Assembly: GCF_030413615.1 (NCBI RefSeq)
Contig: NZ_CP129236.1
Location: 666,001-730,000 of the forward strand
Reading direction: 5' to 3'
Origin: Planococcus shixiaomingii
GTDB lineage: Bacteria; Bacillota; Bacilli; Bacillales_A; Planococcaceae
DNA: 64,000 bases
Program-made: the position numbers and the translations under genes
In this document: positions 1 to 64,000 of the stretch, piece by piece
Layout of the letters: each line of letters begins with the position of its first letter
Numbering within the stretch: position 1 is the stretch's first letter
Notes under the pieces: generated by a model
The model's database searches: none
Told to the model about the DNA's origin: nothing
What the model saw: the letters and a program-made list of their open reading frames with translations, nothing else

Positions 1-1
1 G

Positions 2-505
2 GAATTGAAAGGCTTTGAAAAAGTGGAGCTCCAACCGGGCGAAGAACAAGTAGTGGAGTTCACATTGAATAAACGCTCTTTTGCGTACTACAACACTGAA
101 ATAAAAGATTGGCACGTAGAAACAGGTGAATACGAAATTTTGGTGGGAAAATCATCAGCCGAGATTGAATTGGCGCACAAGATAATTGTTCAAAGCACGG
201 TGCGAATCAATCAAATCGTCAACCGCAACACCACAATTGGTGAGTTGATGGCAGATTCACTGCTCGCGGAACCGGCCACCGAATTGATCAAGAAAATGAA
301 TAGTACGCCGACGTTCCTCGATTCCGTCGATGAAAGCAAGGAAATGGCGGAAATGATGGAGGCGTTGACCGAAAACATGCCGTTGCGGGCCCTGGTCTTT
401 TTCACCAAAGGCAGTATTACCGAAGAAGAACTGCAATATATTATAGATGAGTTGAATAAAATCCAGACCTATTCTACAACCGGCGTTGAAAAAACGGTGA
501 AATAG
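2..505 (+). CDS. GH3 beta-glucosidase, C-terminal part (5' truncated by window)
   Basis: The reading frame is open from base 2, so this is the end of a longer gene. The first roughly 60 residues form the fibronectin type III-like domain that closes GH3 beta-glucosidases (LKGFEKVELQPGE, then VEFTLNKRSFAYY and GEYEILVGKSS). About 100 further residues, helical and acidic, form the C-terminal extension found in Firmicutes GH3 enzymes. The catalytic domains lie to the left of the window, so activity cannot be judged. The family hydrolyses terminal non-reducing beta-D-glucosyl residues, usually in the cytoplasm in this group. A terminator hairpin follows 38 bp after the stop. The family call is firm; the substrate is inference. 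Confidence 0.85.
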   Translation, partial: ELKGFEKVELQPGEEQVVEFTLNKRSFAYYNTEIKDWHVETGEYEILVGKSSAEIELAHKIIVQSTVRINQIVNRNTTIGELMADSLLAEPATELIKKMNSTPTFLDSVDESKEMAEMMEALTENMPLRALVFFTKGSITEEELQYIIDELNKIQTYSTTGVEKTVK

Positions 506-542
506 AGTATGGAGTTGAAAAAATGAAGATTGCTGTGAAGGT

Positions 543-571
543 GGAATCGGTTTGAGAACCGGTTCTTTTTC
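543..571 (+). terminator. Intrinsic terminator of the GH3 gene
   Basis: A stem of GAATCGGTTT pairing with AACCGGTTC (one G-U pair) is followed directly by a run of five T. It separates the beta-glucosidase from the acetyltransferase gene. Confidence 0.7.
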
Positions 572-594
572 TAGGCAAAAAAAGGAGAATGAAG

Positions 595-1035
595 ATGCGA
601 GTGGTTCAGGCAACGGTTAAAGATTTAGAAGGAGTAGCGGAGTTGTTCGATTTGTACCGGGTATTTTATGAACAGGAAAAGGACATGGATGCAGCCCGGA
701 ATTACATAGAGCAACGATTGGAAAACGAGGACTCGGTGATTTTTGCTGTGAAGGATGGGGACAAGTATTTAGGATTCACGCAGCTGTATCCGATGTTTTC
801 TTCTGTTTCAATGAAGCGGATGTGGATATTGAATGATTTGTATGTCGCGGAGGAAGCGAGAAAACGCGGCGTTGGCGAAATGCTTATGGAAAAAGCCAAA
901 GAGTTCGCCATTGAAACCGGCGCAAAAAGCTTGGTCTTGAGCACAGCCGTGAACAACTATTCGGCGCAGCGGCTGTACGAGAAGCTCGGGTATAAACGGG
1001 ATACCGCGTTTTATTCGTATGAATTGCTTTTATAG
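595..1035 (+). CDS. GNAT family N-acetyltransferase
   Basis: A 146-residue GNAT-fold protein that would transfer an acetyl group from acetyl-CoA to an unknown amine. The acetyl-CoA pyrophosphate loop is visible as RKRGVG, preceded by the beta-4 strand LNDLYVAEEA and followed by the helix MLMEKAKEFA. The C-terminal NNYSAQRLYEKLGYKR matches the usual alpha-4/beta-6 end. An ATG at 589 is also in frame, but the AAAGGAGA ribosome site ends at 588, so the ATG at 595, seven bases away, is the better start. It is a single gene between two terminators. The substrate is unknown. Confidence 0.85.
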   Translation: MRVVQATVKDLEGVAELFDLYRVFYEQEKDMDAARNYIEQRLENEDSVIFAVKDGDKYLGFTQLYPMFSSVSMKRMWILNDLYVAEEARKRGVGEMLMEKAKEFAIETGAKSLVLSTAVNNYSAQRLYEKLGYKRDTAFYSYELLL

Positions 1036-1081
1036 ATTATTAGTTGTTATAGAGACAATAATTATTAAGGCTTAAAAATTG

Positions 1082-1114
1082 AAAACGCTTGAGCACCTTT
1101 GCTCAAGCGTTTTT
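1082..1114. terminator. Bidirectional terminator
   Basis: A perfect 13-bp stem (AAAACGCTTGAGC with its complement) flanked by A and T runs serves the GNAT gene from the left and the XRE-cupin gene from the right. The stop codon of the latter lies in the T run. Confidence 0.85.
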
Positions 1115-1628
1115 AATTTTTTGAAGACACCACTAAAAAACGAACAGGACTTTCTGTATGGTTGCCCCAGTAATGTTTTTTACTGGCGTCGAATAAGAGG
1201 GACTGTTGAGCATGGAGCTGAGATCGTTCGCCCTCAATTTCCACTGTCAGCAAGCCTTCCAAGACAAACAGGAATTCAAAACCTTGATGTGAGAATGGAC
1301 TCCAGTCATTGTCTCCCGGATAAAGCGTGACCATTATCGGAGATAAGGTGGAATGCTTAACACCGTGTGATAAATCTTTATAGTGGTAGAGGGCTTTGCG
1401 TTCCGCTAATTCATCATACGAAGCGTTTTCCTCAAAAAAAATTCCCGGATTGACATCCAATGCGTCGGCAAACCTTCTTAATGATTCAAGCGTGGCACTG
1501 GATTTCCCGCGTTCCACCTGAGAAAGAAAACTGATGGAAACGCCGGTTTGTTCTGCCAGCTCTTTTAAAGTCAGCTTCCGCTCTTTGCGCAGTTTTTTTA
1601 AAATGATCCCCATTGCGTCAGATGACAT
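1113..1628 (-). CDS. XRE family regulator with C-terminal cupin domain
   Basis: A 171-residue transcription factor with an N-terminal lambda-repressor-type helix-turn-helix (about residues 9-62: LKKLRKERKLTLKELAEQTG, then SISFLSQVERGKSSAT) and a C-terminal cupin barrel (about 100-165: SHQGFEFLFVLEGLLTVEI). Such proteins sense a small molecule in the cupin and often control a neighbouring transporter or amine/amino-acid catabolic gene. It is transcribed away from the MHS transporter, so control of that promoter is the natural inference. The ATG at 1628 has GAGGA seven bases upstream; the longer frame to 1709 adds residues unlike the family. Confidence 0.88.
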   Translation of the reverse strand: MSSDAMGIILKKLRKERKLTLKELAEQTGVSISFLSQVERGKSSATLESLRRFADALDVNPGIFFEENASYDELAERKALYHYKDLSHGVKHSTLSPIMVTLYPGDNDWSPFSHQGFEFLFVLEGLLTVEIEGERSQLHAQQSLLFDASKKHYWGNHTESPVRFLVVSSKN

Positions 1629-1717
1629 GTGAATTCCTCGCTTTACTTTGATAATCTTTTCTTTATGATACCTAAACCCAAGCCAGACAACAACGAACGG
1701 TAAGGACAAATAAACTA

Positions 1718-1746
1718 TTGACAGAAAATTTCAAACTGAATAAACT
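1718..1746 (+). promoter_or_regulatory. Probable sigma-A promoter of the MHS transporter
   Basis: TTGACA (1718-1723), a 17-bp spacer and TAAACT (1741-1746). The decamer AATAAACTAT occurs twice, overlapping both hexamers, about 29 bp apart; it is a candidate binding site for the divergent XRE-cupin regulator. Confidence 0.55.
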
Positions 1747-1801
1747 ATGAAAAGGGATAAATTAAAGTGTCACTTCAATTTAAAATACAGGGGGATGAAA
1801 A

Positions 1802-3106
1802 ATGAATAAAAAACAAACGCAACGTGTCTTAATTGCCAGCTTAGTCGGAAGTTCCATTGAGTGGTTTGACTATTTCTTATATGGAACGGTTGCTGCACTT
1901 GTTTTCAATCAGCTCTTTTTTGTCAATGAAGATCCGACAGTTGGACTTTTACTAGCTTATGCATCTTTCGCTTTAGCATTCTTTATACGGCCATTCGGCG
2001 GAGTGGTGTTCAGTCATATCGGCGACCGCATCGGACGCAAAAAGACTTTGGTCTTAACGCTTAGTTTGATGGGGATTGCCACTTTTGGGATGGGGTTATT
2101 GCCCACTTATCAAGCAATCGGCGTTTGGGCACCGATTCTATTAATCACTCTTCGCCTAATCCAAGGCTTAGGGATCGGCGGCGAATGGGGAGGAGCTTTG
2201 CTGTTAGCTGTCGAGTATGCACCTGAAGATAAAAAAGGCTTGTTTGGCAGTATCCCGCAAATGGGGGTTACAATCGGGATGTTGATGGGGACAATCGCAT
2301 TATGGATCATGACGCTGCTTCCAGATGATTCGTTCATGACGTGGGGCTGGCGCGTACCGTTTATCTTGAGTGCGTTCTTGGTTATTTTCGGGCTTTGGAT
2401 CCGCAAAGGCATTGACGAAACACCGGCTTTCAAAAAAGTGCAGGAATCTGGAGAAATTCCAAAACTGCCGATTGTCGACACTTTAAAGTACCATTGGCGC
2501 GAAGTATTGATCGCCATTGGAGCAAAAGTGGTGGAAACAGCACCGTTCTATATTTTCAGTACATTCATCGTTTCATATGCGACTACCAACTTAGGGTTTG
2601 ACCGGACAGAAGCGTTAACAGCTGTTATGGTTGCTACTGTAGTTACAACGATTTTAATTCCAATCATGGGGAATTTATCAGATAAAGTGGGCCGCAAGAA
2701 ATTGTATGTGACTGGCACGATTGCGATGGCACTGTTTGCTTTCCCTTATTTCTGGATGATTCAACAAGGTTCAGTAGCATTGCTTGTGCTGGCGACGGTC
2801 ATCGGACTCGGCATCATATGGGCGCCAATTACAGCGGTTCTTGGAACAATGTTCTCTGAAATCTTTGAAGCGAAAGTTCGCTATACGGGCATTTCGCTCG
2901 GATACCAGATCGGTGCAGCAGTAGCCGGCGGAACAGCGCCGCTTGTTGCAACCGCACTCTTAGCAGAATTTAATAATTCGTATATTCCTGTCGCGCTTTA
3001 CATCGTCTTCACTTCTCTTATTTCCTTAGTGGCGATTTGGGCTGTAAAAGACAAGGGGCAACAGCGTGCTGGACAAAAAATAATAGTGAAAGGGAGCCGC
3101 GTATAA
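1802..3106 (+). CDS. MFS transporter, metabolite:H+ symporter (MHS) family
   Basis: A 434-residue, 12-helix major facilitator. The N-terminus (SSIEWFDYFLYGTVAALVF) and the loop GDRIGRKKTLVLTL are hallmarks of the MHS branch that includes ProP, ShiA and KgtP. The second MFS loop appears as NLSDKVGRKK. The family imports compounds such as proline/betaine, shikimate or dicarboxylates with protons across the cytoplasmic membrane. The next gene encodes an ornithine cyclodeaminase-family enzyme, so an amino or imino acid substrate is plausible but unproven. GGGGG six bases before the ATG sets the start. The stop codon lies inside the loop of a terminator-like hairpin. Confidence 0.88.
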   Translation: MNKKQTQRVLIASLVGSSIEWFDYFLYGTVAALVFNQLFFVNEDPTVGLLLAYASFALAFFIRPFGGVVFSHIGDRIGRKKTLVLTLSLMGIATFGMGLLPTYQAIGVWAPILLITLRLIQGLGIGGEWGGALLLAVEYAPEDKKGLFGSIPQMGVTIGMLMGTIALWIMTLLPDDSFMTWGWRVPFILSAFLVIFGLWIRKGIDETPAFKKVQESGEIPKLPIVDTLKYHWREVLIAIGAKVVETAPFYIFSTFIVSYATTNLGFDRTEALTAVMVATVVTTILIPIMGNLSDKVGRKKLYVTGTIAMALFAFPYFWMIQQGSVALLVLATVIGLGIIWAPITAVLGTMFSEIFEAKVRYTGISLGYQIGAAVAGGTAPLVATALLAEFNNSYIPVALYIVFTSLISLVAIWAVKDKGQQRAGQKIIVKGSRV

Positions 3107-3120
3107 GCGGCTCTTTTTTT
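3094..3120 (+). terminator. Terminator/attenuator overlapping the transporter stop codon
   Basis: The stem GAGCCGC/GCGGCTC with loop GTATAA contains the transporter's TAA stop and is followed by seven T. Because the next gene starts only 13 bp later with no room for a promoter, it probably lowers rather than abolishes downstream expression. Confidence 0.7.
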
Positions 3121-3132
3121 AGGAGGAATTGG

Positions 3133-4116
3133 ATGTTAGTTATCAATGAAAAACAGATTCAGAATTTATATAGCATGAGCGAGGCCATTACAGACGTGAC
3201 GGCAATTTTGAAAGCAAAAGAACAAGAAAAACTTGTCAATCCGCACCGAACGGTTATCGATTTTCCAGAACGGGAGGCATCTGCACTTTACATGCCAAGC
3301 GCTGACTTGGAAGGCAATGTGGCAGGGGTCAAAGTAGTGACGATTTTTCCAAGAAATCCGGCGCAAGGAAAACCGACGACGCAGGGGGTGATTTTGCTAA
3401 CGGATGCCACAAACGGCGAACACATTGCAATGATGGGCGCTTCCTATTTGACGCGTTTGCGTACCGGTGCACTCAGCGGAATCGCAACAAATTTATTGGC
3501 GAAAAAAGACAGCCGCACTCTGGTTGTTATCGGCACAGGAGCGATGGCATTTGAACAAGTGCTCGGCGTACTCGCAGTGCGGCCGATCGAGAACATCATC
3601 CTCGTCAACCGGACATCCGAAAAAGCCGTGGCTTTCGGGGAGAAATTGACCCGTTTTGGCGTAACGGTTTCTTGGGAAGTAGAATTAAATGTTGCAAAAG
3701 CCGTGAAAAAGGCGGATATTATTTGTTGTGCGACGCGTTCGAATGAACCTGTTTTTGAAGGGGCCGAGTTGCGGCCGGGCACCCATATAAACGGTGTCGG
3801 TTCGTATTTGCCAAGCATGCGCGAAGTAGACGAAACGACAGTAATGCGCGCCGCCAAAATTGTAGTAGATGATTTAGCCGGCGTGAAAGACGAAGCCGGT
3901 GAATTGATTCACTGTGCGAAAAGTGGCAACTGGTCGTTTGATCAAGTGTATGGCGAACTGAGCGAACTTGCGGCTGGTGATAAACAAATTCGGCAGTCGG
4001 ATAAGGAAATCACATTTTTCAAGTCGGTGGGTGCTGCTTATTTTGATCTCGCCGTAGCCAAAGGAGTTTATGCCAAAGCGCGAGCAGTCGGCGCAGGGAT
4101 GGAAGTGGAAATGTAG
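3133..4116 (+). CDS. Ornithine cyclodeaminase / mu-crystallin family dehydrogenase
   Basis: A 327-residue NAD(P)-dependent enzyme. Seen: the family signature GASYLTRLRTGALSGIAT (Arg and Thr of the substrate pocket), the Rossmann loop VVIGTGAMA, and GSYLPSMREVD near the end of the cofactor domain. Members include ornithine cyclodeaminase, alanine dehydrogenase and delta1-pyrroline-2-carboxylate reductase; which activity applies here cannot be told from sequence. The start at 3133 follows AGGAGG by six bases. It shares a transcript with the MHS transporter, suggesting uptake followed by reduction or deamination of one amino/imino acid. Confidence 0.85.
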   Translation: MLVINEKQIQNLYSMSEAITDVTAILKAKEQEKLVNPHRTVIDFPEREASALYMPSADLEGNVAGVKVVTIFPRNPAQGKPTTQGVILLTDATNGEHIAMMGASYLTRLRTGALSGIATNLLAKKDSRTLVVIGTGAMAFEQVLGVLAVRPIENIILVNRTSEKAVAFGEKLTRFGVTVSWEVELNVAKAVKKADIICCATRSNEPVFEGAELRPGTHINGVGSYLPSMREVDETTVMRAAKIVVDDLAGVKDEAGELIHCAKSGNWSFDQVYGELSELAAGDKQIRQSDKEITFFKSVGAAYFDLAVAKGVYAKARAVGAGMEVEM

Positions 4117-4224
4117 GAAAGAACGGAACGCCAATACTGTGAGATACCCTGAAAATTTTTACTTATAAATAAAAATATTGACTAATTTTACTTTTAAGTA
4201 AATAATTCTTAAGAGGTGATTCCA

Positions 4225-4614
4225 ATGGAATTTAACGCACAAAATTTTGGCCAACTATTAAAGCAGCTTCGGGAAAACCATGGACTATCGATGCTATCCC
4301 TGGCAAAAGGAATAGGAACTTCGGCAAGCCGCATCAAAAGTTGGGAAAATGGAGAATCTATACCTTCTGCTAAATGGATTGTCGCTTTAAGTTCTTTTTT
4401 AAATGTTCCAATGGATGAATTATTGAAAACCAATCAAAAAGAAGGAATTATAAGCAGTTTGTCTCTGAAAGATGAACCTGATTATGAAAACTCATTTCCC
4501 GTCATGCAACAGGAAAATAAGTATATTCACCAAATAAAAACATTGCTGCCTTATTTGTCAGAACAAGATTTATTGGAGATTTATACATTAACGGATTTAA
4601 AAGTGAGAAAATGA
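4225..4614 (+). CDS. XRE family transcriptional regulator
   Basis: A 129-residue protein. Residues about 8-62 form a helix-turn-helix (LLKQLRENHGLSMLSLAKGI, then TSASRIKSWENGESIPSAK). The rest is a short tail ending in a leucine-rich helix (IHQIKTLLPYLSEQDLLEIY) that may dimerise. AAGAGGTG precedes the ATG by six bases. It stands alone, and its target is unknown. Its last 34 bases overlap a small convergent open frame on the other strand. Confidence 0.8.
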   Translation: MEFNAQNFGQLLKQLRENHGLSMLSLAKGIGTSASRIKSWENGESIPSAKWIVALSSFLNVPMDELLKTNQKEGIISSLSLKDEPDYENSFPVMQQENKYIHQIKTLLPYLSEQDLLEIYTLTDLKVRK

Positions 4615-4751
4615 AGAGTGATTAAAATAGCGCTTGCTGCCAATTCAGCAAACCCCCATATGACAGCTTCCTCATCTTGCACTTTTACATAACTTCCTGG
4701 AAAAAGGTCTCTCCAACGCCACGGTTTAAAAGGAAAATGAAAACTATTCAT
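4581..4751 (-). CDS. Possible small protein of unknown function (56 aa)
   Basis: Not recognised. The minus strand between the XRE gene and the next acetyltransferase has a 56-codon open frame with protein-like composition: a basic aromatic start (FHFPFKPWRWRDLFPG), a polar middle (YVKVQDEEAVIWG) and a hydrophobic C-terminal stretch (about residues 34-50, FAELAASAILITLHFLT) that could cross the membrane. The ribosome site is weak, and the frame overlaps the XRE gene's 3' end by 34 bases tail to tail. It could be a real small gene or the fragment of a longer lost one. Confidence 0.35.
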   Translation of the reverse strand: MNSFHFPFKPWRWRDLFPGSYVKVQDEEAVIWGFAELAASAILITLHFLTFKSVNV

Positions 4752-4786
4752 TCATTTATATAACATCACTTCTTAGGGGGAGCAAC

Positions 4787-5278
4787 ATGATCAGAACAGA
4801 TCGACTTGATTTATTGCCATTCACATTCAAGCAAGTGGAGGCGATTCTAAACGGCAATAACGAATTAGAACAACTGATTAACAGCAGTGTGCCGAAAGAA
4901 TGGCCAAGTCAGGCATACGTGAAAACATTGGAAGCGAAGAAAGAGAAGTTAGCGCAAACACCGGAAGACAGCCAGTGGAGCCGAATCGTAGTGGACCGGG
5001 AAGCAAGACAGTTGGTTGGCGAAATCGGCTGCAAAGGCGCACCGGACGAAAACGGCACAGTCGAGATTGGTTACGGCATTGTGGAAAGTTTCCGCAACAA
5101 TGGCTATGCAACCGAAATGGTGATGGGGCTAGTTGAATGGTTAAAAGAAAAGCAACTGGCTACGAAAATTACTGCCAATTGCTTAGAGGCGAATAAACCC
5201 TCGATCAAAGTGCTGGAGAAGTCCGGTTTCAAGCAAACCCATGTGGCTGATGGATTGATTTATTGGGAGATTGGATAG
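4787..5278 (+). CDS. GNAT family N-acetyltransferase (RimJ/RimL-like)
   Basis: A 163-residue acetyltransferase of the Acetyltransf_3 type. Seen: the opening IRTDRLDLLPFTFKQVEAIL typical of RimJ/RimL relatives, VGEIGCKGAPDENGTVEIGY for the central strands, and FRNNGYATEMV as the acetyl-CoA loop, followed by NKPSIKVLEKSGFKQT at the end. GGGGGAG lies six bases before the ATG. It is a single gene closed by its own terminator. The target (protein N-terminus, amino acid or drug) is unknown. Confidence 0.85.
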   Translation: MIRTDRLDLLPFTFKQVEAILNGNNELEQLINSSVPKEWPSQAYVKTLEAKKEKLAQTPEDSQWSRIVVDREARQLVGEIGCKGAPDENGTVEIGYGIVESFRNNGYATEMVMGLVEWLKEKQLATKITANCLEANKPSIKVLEKSGFKQTHVADGLIYWEIG

Positions 5279-5287
5279 GCATGGAGA

Positions 5288-5319
5288 AGGCTGTTTCGCT
5301 GAGGCGAAGCAGCCTTTTT
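5288..5319 (+). terminator. Intrinsic terminator
   Basis: AGGCTGTTTCGC pairs with GCGAAGCAGCCT (one bulge or mismatch) across a four-base loop, then five T. It closes the acetyltransferase gene. Confidence 0.8.
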
Positions 5320-5343
5320 ATGTGGGATTTAGCTTCTTTAAAC

Positions 5344-6010
5344 GGATTTCTTGAGAAGCGTCTCTCCAAAAGCGAAGATTAAAAGCAAGAGGGAAGCTGT
5401 TCGCTGCAGCGAACAGCCATTGGATCGCTTTGTATGTGAAAGAGAGGTTCGTTGGATTTTCTACCGACGCTTTTTTCTCTCTTACCTGCATTCTTCCGAT
5501 TTCTACCGACAGTTTGGAGGTTTCTACATGCATTGTTTAGTTTTCTATCGACACTCTTCGCATTTCTACCTGCATTTCTATTCAAACCTCCCTCCAAAAG
5601 AAAAGTTCAAAATCATAAATGGATGCTTTTCGCCAAGGCGAAAAGCGAACAAGATCAGAGATGCTTATTTTGATATGAAGAGTTCTCTAGATTCTCTACC
5701 TGCACTCTTTCAATTTCTATCGACGTTTTTGAGGTTTCTACATGCATGGTTCAGCTTTCTACCGACACTCTTCGTAATTCTACCTGCAGTTCTGTTCAAG
5801 CAGCTCTCCAAAAGCAAAGTTCAAAACCATAAATGGATACTTTTCGCCAAGGCGAAAAGCCAGTAACATCAAAGAAATTATAGGTGGAAGAGGATTCTCT
5901 AGATTTTCTAACGACGTTTATTCGGTTTCTACAAGCATTATTCGTTTTTCTACCTGCACACTTCAACTTTCTACCGACACTTTTCGTAGTTCTGCCTTCA
6001 TTCTCTATAC
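5344..6010 (-). repeat. 21-bp phased array locus R1 (three blocks, minus orientation)
   Basis: No gene is seen between 5320 and 6067. The stretch holds three blocks, each starting with CTCTCCAAAAG and a palindrome (5396-5420 GCTGTTCGC type; near 5621 and 5840 CTTTTCGCC type), then contiguous 21-bp units. Unit starts are 5458, 5479, 5500, 5521, 5542, 5563; 5693, 5714, 5735, 5756, 5777; and 5905, 5926, 5947, 5968, 5989. Each begins TTTCTAC or a near variant on the plus strand, that is, ends GTAGAAA on the minus strand. This is the only one of the seven loci in minus orientation. Confidence 0.85.
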
Positions 6011-6067
6011 GCACGTTGCATGTCCTCAACGAAAACCGGGTATAGCACCAAAAAGGGGTGCATACGA

Positions 6068-6514
6068 ATGGCTTTTGATTATGATTTGGATTATGAAAAT
6101 TTAGATTTGCGGAAACAGCCGGAGCTGTACCGTGTGGGGAAAGGCGAGCAGGGCGTTTTGCTTGTTGAGCCGTATAAGAGTGAGATCTTGCCGCATTGGC
6201 GCTTTAAGACGCCGGAGATTGCGCAGGAGTCGTGCGATAAAATTTATGAGATGTTCGAAGAGTACCGCAAGCAGGATGATTTTGTAGGCATGGACATGGC
6301 GCGGAAGTTCATTCAGATGGGCTATACGCGGGCGCGCCGCTACACCAATTACAAAGGCGGCCGCAAGTATAACGAGGATGGCACGATCAAAGAGCGCAAC
6401 ATCGATCCGGTGAAGGCGGAGTCGGCGGCCATTTTCAAGAAGAAGTGGGATGAAATCAGGGAAGACCAAGATTACTTGGCACGCAAGAAAAAGCACCAAA
6501 AAGAATTTGGATGA
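6068..6514 (+). CDS. DUF4385 family protein
   Basis: A 148-residue soluble protein. The N-terminus (FDYDLDYENLDLRKQPELYR), the core VGKGEQGVLLVEPYKSEILP followed by HWRFKTP, and the Arg/Lys-rich middle (GYTRARRYTNYKGGRKY) match what I know of DUF4385, a conserved family without an assigned function. The C-terminus is a charged helix. The ATG at 6068 follows AAGGGGTG by eight bases; the longer frame to 6020 runs into repeat DNA and is not used. It is a single gene between array R1 and a terminator. The family call is good; the function is unknown. Confidence 0.8.
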   Translation: MAFDYDLDYENLDLRKQPELYRVGKGEQGVLLVEPYKSEILPHWRFKTPEIAQESCDKIYEMFEEYRKQDDFVGMDMARKFIQMGYTRARRYTNYKGGRKYNEDGTIKERNIDPVKAESAAIFKKKWDEIREDQDYLARKKKHQKEFG

Positions 6515-6517
6515 AAA

Positions 6518-6553
6518 AATGCTCCAGCCGAAAACCGGACTGGGGCATTTCTG
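6518..6553. terminator. Bidirectional terminator
   Basis: AAATGCTCCAGCCG pairs with CGGACTGGGGCATTT (one bulge, G-T pair) between converging genes. Confidence 0.65.
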
Positions 6554-6555
6554 GT

Positions 6556-7065
6556 TTAATTCAGCATATAAGCCATCACAATGTCATCGCTATAAGTGCC
6601 GTCTTCGTATTTGATTTGGTTCTTCTGCCTGCCTTCTTCGATAAAACCTAGACGCTTGTAAACGTTGATGGCTCGTTCGTTGACCGACACCACGCCCAAG
6701 CAAATTTTCTCTAGGTTTTCTTGCTGCTTCGCCCAATCAATCAAGTACTCGATCAATTGCGTGCCGATGCCTTGATTTGTATATTCTTCTTGTATCCCCA
6801 TTCCCATGGAGCCGGCGTGGTGCAACCTGTTGTATGTATAGCGCTTGAAGACCAGGAAACCGACAACTATTCCATCTCTTTCGTATACGGCAAAGAGGTT
6901 ATTTTTCTCGAGGCTTGTTTTTATCTTTTCTTTAACTTCATTGACGTCATAGGACAATTCGCTTGGAGAGGAAATAAAAAACTTTGTTGTCGCTTTTGAA
7001 AGTGTAATTTCATTATCAATGTTCAGAATCGCTTCTGCATCCCGTTCATTTGCCAGCCTTATCAT
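6556..7065 (-). CDS. GNAT family N-acetyltransferase (phosphinothricin-acetyltransferase-like)
   Basis: A 169-residue GNAT protein. Seen: MIRLANERDAEAILNIDNEI at the start, GSMGMGIQEEYTNQGIGTQL forming beta-4 and the acetyl-CoA loop (NQGIGT), LGVVSVNERAINVYKRLGFI at beta-5/alpha-4, and a final DDIVMAYML. The end EEGRQKNQIKYEDGTYSD is typical of acetyltransferases acting on small amines or diamines. The ATG at 7065 has GGTGGTGA upstream; an in-frame ATG at 7110 lacks a ribosome site. The substrate is not predictable. Confidence 0.82.
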   Translation of the reverse strand: MIRLANERDAEAILNIDNEITLSKATTKFFISSPSELSYDVNEVKEKIKTSLEKNNLFAVYERDGIVVGFLVFKRYTYNRLHHAGSMGMGIQEEYTNQGIGTQLIEYLIDWAKQQENLEKICLGVVSVNERAINVYKRLGFIEEGRQKNQIKYEDGTYSDDIVMAYMLN

Positions 7066-7179
7066 GCCATCACCACCGATCTTTTTATTTAGGGCGTCTA
7101 AAAAGTGCATTCACCGAAAAGATGAATTAAAATAATTTTAACAATTTGATTTTTTTATTGCCAGTGGAGGTTGCAGTCG

Positions 7180-7608
7180 ATGATTAGTCCAGGGAAGAAA
7201 ATGGTCGCGGAAAGATGGTTTCATGAGTATTTTACACAAGGGAATGTTGAGGTAATCGAGGAGTTAACAACAGAAGATTTCGTTTATCACGCAAGAGACA
7301 GCGATCACCCAAAAGAAACGATGAAGAGTTTCATGAAGTGGTTTCGTTCGGTGTTTCATGACGATGAGTGGGAACTGAACGATTTTATTGAGCAAGAAAA
7401 TAAGTTGGTAGTCCGCTATACGGGCTGGCTGACATACAAGGGCGGCTGGTTTGGCATTCCCCCGAATAATCAGCGGGTCAAGGAGACGGGCATGATGATT
7501 TTCAAGTTCGAAGGCGAGCGCGTGAATGAATTGTGGTGCGAAAACAGCGATGCGGCGATTTTGTATGAACTCGGTGCGCTGAAAAAAGCAGCGCACGAGG
7601 TTTATTGA
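7180..7608 (+). CDS. SnoaL-like / NTF2-fold protein
   Basis: A 142-residue protein with the alpha+beta cone of the SnoaL-like polyketide cyclase family (ester cyclases): N-terminal helix VAERWFHEYFTQGNVEVIEE, the strand DFVYHARD, helix ETMKSFMKWFRSVF and the sheet WGIPPNNQRVKETGMMIFKF-like region (seen as WFGIPPNNQRVKETGMMIF). Members bind or convert small hydrophobic ligands; no specific reaction can be given. The ATG at 7180 lies nine bases after GGAGG; the TTG at 7171 abuts the ribosome site. Its stop overlaps the start of the following acetyltransferase by one base, so the two are co-translated. Confidence 0.75.
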   Translation: MISPGKKMVAERWFHEYFTQGNVEVIEELTTEDFVYHARDSDHPKETMKSFMKWFRSVFHDDEWELNDFIEQENKLVVRYTGWLTYKGGWFGIPPNNQRVKETGMMIFKFEGERVNELWCENSDAAILYELGALKKAAHEVY

Positions 7609-8120
7609 TGATGGAAATTGTGAAAGCAGACCCACAACATGTTCATGGAATTATTGATGTCTGTGTTGCGGGATATTGGGCAACCTACGGGGAAACGCAC
7701 AGCAAGGAATATATCGAGCGGGTCATAAACGTCTTTTACAATCCCGAGCGTGTCTTAACGGAAGTGACCCTCACAGACAGGAACTGGGGCGGCTATTTTG
7801 TCGCGCTTGATGGCGGGGAAGTGGTTGGCGCGGGCGGCGGAGGCATGATCGGCGAAACGGCCGGGGAAGTTTTCGTGTTGTATTTAAAGCCCGGCCGGCG
7901 CAATGAAGGAATCGGTACCTTATTATTGAACGCCATTACGAAACAGCAAAAAGAAGAGTTTGGCGCCACTGAACAGTGGGTGTCCGTGCAAAAAGGAAAC
8001 GCTAAAGGCATTCCGTTTTACGAAGCGAGAGGGTTTAGGTTCCAACAAGAACAAATAGGTTATGAAAATGCGGAACAAGAAAATTATGTTTCACTAAGAT
8101 ATTACCGGCGACTGGATTAG
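7608..8120 (+). CDS. GNAT family N-acetyltransferase
   Basis: A 170-residue acetyltransferase, translationally coupled to the SnoaL-like gene (TGATG overlap at 7606-7610; a second ATG follows at 7611). Seen: an N-terminal helix around CVAGYWATYGE, a glycine-rich turn GEVVGAGGGGMIGE between the central strands, VLYLKPGRRNEGIGTLLLNA containing the acetyl-CoA loop, and VQKGNAKGIPFYEARGFRFQ at the end. The substrate is unknown. The Gly run is unusual but keeps the frame and the fold. Confidence 0.82.
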   Translation: MMEIVKADPQHVHGIIDVCVAGYWATYGETHSKEYIERVINVFYNPERVLTEVTLTDRNWGGYFVALDGGEVVGAGGGGMIGETAGEVFVLYLKPGRRNEGIGTLLLNAITKQQKEEFGATEQWVSVQKGNAKGIPFYEARGFRFQQEQIGYENAEQENYVSLRYYRRLD

Positions 8121-8150
8121 CGGCATACTACTAAAAGAAGAGGTGGCCCG

Positions 8151-9176
8151 ATGACAGCAGAAAAAGTGGTGGAGGTTTCAAGAGGTGCGCTTGTTGAAAG
8201 TTTACATAGAGGCCATGTGGCTGTGGTCAATGCCAAAAATGAGCTGCTCTACAGTGTGGGGAATCCGCATGAAGTGATTTACGCGAGGTCATCGATGAAG
8301 CCGCTGCAAGCGATTCCGATTGTGGAAACGGGAGCGGCCGACCATTACGGCTTTGATAATGCGGACTTGTCATTGGCCTGTGCTTCACACAACGGGGAAG
8401 ACCAGCACACTACGCGGGTGCAAGCCATTTTGGACAGAACGGGACTTTCGGTTGCAGATTTGCAATGCGGCACGCATAATCCGAAACTGGAAGCGGCGTA
8501 CGAAGCGCTCATCAAATCAGGCGAACCGCTGACTGCCATTTACAACAACTGCTCCGGGAAACATAGTGGCATGCTGGCGACAGCCAGGCATATGAAGGAA
8601 TCGACAGCTGATTACTACAAGCTTGATCATCCGGTCCAGCAGCGCATCCTTGAAGTGATCAGTGATTTAACGGAAGTGCCAGTGGACGACATTGCCATCG
8701 GCGTCGATGGCTGCGGCGTTCCGGTACATGCTGTTCCGCTTGAGAACTTGGCGCTCAGCTTTGCCAAGATGGCCGATCCAAGCGGTCTGCCGGAAAAACG
8801 GCGGGACGCGGTCCGGAAAATCACGACAGCGATGGCAGCGGAACCTGAAATGGTCGGGGGGACGGAGCGTTTTTGTACGGATTTCATGCACGCCATGAAC
8901 GGCCGGATGTTTGCGAAGGCCGGAGCGGAAGGCGTCTATTGCATCGGCGATAGCGAGACGGGGATTGGCATTGCCCTGAAAATCGAAGACGGCAACGCTC
9001 GGGCAACGTCTGCAGTGGCGTTGGAAGTGTTGTCCCAGCTTGGCTTGTTGACGGATGAGCAAAGGGAACAATTGCATGATTACCATCGTCCGCCGCTTGA
9101 GAACGCCCGGAAAGAGAAGATTGGCGAGTTGAGTCCGGCGTTTACGCTGAAAGAATATACGGTCGCTTCTTCTTAA
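8151..9176 (+). CDS. Asparaginase II family protein
   Basis: A 341-residue member of the asparaginase_II family (L-asparaginase II of the Rhizobium etli AnsA type), unrelated to the bacterial type I/II Thr-dyad enzymes. Seen: VSRGALVESLHRGHVAVVNA, RSSMKPLQAIP (the Ser-Met-Lys-Pro segment), CASHNGEDQHT, NNCSGKHSGMLA and GVDGCGVPVHAVPL, all landmarks of the family with the conserved Ser, Lys and Cys residues. Expected reaction: L-asparagine to L-aspartate plus ammonia in the cytoplasm. GAGGTGG precedes the ATG. It is a single gene with its own terminator. Confidence 0.87.
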   Translation: MTAEKVVEVSRGALVESLHRGHVAVVNAKNELLYSVGNPHEVIYARSSMKPLQAIPIVETGAADHYGFDNADLSLACASHNGEDQHTTRVQAILDRTGLSVADLQCGTHNPKLEAAYEALIKSGEPLTAIYNNCSGKHSGMLATARHMKESTADYYKLDHPVQQRILEVISDLTEVPVDDIAIGVDGCGVPVHAVPLENLALSFAKMADPSGLPEKRRDAVRKITTAMAAEPEMVGGTERFCTDFMHAMNGRMFAKAGAEGVYCIGDSETGIGIALKIEDGNARATSAVALEVLSQLGLLTDEQREQLHDYHRPPLENARKEKIGELSPAFTLKEYTVASS

Positions 9177-9179
9177 TGA

Positions 9180-9206
9180 AAACAGCCATTCATGGCTGTT
9201 TTTTGT
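9180..9206 (+). terminator. Intrinsic terminator
   Basis: AACAGCCAT/ATGGCTGTT stem with a two-base loop, then six T, straight after the asparaginase stop. Confidence 0.85.
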
Positions 9207-9369
9207 GTTGGTTTTCAATGCTTAAAATAAATTTTCGAGTCTTCACGCTTAAATCTTTTCAAAAAATAAAAAAATGCAAATACTTTGGAAGAAAATCTCC
9301 AAATACTGTAACTTTTCCAGTTCTCAAACGTTAAGTATAGTATGAGTAAACTGGAAACGAGGGGTTGGC

Positions 9370-10257
9370 GTGGAACGTAAAGTAGTCATCGCTGGAGGAA
9401 CAGGATTTATTGGCCGTTACTTTGAAAAAAGGTTTTTGGAAGAGGGTTACCAAGTCCATATTATTTCCAGGCAGGATAAGCATTTGTCCTGGCTTGACCA
9501 TACTGGAATTGTAGATGCGTTGGACGGAGCAGAGATGCTGATTAACTTGGCGGGCAAGTCGGTAAACTGCCGCTACAACAAACGAAACAAAGAAGAAATC
9601 ATGGAGTCAAGAATCGAAACGACACAGATTTTGGGGAATGCCATGTATGCGTGCGAGAATGCGCCGACATTATGGATCAATTCCAGTACGGCAACCATTT
9701 ATCGGCATGCAAAAGACCGTCCAATGACGGAGTCGACTGGAGAAATCGGCACTGGATTTTCAGTGGAAGTGGCCAAGGCGTGGGAGCAGTCGCTCTTTGC
9801 TTTTAATTTGCCCCGCACACGCCAAGTAGCGCTTCGGACAGCCATTGTGTTAGGGGAAAACGGAGGCGTCATGACGCCGTATTTGAATATGGTGCGTTTC
9901 GGCCTTGGCGGCGTGCAAGGGCCAGGAGACCAAATGTTCAGCTGGATCCACATTGAAGATTTGTACCGAATTGTGCTGTTTCTTCAAGACCAGCCGCAGT
10001 TAAGCGGAGTCTTCAACTGTTCCGCGCCAAATCCGGTATCGAACCGCGATTTGATGGCGGAGCTGCGCAAAAAAATCAAACGTCCGATGGGCGTCCGGGC
10101 ACCGTCCTGGATGCTCGAAATGGGTGCTGTGATGATCCGCACCGAGACGGAACTGGTGCTGAAGAGCCGTTGGGTTCTGCCGGAACGGCTGCAGCAAGCA
10201 GGCTTCAAGTTCAAATATGAAACGATTGATGAAGCTTTAGAGCAGATTGTCCATTGA
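9370..10257 (+). CDS. TIGR01777 family NAD(P)-dependent epimerase-like protein
   Basis: A 295-residue extended short-chain dehydrogenase of the SDR39U1/YfcH/YfhF group. The Rossmann loop GGTGFIGRYF lies at about residues 9-18. The segment INLAGKSVNCRYNKRNKEEI followed by MESRI and the SSTATIYRHA motif are family marks, and the C-terminal DUF1731-like part is RAPSWMLEMGAVMIRTE with LKSRWVLPERL. The usual YxxxK catalytic pair is replaced, as in the family. The biological substrate is not known. GTG start at 9370 preceded by GAGGGG. It is a single gene. Confidence 0.82.
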   Translation: MERKVVIAGGTGFIGRYFEKRFLEEGYQVHIISRQDKHLSWLDHTGIVDALDGAEMLINLAGKSVNCRYNKRNKEEIMESRIETTQILGNAMYACENAPTLWINSSTATIYRHAKDRPMTESTGEIGTGFSVEVAKAWEQSLFAFNLPRTRQVALRTAIVLGENGGVMTPYLNMVRFGLGGVQGPGDQMFSWIHIEDLYRIVLFLQDQPQLSGVFNCSAPNPVSNRDLMAELRKKIKRPMGVRAPSWMLEMGAVMIRTETELVLKSRWVLPERLQQAGFKFKYETIDEALEQIVH

Positions 10258-10501
10258 CTGGATAACCACCAATTGCGAATGGTTCATTCGCACGCGCTGC
10301 TTTAAAATTTCGTGTTATTAGATTAATCTGCTTTTATTTATTTTCTTAATTTCACTTTTTCGGCTTCTGGAACAGTCGCCTTCGAAGCCCTGCCAGTCAG
10401 GGCTTTTTTTATTTGGCCAGTATTGACTGCAGAATAAAGCACGAAGCATGTCTCTAGGCCGTTAGCTCAAGTAAGGGCCTTCTTTTTATGGAGCTTGAAA
10501 A
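10258..10501. other. Intergenic stretch with two terminator-like hairpins
   Basis: No coding frame of note. It holds AGCCCTG/CAGGGCT followed by seven T at about 10394-10416, and AGGCC/GGGCCT followed by T at about 10457-10486. Either may end transcription from the epimerase gene or close a short untranslated RNA; no RNA family was recognised. Confidence 0.5.
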
Positions 10502-10530
10502 TTGACCAAATCAATGCACAGGAGTAAATT
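10502..10530 (+). promoter_or_regulatory. Probable sigma-A promoter of the MarR-ABC operon
   Basis: TTGACC (10502-10507), a 17-bp spacer and TAAATT (10525-10530). The predicted transcript start lies just before the inverted repeat at 10546. Confidence 0.55.
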
Positions 10531-10545
10531 AAAAGAATCAATAGC

Positions 10546-10569
10546 GAACAGTTCCATTTCGAACTGTTC
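10546..10569. promoter_or_regulatory. Inverted repeat, candidate MarR operator
   Basis: GAACAGTT and AACTGTTC, perfect 8-bp arms separated by 8 bp, about 15 bp downstream of the -10 box and 22 bp before the MarR start. The geometry fits an autoregulatory MarR site. Confidence 0.6.
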
Positions 10570-10590
10570 TGTGGGGAAGGAAAGAGGAAC

Positions 10591-11067
10591 ATGCCAACTG
10601 AAAATCAAAGCACCACTGCAGCAGTTGAACTGCTGCAGTCGTTTGGGAGTGTCCACAAAAACTTGTTTCGTTTTGTTCAAAAGTCGGCGGCGGACCATGG
10701 GTTGTCGGTGCCGCAGTACAGCATTTTAATCACCCTGATTTCAGAACCGGCGTTGACCCAAAAAATCATTGGCGACAAAACGTTTCTGCCAAAAAGCACG
10801 CTTAGCCAAGCCGTCGACGGCTTGGTAAAGGAAGGGTTATTGAAACGCCAGCAAGTGGAGGGCAATCGCCGGGAAGTGCTCTTAGCGTTAAGTGAAAAAG
10901 GGCTCGAGTTTATTCGGAAGCTTCACATGAAAGAAGGCAGCGTCCTCGATGTGTTTCAAACAGTGATTAATGCATTGGAGCCTCAGGAAGTGGAAGGGCT
11001 GCTCAAAACCCACAATCGCATCAATTTGTTGCTGGAAACCATCCAACTAGAGGAGCGGTTGAAATGA
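10591..11067 (+). CDS. MarR family transcriptional regulator
   Basis: A 158-residue winged-helix repressor. Seen: dimerisation helix at the start (ELLQSFGSVHKNLFRFVQ), the winged helix-turn-helix (VPQYSILITLISEPALTQKI, then TFLPKSTLSQAVDGLVKEGL) and the wing KRQQVEGNRREVLLALSEKG. It probably represses its own operon, because the ABC exporter genes follow with an ATGA overlap and an inverted repeat sits just upstream. The ATG follows AAAGAGG. Codons 9-16 contain a second perfect palindrome with nine-base arms (10616-10638). The likely inducer is a toxic amphiphile exported by the pump, by analogy. Confidence 0.88.
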   Translation: MPTENQSTTAAVELLQSFGSVHKNLFRFVQKSAADHGLSVPQYSILITLISEPALTQKIIGDKTFLPKSTLSQAVDGLVKEGLLKRQQVEGNRREVLLALSEKGLEFIRKLHMKEGSVLDVFQTVINALEPQEVEGLLKTHNRINLLLETIQLEERLK

Positions 11068-12788
11068 TTAAAATCCTGAAAAACTTAACTGTCTACAAAT
11101 GGTTTATTGCCGTAGTCGTCGTTCTCGTTTTCGTCCAATCGATGGCGGATCTTTATTTGCCGCGTTTGATGGCGGACATTATCGATAACGGCGTTGTCAC
11201 TGGAAATACCCCGTATATTTGGAAAATTGGCGGCATCATGCTGCTGGTGTCAGCGGTAGGTGTGATCGCTTCGGTCATTGCGAGCTTTTATTCGGCTAGG
11301 GCTGCGATGGGGTTAGGGCGTGATTTGCGCCGGCGGGTTTTTAACCATGTCGGGAAATTCACGTTGCAGGAATTCGATAAAGTCGGCACGGCGTCGCTCA
11401 TTACTCGGACGACGAACGACATCACCCAAGTCCAGCAAGTGGTTATCATGATGCTGCGCATGGTCATCAGCGCTCCGATCATGCTGGTGGGCGGGCTAAT
11501 TCTCGCGATTTCGCAAGACGCCAAGCTGTCGCTTGTGATTTTAGCGGCAATGCCGGTGCTTGCCGGATCAATCATTATGATTTTCAAAAAAGGGATGCCG
11601 CTGTTCCAGGAAGTGCAAAAACGCTTGGACCGGCTGAATTTGGTGCTTCGTGAAAATTTGACGGGCATCCGCGTTATCCGCGCATTCAACCGCGAAGCGG
11701 AAGAGCAAGTGCGCATGACGAAAGCGAACCGTGATTTGACGAACGTGTCGATCCAAGTGAATAGAATCATGGCGTTCATTATGCCGGTCATGATGCTCGT
11801 CATGAACTTGACGGTCGTCGGCATCATTTGGTTTGGCGGCTACCGCATCAATAGCGGCGCCATGCAGATCGGTGAGTTAATGGCATTCATCCAATACGTC
11901 ATGCTGATCATGTTCGCGCTCGTTATGGCATCGGTCATGTTCATCATGATTCCGCGCGCGGCTGTATCAGCGAACCGCATCAATGAAGTGCTCGAAATGG
12001 AACCTTCTTTTGTTGATGATGGGACACAAAAAGCGGACCGCGAACGCGGCACGCTGCAATTTGACGATGTGACGTTCAGTTATCCAGGCGCCGAAAAGCC
12101 GGCGCTGTCGAATATCTCGTTTTCTACAAGACCGGGAGAAATCACCGCCATTATCGGCGGGACCGGATCAGGGAAAACGACACTCGTTAATTTGATTCCA
12201 CGCTTTTATGAAATTACGAGCGGCGCCATCCGTGTCAACGGCGTCGATATCCGCGAAGCGTCGCAGGATGAAGTGCGCTCGAAACTCGGTTTTGTGCCGC
12301 AAAAAGCCATTTTGTTCACCGGCACGATTGCGGACAATATCCGCTTCGGCAAGCAAGATGCCAGCGAAGAGGAAATCGAACATGCGGCACGCGTTGCGCA
12401 AGCTACAGATTTTATTGAACGGATGCCGGAAGGCTACAATTCGGAAATCGAGCAAGGCGGTTCGAACTTGTCGGGCGGCCAAAAGCAGCGCTTGTCAATC
12501 GCCCGCGCTTTGATCCGAAAACCGGATTTGTATGTGTTCGACGACAGCTTTTCAGCGCTCGACTACAAGACCGATGCACGTTTGCGCTCAGCATTGAAAA
12601 GCGAGACGACAAACGCGACAGTGCTACTGGTTGCACAGCGCGTCAGCACAGTGGTCGACGCAGACCGCATTATCGTCTTGGAACAGGGCCGGATTGCCGG
12701 AATGGGCACGCACGAAGAGCTGCTTGAGACCAACGGCGTCTACCGTGAAATCGTGCTATCGCAGCTGACAGAGGAGGAAATCGCATGA
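11064..12788 (+). CDS. ABC exporter subunit 1 (degenerate ATP site), YfiB-like
   Basis: A 574-residue half-transporter: six membrane helices (to about residue 310), then a nucleotide-binding domain. Walker A GGTGSGKT is at 365-372 and the signature LSGGQKQR near 475. The catalytic Glu after Walker B is Asp (D494 in YVFDDS) and the switch His is Gln (Q525 in VAQRVST), the pattern of the non-canonical partner in heterodimeric exporters such as TM287/288 and BmrCD. Lengths of this pair (574 and 616) match B. subtilis YfiB/YfiC best. Overlaps both neighbours by four bases (ATGA). Exported compound unknown, probably drugs or lipophiles. Confidence 0.88.
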   Translation: MIKILKNLTVYKWFIAVVVVLVFVQSMADLYLPRLMADIIDNGVVTGNTPYIWKIGGIMLLVSAVGVIASVIASFYSARAAMGLGRDLRRRVFNHVGKFTLQEFDKVGTASLITRTTNDITQVQQVVIMMLRMVISAPIMLVGGLILAISQDAKLSLVILAAMPVLAGSIIMIFKKGMPLFQEVQKRLDRLNLVLRENLTGIRVIRAFNREAEEQVRMTKANRDLTNVSIQVNRIMAFIMPVMMLVMNLTVVGIIWFGGYRINSGAMQIGELMAFIQYVMLIMFALVMASVMFIMIPRAAVSANRINEVLEMEPSFVDDGTQKADRERGTLQFDDVTFSYPGAEKPALSNISFSTRPGEITAIIGGTGSGKTTLVNLIPRFYEITSGAIRVNGVDIREASQDEVRSKLGFVPQKAILFTGTIADNIRFGKQDASEEEIEHAARVAQATDFIERMPEGYNSEIEQGGSNLSGGQKQRLSIARALIRKPDLYVFDDSFSALDYKTDARLRSALKSETTNATVLLVAQRVSTVVDADRIIVLEQGRIAGMGTHEELLETNGVYREIVLSQLTEEEIA

Positions 12789-14635
12789 CCCAAAAACAAC
12801 CTCAACGCAGCGGATCTGGGCACGGACCCGGCGGCATGATGATGGTGCCGGGCGAAAAGCCGAAAAACTTCAAGAAAACCTTGCGGCGCCTGCTCGTTTA
12901 TCTGAAACCGCGGCGCAACAAGCTGTTGGCGGTATTCGCGGCAGCCATACTTAGCACGATCTTTATGATCGTCGGCCCAAAAATTATGGGGCTTGCCATC
13001 ACAGAACTGTTTGAAGGAGCATACGGGAAATTTACCAACACTCCCGGCGCAACAATCGATTTTGACCGTATCGGCGAGATTTTATTGCTGCTGGCTGGGT
13101 TGTACATCGTCAGCAGCGTGTTCAGCTATATCCAGCAATACATCATGTCGACTGTCGCGCAAGACACGGTCTATGATTTGCGTGAAGATGTCAATAAAAA
13201 GCTCGAGAAACTGCCGCTCAAGTATTATGACTGCCGGCCGAACGGCGAAACACTGAGCCGCATGACCAATGACATCGATACAATTGGCAGCACGCTGCAG
13301 CAAAGTTTGACGCAGTTTATCACGTCGATTGTCACCATTATCGGGATTATTATCATGATGCTATCGATTTCGCCATTGTTGACGGCGATTGCGCTTGTTT
13401 CATTGCCGCTGTCGATTTTTGTTATCGGTCCGGTATTGAAACGGTCGCAAAAGCATTTCGCCAAGCAGCAAAAGTCGCTCGGTGAGCTGAACGGCCATAT
13501 TGAAGAAATGTACACCGGGCACCAAGTCGTCAAAGTGTTCGGCCACGAGAAAAAATCGGGAGAGCAGTTTGACGCCGTCAACGAAGAACTGTACCAAGCT
13601 GGAAGCAAAGCGCAGTTCATCTCTGGGATCATCATGCCGATGATGATGTTCATCGGCAACATCAGCTACGTGTTGATTTCGGTTGTCGGCGGGATATTGG
13701 TGACGCAGCGCGCCATTTCAATCGGTGACGTCCAGGCGTTCATCACTTATTCCAAACAGTTCACGCAGCCGATTACGCAAACCGCCAACATCGCAAATAT
13801 CGTCCAATCGACAGTCGCCGCAGCGGAGCGTGTTTTCGAACTGCTCGATGAAGGGGAAGAAGTTAAAGAGCAAACCGCTGTTACGCTTGAGCGTGCGGAA
13901 GGGGCTGTGGAATTTGAAGACGTCGATTTCGGCTATGGCGAAGAACTGTTGATTGAGGACATGAACATCCACGTCATGCCTGGCCAAACCGTCGCCATCG
14001 TCGGACCGACCGGCGCCGGCAAAACGACGCTCATTAATTTGCTGATGCGTTTCTACGAATTGAACGGGGGCACCATCAAAATCGACGGGCTCGACACGCG
14101 TGAAATGTCGCGTGACGATCTGCGAAAAAGCTTCGGCATGGTGCTGCAAGATACGTGGCTCTTTAACGGCACCATCAAAGACAACATCGCCTACGGCAAA
14201 AGCGGCGCCAGCGACGAGGAAATCTTCTCCGCCGCCCGCACCGCGCATGCCGATAACTTTATCCGCACCTTGCCGGATGGCTATGACACCATACTGAATG
14301 AAGAAGCGTCGAACATCTCGCAAGGCCAGAAGCAATTGTTGACCATCGCGCGCGCCGTCCTTGCCGACCCGCCGATCATGATTTTGGACGAAGCCACTTC
14401 AAGCGTTGATACACGCACCGAAGTCTTCATCCAGAAAGCCATGAACCGCTTGATGCAAGGCCGCACCAGCTTTGTCATCGCGCACCGGTTATCGACCATC
14501 AAAGACGCCGACTTGATCCTGGTCATGGACCAGGGCAAAGTCATCGAGCAAGGCACACACGCTGAGCTGCTCGAGAAAAAAGGCTTTTACGAAGAATTGT
14601 ATAATAGCCAGTTCGCTGAAAAAGTGGCTGGGTGA
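12785..14635 (+). CDS. ABC exporter subunit 2 (canonical ATP site), YfiC-like
   Basis: A 616-residue half-transporter that completes the heterodimer. An extra N-terminal tail rich in Gly, Gln and Met (about 35 residues) precedes six membrane helices. Walker A GPTGAGKT starts at residue 407; Walker B ends in the normal Glu (E536 in MILDEATSSVD) and the switch His is present (H567 in IAHRLST). Its own signature motif is altered, SQGQKQ in place of SGGQKQ, which is common in the subunit that provides the canonical Walker B. The stop is followed within a few bases by a strong terminator. Confidence 0.88.
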   Translation: MTQKQPQRSGSGHGPGGMMMVPGEKPKNFKKTLRRLLVYLKPRRNKLLAVFAAAILSTIFMIVGPKIMGLAITELFEGAYGKFTNTPGATIDFDRIGEILLLLAGLYIVSSVFSYIQQYIMSTVAQDTVYDLREDVNKKLEKLPLKYYDCRPNGETLSRMTNDIDTIGSTLQQSLTQFITSIVTIIGIIIMMLSISPLLTAIALVSLPLSIFVIGPVLKRSQKHFAKQQKSLGELNGHIEEMYTGHQVVKVFGHEKKSGEQFDAVNEELYQAGSKAQFISGIIMPMMMFIGNISYVLISVVGGILVTQRAISIGDVQAFITYSKQFTQPITQTANIANIVQSTVAAAERVFELLDEGEEVKEQTAVTLERAEGAVEFEDVDFGYGEELLIEDMNIHVMPGQTVAIVGPTGAGKTTLINLLMRFYELNGGTIKIDGLDTREMSRDDLRKSFGMVLQDTWLFNGTIKDNIAYGKSGASDEEIFSAARTAHADNFIRTLPDGYDTILNEEASNISQGQKQLLTIARAVLADPPIMILDEATSSVDTRTEVFIQKAMNRLMQGRTSFVIAHRLSTIKDADLILVMDQGKVIEQGTHAELLEKKGFYEELYNSQFAEKVAG

Positions 14636-14640
14636 AGGGG

Positions 14641-14674
14641 GCTGGCTCAGATTTTTATCTGAGCCAGCTTTTTA
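14641..14674 (+). terminator. Intrinsic terminator of the exporter operon
   Basis: Perfect 11-bp stem GCTGGCTCAGA/TCTGAGCCAGC, six-base loop, five T. Confidence 0.9.
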
Positions 14675-14689
14675 TATTTGAGGTGATTA

Positions 14690-15125
14690 TCGCTTTTCGC
14701 CTTGGCGAAAAGCATGCAAATTGATTTTGAACTTTTGCTTTTGGAGAGACGCTTGGATAGAATGCAGGTAGAACTGCGAAGAGTGTCGGTAGAAAGCTGG
14801 ATAATGCGCATAGAAACCACAAAAACGTCGGTAGAAATACAAAGAGTGCGGGTAAGAGCGAAAAAAGTGTCGGTAGAAAATCTTGAGAACACCTCTTCAT
14901 ATACAAAGGGAACCAAACAAGCAGTTGTGGCTTTTCGCTAAAGCGAAAAGCATGCATCTTGCCTTTGATCTTCGTTCTTAGAGAGATGATTTTCGAGAAA
15001 GTCATGTAGAAGCATGAAAAGGTCATGTAGAAAGCTTCGTTTGTCATGTAAGAACCGCGAAACTTCATGTAGAAACCTCAATACTTCATGTAAGAAGACG
15101 AAAACTTCATGAAGAAAATTTTTCC
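14690..15125 (+). repeat. 21-bp phased array locus R2 (both unit classes)
   Basis: No gene between 14675 and 15177. It opens with a perfect palindrome (14692-14713, GCTTTTCGCC arms), then TTTTGGAGAGACGCTTGGATA and six contiguous 21-bp units with GTAGAA, GTAGAA, ATAGAA, GTAGAA, GTAAGA, GTAGAA cores. A second palindrome follows (about 14932-14951), then five 21-bp units starting TCATGTA, and the closing TTCATGAAGAAAATTTT. No insertion or deletion breaks the 21-bp spacing within either array. Confidence 0.88.
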
Positions 15126-15177
15126 AACACTTCAGTATTGCGCATAAAACGAAACCTTATTATAAAAAATACAAACA

Positions 15178-15211
15178 AAAAAGGAACAGCTTTAATTGCT
15201 GCTCCTTCTCA
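15178..15211 (-). terminator. Terminator of the DsbA-YdhR operon
   Basis: Read on the minus strand: GGAGCAGC, a short loop, GCTGTTCC, then six T. It lies just after the monooxygenase stop. Confidence 0.75.
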
Positions 15212-15212
15212 T

Positions 15213-15524
15213 TCATGTTACCGGTCCTTTGTTGATTGCTGTAAGTGGAGAATTGATGGCAAAGATTTTTGCGTTGACCTCGTTTATGCCAAAACCGGCT
15301 AATCTTTTCGAATGCATCTCGATATACTTTTCAGCTGTTTCTTTCGTTTCAAACAGATATATTCCACCGGCTTCATTTGTTTCAGGATTTTCTGTCCAGA
15401 TTTTCCACAGGAAGCCCTCTTCTTCATTGATGCTTTTCGCTAAATCCGCAAACGCTTCTGCCATTTCATCTCCGAAGGGACCAGCCATTTTAAAGTCCAC
15501 GTGCATTGCATAAGCCACAGTCAT
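15213..15524 (-). CDS. ydhR: YdhR family putative monooxygenase
   Basis: A 103-residue ferredoxin-like dimeric alpha+beta barrel protein. It aligns along its whole length with what I recall of E. coli YdhR: GPFGDEMAEAF, SINEEEGFLWKIWTE, EAGGIYLFETKE and the end NSPLTAINK. The family resembles ActVA-Orf6-type cofactor-free monooxygenases and may oxidise aromatic or quinone-like compounds; the substrate is unknown. GAAAGGAGA stands before the ATG. It follows the DsbA-like gene by nine bases on the same strand, so both share a transcript divergent from a TetR gene. Confidence 0.87.
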   Translation of the reverse strand: MTVAYAMHVDFKMAGPFGDEMAEAFADLAKSINEEEGFLWKIWTENPETNEAGGIYLFETKETAEKYIEMHSKRLAGFGINEVNAKIFAINSPLTAINKGPVT

Positions 15525-15534
15525 TCTCCTTTCT

Positions 15535-16461
15535 TTAGTTTGTAGCTGTAAGATAGGTTTCCCCTAAAACTTCCTTCGCTTCATAGCGAGTTGGTGAAAG
15601 TTCTTTTTCAATAAAAGAAGTAATGTTTGCTGGGGCAACATCGTACAATACTTCGATTTCTTTGGAAAAAAGAAGTTTTTCTTTTTCAAGCAAGCTAGAA
15701 AGGGAAGGCAGTTGTTTTGGCTTCAGTTCTTCCACATCTAGAACTTGTTTTAATCCGTCAACATACGATTCAATCGGACGGCCACCCACAATTTTTACGC
15801 CTTTGTTTTCTTCGTTGATCATGATGATGGTCGGGAAACCTCTGGCGCCTAGTTTCCTGGACAGCGCAAAATCTTCATTCAGCAACTGCTGGCCAATGGT
15901 TTGTTCAGCTTCATCGACCACGGCTTTTCCATCAAGGCCGAGTTGATTGACGATTTCTATATTAACGGCTGAATCGGAAATGTTTTGATTGAATGCGAAA
16001 AGCGCTTCTCTTGCGCGGCGCAAGTATTCATTGGCTGTTGCCGCACCATGTTTTTTTTCAAGCACTTTAAATACGCGAGAAGCCGGGTAAGATGACTGGA
16101 CCGGGTTGTCGATCATTAAAGACCCGTCAATTGGCATTCTTGAATGTTCCCCAACTTCTCTCCAGTGCCCTGCAACGTCGGCTGGTTTGTAAATTCCGTT
16201 TGCAGGATCGATCGGTCCGTCGTGCCATTTTTCCAGCAGCCCGCCCATAACCGTTTGAAAGTTAAAATGATCTCCATACTGCTCTACAAAACGGCGAAGA
16301 ACCGGCTCAATTGCCCAGCAATGAGAACAAATAGGATCGGTCACATAATAAAGAGTCACCAATTTTTCGGGTTGATTAAAATCGATAATCTCCATTTCAG
16401 CCTCTCCAGCTGGTCCGCATACACCTGTTTCTAAATCACAAATCATATTGTTGTTCTTCAT
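15535..16461 (-). CDS. DsbA family (thioredoxin-fold) protein
   Basis: A 308-residue cytoplasmic protein: no signal peptide is visible. Strand-turn VTLYYVTDPICSHCWAIEPV holds a CxxC motif (C-S-H-C) at the N-end of the thioredoxin fold; an inserted helical domain follows and the cis-Pro segment is GARGFPTIIMI. Relatives include FrnE-type oxidoreductases and the Spx adaptor SpxH/YjbH, which it resembles around DPxCxxCWAxEP, but it is not assigned as SpxH. The N-terminus also carries a Cys pair (CDLETGVC). The ATG at 16461 has AAAAGGGGA upstream; the longer frame to 16593 is not used. Probably acts with YdhR in redox or quinone stress. Confidence 0.78.
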   Translation of the reverse strand: MKNNNMICDLETGVCGPAGEAEMEIIDFNQPEKLVTLYYVTDPICSHCWAIEPVLRRFVEQYGDHFNFQTVMGGLLEKWHDGPIDPANGIYKPADVAGHWREVGEHSRMPIDGSLMIDNPVQSSYPASRVFKVLEKKHGAATANEYLRRAREALFAFNQNISDSAVNIEIVNQLGLDGKAVVDEAEQTIGQQLLNEDFALSRKLGARGFPTIIMINEENKGVKIVGGRPIESYVDGLKQVLDVEELKPKQLPSLSSLLEKEKLLFSKEIEVLYDVAPANITSFIEKELSPTRYEAKEVLGETYLTATN

Positions 16462-16556
16462 TTTTTTATTCCCCTTTTCTTTTAAAATTATCAAGTTGGC
16501 GCAATCTATAAAATTTGCTTTACAATTGAAGCTTAAGCCATAATGAAAATCAACAA

Positions 16557-16573
16557 CACCAATAGTTCTGGTG
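16557..16573. promoter_or_regulatory. Inverted repeat, candidate TetR operator
   Basis: CACCA, seven bases, TGGTG, extended imperfectly on both sides, in the 170-bp gap between the divergent DsbA-like and TetR genes. A regulator site is a reasonable reading but is not proven. Confidence 0.4.
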
Positions 16574-16631
16574 ATTTGTCGCTTATGCAACACATTTGAG
16601 AAACTGTTTAAAAAGTAGAGGTGGTAGCCAA

Positions 16632-17210
16632 ATGACTCAACCGAAAACAGATCCGCGAGTTCTGCGCACGCGCAAATTGATCATGGATTCTTTCATTGAA
16701 CTTTCAGGGGTAAAGGAATTTAAGGATATTACCGTAAAAGACATAACGGCAGAAGCCATGATTAACCGCGCAACTTTTTATTATCATTTTGAAGATATAT
16801 ATGACTTGTTAGAAAAGGCTTTATCAGAAGTCTTGCTAGTGAATTTGAATTACGACATCTATCAGAATGCCGAGCTAAACGAAGAAGCAGTCGTGAGCAT
16901 CTTTGAAGCGATAACTGATTTTCAAAAGTCTCTATCCAACCGCTGTCATAGAGGCTACGAAGATACCATTGCCCGTATTATCCGGGAACAGCTCGAAATC
17001 CTTTTTTACAAGATGTTGTTAAAACAACACGAAGCTGAAGAAAATGAAGCGCTAAAAGTGACCGCGGTGATATGGAGTTGGGGAATTTACGGAGCTTCGG
17101 TAGAATGGCGGAAAAGCAGCAAAGAGATGCCGCCGAAAGAATTTATCAAATTAGCCATTCCTTCCATGATGTATGGAATAAATTCTATCATGCAGAAAAA
17201 TGTGAAATGA
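16632..17210 (+). CDS. TetR family transcriptional regulator
   Basis: A 192-residue repressor with an N-terminal helix-turn-helix (residues about 8-55: RVLRTRKLIMDSFIELS, DITVKDITAEAMINRATFYY) followed by HFEDIYDLL, the usual alpha-4 start, and a C-terminal helical domain of the TetR_C_33-like (YsiA/YxaF-like) type with MPPKEFIKLAIPSMMYGI. The ATG at 16632 lies after AGAGGTGG; the longer frame is not supported. It is divergent from the DsbA-YdhR operon, its likely target. The inducer is unknown. Confidence 0.86.
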   Translation: MTQPKTDPRVLRTRKLIMDSFIELSGVKEFKDITVKDITAEAMINRATFYYHFEDIYDLLEKALSEVLLVNLNYDIYQNAELNEEAVVSIFEAITDFQKSLSNRCHRGYEDTIARIIREQLEILFYKMLLKQHEAEENEALKVTAVIWSWGIYGASVEWRKSSKEMPPKEFIKLAIPSMMYGINSIMQKNVK

Positions 17211-17227
17211 ACTTAAACTAATCTATT

Positions 17228-17263
17228 GAAAAAGCTGTCCGCCTGAGCGGACAGCTTTTCTTT
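17228..17263 (+). terminator. Intrinsic terminator of the TetR gene
   Basis: AAAAGCTGTCCGC/GCGGACAGCTTTT, 13-bp perfect stem, loop CTGA, then a T-rich run. The stem resembles the GCTGTTCGC palindromes of the adjoining array. Confidence 0.85.
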
Positions 17264-17264
17264 T

Positions 17265-17880
17265 GCGCTCTTTGGAGAGAACTGTGGGTAGAACTTTGAT
17301 GAGTGTTGGTAGAAAGCTGGATATTGCGTGTATAAACTGCAAAAACGTCGGTAGAAATACAAAGAGTGCGGGTAAAAATAAAAACAGTGCGGCTAAGAAT
17401 AAAAACAGTGTCGATAGAAAACCTAGCGATACTGATCCTTTTGGCTTTTCGCCAAGGCGAAAAGCACCCATTATATAATTTTGACCTTTGTTTTTGGAGA
17501 GACGCTTGGATAGAAGTGCGTGTTGAACTACAAAGAGTGGCGGTAGAAAATTGAATAATGCATGTAGAAACTGCAAAAACGTCGGTAGAAATTTAAAGAG
17601 TGCGAGTAAGAAGAAAAAAGTGGCGGTAGAAATCCGATTAACACCTCTCCCGCTTACAAAGCGACACCAATTTAACGTAAAAGGCTGTCCGCCGTAGCGG
17701 GCAGCTTCCATCTTGCTCTTGATCTTCACTTTTGGAGAGAGGCATTTTGAGAAAGTCATGTAGAAGTGCGAACATTTCATGTTGAAAACATGATTTGCCA
17801 TGTAAGAACCGCAAAAGTTCATGTAGAAACCCGCAAACTTCATGTAAGAACCCGTAAACTTTATGAAGAAAATTTTTCCA
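17265..17880 (+). repeat. 21-bp phased array locus R3
   Basis: No gene between 17264 and 17904. There are two GTAGAA arrays. The first (from about 17287) has seven units because one unit is doubled (GGGTAAAAATAAAAACAGTGC then GGCTAAGAATAAAAACAGTG). A palindrome lies at about 17446-17467, a second array follows (from about 17515), then a GCTGTCCGCC/GCGGGCAGC hairpin (about 17684-17706), and five TCATGTA-class units ending TTATGAAGAAAATTTTT at 17880. On the minus strand the array leaves a 220-codon frame open, which I do not read as a gene. Confidence 0.87.
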
Positions 17881-17904
17881 GCCACTTACACTATCTCACT
17901 CACC

Positions 17905-17943
17905 CCTAAAAACAAAAAAGCTGTCCGCCGAAGCGAACAGCCC
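17905..17943 (-). terminator. Terminator of the DUF817 gene
   Basis: On the minus strand GCTGTTCGC, loop, GCGGACAGC, then six T. Confidence 0.75.
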
Positions 17944-17950
17944 ACCCAAA

Positions 17951-18763
17951 TCAAGACACTACTTTCCCGCGTACTCCGGGAAACCGCGCCACCGCACTTT
18001 CTTCATTCTGCGCCAGTCCGCTTTTCACGCGCTTCAATTGTGCAACGATGATAATGCTGATAATCACCAGCAAAAACCACGAAGAAATCTTCCCGATATG
18101 TACAAGCGACCAAGCCGCTTGCTGATTCGGATACTGCCAGGCGCCAAAAAATGTGACGATGTTTTCCGCAATCCAAATGAAGAACCCTACGAGCAAGAAT
18201 GACAAAATCACTGGCATTTTATAGACGCTGTCCAGCACCCGGAAAGTGACAAAGGTTTTGAAGAAAATCACGAACAACAACGCTTTCAGCACCCAACGAA
18301 TATCGTACGAAAAATGGTGCGTGAAAAAGTTCGCGTAGATGAGCATGCTGATGCCGACGGCAAATAGCGGTTTTGGCCAGCCGTAAATCTTCAAATCGAG
18401 CCTGCGCCAAGCCTGGCAAATATAGCTCGCGACACTCGCGTACATAAAACCGCTATACAAAGGGACGCCGAATAGTTTGCTGTAGGCGTCTTCCGGATAA
18501 GCCCATGAACCCATATGCACTTTAAAGAGTTCCAAGCCTAAACCAATGACGTGGAACATACAAATCACTTTAAATTCATCGAATGTCTCAAGGCGAGATG
18601 CCAGCATGAACACTTGAGCGGCTATACAGACAAGCAAGATGAAATCATATCTCGGCAAACCGGGAATCTCGACCAATTTGGAAACAGCCAGCGCCGCAAA
18701 AATGATGACAGGAAAAATGCAGGACAATGCCTGCAAATAACCGAACATAACAAAGTTTTTCAT
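17951..18763 (-). CDS. DUF817 family integral membrane protein (YoaT-like)
   Basis: A 270-residue protein with eight or so hydrophobic helices and very short loops. Conserved-looking stretches include KVHMGSWAYPEDAYSKLFGV, PLYSGFMYASVASYICQAWR and GAWQYPNQQAAWSLVHIGKI, in which His, Trp and Tyr line likely membrane faces. The pattern fits DUF817 (B. subtilis YoaT, 264 residues), a family without an established activity. The ATG at 18763 follows GGAGGG by eight bases; the frame to 18805 lacks a ribosome site. It is a single gene in the cytoplasmic membrane. Confidence 0.82.
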   Translation of the reverse strand: MKNFVMFGYLQALSCIFPVIIFAALAVSKLVEIPGLPRYDFILLVCIAAQVFMLASRLETFDEFKVICMFHVIGLGLELFKVHMGSWAYPEDAYSKLFGVPLYSGFMYASVASYICQAWRRLDLKIYGWPKPLFAVGISMLIYANFFTHHFSYDIRWVLKALLFVIFFKTFVTFRVLDSVYKMPVILSFLLVGFFIWIAENIVTFFGAWQYPNQQAAWSLVHIGKISSWFLLVIISIIIVAQLKRVKSGLAQNEESAVARFPGVRGKVVS

Positions 18764-19010
18764 AGCAACAGCCCTCCAGGTTTTATTGCGCTGTACAGGC
18801 ATCATTGCCGGCCGCAGCTTTCTCGTACTATGAACTTCTCTTTATTTAAAACATTGCGCGATTGGTTTTAAATTTGGACGAAACCCTCATCCAGAAGTTT
18901 CCGGATTTTTTGAAAAAACCGTCCAAAGTTCCCAAGCTATTGCCAGTAAAACGGGGTATACAACTAATGCAAGAAAGTGGACCGTCAACTTTGAATGAGG
19001 AGGAGAAAAG

Positions 19011-19787
19011 ATGCCGAAGTTTGATGCAAATGGAGTGGAATTGTATTACGAAGAAGCCGGGGAAGGAAAGCCGCTGGTCTTGATCCATGGACTGACCGCG
19101 AACTTGCGGGTCTTCCAAGAAGAAGTGGATTATTTCCAGGATAATTTCCGTGTCATTACGTATGACTGCCGAGGACATGGCCTTTCGGATAAGCCGTTAA
19201 GTTTCACGCTGAATGACCATATTGAAGACGTCATTGCGCTGCTTGACCATCTTGGAATCGAAAAAGCGCATGTGCTTGGAGTCTCGATGGGCAGTTATAT
19301 CGCGCAAGGTGTCGTACTTGCGCATCCAGACCGCGTCGACAAACTGGTACTCGTCGTCTCCAAATCGAACGGCAAAACCTCATCGACGATGGAGCTATTT
19401 AGCCGCTATGCCGATGAGATTGAAGGTATGGACGAACAACAGCAGCAAAAGCATTTATTCAAATACATGTTCCACAATTTGGCTGCAGTGGAAGAATGGC
19501 AGGAAGAAGCCGGCCTCACCGAACCTGATTTGACGATTGTGCAGCAGGCTGCCGCCAATAAAGCGCTCGAGGGCTTTGATTTCCGTTCGGCTTTGCCGAC
19601 TGTAGGGTCCCCGACGCTGGTGATCAGCGGTACGCACGACGGTTTAAACCCGCCGGAACGCGGCAAGGAGCTCGCTTCGCTAATCGCTGATGCGGTTTTT
19701 GTGGAATTCGAAAACTCAGGGCATGCGCCGAACGTCGAAGAACGCGAACGCTTTTTGGAAGTGGTGACGGACTTTCTGATGGCCTAA
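19011..19787 (+). CDS. Alpha/beta hydrolase
   Basis: A 258-residue alpha/beta-hydrolase fold enzyme. Oxyanion segment LIHGLTAN; DCRGHGLSDKP; nucleophile elbow GVSMGS with Ser92; acid Asp210 in SGTHDGLNP; and His238 in NSGHAPNVEE complete the triad. The layout is that of the 3-oxoadipate enol-lactonase / haloperoxidase-like group, but this group hydrolyses many esters and lactones, so the substrate stays open. GAGGAGGA precedes the ATG. It is a single gene; the CPBP gene converges from the right behind a shared terminator. Confidence 0.87.
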   Translation: MPKFDANGVELYYEEAGEGKPLVLIHGLTANLRVFQEEVDYFQDNFRVITYDCRGHGLSDKPLSFTLNDHIEDVIALLDHLGIEKAHVLGVSMGSYIAQGVVLAHPDRVDKLVLVVSKSNGKTSSTMELFSRYADEIEGMDEQQQQKHLFKYMFHNLAAVEEWQEEAGLTEPDLTIVQQAAANKALEGFDFRSALPTVGSPTLVISGTHDGLNPPERGKELASLIADAVFVEFENSGHAPNVEERERFLEVVTDFLMA

Positions 19788-19867
19788 TAAACAGAAACTT
19801 CATTTCTTGCTGGATGAAGTCCGACTAGGAATGTTAGTTGATCCAATCGGACTTTTACGGATAACAG

Positions 19868-19909
19868 GAAAAAACGAGCTTAGAGGGAATCTCTTAGCTC
19901 GTTTTTTTC
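19868..19909. terminator. Bidirectional terminator
   Basis: ACGAGCTTAGAG/CTCTTAGCTCGT stem (one mismatch) between A and T runs, serving the hydrolase gene and the converging CPBP gene. Confidence 0.85.
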
Positions 19910-20749
19910 TGATTCGCTATAGGAGTCCATAAGCTTCGTGAGCTGCTCGTCTCTCAATTTTTTCTCCAAACCGAACGACAGCCGCCAGATGGCGAGCATC
20001 AGGAGAAGCGCGCTGCCAATCAGCATTATCGTATAGGCCGCAGCCTCCGCATATACTTCTGAACTATTGAGAATGTAGAGCCAGTCCGGACGTGCACCAG
20101 GCACGAACATCATATAAGAGGCCAGTGAATTATTGACCGCATGGAATAGAATCGGTACAAGCAGATTGCCGGTCCGCAAAAACAGCAGGGACGCAAGGAC
20201 GCCGAACAAAAACGCGCCGATGATATCAACATGCAGCATTGCGAAAATAAGACTCGAAATGATTACGCCGCTCCACATCGTCGTTTTGGCGATGACCCGC
20301 TTTAACAAGACCCCGCGAAAAATGAACTCTTCGGCAATCGGCCCGATCAACATAATAATCGAAAGCGTGAAAATTGCATGGAATGTACTGTTCGGCAGCG
20401 GAATCGGTCCATTGGAAAAGTCGACGAGCCAAGGAGCGACAGGCAGCAGAATGTACATTTGAAACCACAGCATGCCTGCCGAAAACATGAACGATAAAGC
20501 CACTAAGCCGGTGACGACTGGAAGCCAGCGGAAGAGGCCGCGGAAAAACACGACGTTCTTGACGGAAGTTCCTTGCTTCCAGAAATAAAATTTGAAATAC
20601 AGCACGGGTACGAAGATGTAGAGGACCGACTGGAAAACAACTTCAATGGTTTGGTCACTTGCGGACATTTCGAATAACGTGATGATGGTTATCCCGGTAG
20701 CCAATGCTAAAAATCCAAACAAATGACGAGCGGGCATTTCTTCAAACAT
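19880..20749 (-). CDS. CPBP family intramembrane glutamic endopeptidase
   Basis: A 289-residue membrane protease of the CAAX/Abi (CPBP, Rce1-like) family. Three signature motifs lie in predicted helices: IAEEFIFRGVLLKR (the Glu-Glu and Arg), MLHVDIIGAFLFG (His) and ILFHAVNNSLAS (His and Asn). About eight helices are seen, and the C-terminal 35 residues are charged and cytoplasmic. Such proteins cleave membrane or prenylated peptides and in Gram-positives act in bacteriocin immunity or protein processing; no partner is visible here. The ATG at 20749 follows AGAGGCGG; divergent from the PBP gene by 168 bp. Confidence 0.85.
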   Translation of the reverse strand: MFEEMPARHLFGFLALATGITIITLFEMSASDQTIEVVFQSVLYIFVPVLYFKFYFWKQGTSVKNVVFFRGLFRWLPVVTGLVALSFMFSAGMLWFQMYILLPVAPWLVDFSNGPIPLPNSTFHAIFTLSIIMLIGPIAEEFIFRGVLLKRVIAKTTMWSGVIISSLIFAMLHVDIIGAFLFGVLASLLFLRTGNLLVPILFHAVNNSLASYMMFVPGARPDWLYILNSSEVYAEAAAYTIMLIGSALLLMLAIWRLSFGLEKKLRDEQLTKLMDSYSESEKNELRDSL

Positions 20750-20916
20750 CTTTTGCACCGCCTCTCTTTTCTGTATGAGCCACATAAGCTGTAGAGCGAG
20801 AAAACGGAAAAAAGCAGTTTTTTATTTATTTTATACTAGGTAACCTACAAAATCACGTTTTATATTTCTTAATATTCAGTCAAATGATACACTTAAGAAA
20901 AAGTGGAGGGGCTGCC

Positions 20917-22956
20917 ATGAATAAAAGATGGATCGGTCTGTTTTGGGTTGCAATCGTTCTTTTAACGGGTTGCCAGCCGGAAGAACAAGTAGCTCCGAAA
21001 GAGCCAGAAAAAGCGGAAGCGCAAGTTTCCCCTGAAGGCCGGCTTAAAGAATTCATCAGCCACTGGACGGCTGGGGATTTCGCCGAAATTTACGCCGAGT
21101 ATTTAACGGAAGGCACAAAAGAGGCGTTTGGTGAAGACGTGTATGTTGACTGGCAAGAACAATTGAAAGAGGATTTGGATGCTACAAGCATCTCCATTGA
21201 TTATACGAAACCGGAAGAAGAGGCCAAGTGGACTCCGGAAGAACCGGCCGATTTTCCAATTGCTGTGGATATAGCTACGGTAGCGGGGCCGGTGCAGTTT
21301 GAAAAGACGTTAACGCTGCTTTTTGAAAACGGTGACTGGTTTGTCGAATGGGACCCGTCGTTCATTTTCCCGCAGCTTGAAGAAGGGGATAAGGTCAAAA
21401 CGGAAATTACCAAGCCGGAACGCGGCGAAATTTTGGACCGCAACGGCAAAGGAATCGCCATTAACGGCACCGGCTATGAAATTGGCATCATCCCAGGCGA
21501 TTTCGAAGAGGACAAAAAAGAAGAACTTGCGAAGCTGCTAAATACGACGCCAACCGCAATTGACCGCCAGCTGAACCAAAGTTGGGTGCAGCCGGACTTT
21601 TACGTGCCGATCGCTAAAGTGGCGAAGGGGAATAAGGAAAAACTCGATAAGATCTTTGCCATTCCGGGCACCGAGCGCCGGGAAGTGCCTCTGCGTGAAT
21701 ATCCGTATGGCAAAGCGCTGGCTCATGTGTCAGGCTTTATCGGGCCGATCACCGCGGAGCAATTGGAGGAGTTGAAAGAAGAAGGCTATACGGCAGAAGA
21801 TTTGATCGGCCGCCAAGGCTTGGAGCGTTCGCTTGAAGAACGGCTGCGCGGTGAAGAAGGCGTGCGCATCGTCATTGAAAAAGCGCGAAGCGCAGATGAA
21901 ACCATCACAGCGGCTGAAAAAGAGCCGAAACAAGGCGACATCATCACGTTGACGATCGACGCCGATTTGCAAAAAACGGTGTACAACGCCATGGATGGCA
22001 AAGCGGGAACGAGTGCAGCCGTCAACCCCGACACCGGTGAAACCTTAGTGCTCGCCAGTTCACCGGGCTACAATCCGAACGAATTCATCTTGGGCATGAG
22101 CGGCAGCCGCTACAGCAAATTGCAGAACGATCCGCTCAATCCGCTGTTCACCCGTTTTGCGGCTTCGTATGCACCCGGCTCGGCAATCAAACCGGTAATC
22201 GCGGCGATCGCTTTGGAAGCGGGCACACTCGACCCGGACAAAGGCATGGATATAAAAGGCAAGACGTGGCAGAAAAAAGGCTGGACCAATTACCGGGTAG
22301 CTCGCCTGCATGACGACGCGCCGAATCCAGTCGACTTGAACACGGCGCTTGTCTATTCAGACAACATCTACTTTGCACGCCAAGCGCTGGAGATGGGACG
22401 CGAAACACTCATTGAAGGGCTGGAAAGTTTCGGTTTCGGCGAAGAGTTGCCGTTTGAAGGCTTGAACGTAACCACGTCACAAATTTCGAATGACGGCCTG
22501 ATCACGTCAGAAGGCCAGCTTGCCGACACGTCATTCGGACAAGGGCAGATGCTGACGAACATTCTGCACTTGGCAACGATGTATGAACCTTTCCTGAACG
22601 GCGGGATGATGTATAAACCAGTGCTGTTTGAAGAAGACCAAAAAGCGCAAGTATGGAAAGAAGAGCTGGTGAGCGCTGACAACGCCGAAACGATACGAAC
22701 CAGCATGCGAAACGCCGTCACCGACGGTTTTGCAAAGTCAGCAGACCTGAAAGACATCCCGCTTGCCGGCAAAACCGGAACCGCGGAAATAAAAGCCCGG
22801 ACGACAGATAAAGGAAAAAACCACGGCTATTTTGTAGCCTATAACGAAGATGCTCCGGATTTTATCCTCGCGATGATGATAGAGGATATTGGAAATGACA
22901 GCAGCGACAAAGTGGCGAAGATGGCAGCGGAAGTCTTTAAAGAAAGAGATAAATAA
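20917..22956 (+). CDS. pbpC: Class B penicillin-binding protein with MecA-type N-terminal domain (PBP3-like)
   Basis: A 679-residue transpeptidase that cross-links peptidoglycan on the outer face of the membrane. It begins with a lipoprotein-like signal (LLTGC, Cys19), then an NTF2-like MecA_N domain (about 35-150, RLKEFISHWTAGDFAEIYAE), the dimerisation domain (ERGEILDRNGKGIA) and the transpeptidase domain. Active-site motifs are Ser422-A-I-Lys (PGSAIKP), Ser481-Asp-Asn and Lys619-Thr-Gly. Architecture and length fit B. subtilis PBP3 and staphylococcal PBP2a relatives, often low in beta-lactam affinity; resistance here is not shown. GGAGGGG precedes the ATG. Confidence 0.88.
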   Translation: MNKRWIGLFWVAIVLLTGCQPEEQVAPKEPEKAEAQVSPEGRLKEFISHWTAGDFAEIYAEYLTEGTKEAFGEDVYVDWQEQLKEDLDATSISIDYTKPEEEAKWTPEEPADFPIAVDIATVAGPVQFEKTLTLLFENGDWFVEWDPSFIFPQLEEGDKVKTEITKPERGEILDRNGKGIAINGTGYEIGIIPGDFEEDKKEELAKLLNTTPTAIDRQLNQSWVQPDFYVPIAKVAKGNKEKLDKIFAIPGTERREVPLREYPYGKALAHVSGFIGPITAEQLEELKEEGYTAEDLIGRQGLERSLEERLRGEEGVRIVIEKARSADETITAAEKEPKQGDIITLTIDADLQKTVYNAMDGKAGTSAAVNPDTGETLVLASSPGYNPNEFILGMSGSRYSKLQNDPLNPLFTRFAASYAPGSAIKPVIAAIALEAGTLDPDKGMDIKGKTWQKKGWTNYRVARLHDDAPNPVDLNTALVYSDNIYFARQALEMGRETLIEGLESFGFGEELPFEGLNVTTSQISNDGLITSEGQLADTSFGQGQMLTNILHLATMYEPFLNGGMMYKPVLFEEDQKAQVWKEELVSADNAETIRTSMRNAVTDGFAKSADLKDIPLAGKTGTAEIKARTTDKGKNHGYFVAYNEDAPDFILAMMIEDIGNDSSDKVAKMAAEVFKERDK

Positions 22957-22967
22957 ACCGAAGCACA

Positions 22968-23016
22968 AAATCCCGGCTTGCTCCTCTTGTAAAGTAGAGC
23001 GAGCCGGGATTTGTTA
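22968..23016 (+). terminator. Intrinsic terminator of the PBP gene
   Basis: AAATCCCGGCTTGCTC pairs with GAGCGAGCCGGGATTT (one mismatch) around a 13-base loop. Confidence 0.8.
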
Positions 23017-23082
23017 TTTCAATTTCTAAAATGTTCTGTCATATGTTAGAATGGCAAAAGCTTAAGGAAAAGAGGGAAAAAC

Positions 23083-24678
23083 ATGGAAGAATGGTGGAAA
23101 AAAGCGACAGTATACCAAATTTATCCTCGCAGCTTCATGGATTCAAACGGTGATGGCATTGGAGATTTGAGAGGCATTATCCAGAAACTTGATTACTTGT
23201 CGGACCTAGGTGTCGACATCCTTTGGCTATCGCCAATCTACGACTCACCGAATGACGACAATGGCTATGACATCCGCAACTATCATGAAATCATGGCGGA
23301 GTTCGGCACAATGGAAGACTTTGATGAACTGCTCGAAGAAGTCCACAACCGAGGGATGAAACTGATTATGGATCTCGTGGTCAACCATACGTCGGATGAG
23401 CATGAATGGTTCCAGAACAAACCTGACTTCTATATTTGGCGCGACGAGCCGAACAACTGGCGGTCGATTTTCAGCGGTTCGGCTTGGCAATACGATGAAA
23501 ACCGGGCGCGTTATTACCTGCACTTATTCACCAAAAAACAGCCCGACTTGAACTGGGAAAATCCCGATGTCCGGGAAGCAGTCTATGGCATGATGCGCTG
23601 GTGGCTGGACAAAGGCATCGACGGTTTCCGCATGGACGTCATCAACTTGATCTCGAAAGATCCACTGTTCCCGGACGCCGATGAAGGCAACGGCAGCATG
23701 CATTACATGAACGGCCCAAAGGTCCACGAACACTTGAAGGAAATGAACGAAAAAGTGCTGTCGCGCTACGATATCGTCACAGTCGGTGAAACACCTGGCG
23801 CGTCAGTGGAAGATGCGAGGATTTATACAGATCCAGCAAACAAGGAACTCAATATGATCTTCACATTTGAACATATGGAGCTGGATCAAGAAGGCGAGAA
23901 ATGGGACTTGAAGCCGCTGCGCCTCATCGATTTGAAAGAAAACAAGGAAAAGTGGCAGCATGCCCTCCACACAGTCGGCTGGAACAGCCTGTACTGGAAC
24001 AACCACGATCAGCCACGCATCGTTTCGCGCTTTGGCAACGATAAAGAATACCATCAGGAGTCGGCGAAGATGTTGGCGACGTGTCTGCATTTTATGCAGG
24101 GCACACCATATATTTACCAAGGGGAAGAGCTCGGCATGACCAATGTCCGGTTTGATTCCATTGAAGAATACCGGGACGTTGAGACGCACAATATGTACAA
24201 GGAACGAATCGAACTGGGCTTTTCACATGAGGACATCATGGAGTCGATCTACGCGAAGGGGCGCGACAATGCACGGACGCCGATGCAATGGTCGGATGAG
24301 CCGAATGCTGGCTTCACAACAGGCACACCGTGGATGAAAGTCAATCCGAACTATCCGGAAATCAACGCGGAGCAGCGCTCTGACGTCAATTCGATTTATA
24401 CTTATTACCGCGCGTTGATCGCGTTCCGTAAAACCTTGGACATCGTGACGACTGGCGACTTTACGCTGTTGTACCGGGAAGATGAAGACATCTTCGCTTA
24501 TGAAAGAAAAAGCGGCGACGATAAGCTGACCGTTTACTGCAACTTCTCCACCAACTACAGAACCATGCCGCGTCCGCCTGGTGAGTTTTTGATCGGCAAT
24601 TACGAGGAGCCAGCAGGGGATGACGAACTGGAACTGCGTCCTTTTGAGGCCGTCGCTTTCTATGATGAAGTGAAGTAA
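23083..24678 (+). CDS. GH13 alpha-glucosidase, oligo-1,6-glucosidase type
   Basis: A 531-residue cytoplasmic GH13_31-like enzyme. Start WWKKATVYQIYPRSFMDSNG; conserved region I DLVVNHTSDEH; nucleophile Asp185 in GFRMDVINLI; acid/base Glu236 in VGETPG; transition-state Asp309 in NNHDQPR; C-terminal beta domain from about 450. The residue after the nucleophile is Val (V186), which in this subfamily (oligo-1,6-glucosidase, dextran glucosidase) favours alpha-1,6 linkages. The other two GH13 enzymes in this locus have Ala there. It stands upstream of the sugar ABC operon, separated by repeat DNA, and so probably has its own promoter. Confidence 0.88.
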   Translation: MEEWWKKATVYQIYPRSFMDSNGDGIGDLRGIIQKLDYLSDLGVDILWLSPIYDSPNDDNGYDIRNYHEIMAEFGTMEDFDELLEEVHNRGMKLIMDLVVNHTSDEHEWFQNKPDFYIWRDEPNNWRSIFSGSAWQYDENRARYYLHLFTKKQPDLNWENPDVREAVYGMMRWWLDKGIDGFRMDVINLISKDPLFPDADEGNGSMHYMNGPKVHEHLKEMNEKVLSRYDIVTVGETPGASVEDARIYTDPANKELNMIFTFEHMELDQEGEKWDLKPLRLIDLKENKEKWQHALHTVGWNSLYWNNHDQPRIVSRFGNDKEYHQESAKMLATCLHFMQGTPYIYQGEELGMTNVRFDSIEEYRDVETHNMYKERIELGFSHEDIMESIYAKGRDNARTPMQWSDEPNAGFTTGTPWMKVNPNYPEINAEQRSDVNSIYTYYRALIAFRKTLDIVTTGDFTLLYREDEDIFAYERKSGDDKLTVYCNFSTNYRTMPRPPGEFLIGNYEEPAGDDELELRPFEAVAFYDEVK

Positions 24679-24698
24679 AGAAGTTCACTCTTATATGA

Positions 24699-24788
24699 CG
24701 CTTCGGCGCTTTGGGCATGGCTTCCGCCATGAGCCGGGAAGATCACCCGTCTCATAGCTGCGCCTAGCCCTTGGACGCGCCGGCGCTA
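24699..24788 (-). repeat. Family C interspersed element, copy 1 (inverted)
   Basis: About 90 bp sharing CGCTTCGG, CTTTGGGCA and GCGCCTAGCCCTTGGACGC with copies at 48208-48304 and 62551-62640, which lie in the opposite orientation. Each copy folds internally, and each sits within about 250 bp of a family B element. Confidence 0.7.
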
Positions 24789-24852
24789 AGAAATATCTTA
24801 ATTTCTAGTAATAAATTCTATTATCGCCGTTATATTGCAAGTTCATTAGAAG

Positions 24853-24965
24853 CTATGGGGTAAAACAGCGGAGGAAATTGTGTGCTCTTGTCTTTGCATT
24901 GCACCTGCATCGCTGAGCTAGCTTCGAGACATGGAAAAGCATTACAGCGATATGCGCTTCGACGC
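24853..24965 (-). repeat. Partial family B derivative
   Basis: It begins GGTAAAACAGCGGAG and contains GCACCTGCATCGCTGAGCTA and CTTCGAGACATGGAAAAGCA, the reverse complement of the inner part of the 47913-48148 element. It looks like a one-ended, decayed copy. Confidence 0.55.
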
Positions 24966-25020
24966 TAAGAAAGTTACTAATCTATAAGCACTGCTATATT
25001 TTTAATTGTTCTTATAATAG

Positions 25021-25141
25021 ATATGGAGCAAAACAGCGGAGACTCCAGCGGGATAGCGAGACAGCCGAGAACCCACAGAGCGATAGCTCGAGGAGGCTTG
25101 GCGCTCGCCCGCAGGAAAGCGCAGCTGTTTTGCGGAATATC
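25021..25141. repeat. Family B MITE-like element, 121 bp
   Basis: The ends ATATGGAGCAAAACAGC and GCTGTTTTGCGGAATAT are inverted repeats (14 of 17 match). The interior has GACTCCAGCGGGATAGCGAG and GGAGGCTTGGCGCTCGC. The copy at 62386-62506 has the same length in the opposite orientation. No open frame. Confidence 0.75.
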
Positions 25142-25180
25142 TACTGATCTTTTTTAGAAGAAATTGAAAATTACATATTG

Positions 25181-25194
25181 TGCAAACGTTTACA
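25181..25194. promoter_or_regulatory. LacI-type operator 1
   Basis: TGCAAACGTTTACA, a near-palindrome centred on CG as LacI-family sites are, overlapping the -35 box. The LacI-type regulator of the same operon is the probable binder; CcpA is an alternative. Confidence 0.6.
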
Positions 25195-25217
25195 CTGTGA
25201 TACGATCTAAATAATTA
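25189..25217 (+). promoter_or_regulatory. Probable promoter of the alpha-glucoside operon
   Basis: TTTACA (25189-25194), a 17-bp spacer and TAATTA (25212-25217). The -35 box overlaps the operator TGCAAACGTTTACA at 25181-25194. Confidence 0.5.
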
Positions 25218-25218
25218 T

Positions 25219-25256
25219 AAATTGGAAACGCTTTCTAGAACGTTTCCAATTTTTAT
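25219..25256 (+). promoter_or_regulatory. cre-like site within a 5' hairpin
   Basis: TTGGAAACGCTTTCT at 25222-25236 satisfies the CcpA consensus WTGNAANCGNWNNCW at every fixed position. It also forms the left arm of a 10-bp perfect hairpin (ATTGGAAACG/CGTTTCCAAT, 25221-25250) followed by TTTTTATTT, so it could act both as a repressor roadblock and as a leader terminator. Confidence 0.6.
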
Positions 25257-25264
25257 TTGCCACA

Positions 25265-25284
25265 TTGTGCAAACGATTGCACAA
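25265..25284. promoter_or_regulatory. LacI-type operator 2
   Basis: TTGTGCAAACGATTGCACAA, nearly palindromic, sharing TGTGCAAACG with operator 1 (the sites are 84 bp apart), placed just before the ribosome site of the binding-protein gene. The spacing, eight helical turns, would allow looping. Confidence 0.6.
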
Positions 25285-25306
25285 CCAATCAAAGGGGGAT
25301 TTAGAG

Positions 25307-26608
25307 ATGAAAGAATTTAAGGTTCGCAAAGGTCTTTTGGCGTCACTGTTTGTAACTGCGGGTATCCTTGCAGCTTGCGGCGGCGGGGAAGAAGAAGCGT
25401 CACAGTCGAAAGAAGAAAAAGTTACGGTCGACATTTTCCAGTTTAAAGTGGAGTTTAAAGACCAGTTTGAAGACGTAGTTGAACTATACGAAAAAGAAAA
25501 TCCGGACGTCAACATTGACATCACAACTGTCGGCGGCGGCGAAGATTACGGCGCGGCACTCCGTTCACGATTTGCTTCAGGCAACGAACCGGCCATCTTT
25601 AATATCGGCGGACCTCAAGATGTGGCAGACTGGAAAGAAAAATTGACAGACTTGAGCGATACGAAAGCTGCAGGCGCCGCTCTTGATGGCACGCTTGACG
25701 GCGTAACAGTAGAAAAAGAAGTGCTTGGCCTTCCGTATAACCAAGAAGGTTACGGGTTTGTCTACAATACTCGCCTGTTTGAAGAAGCGGGAATCGATCC
25801 AGCTTCCATCACAGATTTTGCAAGCTTAGAAAAGGCAGTAAAAACGCTTGATTCGAAAAAAGAAGAGCTTGGATTGGAAGCGGTATTCGCACTTCCAGGG
25901 AAAGAAGCTTGGGTGACAGGCCTTCACTTGTCGAACACGTTCTTAGCGCCTGAATTCAATCACAACGTACTTGATACGTTCGCGGCAGATAAAGTGGAAT
26001 TCAAATACGGCGATGCGTTCAAGAAAATCCTTGATTTGCAAAACGATTATTCTGCTCAGCCTTCTGTATCTCTAGACTACTCGCAGCAAGTGGAAGAATT
26101 GTTCTCGCTTGAACGCGTAGCAATCATCCAGCAAGGAAACTGGGTATACGGTTCAATCGCTGGAATCGATCAGGAACTTGCGGACAGCGGCGTTGGCATG
26201 ATGCCGATTCCTGTTGATGGCTATGAAGAAGGCGGCCTTCCGGTCGGCGTTCCAATGTATTGGGGTGTAAACTCGGCGAAAGACGAAAAAGTGGTTGAAG
26301 CTTCTAAAGAATTTATGGATTGGCTATATACTTCTGATGCCGGCAAGAAAGCGGTAGTGGAAGACTTTAAATTCATCCCTGCTTACGAAGGGTATGACAC
26401 ATCGAAAATCACCGATCCAATGTCGAAAGCCATCTATGATGCATCTGAAGCTGGAGAAACAATCGGCTGGGTCTTCATGGGCTATCCGACTGGATGGGGC
26501 GAAGGTGAAGTTGGCGCTTCAATCCAGAAATACTTGAGCGATGAAGCAAGCTGGGAAGAAGTTATTGAATCGGCTAAAAAAGCTTGGGAAACAAACCGAA
26601 GTAAATAA
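25307..26608 (+). CDS. ABC importer substrate-binding lipoprotein (alpha-glucoside/maltodextrin type)
   Basis: A 433-residue extracellular lipoprotein of solute-binding family 1. Signal peptide residues 1-23 with lipobox LAAC (Cys24); an acidic linker; then the two-lobed MalE-like fold (FKDQFEDVVELYEKENPDVN, GNEPAIFNIGGPQDVADW, VPMYWGVNSAKDEKVVEASK). It captures an oligosaccharide and passes it to the two permeases next door. The three GH13 enzymes and LacI regulator point to maltose/isomaltose-type sugars. AAGGGGG precedes the ATG at 25307; the longer frame reads through the operator. No ATPase gene is nearby. Confidence 0.87.
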   Translation: MKEFKVRKGLLASLFVTAGILAACGGGEEEASQSKEEKVTVDIFQFKVEFKDQFEDVVELYEKENPDVNIDITTVGGGEDYGAALRSRFASGNEPAIFNIGGPQDVADWKEKLTDLSDTKAAGAALDGTLDGVTVEKEVLGLPYNQEGYGFVYNTRLFEEAGIDPASITDFASLEKAVKTLDSKKEELGLEAVFALPGKEAWVTGLHLSNTFLAPEFNHNVLDTFAADKVEFKYGDAFKKILDLQNDYSAQPSVSLDYSQQVEELFSLERVAIIQQGNWVYGSIAGIDQELADSGVGMMPIPVDGYEEGGLPVGVPMYWGVNSAKDEKVVEASKEFMDWLYTSDAGKKAVVEDFKFIPAYEGYDTSKITDPMSKAIYDASEAGETIGWVFMGYPTGWGEGEVGASIQKYLSDEASWEEVIESAKKAWETNRSK

Positions 26609-26622
26609 ACCCGAGCCAACCG

Positions 26623-26652
26623 ACAAAGTAGCCTCCGGGCTACTTTGTTTTA
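26623..26652 (+). terminator. Attenuator-like hairpin between binding protein and permeases
   Basis: ACAAAGTAGCC/GGCTACTTTGT, followed by TTTT, 15 bp after the binding-protein stop. It probably reduces read-through into the permease genes. Confidence 0.75.
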
Positions 26653-26692
26653 AATTTAAGGGTTTTCTTCTATAAGAAAGGAAGGGCTATCT

Positions 26693-27553
26693 ATGCGCGC
26701 AAAAAGTTTTTCTTACTGGTTGTTTCTGGCCCCGGTCTTAATCGCATTATCATTAGTTGTAGTTGTCCCCATGCTGCTTGGCGTCTACTATTCATTCACT
26801 TCTTGGAACGGCATTGTCACAGGCAGTTTTGTCGGCCTTGAAAATTACACAAACGTCTTCAAGGACGAGCGCTTTATGGACGCGTTATGGTTCACCGTCA
26901 AGTTCTCGGTTGTGTCGGTTATCATGATCAACGTCATCGGGCTGTCTTTGGCGCTGCTTGTGACTTCCCACGTAAAATCCAGCAAATTGCTGCGCACGGT
27001 CTTTTTCATGCCGAACTTGATCGGCGGCTTGATTTTAGGGTTTATCTGGCAGTTCATTTTCATTAAAGTATTTGCGAGCATCGGCGAAATCATTGGCATG
27101 GAAAGCTTGCAAGGCTGGCTGTCGACAACGAGCACCGGGTTCTGGGGCTTGGTCATTTTGATGAGCTGGCAGATGGCCGGCTATATCATGGTCATCTACA
27201 TCGCTTATTTGGAAGGAATGCCAAAAGAACTTTTGGAGGCATCGGAAATTGACGGCGCATCTACTGTCCAGCGCTTCCGCTTTATCGTCTTCCCGCTTGT
27301 TGCGCCGGCATTTACCGTCAGTATGTTCCTGACGCTTTCCAATGCTTTTAAATTGTACGATCAAAACTTGTCTTTGACAGGCGGCGGGCCGTATAATTCG
27401 ACTGAAATGGTTGCGATGGAGATTTTCCAGACGGCGTTCACTCAGAACGTTTTCGCCTATGCACAAGCGAAAGCGGTCATTTTCTTCATTATTGTGGCGC
27501 TCGTAGCTTTGATTCAAGTGTATTTCAATAAACGCCGGGAGGTGGAGATGTAA
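26693..27553 (+). CDS. ABC sugar permease, MalF type
   Basis: A 286-residue inner permease with six membrane helices. The coupling loop EAA motif is EASEIDGASTVQRFRFIVFP (about residues 183-202), which docks the ATPase. The N-terminus (YWLFLAPVLIALSLVVVVPM) is the first helix. It pairs with the next permease. The ribosome site is GGAAGGG. Its stop overlaps the next start by one base (TAATG). The long periplasmic-type loop of enteric MalF is absent, as is normal in Gram-positive members. Confidence 0.88.
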   Translation: MRAKSFSYWLFLAPVLIALSLVVVVPMLLGVYYSFTSWNGIVTGSFVGLENYTNVFKDERFMDALWFTVKFSVVSVIMINVIGLSLALLVTSHVKSSKLLRTVFFMPNLIGGLILGFIWQFIFIKVFASIGEIIGMESLQGWLSTTSTGFWGLVILMSWQMAGYIMVIYIAYLEGMPKELLEASEIDGASTVQRFRFIVFPLVAPAFTVSMFLTLSNAFKLYDQNLSLTGGGPYNSTEMVAMEIFQTAFTQNVFAYAQAKAVIFFIIVALVALIQVYFNKRREVEM

Positions 27554-28368
27554 TGAGGAAAAAATGGAATTTCAAACTGGAATTTGTCGGCCTCTTTCTA
27601 GCACTTCTCTGGCTTGTCCCGTTTTACTTAATGTTCGTCAACTCCTTTAAAACGAAACGTGAAATCTTCACGAGCACGATCGCTTTGCCCGGATTGTGGA
27701 ATTTGGAGAACTACATCGAAGCCTATCAGGAATTGGACTTTTTGCGGACGCTGTTCAACTCGCTGTTTATCACCATCACCAGCGTGTTGCTGATTGTCTT
27801 ATTTTCGGCGATGGGCGCTTATGCGCTGTCCCGTGCAAAAAGCAAATTCAGTTCCGTGTTCTTTTACCTTTTTGTAGCAGCAATGCTTATTCCATTTCAA
27901 TCGGTGATGATTCCGCTGGTCACCGTATTTGGCCGTTTTGAAATGCTTAACCAGGCCGGCCTCATTTTCATGTACATCGGCTTTGGCGCCAGCTTGTCGA
28001 TTTTCTTGTACCACGGCGCGTTGAACAATATTTCCCGGTCGCTCGATGAAGCAGCGACGATCGACGGCGCAAACCGCTGGCAAGTGTTTTGGCATATCAT
28101 TTTTCCGATGCTAAAACCCATTACGGTCACGGTGGCAATTTTGAACATCATCTGGATCTGGAACGATTATTTATTGCCTTCACTGGTCATCAACCAGCCA
28201 GGAAAAGAAACAATTCCGTTGAAGATGTTCTTCTTCTTCGGTGAATATACAAAGCAATGGCATTTGGCGATGGCAGGCTTGACGCTGGCAATCGTTCCGG
28301 TCATCATCTTTTATTTCTTCGCACAGCGCGCCATCATCAAAGGCGTATCGGACGGAGCCATCAAATAA
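27553..28368 (+). CDS. ABC sugar permease, MalG type
   Basis: A 271-residue permease, six helices. EAA loop DEAATIDGANRWQVFWHIIF with MLKPITVTV; MFVNSFKTKREIF after the first helix; end FFFAQRAIIKGVSDGAIK, the usual MalG C-terminus that reaches towards the ATPase. Translationally coupled to the preceding permease. Together with the lipoprotein it makes a sugar importer lacking its own ATPase, which a shared MsmX-like protein would supply. Confidence 0.88.
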   Translation: MRKKWNFKLEFVGLFLALLWLVPFYLMFVNSFKTKREIFTSTIALPGLWNLENYIEAYQELDFLRTLFNSLFITITSVLLIVLFSAMGAYALSRAKSKFSSVFFYLFVAAMLIPFQSVMIPLVTVFGRFEMLNQAGLIFMYIGFGASLSIFLYHGALNNISRSLDEAATIDGANRWQVFWHIIFPMLKPITVTVAILNIIWIWNDYLLPSLVINQPGKETIPLKMFFFFGEYTKQWHLAMAGLTLAIVPVIIFYFFAQRAIIKGVSDGAIK

Positions 28369-28387
28369 CTGGCAGGAGGGGCGAAAA

Positions 28388-29407
28388 ATGGCCATTACAA
28401 TCAAGGATGTCGCAAAACAGGCGGAAGTTTCGCCCGCCACAGTATCAAGGGTGATTGCCGACAATCCCCGAATCAGCGCTAAAACAAAACAGAAAGTCCG
28501 GGAAACGATGAAAAGTTTGGGCTATTACCCGAACTTCCAGGCCCGCAACTTAGTGGCGCAAAAAACCCGGACAATCGGAATTATTATGGCAAATTCCACG
28601 ACACTGGCGTTTCAGAATCCGTTCTTTCCGGAAGTGCTTCGCGGCATATCCGTAAGCGCACACAACAGCCAGTACGGCCTTTACTTATCCACTGGAGCTA
28701 CAGAGGAAGAGATCTTTGAAGAAGTAGTGGCGATGGACCAAGGAAAACGAGTGGACGGCATTATCCTGTTGTACTCTCGGGTAGGTGACCGGATTATGGA
28801 CTATCTGTTCCAAAGCGGGTTGCCGTTTTCGGTTGTCGGACGCCCGCACACCAATGCGGACGCCATTTCTTACGTCGACAATGACAACATCGGCATCGCC
28901 AAACAAGTCATGGCGCATTTATTCGGCCTCGGCCATCAGCGTATTGCGTTCATCGCCGGAGGCAAGGATTTTGTCGTTACGCTGGACCGCTTGAAAGGCT
29001 TCGAAGAAGCGCTCGCTGAACACGCAATTCCCCATCAAGCGGAATACGTCGTCAACCAGGAAGGGATGCAGCAGGACGGCAAAGGAGCGATCCGCCAATT
29101 GTTCGAACTGCCCGAGCCGCCGACCGCCATCGTTACGCACGACGATTTGGTGGCGTATGAAGTGATCGGCTATTTGGAAGACTTGCAGATTAACGTGCCG
29201 GAAGACGTATCGATTATTGGGTTCAACAACCACGCGTTATCGAAGCATTTGAAACCGCCGCTCAGCTCCGTGGACATTTGCATCTACGAACTGGGCGTGG
29301 AAGCGGCAAATCTTTTATTAGAGAAAATAAATGACGAAAAAGCAGTTCCGCGGCAAATCACGGTTTCTTCCCGCTTGATTGAACGGGGTTCTTGCCAAGG
29401 TCGTTGA
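28388..29407 (+). CDS. LacI family transcriptional regulator of the alpha-glucoside locus
   Basis: A 339-residue repressor: N-terminal helix-turn-helix and hinge (TIKDVAKQAEVSPATVSRVI, about 3-22), then a periplasmic-binding-protein-like ligand domain (TIGIIMANST, GLPFSVVGRPH, SYVDNDNIGIAKQVMAHL, HDDLVAYEVIGYLEDL). MalR-like by context. It lies inside the operon, 19 bp after the permease and 13 bp before a GH13 gene. The two CG-centred palindromes before the binding-protein gene are its probable targets. Ribosome site GGAGGGG. A degraded copy of its last 27 or so codons lies at 31627. Confidence 0.87.
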   Translation: MAITIKDVAKQAEVSPATVSRVIADNPRISAKTKQKVRETMKSLGYYPNFQARNLVAQKTRTIGIIMANSTTLAFQNPFFPEVLRGISVSAHNSQYGLYLSTGATEEEIFEEVVAMDQGKRVDGIILLYSRVGDRIMDYLFQSGLPFSVVGRPHTNADAISYVDNDNIGIAKQVMAHLFGLGHQRIAFIAGGKDFVVTLDRLKGFEEALAEHAIPHQAEYVVNQEGMQQDGKGAIRQLFELPEPPTAIVTHDDLVAYEVIGYLEDLQINVPEDVSIIGFNNHALSKHLKPPLSSVDICIYELGVEAANLLLEKINDEKAVPRQITVSSRLIERGSCQGR

Positions 29408-29420
29408 GAGGATAAAGATT

Positions 29421-31040
<1,620 letters not shown>

Positions 31041-31293
31041 AAGAAGGTTTTGATTGAAAAGTTAAATTGGATGAGTGGGGGAATGGCTGCTGGCCATTCC
31101 CCTATATTCGTTATCATAAGGTGTTCAAATTCTCGACACAATTAGACGGAAAATTCAAAATAAATTTGTGTTTTCGAGTATTGTGAACGTATGTTCGCTT
31201 ATAAATGTTATATAATAAGGTTAAGAAATATATAACCGGACTGGGAAAAGAGAGCAGTAATTTAATTAGTAGAAAACAGAAAAACATAGGAGG

Positions 31294-31356
31294 ATGCTTT
31301 TAAAAAAAAGTGGAATATTATCTGCTTTTTTACTGGAAAAATTCGTACGAACCTAA
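31294..31356 (+). CDS. Doubtful 20-codon leader or truncated signal peptide
   Basis: MLLKKSGILSAFLL followed by EKFVRT and TAA. The start resembles a lipoprotein signal cut short. AGGAGG lies immediately before the ATG, too close for good initiation, so translation is uncertain. It may be the scar of a lost binding-protein gene, or nothing. Confidence 0.2.
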   Translation: MLLKKSGILSAFLLEKFVRT

Positions 31357-31376
31357 AACAAAATCCAGAATTAGTC

Positions 31377-31430
31377 AAAACCCCGAGCCATGGAAACTTT
31401 TTCAAAAAAGTATCTGATTCGGGGTTTTTA
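31377..31430 (+). terminator. Terminator-like hairpin
   Basis: AAAACCCCGA (31377-31386) pairs with TCGGGGTTTT (31419-31428) around a long loop with an inner A/T hairpin, ending in T. Upstream of GH13 copy B, it could be an attenuator. Confidence 0.55.
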
Positions 31431-31626
31431 CCTACCCAACATCGGTTATACATAGGGAAACCTTTTGAGGCGAAAGGAGTAGATGTTCGATAAAATTTTA
31501 TTAATTGACACAAAAAAGAGATAAAATCAGTAGGTTTATCCGTCAATTTCTGCTACACTGGCAACTTGTGAATTGTTATTCCAATTCTATGGGGCAACGC
31601 TGAAGTCGGCTCCTATAGGAAGAACA

Positions 31627-31735
31627 AACCTTTTAGTAGCATAGAAAATAATAGACGAAGGGGCATCTCTGGCACAATTTACGGTTTTCGGCCGCTTGAT
31701 TGAAGGGGGAAAGAGCCACCGGTCTTTGAGAGGGA
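31627..31735 (+). pseudogene. Fossil of the 3' end of a lacI gene
   Basis: In the frame of GH13 copy B the DNA reads NLLVA-stop-KIIDEGASLAQFTVFGRLIEGG. The end of the intact LacI protein (from residue 308) reads NLLLEKINDEKAVPRQITVS then SRLIERG. After one extra codon, about half of the residues agree, and nucleotide similarity continues through the spacer and ribosome site (GCTTGATTGAA, TTGAGAG) into the GH13 start. The TAG at 31642 and lack of upstream coding sequence show that it is dead. Confidence 0.7.
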
Positions 31736-31740
31736 TAGAT

Positions 31741-33360
31741 ATGAACAAAAAATGGTGGAAAGAAGCAGTTGCTTATCAAGTATATCCACGCAGCTTTAAA
31801 GATTCCAATGGGGATGGCATCGGGGATATCAACGGTGTTACAAGCAAGTTGGATTATATAAAAGAGTTAGGGATTGATGTCATCTGGTTAAGCCCGGTGT
31901 ACAAATCCCCGAACGATGACAATGGCTACGATATCAGTGATTACCAGGACATCATGGCGGAATTCGGGACGATGGAAGATTTCGACCGTTTACTCGATGA
32001 AGTCCATGCAAGAGGCATGAAACTGATTGTCGATTTGGTGATTAACCACACGAGCGATGAACATCCGTGGTTTATTGAATCCAAATCGTCGAAAGACAAT
32101 CCGAAGCGGGACTGGTACATTTGGAGCGACGATCCGACCAATTGGGAAAGCATTTTCGGCGGGCCGGCTTGGGAATGGGATAAAGAAACAAAACAATATT
32201 ATTTGCATCTGTTTTCGAAAAAGCAGCCGGACTTGAATTGGGAAAACCCAGAGGTGCGGGAAGCGTTGTTCGATATGGTCAATTGGTGGCTGAAAAAAGG
32301 AATCGACGGTTTCCGCGTTGACGCCATTTCCCACATTAAAAAAGATATAAGTGACATCCATGATCCTGAACAAAAACTATACGTCCCGGCATGGGATAAG
32401 ATGATGAATGTCGATGGCATTCAGCCGATGCTCGAGGAACTGCGTGATAAGACGTTTGCCAATCATGACATCATGACAGTTGGCGAAGCGAACGGCGTCC
32501 ATGTCGGGGACATTGAAGAGTGGATCGGCGAAAAAGACGGCAAATTCGATATGGTGTTCCAGTTTGAAAGCTTAGGCTTATGGGATACTGACGAACGAAC
32601 CGGCATCAACGTGCCGAAACTGAAAGAAGTGCTGACGCGCTGGCAAAAAGGCGTTGAAGGCAAAGGATGGAATGCCTTGTTTGTCGAAAACCACGACAAG
32701 CCGCGTGTTGTATCGACCTGGGGGAATGACAAAGAATATTGGCGGGAAAGTGCGACGGCGATTGCCTGCATGTACTTTTTCATGCAAGGCACGCCGTTCA
32801 TCTACCAAGGCCAGGAAATCGGCATGACAAACGCACCGTTTGCAGAAATAGAACATTACAACGACATCCAAACACATAATCTTTACCATAACAACTTGGC
32901 GGGCGGCATGGCCCACGAAGCCATCATGACGCTTCTTGGAGCGAAAAGCCGTGACCACTCACGCACGCCGATGCAATGGGATGCAAGCTTCAATGCCGGC
33001 TTTACCGGGGCATGGCCGTGGCTCATGATCAACCCGAACCACGACAAGATCAACGTGGAAGCGCAGCAGCATGATCCGCATTCAGTGCTCTCATTCTATA
33101 AACAAATGATTTGGCTCCGCAAACAAATGGACGTTCTTGTTTACGGCACCTACGAACTTCAAGACATTGGCCACGAGGCTGTCTACGCGTATACGCGGGA
33201 AGACGAAAACGAAAAAGTGCTAATCGTCTCCAACTTGGCGCAATTTGCTTGCGAATGGAACGCGCCAGAAGACGCCACGTTACTATTGGCCAACTATGAA
33301 GACGTAAACCCAACTCAATTGTACCCGTACGAAGCCCGGGTTTATAAGCTAGTTAAATGA
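31741..33360 (+). CDS. GH13 alpha-glucosidase, alpha-1,4 type (copy B)
   Basis: A 539-residue tandem duplicate of the gene at 29421, with the same catalytic positions: Asp194 (GFRVDAISHIKK), Glu249 (VGEANG), Asp319 (ENHDKPRV). Ala195 again indicates alpha-1,4 preference. Differences cluster at the surface and near the end of the barrel (NLYHNNLAGGMAHEAIM against NLYYYNLSEGMEHDAIM in copy A), so fine specificity may differ. ATG at 31741 with GAGAGGGA upstream. An in-frame extension to 31696 is the fossil of a lacI 3' end, not part of the enzyme. A strong terminator follows. Confidence 0.88.
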   Translation: MNKKWWKEAVAYQVYPRSFKDSNGDGIGDINGVTSKLDYIKELGIDVIWLSPVYKSPNDDNGYDISDYQDIMAEFGTMEDFDRLLDEVHARGMKLIVDLVINHTSDEHPWFIESKSSKDNPKRDWYIWSDDPTNWESIFGGPAWEWDKETKQYYLHLFSKKQPDLNWENPEVREALFDMVNWWLKKGIDGFRVDAISHIKKDISDIHDPEQKLYVPAWDKMMNVDGIQPMLEELRDKTFANHDIMTVGEANGVHVGDIEEWIGEKDGKFDMVFQFESLGLWDTDERTGINVPKLKEVLTRWQKGVEGKGWNALFVENHDKPRVVSTWGNDKEYWRESATAIACMYFFMQGTPFIYQGQEIGMTNAPFAEIEHYNDIQTHNLYHNNLAGGMAHEAIMTLLGAKSRDHSRTPMQWDASFNAGFTGAWPWLMINPNHDKINVEAQQHDPHSVLSFYKQMIWLRKQMDVLVYGTYELQDIGHEAVYAYTREDENEKVLIVSNLAQFACEWNAPEDATLLLANYEDVNPTQLYPYEARVYKLVK

Positions 33361-33374
33361 ACAGAAGATAGATG

Positions 33375-33412
33375 AACCAGCATTGCCCTTTGGGCGATGC
33401 TGGTTTTTTATT
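33375..33412 (+). terminator. Intrinsic terminator of the GH13 operon
   Basis: AACCAGCATTGCCC/GGGCGATGCTGGTT (one mismatch), loop TTT, then six T. The same AACCAGCA-type terminator recurs after the FGGY kinase (54680). Confidence 0.85.
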
Positions 33413-33415
33413 AAG

Positions 33416-33552
33416 TAGGGAGAGAATGCAGGTAGAAAAGTGAAGAGTGTAGGTAGAAACATGAAAAACATCGATAGAAAATTTAAAAGTGCGGGTAGAA
33501 ACTCGGAAAGAGCAGGTAGAAACGCGAAAACTTCATGAAGAAAATATTTCTA
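33416..33552 (+). repeat. 21-bp phased array locus R4 (short)
   Basis: Starting after GGGAGAGAATGCAG, five contiguous 21-bp units follow from 33432 with cores GTAGAA, GTAGAA, ATAGAA, GTAGAA, GTAGAA, and the array ends in CTTCATGAAGAAAATATTT. It has no palindrome. It is the shortest complete array and joins the GTAGAA class directly to the closing TTCATGAAG unit. 33553-33630 shows nothing more. Confidence 0.85.
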
Positions 33553-33631
33553 GCTAGCAGCTTGGCCCTACATGAGAATCTGGGCGGGTGCTGATTGTTA
33601 GCATTAGAAAGCATCCAACGGATATTCTAAA

Positions 33632-33664
33632 AAAAGGTTGGACAGTATAAAAACTGTCCAACCG
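33632..33664 (-). terminator. Terminator of the small membrane protein gene
   Basis: Minus strand: GGTTGGACAGT, loop, ACTGTCCAACC, then six T. Confidence 0.85.
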
Positions 33665-33671
33665 GCTTGAC

Positions 33672-33854
33672 CTATGTATTGGCTCTTTTTTTCTCATGCT
33701 CAAGTTCCATTTTCATCTGTTCCAAAGCAATTCTATCCCGTTCCAATTGAATGTTGGCCAACTTCATTTGCGCTTTTTTCTTCATGTCGTAACCGACTAA
33801 ACAAATAAATGCGCTTCCAAGAACAGCCAACATCAAATAAAATCCTATTTCCAT
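33672..33854 (-). CDS. Small membrane protein with coiled-coil tail (60 aa)
   Basis: One N-terminal membrane helix (about residues 3-23, IGFYLMLAVLGSAFICLVGY) is followed by a basic turn and a charged helix with heptad pattern (IQLERDRIALEQMKMELEHE). The family is not recognised; the shape resembles small anchors that oligomerise at the membrane. AAAGGAGTG precedes the ATG at 33854, and a strong terminator follows, which supports a real gene. Confidence 0.6.
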   Translation of the reverse strand: MEIGFYLMLAVLGSAFICLVGYDMKKKAQMKLANIQLERDRIALEQMKMELEHEKKRANT

Positions 33855-33963
33855 TCCAATCACTCCTTTCATTCCATCATAACACTCCTGAATTTTTCAA
33901 GCTGTGATAACATGGATTTACTGGTTACATGATGAAGTTCTGGAGGCAAGGAGGAAAACACAC

Positions 33964-34149
33964 ATGACGAATAAGAATTCGGTTGTCGCTGTTATTATAG
34001 CCATGTTTGGCATGATTGTAATAAGTACCTTTGACTTTCCTTATAGTCTGCAAAAAATCTATTCGGGCATAGTGATCGTTCTATTCGTTGCTGTGACAAT
34101 AGAACATTTCTATAGAAATAATAAAAGAAAGAAAGCGAACCGGGGTTAA
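33964..34149 (+). CDS. Small two-helix membrane protein (61 aa)
   Basis: Not recognised. It has two hydrophobic segments (SVVAVIIAMFGMIVISTF and IYSGIVIVLFVAVTIEHF) joined by a short polar loop, with a basic C-terminus (YRNNKRKKANRG) that places both ends in the cytoplasm. The ATG at 33964 lies eight bases after AAGGAGG; an ATG at 33904 in the same frame has no ribosome site. It is divergent from the other small membrane protein gene and ends at a terminator. Confidence 0.6.
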   Translation: MTNKNSVVAVIIAMFGMIVISTFDFPYSLQKIYSGIVIVLFVAVTIEHFYRNNKRKKANRG

Positions 34150-34178
34150 TGTTCAAGCAGGCAATCATTCAAAAGAAT

Positions 34179-34216
34179 AAACCCAGCATCGTCCTATGGG
34201 CGGTGCTGGGTTTTTG
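34179..34216 (+). terminator. Intrinsic terminator
   Basis: AACCCAGCATCGTCC/GGGCGGTGCTGGGTT (imperfect), then TTTTT. Confidence 0.8.
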
Positions 34217-34217
34217 T

Positions 34218-34606
34218 TGGAGTGAAAAAGTGCAGGTAGAAACTTGGGGAGTGCGAGTAGAAAGCTGGGAAATGTATGTAGAAAACATAAAAACGTCGGT
34301 AGAAATCGAAAGAGTGTCGGTAAGAGGGAAAAAAGCGTCGGTAGAAAATATAGAGAACGTCTCTTCTTCGTATTAAATAAACTGTGTGATTTGTCCTTAT
34401 GGCTTTTCGCTTTGGCGAAAAGCATCCAGATATGGTTTTGAGCTTTGCTTGTGGAGAGAGAAGTGGATAGAAATACGTGTAGAGTAGGGAAACATGAAAG
34501 TTCACGTAGAAACTTAGAAAGTTCATGTAAGAATCTAAGAAACTCATGTAGAAACAAGAAAAGTTCATGTAAAGAGGAAAGAACTTCATGAAGAAAATTT
34601 TTCCAG
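34218..34606 (+). repeat. 21-bp phased array locus R5
   Basis: Six 21-bp units from about 34234 (GTAGAA, GTAGAA, GTAGAA, GTAGAA, GTAAGA, GTAGAA), the palindrome at 34402-34423 (GCTTTTCGC arms), then TCATGTA-class units from about 34497 and the closing TTCATGAAGAAAATTTTT at 34606. The fifth unit again has the swapped GTAAGA core. No gene lies in 34150-34658; minus-strand frames of up to 149 codons here are by-products of the array. Confidence 0.87.
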
Positions 34607-34617
34607 CTTACCATTTA

Positions 34618-34652
34618 TAAAAAAAGACTGTCCTCTTGTGCGAACAGTCTTC
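34618..34652 (-). terminator. Terminator of the RR-HK-membrane protein operon
   Basis: Minus strand: AAGACTGT, loop, ACAGTCTT, then six T. Confidence 0.7.
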
Positions 34653-34658
34653 CTTTCT

Positions 34659-35048
34659 TTATTCCTTTTCAGTGAAAAACGTAACAACCGTAAATAATAA
34701 GAATGCGATCAGCAACAAGCTGCCGCCGACAATGAATAGCACCATTACAAATGTTTCATTCCAATTGAATGGGTTCAAGTTATAGAGCCACATGCCAGCG
34801 GTCAAACCGAGCGCGCCGATCATGCCGAGGATGCTTTGGACGGCGACCAGTTTCTTGTATTTGATCTTGTAGACCCGGTAAAAAATGCCCCAAGCAAACA
34901 CCGACAGCCAACCGACTAATAAGATATGTGCGTGAATCGGGCGCAAGGCGTAATCCATTTGCCCAGCCATGTGTGAACCAAGATACGTTCCGAGCAACCC
35001 GAAAATTGCTGAGAAGCGGATTAATCGTATACTCCAAATTTTTTCCAT
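34659..35048 (-). CDS. Small four-helix membrane protein resembling heme-copper oxidase subunit I
   Basis: A 129-residue protein with four membrane helices. The segment RPIHAHILLVGWLSVFAWGI contains a His-Ala-His pair in a helix and resembles the stretch seen in small proteins annotated as cytochrome-c oxidase-like in Bacilli. It is far too short to be an oxidase by itself. A heme- or metal-linked role is only a guess. GGAGG lies 11 bases before the ATG, 21 bases after the histidine-kinase stop, so it is probably the third gene of that operon. Confidence 0.6.
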   Translation of the reverse strand: MEKIWSIRLIRFSAIFGLLGTYLGSHMAGQMDYALRPIHAHILLVGWLSVFAWGIFYRVYKIKYKKLVAVQSILGMIGALGLTAGMWLYNLNPFNWNETFVMVLFIVGGSLLLIAFLLFTVVTFFTEKE

Positions 35049-35069
35049 TGTGTAAAAGCCTCCAAGTTC

Positions 35070-36461
35070 TTATCGTTTAGATACGGTGTGAGGGAAGTGG
35101 AGTGTAAACTCGCTTCCTTTACCGACGATACTTTCTACGTTGATCGTTCCGTGATGCAGCGTGACGATTTGCTGGACGATGGACAAGCCAAGTCCGGTGC
35201 CGTCTGTTTTTCGTGAAGAATCGACGCGGTAAAAGCGTTCGAATAGCTGCTCGATTGCTTCTTGTGCAATACCAATGCCGCTGTCCTTGAATGCCACATC
35301 AACGCCAGCATCGGTTGACTTTAAACTGATTTCAATGCTGCCGCCGGGTTTATTGTATTTAATGGCGTTGGTCAATAAATTCTCCCAGACATTTTCGAGC
35401 AGTTCGACGTCTCCTTGAATGGAAGTGGGCGGCAAGTTGTACGAAATATTGATGTCTTCCTCTTCGAGGCGCCAGCGGTATTTCTGCACGACGCGTTTCA
35501 GCTGCTCATCGAGTTGGACGGTTGTGTGCTTCATCGGATAAGCGCCTTGGTCGAGCGATGTCAGAAGCAGCAATTGCCGGGTCAAGCTCGACAGCCGTTT
35601 TGCTTCCTGGTCAATGATCGACGTGTAGGTCATGCGGTCGCTGTCTGACAGATCCGGGGATTTCAATAAATCGGCATAGCCCTGGATGTTCATCAGCGGC
35701 GACTGGAAATCGTGCGAGACGTTGCTGATGAACGATTTTCGCGCCAAGTCGTTATGCTGCAGCTGAGTCTGCATCAAGTTGAAGCTTTCCGACAGCTGGC
35801 CGATTTCGTCGTTGCGCCGGATTTGGAGCGGGTAGCTGTAATTTTCCCGGGCAATGTATTTGGTGGCTTCTGTCAGCTGGACAATCGGGCGCGTCAGCTG
35901 GCGCGCCATCCAAATCATGCCGAGAATGCTGACGACGCCAATCGCACCGACGAAACCGATCAGCACTGAATGGATGTCGGTCGCTATCAATTTCGTATCG
36001 GGACGGATAAAAAGGCCGTACGGCGCGTCGTTGTATGTGAACGGCACGCCAACTGTGTTGTGCAGTTTGTTCGTGAAATGGCCGATCATGAAAATCCGGC
36101 TGGAGAAATTATCAACGCCGGTATACACTTCTCCGTCGGTCAGGACTCGCTCAGCTTCTTCGGGAAGCGCCGCATCGTCAAAAGCGTCGCCGAAAAACCT
36201 TTTATGCCCGTCGACGTCGACTACCGCAATCTGGTAGCCGAGATCGGCGACAGCTTCCAGATAGCGATCAAAATTGTTATCAGCATGGGGAACCATGTTA
36301 AGCGTGGTGACGATTTCTTCTGCAATGCCGATGTTTTTTTCGATGTTTTGCTCTTTCGTAACCGTTAAATAAAAGACATTCGCAAGTGTAAAGCCGATCA
36401 AAATGGAGATGGCCAAGATGAACAGCGTTGCAACGATAAACTGCCGGTACAACGTCTTCAT
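35070..36461 (-). CDS. Sensor histidine kinase
   Basis: A 463-residue membrane kinase. Two membrane helices (about 8-34 and 164-186) flank an extracellular sensor domain of about 130 residues; then HAMP (MARQLTRPIVQLTEATKYIA), the dimerisation helix with phosphoacceptor His250 (SNVSHDFQSPLMNIQGYADL), and the ATPase domain with N box (LLTNAIKYNKPG), DSGIGI and GTGLGLSIV. It phosphorylates the response regulator encoded just upstream, with which it overlaps by four bases (ATGA). The signal is unknown; an envelope stress is suggested by the neighbouring MMPL gene. Confidence 0.88.
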   Translation of the reverse strand: MKTLYRQFIVATLFILAISILIGFTLANVFYLTVTKEQNIEKNIGIAEEIVTTLNMVPHADNNFDRYLEAVADLGYQIAVVDVDGHKRFFGDAFDDAALPEEAERVLTDGEVYTGVDNFSSRIFMIGHFTNKLHNTVGVPFTYNDAPYGLFIRPDTKLIATDIHSVLIGFVGAIGVVSILGMIWMARQLTRPIVQLTEATKYIARENYSYPLQIRRNDEIGQLSESFNLMQTQLQHNDLARKSFISNVSHDFQSPLMNIQGYADLLKSPDLSDSDRMTYTSIIDQEAKRLSSLTRQLLLLTSLDQGAYPMKHTTVQLDEQLKRVVQKYRWRLEEEDINISYNLPPTSIQGDVELLENVWENLLTNAIKYNKPGGSIEISLKSTDAGVDVAFKDSGIGIAQEAIEQLFERFYRVDSSRKTDGTGLGLSIVQQIVTLHHGTINVESIVGKGSEFTLHFPHTVSKR

Positions 36462-37129
36462 TTGGAAACCTCAAGCTTATACCCGATGCCGCGCAGTGTC
36501 TGGATTTCCACATTGGCTCCGTGGCGCTTCAATCGGTCGCGGATGCGGTTGATGTGGGTGTTGAGCGTCATTTCGTTGCCTTCGTGTTCTTCTCCCCAGA
36601 CATAATCCATCAACAGGGTGCGGGGAGTGGCGAGATTGGCGCGGGACACCAACAGCGACAACAGTTCAAATTCCTTTAGCGGCAAGATGAGTGTTTCATT
36701 GCCAATGGCCACTTCGAAATTTCTTCGGTTGATCGACAAGTTGCCGGCCTGCAGGTGCTCCTGGACGGCGCGCTCGGAACGCCGAAGCACGACCGCCACC
36801 CGGAACAGCAGCTCTTTTGGCTCAAATGGCTTAACCATATAATCTTCGGTTCCTGATAAGAACCCTTTTTCCTTGTCCTCCAGCTGGCCTTTTGCGGTCA
36901 GCAAAATTACAGGGATGTCGAGATCCTGTGTCAGGATGCGGGTCAGTTCAAAGCCGTTCATGCCGGGCATCATGACGTCGACAATGGCCAAGTCAACGGT
37001 TTCGTTTTCAAGCAGCAACAGCGCCTGTTCCGCATGGTCGGCCTGAAGCACGGTGTAGCCCTCCTTGCCAAGGTGAATAGCTACAAGCTGCTGGATATAA
37101 AGATCGTCATCTACGACGAGTATTTTCAT
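36458..37129 (-). CDS. OmpR/PhoB family response regulator
   Basis: A 223-residue DNA-binding regulator. Receiver domain with acidic pocket (VVDDD, 6-9), phosphoacceptor Asp51 (AIVDVMMPGMNG) and Lys in MVKPFEPKEL. The winged-helix domain ends RIRDRLKRHGANVEIQTLRG. The ATG at 37129 follows AGGAGGAA; the longer frame is not needed. A terminator separates it from the MMPL gene upstream, so the two-component operon has its own promoter. Its target is not visible. Confidence 0.9.
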   Translation of the reverse strand: MKILVVDDDLYIQQLVAIHLGKEGYTVLQADHAEQALLLLENETVDLAIVDVMMPGMNGFELTRILTQDLDIPVILLTAKGQLEDKEKGFLSGTEDYMVKPFEPKELLFRVAVVLRRSERAVQEHLQAGNLSINRRNFEVAIGNETLILPLKEFELLSLLVSRANLATPRTLLMDYVWGEEHEGNEMTLNTHINRIRDRLKRHGANVEIQTLRGIGYKLEVSK

Positions 37130-37154
37130 GCCAATTCCTCCTATCACTCGGAAG

Positions 37155-37190
37155 AAAACCCGGCAATCAGCAGCCGGGCTTTTCTCATAT
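37155..37190 (-). terminator. Terminator after the MMPL gene
   Basis: AAAACCCGGC/GCCGGGCTTTT stem, with T on the minus-strand side (TTTTCTTC). Confidence 0.75.
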
Positions 37191-37206
37191 CTCCAGTATG
37201 CAAGGT

Positions 37207-39306
37207 TTACGCGTCTTTTTCAAAAAACAGTATCAAAGCCGGCAGCAGCATGCCGCGCACGAGGAACGTATCGATCAAAATACCGACCGCCACCATAAAG
37301 CCGAAGATGAACAAGTCGGCGATCGGCATCGTAGTCAGCGCCGCAAAAGTCGCCGCTAAGATGATGCCGGCAGAAGAAATGACGCCACCGGTATTGCGGA
37401 TGGCGATTTCGAGCGCCTCTTTGACTTTCAGCGATTTGCGCTCTTCCATAAAGCGCGAAACGAGGATGATGTTGTAATCGATACCGAGTGCTACCAGGAA
37501 AATGAACGCATAAACTGGCACCCGGGTGCTGATTGCATCAAAACCGAACAGCACATCGATCAGGAAAATCCCAAGGCCGAGAGCTGACAAGTAAGAAAAT
37601 AAAATCGTCGCCATCATGTAAATCGGCATCTTCCATGAACGCGTCAGGGCAAACAGCAACACCAAAATCAGTAAAGTTTCCAAAATGACGATTTTGTAGA
37701 TGTCGGCATTATTGACTGCTCGCTCATCAACAAGCTTTGGCGTAATACCGCCGAAATGCGTTTCTCCATCGATCGACGCTTTTTCAAGCAGCGCCGCGCT
37801 GTCATTTCGCAGCTCTTCCATGAAATCGAGTGCTTCGGCCGAGTACGGGTTGATTGACAGCGCCAGGCTATACTTCACCGCACCGCCATCTTCCGTTTGG
37901 CCGGATGGCCGGGCGGAAGCAATTTCCTCGTAAGCCGTCAGCTCATCGCTCAAGTTTGCTGCCGCTTCTTCGGAAATCGGTTCATCGCTGACCACCAATA
38001 GGGAAGAAGGGGCGATGTCGCCTTTTGCGAATTTCTCTTCGACAATCTCGTAGCCGACACGCGACGGCATGTCATCCGGGAACGATTTCACCGTATCAAA
38101 TTCAAAATCGAGATTCAGTACGTTCAACGCGGAAACCACCATCAAAATTGCTACCAATCCGCCGGAAAGCAGTGGTTTATTGACGACAAACTTTGCGACC
38201 GGTCCCCAGATGCCGTGCTTCACTTGTTTGGCATCGCCGTATTTCGGCACTTTTGGCCAGAATGCCTTGCGTCCGAATAAGGTGAATAAAGCCGGTATCA
38301 ACGTAATAGAAGCAATCATGATAACGAAAACAGCTGTACCGAAAATCGGCGCGAAGTTCGCGTAATCGCGGAAATCTGCAAAGAAGAGAACGAGCATGGC
38401 CGCAAGCACCGTACCTCCGGCAAAGAACACCGGTTCACCGGTTGCGCGCATCGCGTATTTCATCGCTTCGTATTTATTTTCATACCGGTTCAGTTCCTCG
38501 CGGTAGCGGGAAAATACGAACAGCGAGTAATCGATGACCGCTGCGAACAGCAAGATGCTCATGATCGATGTCGTCTGGCTTGTCAGCTCCAAACCGCCGG
38601 AACCCATAAACGCCAGCGTCTGGTTCACCACTTGATAGACGATGCCAGTCGCAAGAAGCGGAATGATCGCCAGGAGCGGTGAGCGGTAAATGACGATCAG
38701 CAGCACCAAAATGATCAATACTGTCGCGATCAATAAAACAAAGTCCGCTTGCTCAAACAGCTTCACCGTGTCGCCGGCAATTCCGGCTGGTCCGGTGATG
38801 TAGAACTCCATGTTGTCGAATCCGGCAGCGATGTCACGGCCGATTTCACTCGCTTCGTCATTGATCTCCGCGAAGTCGGCGCTGCCGAGTCCTGCCGCAA
38901 GCGACATTGGGATAATCATCGTCGTTTTATCTTCAGAAAAGAAACCTGCTAAGGCAGGCGGCGGCAGCTGGCTAATGTCGACAATCGAGTCGACGCCTTC
39001 TAAGTCAGCTTCTGTGATCGCTGCCAGGATTTCCTTGGTAGCTTCAATGTCCACATCGCCTTCGCTATTGTGAAATACGAGAATGCCGGGGGTTCCTTGG
39101 TCGTCCGGAAAATACTCTTTCAGTTTGCCATCCGCAATGATAGACTGCGCATCATCCGGCAGCGACTGAAAGTTCGCCACTTTATAATCGTTAAGTTTGG
39201 GACCCATACTCAAGCCGACCATCAACACCAGCCAAGCGATGATGGTGATCCACATCCCGCGTTTCGTAGAGACCCAATCCGTAATTGGATTCAATAATTT
39301 GTTCAT
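37207..39306 (-). CDS. MMPL family RND transporter (YdfJ-like)
   Basis: A 699-residue efflux protein with 11-12 membrane helices in two similar halves. Each half has a large extracellular domain after the first helix, followed by a sterol-sensing-like bundle: DYSLFVFSRYREELNRYEN in the first half and GIDYNIILVSRFMEERKSLK in the second, where the Asp-Tyr pair carries the proton path. MMPL proteins export lipids or hydrophobic compounds. The ATG at 39306 lies eight bases after GGAG. A two-component system sits directly downstream, as in the ydfHI-ydfJ arrangement of B. subtilis, and may control it. The exported compound is unknown. Confidence 0.88.
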   Translation of the reverse strand: MNKLLNPITDWVSTKRGMWITIIAWLVLMVGLSMGPKLNDYKVANFQSLPDDAQSIIADGKLKEYFPDDQGTPGILVFHNSEGDVDIEATKEILAAITEADLEGVDSIVDISQLPPPALAGFFSEDKTTMIIPMSLAAGLGSADFAEINDEASEIGRDIAAGFDNMEFYITGPAGIAGDTVKLFEQADFVLLIATVLIILVLLIVIYRSPLLAIIPLLATGIVYQVVNQTLAFMGSGGLELTSQTTSIMSILLFAAVIDYSLFVFSRYREELNRYENKYEAMKYAMRATGEPVFFAGGTVLAAMLVLFFADFRDYANFAPIFGTAVFVIMIASITLIPALFTLFGRKAFWPKVPKYGDAKQVKHGIWGPVAKFVVNKPLLSGGLVAILMVVSALNVLNLDFEFDTVKSFPDDMPSRVGYEIVEEKFAKGDIAPSSLLVVSDEPISEEAAANLSDELTAYEEIASARPSGQTEDGGAVKYSLALSINPYSAEALDFMEELRNDSAALLEKASIDGETHFGGITPKLVDERAVNNADIYKIVILETLLILVLLFALTRSWKMPIYMMATILFSYLSALGLGIFLIDVLFGFDAISTRVPVYAFIFLVALGIDYNIILVSRFMEERKSLKVKEALEIAIRNTGGVISSAGIILAATFAALTTMPIADLFIFGFMVAVGILIDTFLVRGMLLPALILFFEKDA

Positions 39307-39423
39307 GAATGCCACTCCTCTTTCCGTCCTAAAATATTATCCAACTCATCATAGCGGACGAATATAAATTGAATATCAATTTTAAGTGGCAGAGGAGTGA
39401 ACGGTTTTTTTGGATGAAGAGCG

Positions 39424-39876
39424 TGGAGGAAATTTGAAGAGTTCATGTAGAAGTGGGGAAACTTCATGAAGAAAATATTGCCAACTCCACATGCTCTAAT
39501 TTGAGTCGACACCAATTGGCCTTGAAGGCTGTTCGCAACTGCGAACAGCTTCCATATTGATTTTGAACTTTGATCGTGGAGAAACGCTTGGATAGAATTG
39601 CAGGTAGAACAACGAAAAGTGTCGATAGGTAGCCAGAGAACTTCTCTTCCACTACTAAGTGATCTCTAAGATCTTAATTGCTTTTCGCCATGGCGAAAAG
39701 CAGGCATATATGCTTTTGAACTTTTGCTTTTGGAGAGACGAATGAATAGAAACGCAGGTAGAACTCCAAAAAGCGTCGGTAGAAATACGGAAAGTTCATG
39801 TAGAAATCCATGGAATTCATGTAGAAACCTCAAAAGTTCATGTAAAAGCCCAAAAATTTCATGAAGAAAATTTTGG
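39424..39876 (+). repeat. 21-bp phased array locus R6 (degenerate, two parts)
   Basis: No gene in 39320-39913. First a short run with TTCATGTAGAAG and the closing CTTCATGAAGAAAATATT (about 39438-39481). Then a GCTGTTCGC/GCGAACAGC palindrome (about 39527-39551), two broken GTAGAA units (to about 39630), the palindrome 39680-39701 and an array with GCAGGTAGAA, GCGTCGGTAGAA and TTCATGTAGAA units ending TTCATGAAGAAAATTTT at about 39876. Two closings in one locus suggest two joined copies, both shortened. Confidence 0.8.
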
Positions 39877-39913
39877 AAAACCGAATATCACTTCACAATC
39901 ATCACCCCAACAA

Positions 39914-39945
39914 CAAAAAGAGAAGACGGCCAGCCGTCTCCTCTC
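39914..39945 (-). terminator. Terminator of the RclA-like gene
   Basis: AGACGGC/GCCGTCT with flanking GAGA/TCTC pairs; T run on the minus strand. Confidence 0.7.
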
Positions 39946-39953
39946 CCAAAGTT

Positions 39954-41282
39954 TTATTGAATATCAAATAACGTATTAAATGCCTCGCTCATGACCGGGT
40001 GATTGTAGATTTGATCGCGCAAGAACGTATAAGGCGCCTTCAAGTCCATCGCCATTTTCACCAAGTTGATCAACTCAGGAGATTCGGGGCCGAATAAGCT
40101 TGCGCCTAAAACCTGCTGCGTATCTTTGTCGACGACGACTTTGAACAGCCCGCGCAAGTCGTTAATGACATGCGCCCGCGGGTGAGAGGCGATCGGCATT
40201 TTGCCTTCGATGATGTTGTAGCCTTGTTCCTGAGCTTCTTTTGCCGTCAGACCGACGCGCGAGAACGGCGGATCGATGAAGACGGAGTAGGGAATATGCT
40301 GCCGCGTTTCCAGCGACAGTTTTTTATCGCCTGTTAAACTGTCCATAACAATGCGGGAGTCGTCCAGGGAGATATAAGTGAACTGCATGCCGCCTTTGAC
40401 ATCACCCATCGCCCAGACGTTGCTGGCTGTCGTCTGCAAGTAGTCATCCACTTGGACAGCGCCTTTTTCGGTCAGCTCAACGCCGGTATGTTCAAGGCCG
40501 AGATCTTCCACATTCGGTTTTCGCCCAGTAGCAAGCAGCACCGCATTCGCTGAGATTCGTTCAGCACCAGACAGAGTGACCGTAACCAAATCTTTGCTAT
40601 CTTCTTTGATTTCTTCGGCATGGGTGCCAAACTCGAAACGGATACCTTTCGCTTCTAGCTCTTTTTGGATTTCAGCGGTAATGTCTGCATCCTCATACGG
40701 CAGCAATCCATCTTCCGGTGAAATGACGGTGACCTTAGAACCGAAATTCGCGTACATCGACGCATATTCCAAACCGATATAGCCAGCACCTACAATCACC
40801 AGTTTTTCCGGCAGCTGTTTCCGTTCAATCAGCGTCGTGCTCGTGTAGACTTTGTCAGATCGGATATCGCCTTCGATCGGCGGAAGATTGGCCGTCGCGC
40901 CAGTGTTGATGAAGATGTGTTCAGCGGTCAAGACTTCCTGCTGGCCGTCAAGCAGGATTTCCACTTCTTTGTCGGAGCGGAATTTTGCAGCGGAGTTAAA
41001 AAGGGTGATTCCTTCATTATCAGCAATATTTTTATAGTTTTTTGCCCGCAGCTTTTCCACAACTTCGTTTTTCCGCTCAATCGCTTCTGAATAAGGAACG
41101 CCGTGCAAGCCGTCATGGACCAGCACTTTCGTCGGGATGCAGGCGATGTTGATGCAAGTTCCGCCATACATCGTCGGATCTTTCTCGATCAGCGCAACTT
41201 TCCAATCTTGCTCCGCCAGTTCCCCGGCCAATGTCTTTCCTGCCTTGCCGAAACCGATGATAATGGCATCAAACGTTAGCAT
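39954..41282 (-). CDS. RclA/MerA-like flavoprotein disulfide reductase
   Basis: A 442-residue FAD-dependent pyridine nucleotide-disulfide oxidoreductase. FAD loop IIIGFGKAGKTLAGEL; redox pair Cys43 and Cys48 in GGTCINIACIPTK; NAD(P) loop IVGAGYIGLEYASMYA; second FAD contact ATGRKPN and VWAMGDV; C-terminal His-Glu in NHPVMSEAFN. Cysteine positions and the INIACIPTK wording match RclA/Har-type enzymes, which reduce hypothiocyanous acid (and, for RclA, copper) with NAD(P)H; mercuric reductase and dihydrolipoamide dehydrogenase are less likely, there being no MerA C-terminal Cys pair. It is a single cytoplasmic gene. Confidence 0.83.
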   Translation of the reverse strand: MLTFDAIIIGFGKAGKTLAGELAEQDWKVALIEKDPTMYGGTCINIACIPTKVLVHDGLHGVPYSEAIERKNEVVEKLRAKNYKNIADNEGITLFNSAAKFRSDKEVEILLDGQQEVLTAEHIFINTGATANLPPIEGDIRSDKVYTSTTLIERKQLPEKLVIVGAGYIGLEYASMYANFGSKVTVISPEDGLLPYEDADITAEIQKELEAKGIRFEFGTHAEEIKEDSKDLVTVTLSGAERISANAVLLATGRKPNVEDLGLEHTGVELTEKGAVQVDDYLQTTASNVWAMGDVKGGMQFTYISLDDSRIVMDSLTGDKKLSLETRQHIPYSVFIDPPFSRVGLTAKEAQEQGYNIIEGKMPIASHPRAHVINDLRGLFKVVVDKDTQQVLGASLFGPESPELINLVKMAMDLKAPYTFLRDQIYNHPVMSEAFNTLFDIQ

Positions 41283-41392
41283 AAAAAAACTTCCTTTCTA
41301 TGGTGTGAATCCGAATTTAAATAAAATGCTTCAACTAACACTCTTCCCGTAATAGGTTTTTGTAAACGAAGTTCAGCGGAACAGTGCCGGAA

Positions 41393-41428
41393 AATAAAAA
41401 AAGCAAGCTCAACTATGAAGAGCTTGCT
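41393..41428 (-). terminator. Terminator of the small-gene pair
   Basis: Minus strand: AAGCAAGCTC, loop, GAGCTTGCTT, then seven T. The stop codon of the upstream gene lies in the stem-loop. Confidence 0.85.
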
Positions 41429-41663
41429 TGGCACGGTGTTCATCTTGCTTTGCTACATAAAAATCGTATTGGCTGTTATCAACTTGCTGCGAATTTCCGC
41501 TGAAAGGAAATGCGGAATGTACATTGGCATTAGGTCTGAGCACCGTGTCATAAGAAATCCCATGTGCAGCGAAGCGGTTCACTGCGTGAAAATACCTTTC
41601 ATTGCCAAAAGCCGTATGCACTTGGCATTTGCGCTTCATGAACAACAACCGGAACAACCCCAC
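41409..41663 (-). CDS. Small conserved-looking protein (84 aa), possibly DUF2007-like
   Basis: Probably real: it has a GTG start with AAGGGG upstream, a terminator in its tail and protein-like composition (AFGNERYFHAVNRFAAHGIS and YDFYVAKQDEHRAKQALH). The pattern, a helix, a loop with Tyr and Arg, then YDFYV followed by an Asp-Glu-His helix, recalls DUF2007 (putative signal-transducing domain), but I am not sure. Basic first helix FRLLFMKRKC. It follows the 52-residue membrane protein gene by 25 bases on the same strand. Confidence 0.55.
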   Translation of the reverse strand: MGLFRLLFMKRKCQVHTAFGNERYFHAVNRFAAHGISYDTVLRPNANVHSAFPFSGNSQQVDNSQYDFYVAKQDEHRAKQALHS

Positions 41664-41688
41664 ACCAGCCAGCCCCTTTCTGAGTAGA

Positions 41689-41847
41689 TTATCTTCTCCG
41701 CGTTTCCTCTAGGATTTCCTTTAAAAGAGCATTGCGTTCTTTGCCTTGTTTCCAAAAAGCATACACCACAAAAATCCCAGCAATGACAGGAATTAAAGTA
41801 AACAAAACTGAAATGATGGGCAACAACATAAATAAGTCCGTTGACAT
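41689..41847 (-). CDS. Small membrane protein (52 aa)
   Basis: Starts MSTDLFMLLPIISVLFTLIP, then VIAGIFVVYAFWKQGKERNA and LLKEILEETRRR. A single long membrane helix (about 6-31) is followed by a charged amphipathic helix. AAGGGAGG stands seven bases before the ATG, an excellent ribosome site. The family is not recognised; it resembles the many one-helix proteins that modulate membrane enzymes in Bacilli. It is probably in an operon with the 84-residue protein downstream. Confidence 0.65.
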   Translation of the reverse strand: MSTDLFMLLPIISVLFTLIPVIAGIFVVYAFWKQGKERNALLKEILEETRRR

Positions 41848-42305
41848 GGTAAAACCTCCCTTACTAATAATACGGAGCAGCGAGAAAAGCGTTTCACAAG
41901 GGATAGAAATAATGCTTAGAAGAGAAATGAACTGGCCTCGCCAATGGAAATTGGAACAACTTCAGCTATCCTCTTGATAAAGAGATTCAGTTATTTAACC
42001 AATGAACTGCCGTTTGAAGTTTTTTACAGTACGCTATAAATTCCTTACCGAAATTCACAGAAATTCACTGCGTGAAGAGCACAATCAGAGAAGGAAAACG
42101 AAATAAAAATTTATTTTTTATTATTTTTCTTGTATAAGGGATTAGTTAAATAAGACCAGAGAAAATGCTTATGCCAGTAGCCTTTTCTTTAGTCTTTAAC
42201 GTTATAAAAGAATATTAAATACATAAACTATCACGTTAAGTTTTTAGAATATTAAAAATATGCTATTGCAAATACGATTTTGCTGTTTTATTATGAAATC
42301 ATAAA
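41848..42305. other. AT-rich intergenic stretch
   Basis: No gene or known RNA seen. Strongly AT-rich from about 42100 to 42300, consistent with promoters in both directions (minus for the small-gene pair, plus for the GntR cluster). No hexamer pair is convincing enough to place. Confidence 0.4.
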
Positions 42306-42332
42306 ATTGGTATAGACAACCAGACAACTAGT
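42306..42332 (+). promoter_or_regulatory. Candidate GntR (HutC-type) operator
   Basis: TTGGTATAGACAACCAGACAAC region: TGGTATAGAC is like the core bound by NagR/YvoA-type regulators, and AGACAAC is repeated directly at 42314-42320 and 42322-42328, then ACTAGT. It lies 28 bp before the GntR start. Confidence 0.5.
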
Positions 42333-42359
42333 TCACTTTGAAAATGAGGGGAGAGGAAT

Positions 42360-43100
42360 ATGTATACAGAAAAAAAGATCGACAAAGAAGGAGTCGTGCC
42401 AATTTACTACCAGCTAAAAACAATGATCAAAGAACAGGTGGAAGAAGGGAGATGGAAACCCGATGATATGATTCCTTCTGAAAGAGAACTGAGCGAAAAA
42501 TACAAGATCAGCAGAGCTACAGTTCGCCAGGCTATTAATGAGCTTGTACAGGAAGGCATTCTGTATAGGAAGCGGGGCATGGGGACTTACGTAGCAAAAC
42601 CGAAAATAAACCAAGGACTGACTAAGCTCACCAGTTTCACTAGTGATATGCAGCGGCGTGGGCATAAACCTGGATCAAAAGTGCTGCATATGAAAGTTGT
42701 CCCGCCTTCTAAAAAAGCAGCTGAGGCATTGATGCTTGATGCAGAAGACGAAGTTGTTGAGCTGTTCCGATTGCGATTGGCCGACGATGAACCGATGGCA
42801 ATAGAAAAGACCTTTTTGCCGCTAGAAAAGGTAAGCCCGCTTTTAAATGATTCTTTAGAAAACAAATCTTTGTATGCGGAACTGAAAGAAAAATGCAACC
42901 TGGATTTAGTTCAAGCTACGCAAACTATTGAAATCTCCTACCCTGATCAAACGGAAGCCCAATTTTTAGGGATTCGCGAAAATGAACCGGTTTTATTGAT
43001 TGAACGAACCACTTTTCTGGAAAATTCAATACCAATTGAATATGTATGTTCACTTTATCGGGCTGACCGCTATAAATTTACGATAGAAATGAAGGCGTAG
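42360..43100 (+). CDS. GntR family regulator, HutC/UTRA subfamily
   Basis: A 246-residue regulator: winged helix (about 10-78, PIYYQLKTMIKEQVEEGRWK, SERELSEKYKISRATVRQAI, GMGTYVAK) and a UTRA ligand domain (about 95-240, with DEPMAIEKTFLP, QTIEISYPDQTEAQFLGI and PVLLIERTTFLENSIPIEYV). UTRA domains bind phosphorylated sugars, amino acids or related metabolites. It heads a 12-gene catabolic cluster on the same strand and probably represses it and itself through the TGGTATAGAC site just upstream. GAGGGGAGAGG precedes the ATG. Confidence 0.88.
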   Translation: MYTEKKIDKEGVVPIYYQLKTMIKEQVEEGRWKPDDMIPSERELSEKYKISRATVRQAINELVQEGILYRKRGMGTYVAKPKINQGLTKLTSFTSDMQRRGHKPGSKVLHMKVVPPSKKAAEALMLDAEDEVVELFRLRLADDEPMAIEKTFLPLEKVSPLLNDSLENKSLYAELKEKCNLDLVQATQTIEISYPDQTEAQFLGIRENEPVLLIERTTFLENSIPIEYVCSLYRADRYKFTIEMKA

Positions 43101-43131
43101 CTGGAGTCTATTAAAAGAAGGGATGGATGAG

Positions 43132-44079
43132 ATGTCTGGGCACTTAAAACTTTCAATGGAAATTTGGCCGAATATGCCATGGGGGCGATTGGAAATTGCC
43201 GGGCCGGCAGCGAACAGCTGGGGAAATAAATCCCTCGAATGGTGCGTCAACACGATCGCGGATTACGGTTATGAAGGGTTTGATGTAGTCTATCCAAAAA
43301 TTATGGAACTGCGCCCTCATGAGTACGAAGATGAAGTGAAAAAAGTGAGAGCAGCCATGAGCAAACGCAACATCGCTTTTGCTTCGATAGGGGCGCATAC
43401 GACGTTTGTCACTCCGCGGTATTTTGACAGGGAAAACGGCATCGCCAAGTTTAAAAAAGCGATTGACGCAGCTGCCGATATGGGAGCGGAAACAGTGGTC
43501 ACTTTAGTCGGCGATGGCTACTACGATCCGCCGCTGTATAACTTGATGACCCGCAAAGAAGCTTGGAACCAGGTAGTGACCGCGACACAGGAAGTAGCGG
43601 ACTATGCAAAGCAAGTAAACATTGATGTCAGCATCGAATTGATTCAAGGAACCATCATTAATGACATCCAATCCACGTTAAAGCTTTTCGAACAAGTAGA
43701 TCGTCCGAATGTGTATTGCTGCGTGGATGTCGGGACGTTTTATACGACGGTAAAACCGAAAATGCCGATCAAAGAAGCGATAAAAAAATTAGGGGACCGG
43801 GTCAAAGTTGTCCATGTGAAAGACGAGGTCGGCTTCCCTAACATTATGCAATCGCAGCACGTCTGGTTTGGCGGCGGTTTTGTAGACTTCACGGAAATGG
43901 CTGAAGCCCTTAAGGAAATCAATTATCAGCATTTTAATGCAGTTGAATGGGAAGCATGGCAAGCAGGTGGATTGTTTGGTGTCGGGGAACCATCCGGGAT
44001 CGGGTTAAATGATTTTGACCGTGTGGCGGTTGAAGCGAAAGAGTTCCTGGAAGAACACGGCTGGGGAAAGCCTGAGTGA
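43132..44079 (+). CDS. Sugar phosphate isomerase/epimerase family protein (xylose isomerase-like TIM barrel)
   Basis: A 315-residue TIM-barrel enzyme. Likely metal ligands are Glu in DVSIELIQG, Asp in YCCVDVGTFY, His in VKVVHVKDEVG and Glu in NAVEWEAWQAG, the order seen in xylose isomerase-like epimerases and IolE/IolI-type dehydratases. The N-terminus (LKLSMEIWPNMPWGRLEI) and GVGEPSGIGLNDFDRV are unusual, so this is not a close relative of a named enzyme that I know. ATG at 43132 lies nine bases after AGAAGGG. The next gene starts two bases after its stop. It probably isomerises or dehydrates an intermediate of the cluster's substrate. Confidence 0.78.
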   Translation: MSGHLKLSMEIWPNMPWGRLEIAGPAANSWGNKSLEWCVNTIADYGYEGFDVVYPKIMELRPHEYEDEVKKVRAAMSKRNIAFASIGAHTTFVTPRYFDRENGIAKFKKAIDAAADMGAETVVTLVGDGYYDPPLYNLMTRKEAWNQVVTATQEVADYAKQVNIDVSIELIQGTIINDIQSTLKLFEQVDRPNVYCCVDVGTFYTTVKPKMPIKEAIKKLGDRVKVVHVKDEVGFPNIMQSQHVWFGGGFVDFTEMAEALKEINYQHFNAVEWEAWQAGGLFGVGEPSGIGLNDFDRVAVEAKEFLEEHGWGKPE

Positions 44080-44080
44080 A

Positions 44081-45280
44081 ATGAAAAAGCAAAGTGAAGA
44101 ACGGATCGAACAAGTTGATGCTGCTGAAATTATCAATTTGGTATGTGAACTGATAAGAATCGAAAGCCATCAAGAAAAAGAAGGCCATGAAAAAGAAGTC
44201 GCGGAGTTTTTAAAAAATTTTTTTGAAGCAGAAGGAATTGAAGTTGAGCTCCAAGAGGTGATAGATGGCCGGGCAAATGTGATTGCGAGGCTGCGGGGAA
44301 ATGATACCGCACCGGCTCTATTGTTAAATGGGCATACGGATACGGTGCCGCCTTATGGCATGAAGGACGCCTTTCGGCCGAAAGTCGAAGACGGGAAAAT
44401 CTACGGTCGTGGAAGTGTGGATATGAAAGGTGCGCTCGCTGCAATGGCTTATGCGCTTGTGTCGATCAAGCGCAGCGGTATTTCGTTAAAAGGAGATGTG
44501 GTTTTTGCAGCGACGATAGGCGAAGAAAATTACAGCCCAGGCGCTTTTCATCTGTTAAACAGTGGATTGAAAGCAGACTACGCGATTGTCGGGGAAGCGA
44601 CTGAAATGCAAGTGGGAGTTGCCCATAAAGGCGTGGTATGGGGAGAAGCTGTTTTCAAAGGGAAAGCTGTCCATGGCAGCGTTCCCGACAAAGGGATAAA
44701 TGCCATTTACAAAGCAACAAAATGGATTGGCAAAGTGATGGATGAATACATTCCAAAACTTGACGAAAAAGAACATCCGCTGCTTGGCAAACCGACGATC
44801 AATATTGGCGAAATACACGGAGGCACCCGTCCCGTTATTGTGCCGGACGAATGCATCGTCAAGTTCGAACAGCGTTTGCTTCCGGACGAAAAGGAAGAAG
44901 AAATCATAAAAGATCTGCAGGCCCTTATTGATGAACTTGCCAAAACAGATGAAGACATGGACGGCACAGTGAACGAACTGCCGGTGTTTCGGGGAGTTCC
45001 GCACCGTGCATTAGAAGCCGACCCGGACAGTTTGATCGTGAAGGAATTGTGCAGGTCGTATGAACGGGAATTTGGTGAAACCACTCAAGTAATCGGGCTT
45101 CAGTATTGGACGGATGGGGCTCTGCTGAACGAAATCCCAGGAATTCAAACAGTGGTTTGCGGTCCGGGCAATATCGAACAAGCGCATTCTTCTGACGAAT
45201 TTATTTCGATTGAGCAGCTGCTGGCGGCATATCGGATGTACCTCAATACAGCGGACAGCATTTGCATAAAAGGGAGGTGA
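44081..45280 (+). CDS. M20 family metallohydrolase (ArgE/DapE type)
   Basis: A 399-residue zinc amidohydrolase. Metal and catalytic residues: His85 and Asp87 in LLNGHTDTVP, Asp114 in GRGSVDMKGA, Glu148-Glu149 in TIGEEN, Glu172 in IVGEATE, and the final His in EQAHSSDEF. A dimerisation lid domain is inserted (about 185-300). Such enzymes remove acyl groups from N-acyl amino acids (ArgE, DapE, aminoacylase). Within this cluster it may deacylate the imported compound or an intermediate. The ribosome site is weak (GGGGAAAG), but the one-base gap to the preceding stop suggests coupling. Confidence 0.85.
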   Translation: MKKQSEERIEQVDAAEIINLVCELIRIESHQEKEGHEKEVAEFLKNFFEAEGIEVELQEVIDGRANVIARLRGNDTAPALLLNGHTDTVPPYGMKDAFRPKVEDGKIYGRGSVDMKGALAAMAYALVSIKRSGISLKGDVVFAATIGEENYSPGAFHLLNSGLKADYAIVGEATEMQVGVAHKGVVWGEAVFKGKAVHGSVPDKGINAIYKATKWIGKVMDEYIPKLDEKEHPLLGKPTINIGEIHGGTRPVIVPDECIVKFEQRLLPDEKEEEIIKDLQALIDELAKTDEDMDGTVNELPVFRGVPHRALEADPDSLIVKELCRSYEREFGETTQVIGLQYWTDGALLNEIPGIQTVVCGPGNIEQAHSSDEFISIEQLLAAYRMYLNTADSICIKGR

Positions 45281-45284
45281 GCGC

Positions 45285-46451
45285 TTGGCGGAAATAAAAA
45301 GCCTTACTTGCATTGAATGCGGCCATGGCCATCAAGCGGAGATCTTTTATAAATGCGAGCGGTGTGAAGGAAGCTTGGACATTGAATACAACTATGAAAT
45401 GCATAGAGAAGAAGCTGAAGCTGCCGGGAAGAAGGAAAGCGGAATCTGGAAATACCGTTCTTTTCTTCCTGTAGCCCCAAATAGTGAACCGGTTACGTTG
45501 GGAGAAGGAAACACACCCCTTTTAAGAATGCCTTCTTTGGAAATGGAACTGGAGCAAAGTGAGATTTATTTCAAGAACGAATCGGCCAATCCGACATTGG
45601 CTTTTAAAGATCGCGCCTTATCTGTAGCGCTGACGGCAGCAAAACAATTCAATGTGGAAGGAGTGATCACAGCTTCTACCGGAAACACAGGCGTGTCGGC
45701 TGCCGCTTATGCCGCAAGGGCAAAACTGCCGTGCAAAATTTACGTACCTAAAAAAACACCGAATGAAAAACTCAGGCTCATGAAAATATATGGAGCAGAA
45801 ATCAGCTTGGTTGAAGGCAATTTCAGTGATGCCTATCTCATGGCGGCACAACAAGCAGAAACTACTGAATGGTTTAATGTGACGTCTACGTTCCTTAATC
45901 CGTACGCCGTTGAAGGAAACAAAACAATTGCTTATGAAATTCACGAACAGTTTGGCGATGTTCCGGATTGGATCGTGATTCCGATCGGAGCCGGTCCGCT
46001 TCTTGTTGCTTGTTTTAAAGGGTTTAAGGAATTGCAGCTTGCGGGCAAAACATCGAAGTTGCCGCGCATGGCCGGTGTGCAAGCGGCAAGTTGTGCACCC
46101 ATCGCAGCAGCGTTTGAAAACGGCCTAGAGGAAGTGGCGGCTTGGAAGCAGCCGATAGCAACAGTGGCTTCCGGGATTGCCGACCCTTTAACTACGTACC
46201 CAAAAGATGGCACAAGAACGTTAAAGGCCATTTATGCATCGGACGGCTGCGGGATTGCAGTTGAAGATGACAGGATGTTGCATTACCAAAAAAAATTGGC
46301 TATAGAAGAGGGAGTTTTTGCGGAACCGTCTTCTGCAACAGCCATTGCTGCTCTAGAACTCATGAAAAGGAAAGGCTACCTCCGTAAAAACGAAAGTGTC
46401 GTGTCAGTCATTACGGGCCACGGTTTGAAAGACTTGATGTCCATTCAGTAA
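45285..46451 (+). CDS. Threonine synthase-like PLP-dependent enzyme
   Basis: A 388-residue fold-type II PLP enzyme with an N-terminal zinc ribbon (Cys9, Cys12, Cys24, Cys27: CIECG and CERCEG). The cofactor Lys108 is in NPTLAFKDRA; the phosphate-binding loop is STGNTGVSAAAYAA. The overall shape matches threonine synthase with a rubredoxin-like start, but the gene is not next to hom or thrB and sits in a catabolic operon with RidA, so a lyase or eliminase acting on an O-substituted amino acid is an equal candidate. TTG start at 45285 after GGGAGGTGA. Confidence 0.82.
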   Translation: MAEIKSLTCIECGHGHQAEIFYKCERCEGSLDIEYNYEMHREEAEAAGKKESGIWKYRSFLPVAPNSEPVTLGEGNTPLLRMPSLEMELEQSEIYFKNESANPTLAFKDRALSVALTAAKQFNVEGVITASTGNTGVSAAAYAARAKLPCKIYVPKKTPNEKLRLMKIYGAEISLVEGNFSDAYLMAAQQAETTEWFNVTSTFLNPYAVEGNKTIAYEIHEQFGDVPDWIVIPIGAGPLLVACFKGFKELQLAGKTSKLPRMAGVQAASCAPIAAAFENGLEEVAAWKQPIATVASGIADPLTTYPKDGTRTLKAIYASDGCGIAVEDDRMLHYQKKLAIEEGVFAEPSSATAIAALELMKRKGYLRKNESVVSVITGHGLKDLMSIQ

Positions 46452-46484
46452 AACTTCGCTTAAAGACAAGAAGGGGGAAGAAAC

Positions 46485-47804
46485 ATGAAGAAATCGTTAA
46501 GTTTACTGGCTGTAATTCTAATGTTGATTTCAACAGCTTTAGCGGGATGCGGCGGCTCTGGCAACGAAACCACCAGCGGCGGAGGAGATAGCGGGGTTAC
46601 AGAATTGACTCTTTGGCACATGGAAGAGCCTCCAAACCGGGTCAAGCGATTCAATGAAGTAATCGAGGCATTCAACAAAGCCAATCCGGATGTTCAAGTC
46701 AAAGCCCAAGTACAAAGTTGGGGCGACGCGTACTCCAAATTTCCGGCAGCCATTAAAGCAGGAAATGGCCCTGACATGTTATTCACGATTCCTGACTATA
46801 CCACCCTTTTAAAATCTCTTAATGTAGTTCAGCCAGTGGATGACATGGTCGAAAAATTGGATGAAAAACACGATTTTATAGACGCTTCGTTAACGCCATA
46901 TCAATACGAGGACCATACATGGGCGGTTCCGGTTTTTGGGATGGTGCAAGCGCTATGGTACCGGAAAGACAAGTTCGATGAAGCGAATCTTGAAGCTCCA
47001 GAAACATGGGATGATTTAGAAAATGCAGCTCAAGCATTAACAAAAGGCGATCAATACGGCATCGCTTTGCCTGCCTCTAAATCGATGGCGACAGACCAAG
47101 TCATCTATAGTTTCATGGTGACTGCCGGAGCGAAAGATGTGATTGACGCCGATGACAAGGTAACGTTTGATACTCCTGAAACAGTGAAAGCATACGATAC
47201 GTATCGACAGCTGCTCAACTATTCTCCGGGAGACAGCAATACGTACCAGTGGGGAGAACCACAAGCCCAATTCAATTCCGGGACTGCGGCAATGGCAATT
47301 GAAAAAGGCCAGTACCTTTCAGCTTTCGAATCGGAATCTGGACGGCCGGCAAGTGATTTAGGCGTAGTGCCGATGCCAGTTGCAGAAGACGGTGAAGAAG
47401 GAAGCATCTATTATTCGAACGGAATTATGGTGTTGACCGACGATCAGAAAAAGCAAGAAGCGATTACAAAATTCTTTGATTATCTGTATGAACCGGCAAA
47501 TTACGCTCAATTTGTAAATGCAGAGCCAGGCTTATTCCTGCCAGTGACACAAACAGGATACGACTCGGAGGAATACTGGAACGATCCGGTGATTTCTCAA
47601 TATAAAGAACAAGTCGAAGTACTGCTGGACGCATCTGAGGAAGGCGAGCTATTTGGATTTACAGATGGCGTTTCCCCGAGCATCGGAAAAATCGCCGGTC
47701 CAAACTACATTGCGCAAACACTGGAACAAATCACGACCAATGGCATGTCACCGGAAGAAGCTGTCGAATGGGGCCAACAGCAGATGGAAAGTGCAATTGA
47801 ATGA
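46485..47804 (+). CDS. ABC importer substrate-binding lipoprotein (family 1)
   Basis: A 439-residue lipoprotein. Signal peptide residues 1-21 with lipobox LAGC (Cys22), Gly/Ser linker, then a MalE-like fold (LWHMEEPPNRVKRFNEVIEA, FNKANPDVQVKAQVQSWGDA, GPDMLFTIPDY). Several Trp and Tyr in the cleft region (HTWAVPVFGMVQALWYRKD) suggest a carbohydrate or glycoside ligand. Ribosome site AAGGGGG. A terminator-like hairpin and a composite repeat element separate it from its permeases. Confidence 0.86.
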   Translation: MKKSLSLLAVILMLISTALAGCGGSGNETTSGGGDSGVTELTLWHMEEPPNRVKRFNEVIEAFNKANPDVQVKAQVQSWGDAYSKFPAAIKAGNGPDMLFTIPDYTTLLKSLNVVQPVDDMVEKLDEKHDFIDASLTPYQYEDHTWAVPVFGMVQALWYRKDKFDEANLEAPETWDDLENAAQALTKGDQYGIALPASKSMATDQVIYSFMVTAGAKDVIDADDKVTFDTPETVKAYDTYRQLLNYSPGDSNTYQWGEPQAQFNSGTAAMAIEKGQYLSAFESESGRPASDLGVVPMPVAEDGEEGSIYYSNGIMVLTDDQKKQEAITKFFDYLYEPANYAQFVNAEPGLFLPVTQTGYDSEEYWNDPVISQYKEQVEVLLDASEEGELFGFTDGVSPSIGKIAGPNYIAQTLEQITTNGMSPEEAVEWGQQQMESAIE

Positions 47805-47810
47805 TGAGGG

Positions 47811-47839
47811 AAAAGGGAACAATCCGTTCCCTTTTTTTC
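47811..47839 (+). terminator. Terminator-like hairpin after the binding-protein gene
   Basis: AAAAGGGAAC/GTTCCCTTTT perfect 10-bp stem, five-base loop, seven T. Read-through is needed for the permease genes unless the repeat element supplies a promoter. Confidence 0.85.
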
Positions 47840-47912
47840 TAACCGAAAGAAGCTTGCAAACGAAGTGAACCTTTTGAAGCTATATAAGTTGAACTTAAAA
47901 TCTTTAGTTGTT

Positions 47913-48148
47913 GATATTCCGCAAAACAGCTTCGCTTTCCGCGGGCTCGCGCCGAACTAACTCGGGCTTTTTGCCCGAGTGGATTTCGGCACTTCGCTAT
48001 CCCGCAGGAAAATATTGACCAAAGGTAGTTTGGGCAATATTTCTGCGACGAAGCAGCGTAGCGATGCAACGCTTTTTCATGTCTCGAAGCTAGCGCAGCG
48101 ATGCAGAGACAGGAGCAAAAGTTCTTCTCCGCTGTTTTGCTCCATATC
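47913..48148. repeat. Family B element, long form (236 bp)
   Basis: Ends GATATTCCGCAAAACAGC and GCTGTTTTGCTCCATATC are inverted repeats. It is 115 bp longer than the 121-bp copies. The extra part contains GACGAAGCAGCGTAGCGATG and CATGTCTCGAAGCTAGCGCA, which also occur, inverted, at 24853-24965. Confidence 0.75.
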
Positions 48149-48207
48149 ATCTAGTCAACTTGCAGCAGAGCAGCAAGCTTCAGGCAGTCACTTAAGGACT
48201 TAAGAAA

Positions 48208-48304
48208 TCCCTTAGCTTCGGAGCGTCTAAGGGCTAGGCGAAGCGATAAGACGAGTGTTTTTCTCGGCTTATTGCGAGAGCCATGCCCAAAGCGACCGAA
48301 GCGG
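48208..48304 (+). repeat. Family C element, copy 2
   Basis: Shares GCGTCTAAGGGC, GAGAGCC.TGCCCAAAGCG and ACCGAAGCG with the copies at 62551 and (inverted) 24699; internal stem-loop. Confidence 0.75.
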
Positions 48305-48362
48305 TGTGTAAATGATACTTCTTTAAGTTCAACTTATAAAATAAAGACAGGAGGAATAAAAG

Positions 48363-49331
48363 ATGGGCAAAGGAGCAGCCGAAATGGGCAAGGGAGAAGC
48401 CTACGGAAAAGCACCTGTCATACCTCGTCCCCGGCAAGCGGAAAGCAAAAGCAAAAGGGGCGTCAAGTTCAAACATTTCCTTCCCTATTTATTGATCAGC
48501 CCGCTTGTCATCTGGATTCTATTAACGATATTTATCCCGTTGAGTACGGTAGTTAGAGAAAGCTTTTACAGTGCCGGATTTGTCGGAACTGAAAGTGAGT
48601 TTGTCGGTCTTCAAAACTACACGGAAGTTTTGGCATCCGGAGCTTACTGGGCTTCTTGGAAAAACAGCTTAATTTGGGTAGTCGGAAATGGCATCCTGCA
48701 AACCGTTCTGGCTTATTCGGTCGCTTTGTATTTAAACAAAAGCAGCAGAATATCGAATACAGCCAGAACTTGGATGATCATTCCGTGGATCATCCCGACG
48801 ATTGTAGTAGCCATCTTCTGGCAATGGATATTTAATGGTTCCTATGGAATTATGAACGCCGTTCTGATGAACATAGGGGCGATTGATCAACCGTTAAATT
48901 TGCTTGGAAATCCGACCTGGGCGTTGCCGACCATCATTTTCATCAACTCCTGGCATTGGTTTCCGTTTTTAACGGTTCTTATTCTCGCGGCATTGGCCGG
49001 TATTCCGGAAGAGCTTTATGAAGCTTCTGCGGTTGATGGAGCAAATAAATTCCAGGAATTCTGGCACATTACGCTGCCTTCTTTGCAGCACATCTCATTT
49101 GCGCTTGGGCTGGTCGGGACGCTGTGGATGTTTAATATCTTTGATATTATTTACGCGCTGACAGAAGGCGGTCCTGCCGGATCCACCACAACAGTCTCCA
49201 TCCAAATCTACCAAGAAGCATTTGAGCATTTCGAAATCAGCAGCGCTTCTGCGATGTCAGTTGTAACAGCGCTCATCATGCTTGTTTTTGCGATTGTCTA
49301 CATCAAGTTTGCAGCACCTAAAGAAGATTAG
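48363..49331 (+). CDS. ABC sugar permease, MalF/UgpA type
   Basis: A 322-residue permease with a 45-residue basic N-terminal tail (KAPVIPRPRQAESKSKRG) before six membrane helices. EAA loop YEASAVDGANKFQEFWHITL. The start follows CAGGAGG by eight bases; the tail begins with an imperfect repeat, GKGAAEMGKGEA. Forms the translocation pore with the next gene product. Belongs to the operon of the binding protein at 46485, from which it is separated by the composite repeat element. Confidence 0.86.
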   Translation: MGKGAAEMGKGEAYGKAPVIPRPRQAESKSKRGVKFKHFLPYLLISPLVIWILLTIFIPLSTVVRESFYSAGFVGTESEFVGLQNYTEVLASGAYWASWKNSLIWVVGNGILQTVLAYSVALYLNKSSRISNTARTWMIIPWIIPTIVVAIFWQWIFNGSYGIMNAVLMNIGAIDQPLNLLGNPTWALPTIIFINSWHWFPFLTVLILAALAGIPEELYEASAVDGANKFQEFWHITLPSLQHISFALGLVGTLWMFNIFDIIYALTEGGPAGSTTTVSIQIYQEAFEHFEISSASAMSVVTALIMLVFAIVYIKFAAPKED

Positions 49332-49342
49332 GGGGAATTAAA

Positions 49343-50146
49343 ATGAAAGTGTTGAAGTGGATATACGCAATTTTCCTGACACTTCTGATTGTGTTCCCGT
49401 TTTACTGGGTGGCAATTTCTTCCTTCAAACTGCCGAATGAAATTTTGCAGCCCGATCTTTTTCCGAATGCTTGGACGTTGCAGCATTACAAGGAATTGCT
49501 GGTTGATACCCCTTACTTAATAAACTTGAAAAACAGTTTCATCGTTTCGCTGGGCACGATGCTAATTACGGTGCTTATTGTGGTTCCGGCATCGTACGCC
49601 ATTTATCGGATGGACTTTAAGGGAAGAGACTTTTTTTACAAACTTATCTTGGCCACGTATATTTTCCCGGCAATGCTGCTATTGGTACCCGTCTATCAAT
49701 TGATGTCAACATTCAATTTGGTCGATTCGCTTTGGGGGCTGATCATCATCAACGTTACTTTTGCAGCGCCTTTTGCAACATGGCTGATGAGCGGATTTTT
49801 TAAAGCGATTCCAACTGCTTTGGATGAATCCGCGGCGATTGATGGAGCGGGGACAATGAGAATTTTATTCTCCATCATTCTTCCATTGATTGCACCGGGG
49901 CTTGCGACGATTGCTATTTACGCTTTTGTCGTCTCTTGGACAGAATTCACGTTTGCCTCCATTTTGATTGCCAGCGAAGAATCGCAGGTGCTGTCGGTGG
50001 GGTTAAGCCAAATCATGGGGCAGTATACGGTGAAGTGGGGCTGGACGACAGCCGGAGCCATGTTGACGCTGCTTCCGGTGCTGATTTTCTTCGCATTCGC
50101 CGGCAAGTACTTTGTTAAAGGCTTGACGGAAGGCTCAGTGAAATAG
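49343..50146 (+). CDS. ABC sugar permease, MalG/UgpE type
   Basis: A 267-residue permease, six helices. EAA loop DESAAIDGAGTMRILFSIIL; first-helix exit FYWVAISSFKLPNEIL; end FAGKYFVKGLTEGSVK, typical for MalG-type proteins. GGGGG lies eight bases before the ATG. No ATP-binding gene follows: the next genes are a Gfo/Idh dehydrogenase and RidA, so a shared MsmX-type ATPase is required. Confidence 0.87.
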   Translation: MKVLKWIYAIFLTLLIVFPFYWVAISSFKLPNEILQPDLFPNAWTLQHYKELLVDTPYLINLKNSFIVSLGTMLITVLIVVPASYAIYRMDFKGRDFFYKLILATYIFPAMLLLVPVYQLMSTFNLVDSLWGLIIINVTFAAPFATWLMSGFFKAIPTALDESAAIDGAGTMRILFSIILPLIAPGLATIAIYAFVVSWTEFTFASILIASEESQVLSVGLSQIMGQYTVKWGWTTAGAMLTLLPVLIFFAFAGKYFVKGLTEGSVK

Positions 50147-50156
50147 GGGGAGGATT

Positions 50157-51185
50157 ATGGAACAGCTGCGTATCGGAGTCATTGGAGTTGGCCGTTTTGG
50201 CCGGCTCCACATGAAAGTGCTGAACCAAATTGCAGGATGCACAGTAACGGCAATTGCAGATGTAGACGACGATTTGCTGAGAGAAACGAGCAAGGAATTT
50301 AACATCGAAGCGGTTTTTAACGATGCATTTGAATTAATCAGGCATCCGGACGTGGATGTTATAGACATTGTAAGCAACGAAGATACTCATGGACCTTTTG
50401 CGATCGAAGCGATCAAACAAGGCAAGCATGTGTTCATTGAAAAACCGATCGCTACCAAACATGAAGAAGCGCTGGAAATTGAAAAGCTGGCGAAAGACCA
50501 CAATGTCCAAGTGATGGTGGGGAACATTAGCCGCTTTAGCCAGCCTTATGTCGCCATGAAAAGATCTCTGGCGAAAGGGCTGCTAGGAAGCATCGCGATG
50601 ATCCGGGCTAAACGGAATTTCAGCAAAGACTGGTTCGATCACTTCGGGCATCGGGTGCATCCGGTATACGAATCCGGCATCCACGACATCGATTTAATCT
50701 TGTGGTATGCAGAAAGCGCATGCCGACAAGTATTTGCGGTTGAACGCAATATAAGCGGGTACCAGTATCCGGACTTGTTTTCAGCCATTTTGACTTTTGA
50801 AAATGGCATAGTCGCTGCACTTGATTCCGCATGGCTTTATCCGAAAGGCGGACCAGTCAACCTGGTCGAAACGCTCGATTTGGCGGGGACGATCGATGCC
50901 GATATTGAAATCATCGGCAACACAGGAACTGCAAATTTTAAATTGGCCCATTCCGGCTACTCGTTATGGACGGATGCCAAGGTGTATCACCCTGAGCTGA
51001 CGTTTTGGACTACGGAACATGACGGCATCGGCGGGGCAATTCGCGCCGAACTGAATCATTTCATTTTGCAGGTGCATAAAAAGGAGGCTTCCCCAATAAC
51101 TCCGCTTCGGGATTCGGTTGAAGCATCAAGAATCGCGGATGCGATCGTGTTGTCCGCAAAAGAAAATCGCCCAGTAGCACTTTGA
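50157..51185 (+). CDS. Gfo/Idh/MocA family oxidoreductase
   Basis: A 342-residue NAD(P)-dependent sugar or cyclitol dehydrogenase. Rossmann loop G10-V-G12-R-F-G15 (IGVIGVGRFG); cofactor and substrate segment HVFIEKPIATK with the conserved Lys96; candidate catalytic stretch ESGIHDIDLILWYA with His-Asp (the usual H-D pair). The C-terminal beta domain starts near 125. It would oxidise a hydroxyl of the imported sugar or reduce a keto intermediate. GGGGGAGG precedes the ATG; spacing to neighbours is 10-12 bp. Confidence 0.87.
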   Translation: MEQLRIGVIGVGRFGRLHMKVLNQIAGCTVTAIADVDDDLLRETSKEFNIEAVFNDAFELIRHPDVDVIDIVSNEDTHGPFAIEAIKQGKHVFIEKPIATKHEEALEIEKLAKDHNVQVMVGNISRFSQPYVAMKRSLAKGLLGSIAMIRAKRNFSKDWFDHFGHRVHPVYESGIHDIDLILWYAESACRQVFAVERNISGYQYPDLFSAILTFENGIVAALDSAWLYPKGGPVNLVETLDLAGTIDADIEIIGNTGTANFKLAHSGYSLWTDAKVYHPELTFWTTEHDGIGGAIRAELNHFILQVHKKEASPITPLRDSVEASRIADAIVLSAKENRPVAL

Positions 51186-51197
51186 GGAGGGGACATC

Positions 51198-51674
51198 ATG
51201 GGCATTTATGATCGTTTAGAAGAACTGGGCATTCAAGTTCCGAAAATCGAACCCCGCTTTCATTTTATCCCGGGTGTGCAAGTGGGCGATTTACTATTCA
51301 TTTCCGGACAGACGCCTGAAATCGACGGCGAAATGCAGTATGCGGGAAGAGTGGGTGCGGATTTGGATGTTGAAACGGCCAAAAAGGCGGCAAGGCTGGC
51401 AGCCCTGAACTGCCTAGGGGAAATGGAAGCGGTGCTTGGCAGCCTGGAGCGCGTCCAACGCATTGTCCGCGTCATCGGCTACGTGAGGTCTGCTGAAAAT
51501 TTCGGGGAACAGCCGCTTGTCATCAATGGTGCCTCGGAATTGCTGACCGATATCTTTGGAGAAGCCGGCCAACATGCCCGCGCGGCTTTAGGGACGAGCG
51601 AACTGCCTTTCGGTGCTCCTGTTGAACTCGAAATGATTGTTCAAGTAAGGGAACCCGATGCTTATGAAATTTAA
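51198..51674 (+). CDS. RidA family protein (YjgF/YER057c/UK114)
   Basis: A 158-residue trimer-forming protein of the RidA group. Seen: GVQVGDLLFISGQTPEIDGE, QYAGRVGADLDVETAKKAAR, and HARAALGTSELPFGAPVELE, where the Arg is the residue that binds the imine/enamine carboxylate. The N-terminal part is longer than in archetypal RidA (about 128 residues). RidA proteins hydrolyse 2-aminoacrylate and related enamines released by PLP lyases, so its place in an operon with a fold-type II PLP enzyme is telling. It overlaps the next gene by 17 bases. Confidence 0.85.
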   Translation: MGIYDRLEELGIQVPKIEPRFHFIPGVQVGDLLFISGQTPEIDGEMQYAGRVGADLDVETAKKAARLAALNCLGEMEAVLGSLERVQRIVRVIGYVRSAENFGEQPLVINGASELLTDIFGEAGQHARAALGTSELPFGAPVELEMIVQVREPDAYEI

Positions 51675-52410
51675 AGAATCCGTCTACTTGGTGGCAAGCG
51701 GGAAAATGGGGTTTGACTGGACCCATCCTTCAGACTGCAATGTCTATTTGCTTGAAAGCCGAGGGGAGCTGGCGTTAATAGACTCTGGAACGGGGGATTC
51801 GGTGGATGCGATATGCGCGGAAATTGAATCTCTAGGATTTTCGCTTTCCCAAGTCAAACAAATCTTTCTGACTCATATTCATGCGGACCATGCAGGAGGA
51901 GCTGCCCTTTTAAAAGAACGAACGGGTGCCAAAGTCGCCGTAGCGGAAACCGCTTATGGCATATTGAAAGCTGGCGATGAGGAAGCAATCGACTTGGCAC
52001 TGGCAAAAAAGAATGGATTTTACCCGGAGGATTATCAATTTACTCCTTGTGAGGCCGACCTTTTATTGAAAGAAGGGGATCAATTCTCAATAGGTGAGTT
52101 AAAATTGAAGGTATTGGAAACGCCCGGACATTCAAGGTTTGATTTATCTTTTGCAGTAGCAGCCGAAAAAGGCGAAGCGCTGTTGTTTAGTGGAGATACG
52201 GTTTTTTATGACGGAAAAATTTCGATGCTGCTGACAAAGGATTTTAATATCCAGGAGTTGGCGAGAAGCATGGCGAAGTTGAACCGAATAAAAGCGGACG
52301 TGCTATTGCCTGGCCATTATCACCCTGCTTTGAACCATGCAGCAAGCCATATTGCAAAGGCTCATCAAACGTTTGAAAAAATGGGGATTCCAAAGAATAT
52401 AGTGGAGTAG
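51658..52410 (+). CDS. MBL fold metallohydrolase
   Basis: A 250-residue beta-lactamase-fold hydrolase. Metal motif His73-x-His75-x-Asp77-His78 (LTHIHADHAGG), then His in ETPGHSRFD, Asp in LLFSGDTVFYDG and His in LLPGHYHPAL, enough for a two-metal site. The group includes glyoxalase II, lactonases and quorum-signal hydrolases; here a lactone or thioester made in the pathway could be the substrate. Start ATG 51658 lies inside the RidA gene after TAAGGGA; an ATG six bases on is an alternative. Confidence 0.84.
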   Translation: MLMKFKESVYLVASGKMGFDWTHPSDCNVYLLESRGELALIDSGTGDSVDAICAEIESLGFSLSQVKQIFLTHIHADHAGGAALLKERTGAKVAVAETAYGILKAGDEEAIDLALAKKNGFYPEDYQFTPCEADLLLKEGDQFSIGELKLKVLETPGHSRFDLSFAVAAEKGEALLFSGDTVFYDGKISMLLTKDFNIQELARSMAKLNRIKADVLLPGHYHPALNHAASHIAKAHQTFEKMGIPKNIVE

Positions 52411-52420
52411 GTGAGCGACG

Positions 52421-53152
52421 GTGCTGGAAAAGCAATACGCAACAGAAATATATGAACGGCTAAGAAAAGCGGAAGAAACACAAATGGACGCCATCAAAGA
52501 AGCGGCTCGGCTAATTGCCCGGTCAATCCAGAATGACGGGTTGCTGCATTTGTTTGGCTGCGGCCATTCCCATTTGCTGGTGGAAGAAGTGTTTTACCGG
52601 GCAGGCGGTCTGGTCCCGATCAATCCCATCTTTGAAAGCAGCGCCATGCTTCATGAAGGCGCAGTAAAAAGTTCCAAAATCGAACGTATGCAAGGCTATG
52701 CCGTCCATATTTTAGACAACTACATTTTAAAAGAAGGGGAAGTTATTCTTCTTATTTCCAATTCGGGCATCAATTCGCTACCGATTGAAATGGCGATCGA
52801 AGCGAAAAAGAAAGGGCTTCAAGTCATTGCGTTAACTTCGTCGGCCTATCTACAATACGACTCGCGGCATCCTTCAGGGAAGAAACTGTATGAACTGGCG
52901 GACATCGTAATTAATAATCAGCTTCCTTACGGCGATGCTTTAGTGGAAGTGCCGAATACGCAAATGAAAATGGGGCCGGGCTCCACTGTAATCGGCGCCT
53001 TCCTGATCAATCTGCTGATGGTTAGCATAGTGGAAGAACTGCAGAAATTAGATGTTGAACCGCCGATTTTTGTGAGCGGCAATGTCGAAGGCGGCATGGA
53101 GTCCAACCAAAAGCACATTAAGCAATACCAAGGACGCATCAAGCATCTTTAA
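52421..53152 (+). CDS. SIS domain protein (UPF0309 type)
   Basis: A 243-residue sugar isomerase-domain protein. SIS loop residues LLHLFGCGHSHLLVEEVFYR and VILLISNSGINSLPIEMAIE, where the Ser/Gly runs bind a sugar phosphate; FESSAMLHEGAVKSSKIER is a UPF0309 mark. Members act on or sense phosphosugars (isomerases such as GmhA, or regulators such as MurR), but UPF0309 has no settled reaction. GTG start at 52421. It sits next to a carbohydrate kinase, consistent with a kinase-isomerase pair. Confidence 0.82.
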   Translation: MLEKQYATEIYERLRKAEETQMDAIKEAARLIARSIQNDGLLHLFGCGHSHLLVEEVFYRAGGLVPINPIFESSAMLHEGAVKSSKIERMQGYAVHILDNYILKEGEVILLISNSGINSLPIEMAIEAKKKGLQVIALTSSAYLQYDSRHPSGKKLYELADIVINNQLPYGDALVEVPNTQMKMGPGSTVIGAFLINLLMVSIVEELQKLDVEPPIFVSGNVEGGMESNQKHIKQYQGRIKHL

Positions 53153-53168
53153 AAAGGAGGTGTATTAA

Positions 53169-54677
53169 TTGGAAAACGAGCCGCTGATTATGGCAATTGA
53201 TATCGGCACCACGTCGGTGAAATGCCTAATAATAGATGAGCAAGGACTGACAATTAATACAGCTTCAAAGGGTTATCCGATTTCAAGCCCCTATCCGAAT
53301 TGGCTTGAACAGAATCCGGAAGATTGGTGGACAGCAGCAGCGCAGACAATAATGAAATGTTCAAAAGAGCTCAATCTTGAACAAGTGGCGGTAGTTTCGT
53401 TGTCGGGGCATATGAGCGCGCCGGTGTTGATCGGCCAAGAAGGCAAGCCGTTGATGCCAAGCATTTTGATAGCGGACACCAGAACATCCAAACAGACTGC
53501 CTATTTGCGGAGCCATTTTTTGAACAAGTTCACAACGTCTACAGGAAACGAGCCTCTGGATGCTTTTACCGCATCCAAACTACTGTGGGTGAAAGAAGAA
53601 TACCCGGAAGTGTTGAAAAAAGCGACGAACTTCTTTTTTCCGAAAGACTATATCCGGTATAAGCTAACGAATAAAATCGGAACCGATCCTACGGATGCAG
53701 GGAATAGTCTGCTGTTCGATTTAGCTGGAGAAGACTGGAACTGGGAAATGATTAATGAACTCGGGTTGCCAGTTTCTCTTTTTCCGGAGCTTTTTGGGAC
53801 TGCTTCGGTCTTTGGACAAGTTACAGAAGAAGCAGCTCGGCAAACGGGGATGAAAGCGGGAACGCCCGTTGTGACGGGCGGCGCAGACATGGCATGCAGC
53901 CAAGCGGGTACAGGGGCGACGAAGCATGGAACCATGGCTATAACATTGAGCACTTCAGGACAAATCGTTATGGGAGTCTCAAAACCCGAAGCCAACGGAA
54001 TCGGCAAAGTGACATACCATCCCGGCGCAGCTGCCGGTTCGGTTTATGCGATGGGGTCTGTTTTTGCCGGCGGCCTCGGAGTGGAGTGGGCCTATAAGTT
54101 ATTAAACAATAAACGAAGCATGGATGCATCGGATTATGAAGAACTTGCGCGGCTGACGGAAGAAATGAAAAAATATCCTGTTGGAAGCAACGGCTTGTTG
54201 TTTTTGCCGTTTTTAGTGGGAAGCGGCTCGCCTCATTTCAATGCAAAAGACAGAGCTTCATGGATCGGTTTAACGCTAAATCAAGACAAAGCCCTGTTGC
54301 TTCGTTCCGTTTTGGAAGGCATCACATACAATATTGTAGAAAACGTAAACCTCATCAAAGGGATGGGAACGGAAATCGAAAAGGTATTTCTTGGAGCTGG
54401 CGGCAGCCGAAACCCCGTATGGTGCAAAATGATTGCGGATGCACTCGGTATGGATGTTTCGGTGTTAGCGAATCGTGATGGGTCAGCCCTTGGTGCGGCA
54501 ATCATTGGCGGAGTGGGCATCGGCATGTTTTCGTCGATTGAAGAGGCTGTAGAGAAACTGGTGAAAAGTGAAACAACAATCTCTTTCGATGTTGAAAATC
54601 ACCTGCAATACAAAAAGTTTTTTGCGAGGTACCAAAATATTTATCAGGCGTTAAACGAACATGCCGTTTCAAGGTAG
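53169..54677 (+). CDS. FGGY family carbohydrate kinase (XylB-like)
   Basis: A 502-residue sugar kinase. N-terminal phosphate-1 motif AIDIGTTSVKCLIIDEQG; SGHMSAPVLIG; FGGY C-terminal motifs VTGGADMACSQAGTG and FLGAGGSRNPVWCKMIADAL (adenine-binding). It phosphorylates a pentulose, hexulose or polyol with ATP in the cytoplasm; xylulokinase- or gluconokinase-like by layout, but the sugar is unknown. TTG start after AAAAGGAGGTG. Last gene of the cluster; a strong terminator follows directly. Confidence 0.86.
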   Translation: MENEPLIMAIDIGTTSVKCLIIDEQGLTINTASKGYPISSPYPNWLEQNPEDWWTAAAQTIMKCSKELNLEQVAVVSLSGHMSAPVLIGQEGKPLMPSILIADTRTSKQTAYLRSHFLNKFTTSTGNEPLDAFTASKLLWVKEEYPEVLKKATNFFFPKDYIRYKLTNKIGTDPTDAGNSLLFDLAGEDWNWEMINELGLPVSLFPELFGTASVFGQVTEEAARQTGMKAGTPVVTGGADMACSQAGTGATKHGTMAITLSTSGQIVMGVSKPEANGIGKVTYHPGAAAGSVYAMGSVFAGGLGVEWAYKLLNNKRSMDASDYEELARLTEEMKKYPVGSNGLLFLPFLVGSGSPHFNAKDRASWIGLTLNQDKALLLRSVLEGITYNIVENVNLIKGMGTEIEKVFLGAGGSRNPVWCKMIADALGMDVSVLANRDGSALGAAIIGGVGIGMFSSIEEAVEKLVKSETTISFDVENHLQYKKFFARYQNIYQALNEHAVSR

Positions 54678-54679
54678 AT

Positions 54680-54716
54680 GAACCAGCACTGTCCTTTGGG
54701 CAGTGCTGGTTTTTTG
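54680..54716 (+). terminator. Intrinsic terminator of the GntR cluster
   Basis: AACCAGCACTGTCC/GGGCAGTGCTGGTT, loop TTT, six T; close relative of the terminator at 33375. Confidence 0.88.
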
Positions 54717-54719
54717 TGT

Positions 54720-55437
54720 GGTAAGTGCAGGTAGAAAATCCAGAGAACTTTTCCTCTGTTAGAAAGTGAAGCTGTTTATCCTTATCGCTTTTCGCCATAG
54801 TGAAAAGCAGGCATCTATGGTGTTAAACTTTTGCTTTTGGAGAGACGCTTGAATAGAAATGCTGGTAGAACTATGAAGAGTGTCGGTAGAAATCCGAATA
54901 ACACCTGTATAACCCGCAAAAACGTCGGTAGAAATCAAAAGAGTGCAGGTAAGAATTACAAAAACATCGATAGAAATCTAGGGAACTCTTCTACTATCAA
55001 GTGATCCCACTGCTCCTAATCGCTTTTCGCTTTGGCGAAAAGCAGGCATCTTATGCTCTTGAACTTTGATCGTGGAGAGACGATTGAATAGAAGCGCATG
55101 TAGAACTACAAAGAGTGTCGGTAGAAAACTAGGTAACACCTGTAGAACCGGCAAAAACGTTGATAGAAATCGAAACAATGCAGGTAAGAACCACGAAAAT
55201 ATCGGTAGAAAAAGGAGAACCTTCTCTCTCGTTTCAACAAGACAAAAGATGGAAGCTGTTCGCCACGGCGAACAGCTTCCATCTTGCTTTTGATCTTTGT
55301 TTATATAGGAATGCAGGTAGAACTCCAAAAAGCGTCGGTAGAAATACGAAAAGTACATGTAGAAATACAAATAAGTCATGTAGAACCCCAGAAAGTTCAT
55401 GTAGAAGCTTCAAAACTTCATGAAGAAAATTTTGTAA
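54720..55437 (+). repeat. 21-bp phased array locus R7 (largest)
   Basis: No gene between 54717 and 55437. Seen: a broken start (GCAGGTAGAAAATCC, to about 54770), a palindrome (about 54788-54809, imperfect), an array from about 54865 to 54990 with an irregular second half, a perfect palindrome (55022-55043), another array (about 55092-55222), the palindrome GCTGTTCGCC/GGCGAACAGC (about 55255-55277), and a mixed array with TTCATGTAGAA units ending CTTCATGAAGAAAATTTT at 55433. Three successive blocks make this the longest locus. Confidence 0.85.
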
Positions 55438-55725
55438 ATACGGAATGAGAGGTTAAATACTTCAGTTAGCGCTTTTCAAAAGATATACTAATTACATTAA
55501 ATGTAAAAATAGCGGAACAATAAGATTGTCAACATTTAAATTGTTCCGATAAATCGACATAATCCAATAAAAAGATGTTAATATGTCAGTAGATTAGGCA
55601 AGAGAGAAATTTAGACAATTGCTGAACTGACTGGATCAAACAAGTTCATCCGGTATAACGATAGGTAGATTTAAGAACATCAAAATTCTGTTTCTTGTGA
55701 GTTACATTCTGAGGGGGATAAGTTC
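55438..55725. other. Regulatory stretch upstream of the YesN gene
   Basis: AT-rich, no gene. Holds an inverted repeat, CGGAACAAT (55513-55521) and ATTGTTCCG (55540-55548), spaced 18 bp, which may be an operator or an RNA hairpin. Leader of about 170 bp to the ATG. Confidence 0.45.
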
Positions 55726-57282
55726 ATGGGAGAACGTTGCAAAGTGCTGATTGTCGATGATGAAATGTTGATCAGGCAAGGAATCATTAATTACATTGAC
55801 TGGGAACAAGAAGGGTTCCAAATCGTCGGGGAAGCTTCGAACGGAAAAGAAGCGATGGGGATGATTGAGGAATTCCGTCCGCACATTGTCATTACGGATA
55901 TCGTCATGCCGATTATGGACGGCATCGATTTGGTAAGAGAAGGAAAGAAGGCATTTCCCGAGCTGGAAATCATTGTGTTGAGCAGTTTTGAAAACTTCGA
56001 TTACGTGCGTTCCACGTTCCAGAGCGGCGTCGCCGACTATATATTAAAACCGAAGTTGAATGGCCCGGAACTATTGCGAATCTTAAAGGGAGTGGTGGAC
56101 CGGATTCCGGATTTGCAGCATGCCACTTTATTGGAGAAGCCGCAACGCTCCACTGAAGAAATGCTGGAAAACATGATACAAGGCTATGATTTTCCGCTGG
56201 ACAAAGCCGTTTTGTCCGGTGTTTTTGCTAATAGCCATTTTGCATTGGTGGGCATTCACGGAAAAAATCTTGATCCGGCTGGGCTGAAAACCATTTTTAA
56301 CCGGTTCATTCTGGAAGAGCTTCCGGTTTTTTCGTTATTGGCCAGCGAGACAGAAGCAACGCTGCTGCTCAATTTCAACCCGCATCAGCTGGAAGCCATC
56401 AAACGGACCATCAACTATCAGATAGCGGAATATCCAGGCTACACGTGGCTGGTGAGTGAACCGTTCGATTCGATCGACGACATTAAACGGATCCACGATG
56501 ACAGTCTCTTAAAAATGAAAAAATATTTGTTTTACTTGCCCGATCAAACGCTGTTTACTTACGACGGGCTGCCGAAAGAAAACGAAAAGCAAGCCATTTT
56601 TGATTTGAACCATTTTATCGAAATGTTCAAAGACCGCCTGTTTAATACGGCTTTTACGTATTTGGAAAATCACGTCGAGTATTTATCCGGGCAATACCAT
56701 AATGATAGTTTTGAATTCAAATCGTTTTTAGGCAATGTTGTCTTTAACGTCATCGTGTTGTTGGACAATATGAAATACGAAACAAAAGACATCGAACGGA
56801 AAAAATACAGTTATTTCTCCACTATCAATGAAGCGGAACATGTTAACGCAGCACTCCTTCCATTTACCGATTTCCTGGAAGAAGTGCGGGCGATCATCCT
56901 GTCGCATGAAGAAGCCAGTGATCCGTCCAAAAACATCGACAAGATACTGGCTTATATCGAGCAGCATTACACGCAGCCGCTGCGGTTGTCTGAGATTGCC
57001 GACCATTTCCATTTCAACGCATCGTACTTGTCGTCTTATTTCAGCACGCATCACAAAGAAGGCTTCAGCGAATATTTGAACCGGGTTCGGATTAAGAAAT
57101 CGATGGAGCTATTGGAAAACAGCACCGTCACGATATCGAACATCAGCGGAATGGTTGGGTATTCGGAGCATAGTTATTTCTGCAAAGTGTTTAAACGCAT
57201 AACCGGGATGTCTCCAGGCACTTACCGAAAGGAGTTCCATGCCCAACATGAAGAAACAAGCAGTTCAAGTCTTAAAAAATAA
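55726..57282 (+). CDS. YesN/AraC-type response regulator
   Basis: A 518-residue two-component regulator. Receiver domain with phosphoacceptor Asp58 (VITDIVMPIMDG), acidic VDDE and Lys in YILKPKLNG; a long middle region (about 130-400); and an AraC double helix-turn-helix at the C-terminus (LRLSEIADHFHFNASYLSSY and NISGMVGYSEHSYFCKVFKR). It activates sugar-transport promoters; the binding-protein gene at 59199 is the probable target. GAGGGGGA lies nine bases before the ATG. Its 3' end overlaps the kinase gene by 44 bases. Confidence 0.88.
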   Translation: MGERCKVLIVDDEMLIRQGIINYIDWEQEGFQIVGEASNGKEAMGMIEEFRPHIVITDIVMPIMDGIDLVREGKKAFPELEIIVLSSFENFDYVRSTFQSGVADYILKPKLNGPELLRILKGVVDRIPDLQHATLLEKPQRSTEEMLENMIQGYDFPLDKAVLSGVFANSHFALVGIHGKNLDPAGLKTIFNRFILEELPVFSLLASETEATLLLNFNPHQLEAIKRTINYQIAEYPGYTWLVSEPFDSIDDIKRIHDDSLLKMKKYLFYLPDQTLFTYDGLPKENEKQAIFDLNHFIEMFKDRLFNTAFTYLENHVEYLSGQYHNDSFEFKSFLGNVVFNVIVLLDNMKYETKDIERKKYSYFSTINEAEHVNAALLPFTDFLEEVRAIILSHEEASDPSKNIDKILAYIEQHYTQPLRLSEIADHFHFNASYLSSYFSTHHKEGFSEYLNRVRIKKSMELLENSTVTISNISGMVGYSEHSYFCKVFKRITGMSPGTYRKEFHAQHEETSSSSLKK

Positions 57283-59050
57283 CAGCCTGTTCATCAAAAT
57301 GTTTTTGATCATGGTGCTTAGCATCGTTGCTGTCTCGTTGTTGATCACGTTCAGCTCCATCCGGATGTCTTCCAACTTATTCATGGATACGTTCAGTATC
57401 ACCAACACGAAAGTATTGGAGCAAATCAAAACGCGATTTGAATCATATAGTTTTGCCATCGTCAGCGCAACGCATGAAGTCCAGAACAACGGCACCATCA
57501 AACGGGTGCTGACCCAGGAAAACCAAAACGCCATTGAAACGTCCGGGTCGTACCTTAACATCATCCGGCAAATGGAACGAATTTATCCAACCGTCGAGTC
57601 TTATGAAGCGAACATGATTGTTCTCGGTGAAAACGAGCGGTTGTTTAATATGAATTACTCGAATTGGCCGGTGTCGTGGGAAGTGCTGCGAAACCATCCG
57701 ATAACAAAGCTCTCGATAAGCGAGCCGACCGCGCTGCACTACCAATTTATTTCGTCCAACTCTTTTAACGACAAGCCGATGATTGTGGCGACGAAAGCGC
57801 TGATGGAAAGTTCGACGGGCGAAATTTACGGGGTCTTGTATTTTCCGGTCCGGGAAGAGCAGCTGAAGGCATTTTATGAAGGTTACACGAGCAAAGAAAA
57901 CGAAGTGCTCCTGGTCGATGAAAAAGGAAAGATCGTTTCCAGCAATAAAGAAGAATTGATCGGCGACAACGCCATTGATGTATTGAAGCTGGCAAAAGAA
58001 GTGGAAACAGAGGAACTGGAATTCAAAGATGTGCGCGTCTTCGACAACGACTATATGCTGATGTCGGAATACTTGCCAACCTATAATATGTACCTCGTGA
58101 ACCTGGTGGACAAAAACGTCGTCTTGGATAATTTGATCAACACAAAAGAAATTCTCCTTATTTCTTTGGGCATTGTGTTGATTGCTGTGATCGTGGTGTT
58201 TCTCATCTCGCGCCGGATGACCAATTCAATCAGCCTTTTGGTCAAGCAAATTTCGACGATTTCCAAACACGACTTCAACAAGCCGCTTACCGAAACCGGC
58301 GGATACGAATCAAAGAAAATCGCCAATGCGTTCAATTATATGCTCAATGAATTACAGGAATACGTCGACATTGTTGTGCAGGCGCAGCAAAAGCAGCGAA
58401 GCGCGGAGTTGAGCGCGCTGCAGCATCAAATCAACCCGCATTTTCTGTACAATACGCTGGCTTCTGTGAAATTCATGGTGCAGCAAGGCAAAAAGGAAAA
58501 AGCGACCGATATGATTCATGCGTTGATTTCATTGCTGCAAAACGCCCTCAGCAACGTGGACCAAACGATCACCGTCGAACAGGAAATAAAGGACTTGAAA
58601 AATTACGTGTTGATCAACCAAGCCCGCTACGGCGACCGGATCAAAGTGAATTTCTTCATTTCGCCCGATTGCCTGGATTGCCAGCTGCCGAAGCTCATTC
58701 TTCAGCCGTTTATCGAGAATGCCTTTTTCCATGCGTTCAACGAAAAGAAAGAAGGGTTCATCCAAATATTGATCGGCCAAAAAGGGGACAACCTGTTATG
58801 CGAAATCGGCGATAACGGCGACGGCATGGAAATGAAAGGTGACCATACGAAAGAGGATATTAAAGAGAAACGCCATCTGTTCAGCGGAATCGGCATACGC
58901 AATGTCCATGAGCGGATTCAATTATTGTATGGAGAGGAATATGGCGTAGAAATAGCCAGCAAAAAAGGAGAAGGCACGAGAATAAAAGTGGAATTGCCTC
59001 TTCAAAAAGCGGAATCTCTGGAAAAACCTAAAGAAATTACAAGCATCTAA
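57239..59050 (+). CDS. YesM-type sensor histidine kinase
   Basis: A 603-residue membrane kinase. Membrane helix about 18-38, an extracellular dCache-like sensor (about 40-295), a second helix (LISLGIVLIAVIVVFLIS), HAMP, then the His_kinase domain with phosphoacceptor His in LQHQINPHFLYNTLASVK and the ATPase domain (QPFIENAFFHAF, EIGDNGDGM, GIGIRNVHERI). It probably senses an extracellular sugar, directly or with the binding protein. The start is inside the regulator gene after AAAGGAG. The pair is cognate by overlap. A terminator follows. Confidence 0.88.
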   Translation: MPNMKKQAVQVLKNNSLFIKMFLIMVLSIVAVSLLITFSSIRMSSNLFMDTFSITNTKVLEQIKTRFESYSFAIVSATHEVQNNGTIKRVLTQENQNAIETSGSYLNIIRQMERIYPTVESYEANMIVLGENERLFNMNYSNWPVSWEVLRNHPITKLSISEPTALHYQFISSNSFNDKPMIVATKALMESSTGEIYGVLYFPVREEQLKAFYEGYTSKENEVLLVDEKGKIVSSNKEELIGDNAIDVLKLAKEVETEELEFKDVRVFDNDYMLMSEYLPTYNMYLVNLVDKNVVLDNLINTKEILLISLGIVLIAVIVVFLISRRMTNSISLLVKQISTISKHDFNKPLTETGGYESKKIANAFNYMLNELQEYVDIVVQAQQKQRSAELSALQHQINPHFLYNTLASVKFMVQQGKKEKATDMIHALISLLQNALSNVDQTITVEQEIKDLKNYVLINQARYGDRIKVNFFISPDCLDCQLPKLILQPFIENAFFHAFNEKKEGFIQILIGQKGDNLLCEIGDNGDGMEMKGDHTKEDIKEKRHLFSGIGIRNVHERIQLLYGEEYGVEIASKKGEGTRIKVELPLQKAESLEKPKEITSI

Positions 59051-59112
59051 GAATAGTCCGAGTAAAAACCATTGAAATTTGAAATATCTAATAATTTTCA
59101 AATAAAACACCT

Positions 59113-59142
59113 AAAGATTGTGCTAACAATCTTTTTTTTTTG
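59113..59142 (+). terminator. Intrinsic terminator after the histidine kinase
   Basis: AAAGATTGT/ACAATCTTT, loop GCTA, then a run of T. Confidence 0.85.
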
Positions 59143-59168
59143 GTCGCTATACTATATACAAGGCGATA

Positions 59169-59184
59169 AGTTAAGCGCTTACAA
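59169..59184. promoter_or_regulatory. cre-like palindrome before the binding-protein gene
   Basis: TTAAGCGCTTACA (59171-59183) contains the AAGCGCTT core; on the minus strand TTGTAAGCGCTTAAC matches 13 of 15 positions of the CcpA consensus. It lies between the TATACT-like -10 (about 59148) and the ribosome site, a position that gives roadblock repression. Confidence 0.5.
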
Positions 59185-59198
59185 AAGGGGGATATACG

Positions 59199-60503
59199 AT
59201 GAAGAAATTGTTTCTTATGTTATTGCTGCTAGTCGGCATGGTTGCATTAGCTGCTTGTTCGTCAGGGGATGAAGCAAGTAGTGGTGGAAGTGAAAGTAGT
59301 TCAGAAGGATCTAAAAGCGTGGACAAAATTACTGCGTGGGCTTGGGATCCGGCATTCAACATTGCGGCTCTTGAAAAAGCAAAAGAAGCTTACAGCGGTG
59401 ACAGCAAGGTTGAAGTAGAAATCATTGAAAACGCACAAGATGATATTATCCAAAAACTAAACACAGGACTTAGCTCTGGTACAACAAAAGGGATGCCAAA
59501 CATCGTCCTGATTGAAGATTACCGTGCACAAAGTTTCTTGCAAGCTTATCCGGATGCATTCCATCCATTAACGGATGTTATCAAATCGGATGACTTTGCA
59601 GAATATAAAATTGCGACAACAAGCTATGAAGGCGAGCAATACGGATTGCCATTCGACTCTGGTGTAGCCGGATTGTATGTACGCACGGATTATCTTGAAG
59701 AAGCAGGCTACACAGTAGAAGACGTAACGAACATTACTTGGGATGAATATATTGAAGTTGGTAAAAAAGTAAAAGAAGCAACAGGCAAAAACATGCTGAC
59801 ATTGGATCCGAACGATTTGGCGCAAGTCCGCATGATGATTCAAACAAACGGTTCATGGTATGTGGAAGAAGATGGCTCGACTCCAAACCTTGCAAACAAC
59901 GAAGCACTTGCTAAAGGATTTGAAACGTACAAAAAAATGATGGACGCGGATATCGCGAAAATCGTCTCTGACTGGAGCCAGTTTGTCGGCGCGTTCAACA
60001 GCGGGGATGTTGCAAGTGTGCCAACAGGAAACTGGATCACACCAAGCGTTAAGCAAGCAACAGACCAATCAGGAAAATGGGCAGTTGTTCCAATGCCGCG
60101 ATTGGATATGGAAGGCGCAGTCAACGCTTCTAACTTGGGCGGCAGCTCATGGTACGTCTTGAATGTTGATGGCAAGGAAGAAGCAGCAGATTTCTTGCTT
60201 AACACATTCGGTTCAAACCCAGATTTGTATCAGACACTTGTAAAAGACATCGGCGCTATCGGGACATTCTCGGCAGCAGCTGAAGGAGATGCGTTCGCAG
60301 TTGAAGATGAATTCTTCGGAGGACAGCAAATCATCTCAGACTTCTCGCAATGGACAGATGAAATTCCAGGCGTAAACTATGGCCTTCACACTTATGCAAT
60401 TGAGGACATCTTGGTAACTGGAATGCAAGATTATTTGAATGGCGCAGAGCTTTCTAAAGTACTTGAAAACTCCCAAGCCCAAGCAGAAGCACAACTCAAA
60501 TAA
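59199..60503 (+). CDS. ABC importer substrate-binding lipoprotein (alpha-galactoside type, by context)
   Basis: A 434-residue lipoprotein. Signal peptide residues 1-19, lipobox LAAC (Cys20), Ser/Gly/Glu linker, then a family 1 fold (VEVEIIENAQDDIIQKLNTG, GMPNIVLIEDYRAQSFLQAY, YGLPFDSGVAGLYVRTDYLE). Its operon continues through two permeases to a GH36 alpha-galactosidase, so raffinose-family oligosaccharides or melibiose are likely ligands. AAAAGGGGG precedes the ATG. A long hairpin follows the gene. Confidence 0.86.
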   Translation: MKKLFLMLLLLVGMVALAACSSGDEASSGGSESSSEGSKSVDKITAWAWDPAFNIAALEKAKEAYSGDSKVEVEIIENAQDDIIQKLNTGLSSGTTKGMPNIVLIEDYRAQSFLQAYPDAFHPLTDVIKSDDFAEYKIATTSYEGEQYGLPFDSGVAGLYVRTDYLEEAGYTVEDVTNITWDEYIEVGKKVKEATGKNMLTLDPNDLAQVRMMIQTNGSWYVEEDGSTPNLANNEALAKGFETYKKMMDADIAKIVSDWSQFVGAFNSGDVASVPTGNWITPSVKQATDQSGKWAVVPMPRLDMEGAVNASNLGGSSWYVLNVDGKEEAADFLLNTFGSNPDLYQTLVKDIGAIGTFSAAAEGDAFAVEDEFFGGQQIISDFSQWTDEIPGVNYGLHTYAIEDILVTGMQDYLNGAELSKVLENSQAQAEAQLK

Positions 60504-60519
60504 TTGATTGTAAATAAAT

Positions 60520-60597
60520 AAAGCCTTGAGTTGCCGCCGAATAACTGGTAGAAGTGCTTTATCGCTCACCAGTAGGGCCCAACTCAAGGTTTTTTTA
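60520..60597 (+). terminator. Long nested hairpin terminator between binding protein and permeases
   Basis: CCTTGAGTTG pairs with CAACTCAAGG as an outer stem over about 65 bases, with an inner ACTGGT/ACCAGT stem-loop, then seven T. It probably limits permease expression relative to the binding protein. Confidence 0.8.
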
Positions 60598-60614
60598 TAG
60601 GAGGAATGAGAAAG

Positions 60615-61556
60615 ATGAGCCAGCAATTAACAAAAAAGAACGAACTGGATCTCCCGATACGCCATAAAGAGACCAAACGCCAAAGAACCAATGTGTATTT
60701 TAAGAAAAAAGTTGGCTGGCTGTTTGTCATTATCTCAATCATCGCAATCACGATCTTTAATTTTTATCCGATGGTTCAAGCCTTCTTATTATCCTTTCAA
60801 TCGGGGATGGGCGGGAATCTGGAATATGTGGGCTTGGCTAACTGGAAGCGATTGTTTGGGGATCCGACCTTTATCGCAGCGCTAACCAATACATCAATCT
60901 TTTTGCTCATTCAAGTTCCATTGATGATTGTATTGGCGTTATTTCTTTCCGTACTGTTAAATGACCCAACATTGAAATTTAAGAGTTTTTTCAGAATCGC
61001 GATTTTCTTGCCATGTGTCACGTCACTAGTTGCTTATTCGGTCATCTTTAAATACCTATTCGGTGTGGATGGCATCATCAATCAGTTTTTAGTCAAATTC
61101 GGTTTTGCCACTCAAGCGATCAACTTTTTAGCCGATCCGTTTTGGGCGAAGGTCGTAATCATCGTTGCCATTACGTGGAGATGGACAGGCTATAACATGA
61201 TTTTCTATCTTTCGGCTTTGCAAAACGTCGACAAATCGATTTACGAAGCGGCACGGATTGATGGCGCAAATGCCATTCAGCAGTTTTTCCAAATTACGGT
61301 TCCAATGTTGAAACCGATCATTTTGTTTACGTCGATCACATCAACGATCGGTACACTGCAAATCTTTGATGAAGTTGTCAACATTACCAACGGCGGACCC
61401 GGAAACGCAACGATTTCCATTTCGCAATACATTTACAACCTTTCCTTCAAATACACACCAGACTTCGGCTACGCATCAACTGTCTCTTATGTCATCGTGA
61501 TCTTAGTAGTGATTCTTTCAATTATTCAATTCAGAGTGGCGGGTGAGAGAAAATGA
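60615..61556 (+). CDS. ABC sugar permease, MsmF/LacF type
   Basis: A 313-residue permease with a basic N-terminal tail of about 35 residues and six helices. EAA loop YEAARIDGANAIQQFFQITV with PMLKP; NFYPMVQAFLLSFQSG after the first helix. The ATG at 60615 stands ten bases after AGGAGG; an in-frame ATG at 60606 touches the ribosome site and is unlikely. The stop overlaps the next gene (ATGA). Confidence 0.87.
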   Translation: MSQQLTKKNELDLPIRHKETKRQRTNVYFKKKVGWLFVIISIIAITIFNFYPMVQAFLLSFQSGMGGNLEYVGLANWKRLFGDPTFIAALTNTSIFLLIQVPLMIVLALFLSVLLNDPTLKFKSFFRIAIFLPCVTSLVAYSVIFKYLFGVDGIINQFLVKFGFATQAINFLADPFWAKVVIIVAITWRWTGYNMIFYLSALQNVDKSIYEAARIDGANAIQQFFQITVPMLKPIILFTSITSTIGTLQIFDEVVNITNGGPGNATISISQYIYNLSFKYTPDFGYASTVSYVIVILVVILSIIQFRVAGERK

Positions 61557-62380
61557 AAACCTTTAACAGAGCTATGACCTATACGTTTCTAAGCCTTGCA
61601 GCGATCGTTTCCATTTTTCCATTCTTATGGATGATCGTCTCCGTCACCAACAAGTCGGTTGATGTGACGCAAGGGCGCTTGCTGCCGGGAACGCATTTGA
61701 TCGCCAACTTGCAAAAGTTGTTTGAAACGGTGGAAATTGTCCCGGCGTTGATCAACTCAACGATCATCGCGGTTATCTCGACCATTTTGACGCTGCTATT
61801 GGCATCTCTTGCTGGGTACGGTTTTGAGATGTTCCAAAGCAGAGGAAAAGATTTCGTCTTCACAATTTTGTTGCTGTCGATGATGATTCCGTTTGCGGCG
61901 ATCATGGTACCGTTGTACCGCATGTTCGGCAGTGTCAGCGATACGATGCCGCTATTTGGGATCGATACGCTGGGAGCAGTCATTTTGCCGACAGCCACGA
62001 CCGCGTTTTTCATCTTTTTCTTCCGCCAGAACACGAAGATGTTTCCGAAGGATTTGGTGGAGGCGGGAAGAATTGACGGCTTGAGCGAACTAGGCGTCTT
62101 TTTCCGGATTTATGTGCCAACGATGAAAACGACTTATGCAGCAGCGGCGATCATCACGTTTATGAACAGTTGGAACAACTACTTGTGGCCGCTGGTCATT
62201 TTGCAGTCGCCAGAAAAGCGGACGATTCCGTTGCTGATTTCAAACCTTGGTTCAAGCTATTCGCCTGACTATGGTGTCATCATGTCAGCGATCGTCATCG
62301 CCACCTTGCCAACAGCGCTCGTGTTCTTCTTAATGCAGAAACACTTTGTTGCTGGAATGATGGGATCGGTTAAGGGTTAA
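61553..62380 (+). CDS. ABC sugar permease, MsmG/LacG type
   Basis: A 275-residue permease with six helices, coupled by an ATGA overlap to the previous gene. EAA loop VEAGRIDGLSELGVFFRIYV with PTMK; NSWNNYLWPLVILQSPEKRT and the end QKHFVAGMMGSVKG are typical of the MsmG/LacG group. There is no ATPase gene between here and the alpha-galactosidase. A family B and a family C repeat follow. Confidence 0.87.
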   Translation: MKTFNRAMTYTFLSLAAIVSIFPFLWMIVSVTNKSVDVTQGRLLPGTHLIANLQKLFETVEIVPALINSTIIAVISTILTLLLASLAGYGFEMFQSRGKDFVFTILLLSMMIPFAAIMVPLYRMFGSVSDTMPLFGIDTLGAVILPTATTAFFIFFFRQNTKMFPKDLVEAGRIDGLSELGVFFRIYVPTMKTTYAAAAIITFMNSWNNYLWPLVILQSPEKRTIPLLISNLGSSYSPDYGVIMSAIVIATLPTALVFFLMQKHFVAGMMGSVKG

Positions 62381-62385
62381 AAACC

Positions 62386-62506
62386 GATATTTCGCAAAAC
62401 AGCTGCGCTTTCCTGTGGGCTCGCGCCAAGCCTCCTCGAGCTGCGCTCTGCGGGGTCTCGGCTGACTCGCTGTCCCACGGGAGTCTCCGCTGTTTTGCTA
62501 CATATC
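62386..62506. repeat. Family B MITE-like element, 121 bp
   Basis: Ends GATATTTCGCAAAACAGC and GCTGTTTTGCTACATATC are inverted repeats (15 of 18). The interior (GCCTCCTCGAGCTGCGCTCT, GTCTCGGCTGACTCGCTGTC) is the reverse complement type of the 25021 copy, with the same total length. Confidence 0.78.
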
Positions 62507-62550
62507 TTTTTTTGTAGTAATAGAAGTGATTTTTTAAATTAATTATACTA

Positions 62551-62640
62551 AGCGCCGGCGCGTCTAAGGGCGAGACGAAGCAAGAAGACAGGGGGTTTTC
62601 CTGGCTTCTTGCGGGAGTCCTGCCCAAAGCGACCGAAGCG
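62551..62640 (+). repeat. Family C element, copy 3
   Basis: Starts GCGCCGGCGCGTCTAAGGGC and ends CCCAAAGCGACCGAAGCG; GCAAGAAG and CTTCTTGC form an internal hairpin. It lies 44 bp after a family B element, as in the composite at 47883. Confidence 0.75.
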
Positions 62641-62680
62641 ATTTAGAAACCTTTATCTGATTTTTAGTAGGAGGGTAATT

Positions 62681-64000
62681 GTGCCGATTTTATACAACGA
62701 CTCCACCCGGGAGTTTCACCTGCAAACCAAAAAAGTAAGTTACATATTTAGCATTTTAGAAAACAACCAGCTTGGCCACCTTTACTATGGAAAGAAACTG
62801 CGTCATCGTGAGTCGTTTGATCGGCTGTTTCACGTTGGGGAAAGTCCAAATACAGCTTGCGTCAATGAAGGGGATCTTGTTTTTTCGCTGGATTTGATTA
62901 AGCAAGAATATCCGGCTTATGGAACGACGGATTTCCGGGAGCCTGCTTATCAGGTTCTGCAGGAGAGCGGCAGCCGCATCACTCATTTTGTGTATCAAGA
63001 CCATCAGATTTACCAAGGGAAGAAGAAGTTGGACGGCTTGCCGGCAACTTATGTTGAGAGCGATGAGGAAGCGACGACGCTGGAGATATCCCTGGTAGAC
63101 GAGAAAACCGGTGTGGAGCTGCGGTTGTTGTACTCTGTGTTCGAAGAGTTGAATGCGATTACGCGGTCTGCTCAATTTATTAACCACGGCCAATCGGAAG
63201 TGAATTTGACGAGGGCGTTAAGTGCGAGCATCGATTTGCCGGGTTCTGATTTTGAAATGGTGCAGCTTTCGGGTTCGTGGGCGAGAGAGCGGCATGTGAA
63301 AAGCCGCAAGCTGGTTCCCGGCATTCAAAGCATTGCGAGTACACGCGGAACGAGCAGTGCGCAGCAAAACCCATTTCTGGCATTGAAACGTCCAAGTACT
63401 ACGGAACATCAAGGTGAAGTTTATGGGTTCAGTTTGGTCTACAGCGGCAACTTCTTAGCTCAAGTTGAAGTGGACCATTATGATATTTCCCGGGTAATAA
63501 TGGGAATTAACCCATTTGATTTCAATTGGCTGCTCCAAAGCAAGGAGAGCTTCCAGACGCCAGAAGTGGTGATGGTGTATTCGGACGAAGGCCTAAACAG
63601 CATGAGCCAGACGTTCCATCGCCTGTACCGGACACGATTGGCGCGCGGAAAGTGGCGTGACCGTGAACGGCCGGTGCTGATCAATAACTGGGAAGCGACC
63701 TATTGGGATTTTAATGACAAGAAAATACTGGAGCTTGCTGAAGTATCGAAGGAGCTCGGTGTTGAGCTATTCGTCTTGGACGACGGCTGGTTCGGCAAGC
63801 GCGACGATGACAAGACGTCTTTAGGAGACTGGACGTCGGATAAACGCAAATTGCCAAACGGCATCACGCAATTGGCCAAAGACATCAACGAGCTCGGACT
63901 GGAGTTCGGTTTGTGGTTTGAACCGGAAATGGTCTCGAAAGTAAGCGAGCTGTATAAAGTGCATCCGGACTGGGTTATCCGTGTTCCGGACCGTCAGATG
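62681..64000 (+). CDS. GH36 alpha-galactosidase, N-terminal 440 codons (3' truncated by window)
   Basis: The frame from the GTG at 62681 stays open to the window end. It starts ILYNDSTREFHLQTKKVSYI, the beginning of Geobacillus AgaA-like and lactobacillar GH36 enzymes. The N-terminal beta-supersandwich covers about residues 1-325. The TIM barrel begins with NNWEATYWDFN (335-345) and LDDGWFG, which hold sugar-binding Trp and Asp residues, then FGLWFEPEMVS. The two catalytic aspartates lie beyond the window. Expected length is about 730 residues. It hydrolyses alpha-1,6-galactosides such as melibiose and raffinose inside the cell. TAGGAGGG precedes the start by six bases. Probably read from the YesN-controlled operon or its own promoter. 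Confidence 0.88.
   Translation, partial: MPILYNDSTREFHLQTKKVSYIFSILENNQLGHLYYGKKLRHRESFDRLFHVGESPNTACVNEGDLVFSLDLIKQEYPAYGTTDFREPAYQVLQESGSRITHFVYQDHQIYQGKKKLDGLPATYVESDEEATTLEISLVDEKTGVELRLLYSVFEELNAITRSAQFINHGQSEVNLTRALSASIDLPGSDFEMVQLSGSWARERHVKSRKLVPGIQSIASTRGTSSAQQNPFLALKRPSTTEHQGEVYGFSLVYSGNFLAQVEVDHYDISRVIMGINPFDFNWLLQSKESFQTPEVVMVYSDEGLNSMSQTFHRLYRTRLARGKWRDRERPVLINNWEATYWDFNDKKILELAEVSKELGVELFVLDDGWFGKRDDDKTSLGDWTSDKRKLPNGITQLAKDINELGLEFGLWFEPEMVSKVSELYKVHPDWVIRVPDRQM

Follow-up and report, generated by a model that had tools for sequence, protein, structure and literature searches.

Arrays of 21-bp units in the window

The DNA considered here, referred to as the window, is a stretch of 64,000 nucleotides from Planococcus shixiaomingii (contig NZ_CP129236.1, positions 666,001 to 730,000). 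A sequence-only reading had picked out seven intergenic loci at which units with a GTAGAA core recur every 21 bp, and direct inspection of the window confirmed arrays at all seven (Table 1). The array at 5344-6010 lies on the minus strand and the other six on the plus strand. The pattern GTAGAA-N15-GTAGAA has 25 matches within the window, compared with 0.01 expected in shuffled sequences. When the window was scanned without regard to motif (self-match of at least 0.50 over 84 bp, lags 13-35), 15 segments were found at lag 21, one at lag 27 and none at the other 21 lags; Markov-1 resampling of the window gave a mean of 0.01 segments at lag 21. Thirteen of the 15 segments are the reported arrays, and the remaining two (11766-11871 and 13315-13422) are threshold-level and fall inside ORFs of an ABC-transporter operon.

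Table 1. Arrays and their modules, in window coordinates
Position	Strand	Structure	Neighbouring feature
5344..6010	-	Three unit blocks (5974-5932, 5783-5741, 5569-5464); hairpin starts at 5860, 5646 and 5417, with no GTAGAA units following the hairpin at 5417	Array upstream of DUF4385 gene (6020-6514, +)
14692..14929	+	Type A module; after hairpin (14692-14713) and linker, units from 14768; GAGAACACCTCTTC as closing stretch	
14930..15137	+	Type B module; after hairpin (14930-14951) and linker, units from 15006; CTTCATGAAGAAAATTTTTCCA at the right end	
17234..17885	+	Three modules: hairpins 17234, 17444, 17684; units from 17288, 17543, 17760	
33416..33552	+	Single block of about five units without a linker of its own	Directly after terminator of 31696-33360
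34222..34606	+	Type A units from 34236, then type B module: hairpin 34402, units from 34506	
39440..39880	+	Unit at 39447 with closing sequence; short module (hairpin 39528, unit 39604); module (hairpin 39680, units from 39758)	
54717..55437	+	Unit at 54731; modules with hairpins 54787, 55022, 55255	Unit 54731 after terminator of 53169-54677

The units had been described as contiguous and nearly always free of insertions and deletions. The step is indeed nearly always 21 bp, the exceptions in the window being a 20-bp unit at 17606 and a 27-bp step near 34479, but the unit blocks are interrupted at six of the seven loci. These six are modular, with two to four blocks each, and only 33416-33552 departs from this plan. 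A typical module begins with a hairpin, followed by a linker of about 50 bp, a unit block, a closing stretch and then the next hairpin. Most blocks are headed by a hairpin whose 9-bp stem is GCTTTTCGC, GCTGTTCGC or GCTGTCCGC with its complement, and the right ends of modules frequently read CTTCATGAAGAAAATTTT. A BLAST search of the genome at E 0.001 with the type A module, of about 230 bp, gives 34 matches, one of which is the query, and in the units of the type B module TTCAT precedes GTAGAA or GTAAGA. Because the order of units is kept between modules, with unit n of one aligning with unit n of another, the modules seem to have been duplicated as wholes. The terminators that precede arrays at 33365-33405, 34175-34215 and 54680-54720 have in common the hairpin CCAGCAYTGYCCTTTGGGCRRTGCTGG or a near form of it, suggesting that terminators were copied too.

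The scanned proteins that flank the arrays are transporters, enzymes, regulators and unknowns. The DUF4385 gene to the right of the first array is present in all 46 genomes of the genus. The longest array lies at the 3' end of a xylulokinase-like gene (53169-54677), which at E 1e-150 was found in only one of the 46 genomes, and this array therefore adjoins an accessory gene. Elsewhere in the window, 20884-22956 encodes a penicillin-binding protein with its best match in the PBP4(5) family, at a score below the curated cut-off of every listed family.

As had been reported, the arrays lie outside annotated-looking genes, but long antisense open frames cross five of the seven loci. Among them are frames with heptad-like FLPTLF peptides at 17223-17885 (-), 5351-5866 (+) and 14655-15068 (-). 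Some frame is open over at least 85% of the length in 11 of the 15 lag-21 segments, the other four being closed. The antisense peptides resemble one another as the units do, and the frames are probably a consequence of purine-rich units combined with a period that is a multiple of three. A coding origin, in which 21 bp would represent seven codons, was rejected on three grounds: steps of 19-20 bp occur; two arrays in the relatives G006 and G008 have no frame open throughout; and a sample of ten species, described below, contains 14 lag-21 segments that are closed in all frames.

Over the whole genome there are 67 GTAGAA pairs that are 10-40 bp apart. The 21-bp distance accounts for 46 of them, and distances of 19, 20, 22 or 23 bp for none, so that exact-motif pairs show no scatter around 21 bp; seven of the other 21 pairs come from one repetitive stretch at 2.44 Mb. 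Among copies collected by module similarity, identity is 0.94-0.99 at unit positions 2, 3, 6 and 15 and only 0.38-0.49 at positions 8-11 and 14. In overlapping alignments, arrays have five indels per 1862 substitutions and the remaining module sequence (linkers) has 30 per 368; 15 pairs formed from six modules give 14 per 504 and 18 per 201 respectively. Indels per substitution are thus rarer inside arrays than in linkers, which disfavours plain passive drift, in line with the earlier argument. Between sister species with near-identical flanks, the number of units and the spacers differ and the cores and the 21-bp step stay, as judged by eye. Unit logos, which like the exact-motif surveys are biased by their GTAGAA seed, show in most groups a preserved core with a species-specific flank and the greatest variability at positions of about 10-16. 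The exceptions are the genome of the window, which also keeps A at 13 and 15, and a single array of Bacillus EB106 that is conserved throughout.

One period shared by different motifs

Three GTAGAA cores at 21-bp steps were found in 23 of 261 genomes of the order, representing eight of 19 genera, and the reversed control pattern was found in six; the hits of G085, G127 and G130 look coding by sequence. Among the hosts whose arrays lie outside long ORFs are Neobacillus, Jeotgalibacillus, Sutcliffiella, Paenisporosarcina, Chryseomicrobium, Metasolibacillus and Planomicrobium stackebrandtii. The bases between cores vary by genus; what most genera keep is the core and a few flanking bases. A scan of genome contigs returned at least 120 stretches; among those listed, 52 have a match outside ORFs of at least 120 codons, and the 32 of 120 that were read in detail are nearly all from Bacillales. 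A scan of viral contigs also returned at least 120 stretches, of which, among those listed, 95 have all matches inside ORFs of at least 120 codons and 25 do not; three of these 25 were read. A blastn search of plasmid and phage records with 14620-15180 gave no match.

Arrays are carried by other Bacillales, but the 21-bp step is not the only one there, as steps of 19, 20, 40 and 61 bp recur in some genera. In several genera (L101, L133, L191, L193, L199) an irregular 19-bp (or 40-bp) unit builds higher-order repeats of 82, 103 and 124 bp. Palindromes of the GGTGCCTGTCACC type and GTGCGTGCCTGGCACGCAC lie near the arrays of L181, L189 and L114, and look like another interspersed repeat family.

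The period is also found with other motifs. The region upstream of the DUF4385 gene was compared over 29 lags in 30 species fetched from the 46 genomes of the genus; lag 21 comes out best in 16, and another lag leads in 14. Only some of these regions have GTAGAA; others carry GTAAGA or GTAACA, GTATAA after CGG, GTTAA, TAGAG or TACGA. The exact triple-GTAGAA search recovers five of the 46 genomes of this genus. For the motif-blind scan, ten species that lack the triplet were sampled over 320 kb, mostly in the zone syntenic with the window and picked mostly at 0.49-0.68 Mb, where arrays were expected. When segments in ORFs of 150 codons are filtered out, this sample retains 26 periodic segments as noncoding, and 25 of these are at lag 21. 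This filter passed at least two likely short lysine-rich coding repeats (G027 L438 19717 and G045 L439 16551), and we therefore applied a strict filter that requires all six frames to be closed, under which 14 of 14 segments are at lag 21. Segments labelled as coding are divided between lag 21 (eight) and other lags (17). Lag-21 segments outside long ORFs occur in eight of the ten species, with motifs that include TTTACATGAAC, AAATACGC and TTGGGCATAAA; G027 and G045 both also have a segment just upstream of DUF4385.

The enrichment is weaker elsewhere. In 800 kb of G006 and G008 outside the zone, the strict filter leaves 21 noncoding segments, four of them at lag 21, a weak excess, and in 823 kb from other genera the counts are eight of 53 with the strict filter and 16 of 70 with the looser one. 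Single arrays that look convincing nevertheless occur there, for example with TGGCGGATA in G246 and GAGCAACCA in G126. In the latter genome (L469-L471) the 21-bp motifs fall into at least two families, GAGCAACCA and CGCAAATTCAGTG. In 50 kb of Escherichia coli there was no noncoding segment at lag 21.

Placement, mobility and candidate partners

To describe the positions of arrays relative to genes we used 106 Bacillales arrays of at least three units, of which 92 were scored on simple ORF calls (eight had far neighbours and six lay at an edge). Tandem genes enclose 39 arrays that run along the gene direction and 17 that run against it (p 0.005 if independent), and 33 lie between convergent genes. 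Three, as a raw count, are found between divergent genes. From the tandem and convergent counts, arrays are mostly at gene 3' ends, and by eye they often begin just past the terminator of the upstream gene. Judged by gene strands and by eye, the orientation of an array relative to its neighbouring gene can be opposite at orthologous sites, which fits an element that acts as DNA.

Of six genomes that were looked at, five have their arrays crowded on one chromosome arm. In the genome of the window, where dnaA is at base 122, the interval from 0.39 to 0.78 Mb contains 31 of the 46 pairs. Corresponding distances from dnaA are 0.61-1.42 Mb for 62 of 71 pairs in G155 and 0.33-1.12 Mb for at least 65 of 75 pairs in G158; crowding is absent from G112, whose 14 pairs are scattered. 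In two species the counts include ORF segments. G006, with a different motif, has nine segments (3.2 kb) in 40 kb at 0.59-0.63 Mb. Samples from elsewhere, 620 kb in all, contain 17 (3.3 kb), and the richest of these samples is at 0.69-0.71 Mb from dnaA on the other arm. G008 has eight segments in 40 kb at 0.59-0.63 Mb, compared with seven in 180 kb elsewhere, four of which are at 0.60-0.62 Mb from dnaA on the other arm. This mirror-image group could alternatively stem from inversions around the origin. In twelve zone stretches of six relatives, 18 of the 51 window ORFs are matched at 55% identity or more.

Chryseomicrobium (L333-L340, L114, L181, L204) carries a dispersed element that has TTAGTTTCCATAATATGACTTCG as its left end, contains a few GTAGAA units and has its right end near CGCTCAG; in one genome its copies have sharp ends in common at unrelated sites. 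Because of these copies a mobile origin was kept as a rival explanation. Neither a terminal inverted repeat nor a target duplication was seen by eye in the aligned copies. An empty-site comparison of sister loci, which had been fetched because they bear arrays, gave no clean junction. We also considered proteins that might act on the arrays. A Y1 (RAYT/IS200-type) transposase was rejected as partner: 13 of 18 array-bearing genomes have matches, as do 11 of 18 others, and the genome of the window has none. The array-bearing genomes that lack a match are G000, G034, G114, G154 and G155. No transposase was present among the 26 distinct window proteins scanned. RefZ was likewise rejected, as none of 21 genomes tested had a match above the family cut-off.

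Possible functions and known repeat systems

The spacing has been kept where the motif has changed, which suggests a docking platform for a putative DNA-binding protein. The sequence-only reading had proposed either such a phased binding platform or intrinsic curvature; the retention of the 21-bp step through changes of spacer and motif supports the platform indirectly, and the curvature alternative is not supported by the model described below. Selection seems to hold the geometry, two turns of B-DNA, more firmly than the sequence. We therefore tentatively regard the arrays as species-specific families of intergenic, iteron-like arrays for a putative oligomeric DNA-binding protein with drifting specificity, a reading that falls a little short of being probable. 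Under this model, a motif that is short and asymmetric (GTAGAA in the window, flanked by preferred bases on either side) and placed every 21 bp, or two helical turns, would bring its copies to one side of the duplex and leave much of the remaining unit free to vary. A putative oligomeric, sequence-specific protein may then dock cooperatively along this face. The geometry of the oligomer would fix the step, and the base preference of the protein, and hence the motif, would drift between species. Given the position of arrays at gene 3' ends and their crowding on one arm in most of the genomes looked at, the putative complex would more likely organise or mark a chromosome region than regulate single promoters. 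Against the platform reading is the fast change of unit number between sister species, as in a satellite or a mobile repeat. The sharp-ended Chryseomicrobium copies, the other steps that recur in some genera, the weak lag-21 excess outside the zone, the scattered pairs of G112 and the 14 species in which another lag leads upstream of DUF4385 also count against it.

In a broader form of this proposal, the arrays would constitute a chromosome-landmark system of Bacillales, in which a putative oligomeric protein reads phased arrays in a one-arm zone and a smaller mirrored group, the geometry being conserved and motif and specificity co-evolving. We consider this extension doubtful.

The main rival holds that the arrays are non-autonomous mobile repeats of the BOX kind, whose modules disperse and amplify, whose 21-bp units are iterated sites for the moving enzyme, and whose position at 3' ends results from selection against harmful insertions. 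The many genomic copies of the 230-bp module, the two common ends of the Chryseomicrobium copies at unrelated sites, the three of 92 arrays between divergent genes and the fast turnover of units all fit this explanation. It is nevertheless rather unlikely in our judgement, given aligned copies in which no terminal repeat or target duplication was seen by eye, Y1 matches that are nearly as frequent in genomes without arrays and missing from that of the window, and window proteins that include no transposase among those scanned. Independent element families also do not predict one period with differing motifs in an orthologous region. Both readings could belong to one history, in which a mobile element spread sites for a resident protein. 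Neutral minisatellite-like DNA, in which slippage duplicates units and a 21-bp step set once is kept by descent alone, would account for copy numbers that differ between sister species with nearly identical flanks and for the higher-order repeats of 82, 103 and 124 bp. We judge it improbable, as slippage has no known reason to settle on 21 bp with different motifs across species, cores stay where spacers diverge, and indels per substitution are rarer than in linkers, although the second count differs only about threefold.

The start of many arrays just past a terminator and the excess of tandem arrays that run along their genes would be expected of an RNA-level 3' UTR element, carried on a transcript that reads through the terminator and bound by an RNA-binding protein. 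However, 17 of the 92 arrays run against both neighbours, orientation differs at orthologous sites, and a 21-nt step presumably has no special meaning for single-stranded RNA. Moreover, no fold signal was detected in 12 array blocks (mean z -0.32), a test that covered the blocks alone, and the short hairpins between blocks are structured; Rfam gave no match at gathering score within the window. An element of this kind thus appears very improbable. Least credible is intrinsically curved DNA with phased A-tracts as the active feature. A-rich stretches do recur in step with the units of the window's genome, but the curvature predicted by a wedge model for the 12 array blocks, with single z values of -1.0 to 1.2 and a mean of 0.25, does not exceed that of shuffled sequence.

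If the period is selected, it would point to a putative chromosomal DNA-binding protein with a conserved assembly geometry and a fast-changing sequence preference, and the crowding would tie this protein to chromosome organisation outside the known systems of ParB, Noc, SMC and RefZ. Mobile arrays, by contrast, would represent a repeat family whose hallmark is spacing and not sequence. Annotation based on similarity misses such a family, as is evident from the few genomes recovered by the triple-GTAGAA search compared with the eight of ten triplet-less species that are positive when motif is ignored.

Searches of Rfam and of open-licence PMC papers brought up no description of such arrays. Among the established systems closest to them, plasmid replication iterons are direct repeats of 17-22 bp to which Rep proteins bind on one helix face. 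Like the arrays, they are short direct repeats at about two helical turns with a preserved core and a freer spacer; the match is by spacing only. The arrays differ in being dispersed chromosomal copies whose motif changes from species to species, and no replication gene is present among the scanned proteins that flank them. REP sequences, which are associated with RAYT transposases, have a GTAG foot. The arrays are also intergenic and dispersed, with hairpins nearby and a GTAG tetramer in the unit, but by eye the unit is no palindrome, and the window's genome has no Y1 transposase match.

BOX repeats are modular, and the arrays resemble them as modular composite repeats dispersed in intergenic DNA. 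The BOX, RUP and SPRITE elements of Streptococcus pneumoniae are presented as small interspersed repeats that are patchy between species, judged parasitic and notable for extensive secondary structures (PMC3049150). In contrast, the array blocks have no fold signal and their 21-bp period occurs with several motifs. The RefZ binding motifs of Bacillus are five single near-palindromes, not arrays; both chromosome arms carry them, and their positions with respect to oriC are conserved (PMC6657595). Both they and the arrays are DNA marks on chromosome arms, the RefZ motifs being single and the arrays repeated. Also comparable are the TAACTGA direct repeats of Beggiatoaceae, described as intergenic, patchy heptamers of unknown function that are proposed binding sites, apparently run head to tail without variable spacers and are mostly close upstream of start codons (PMC4679880). 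These repeats and the arrays are both short intergenic direct repeats, and the arrays are set apart by their position at gene 3' ends and by their 21-bp step.
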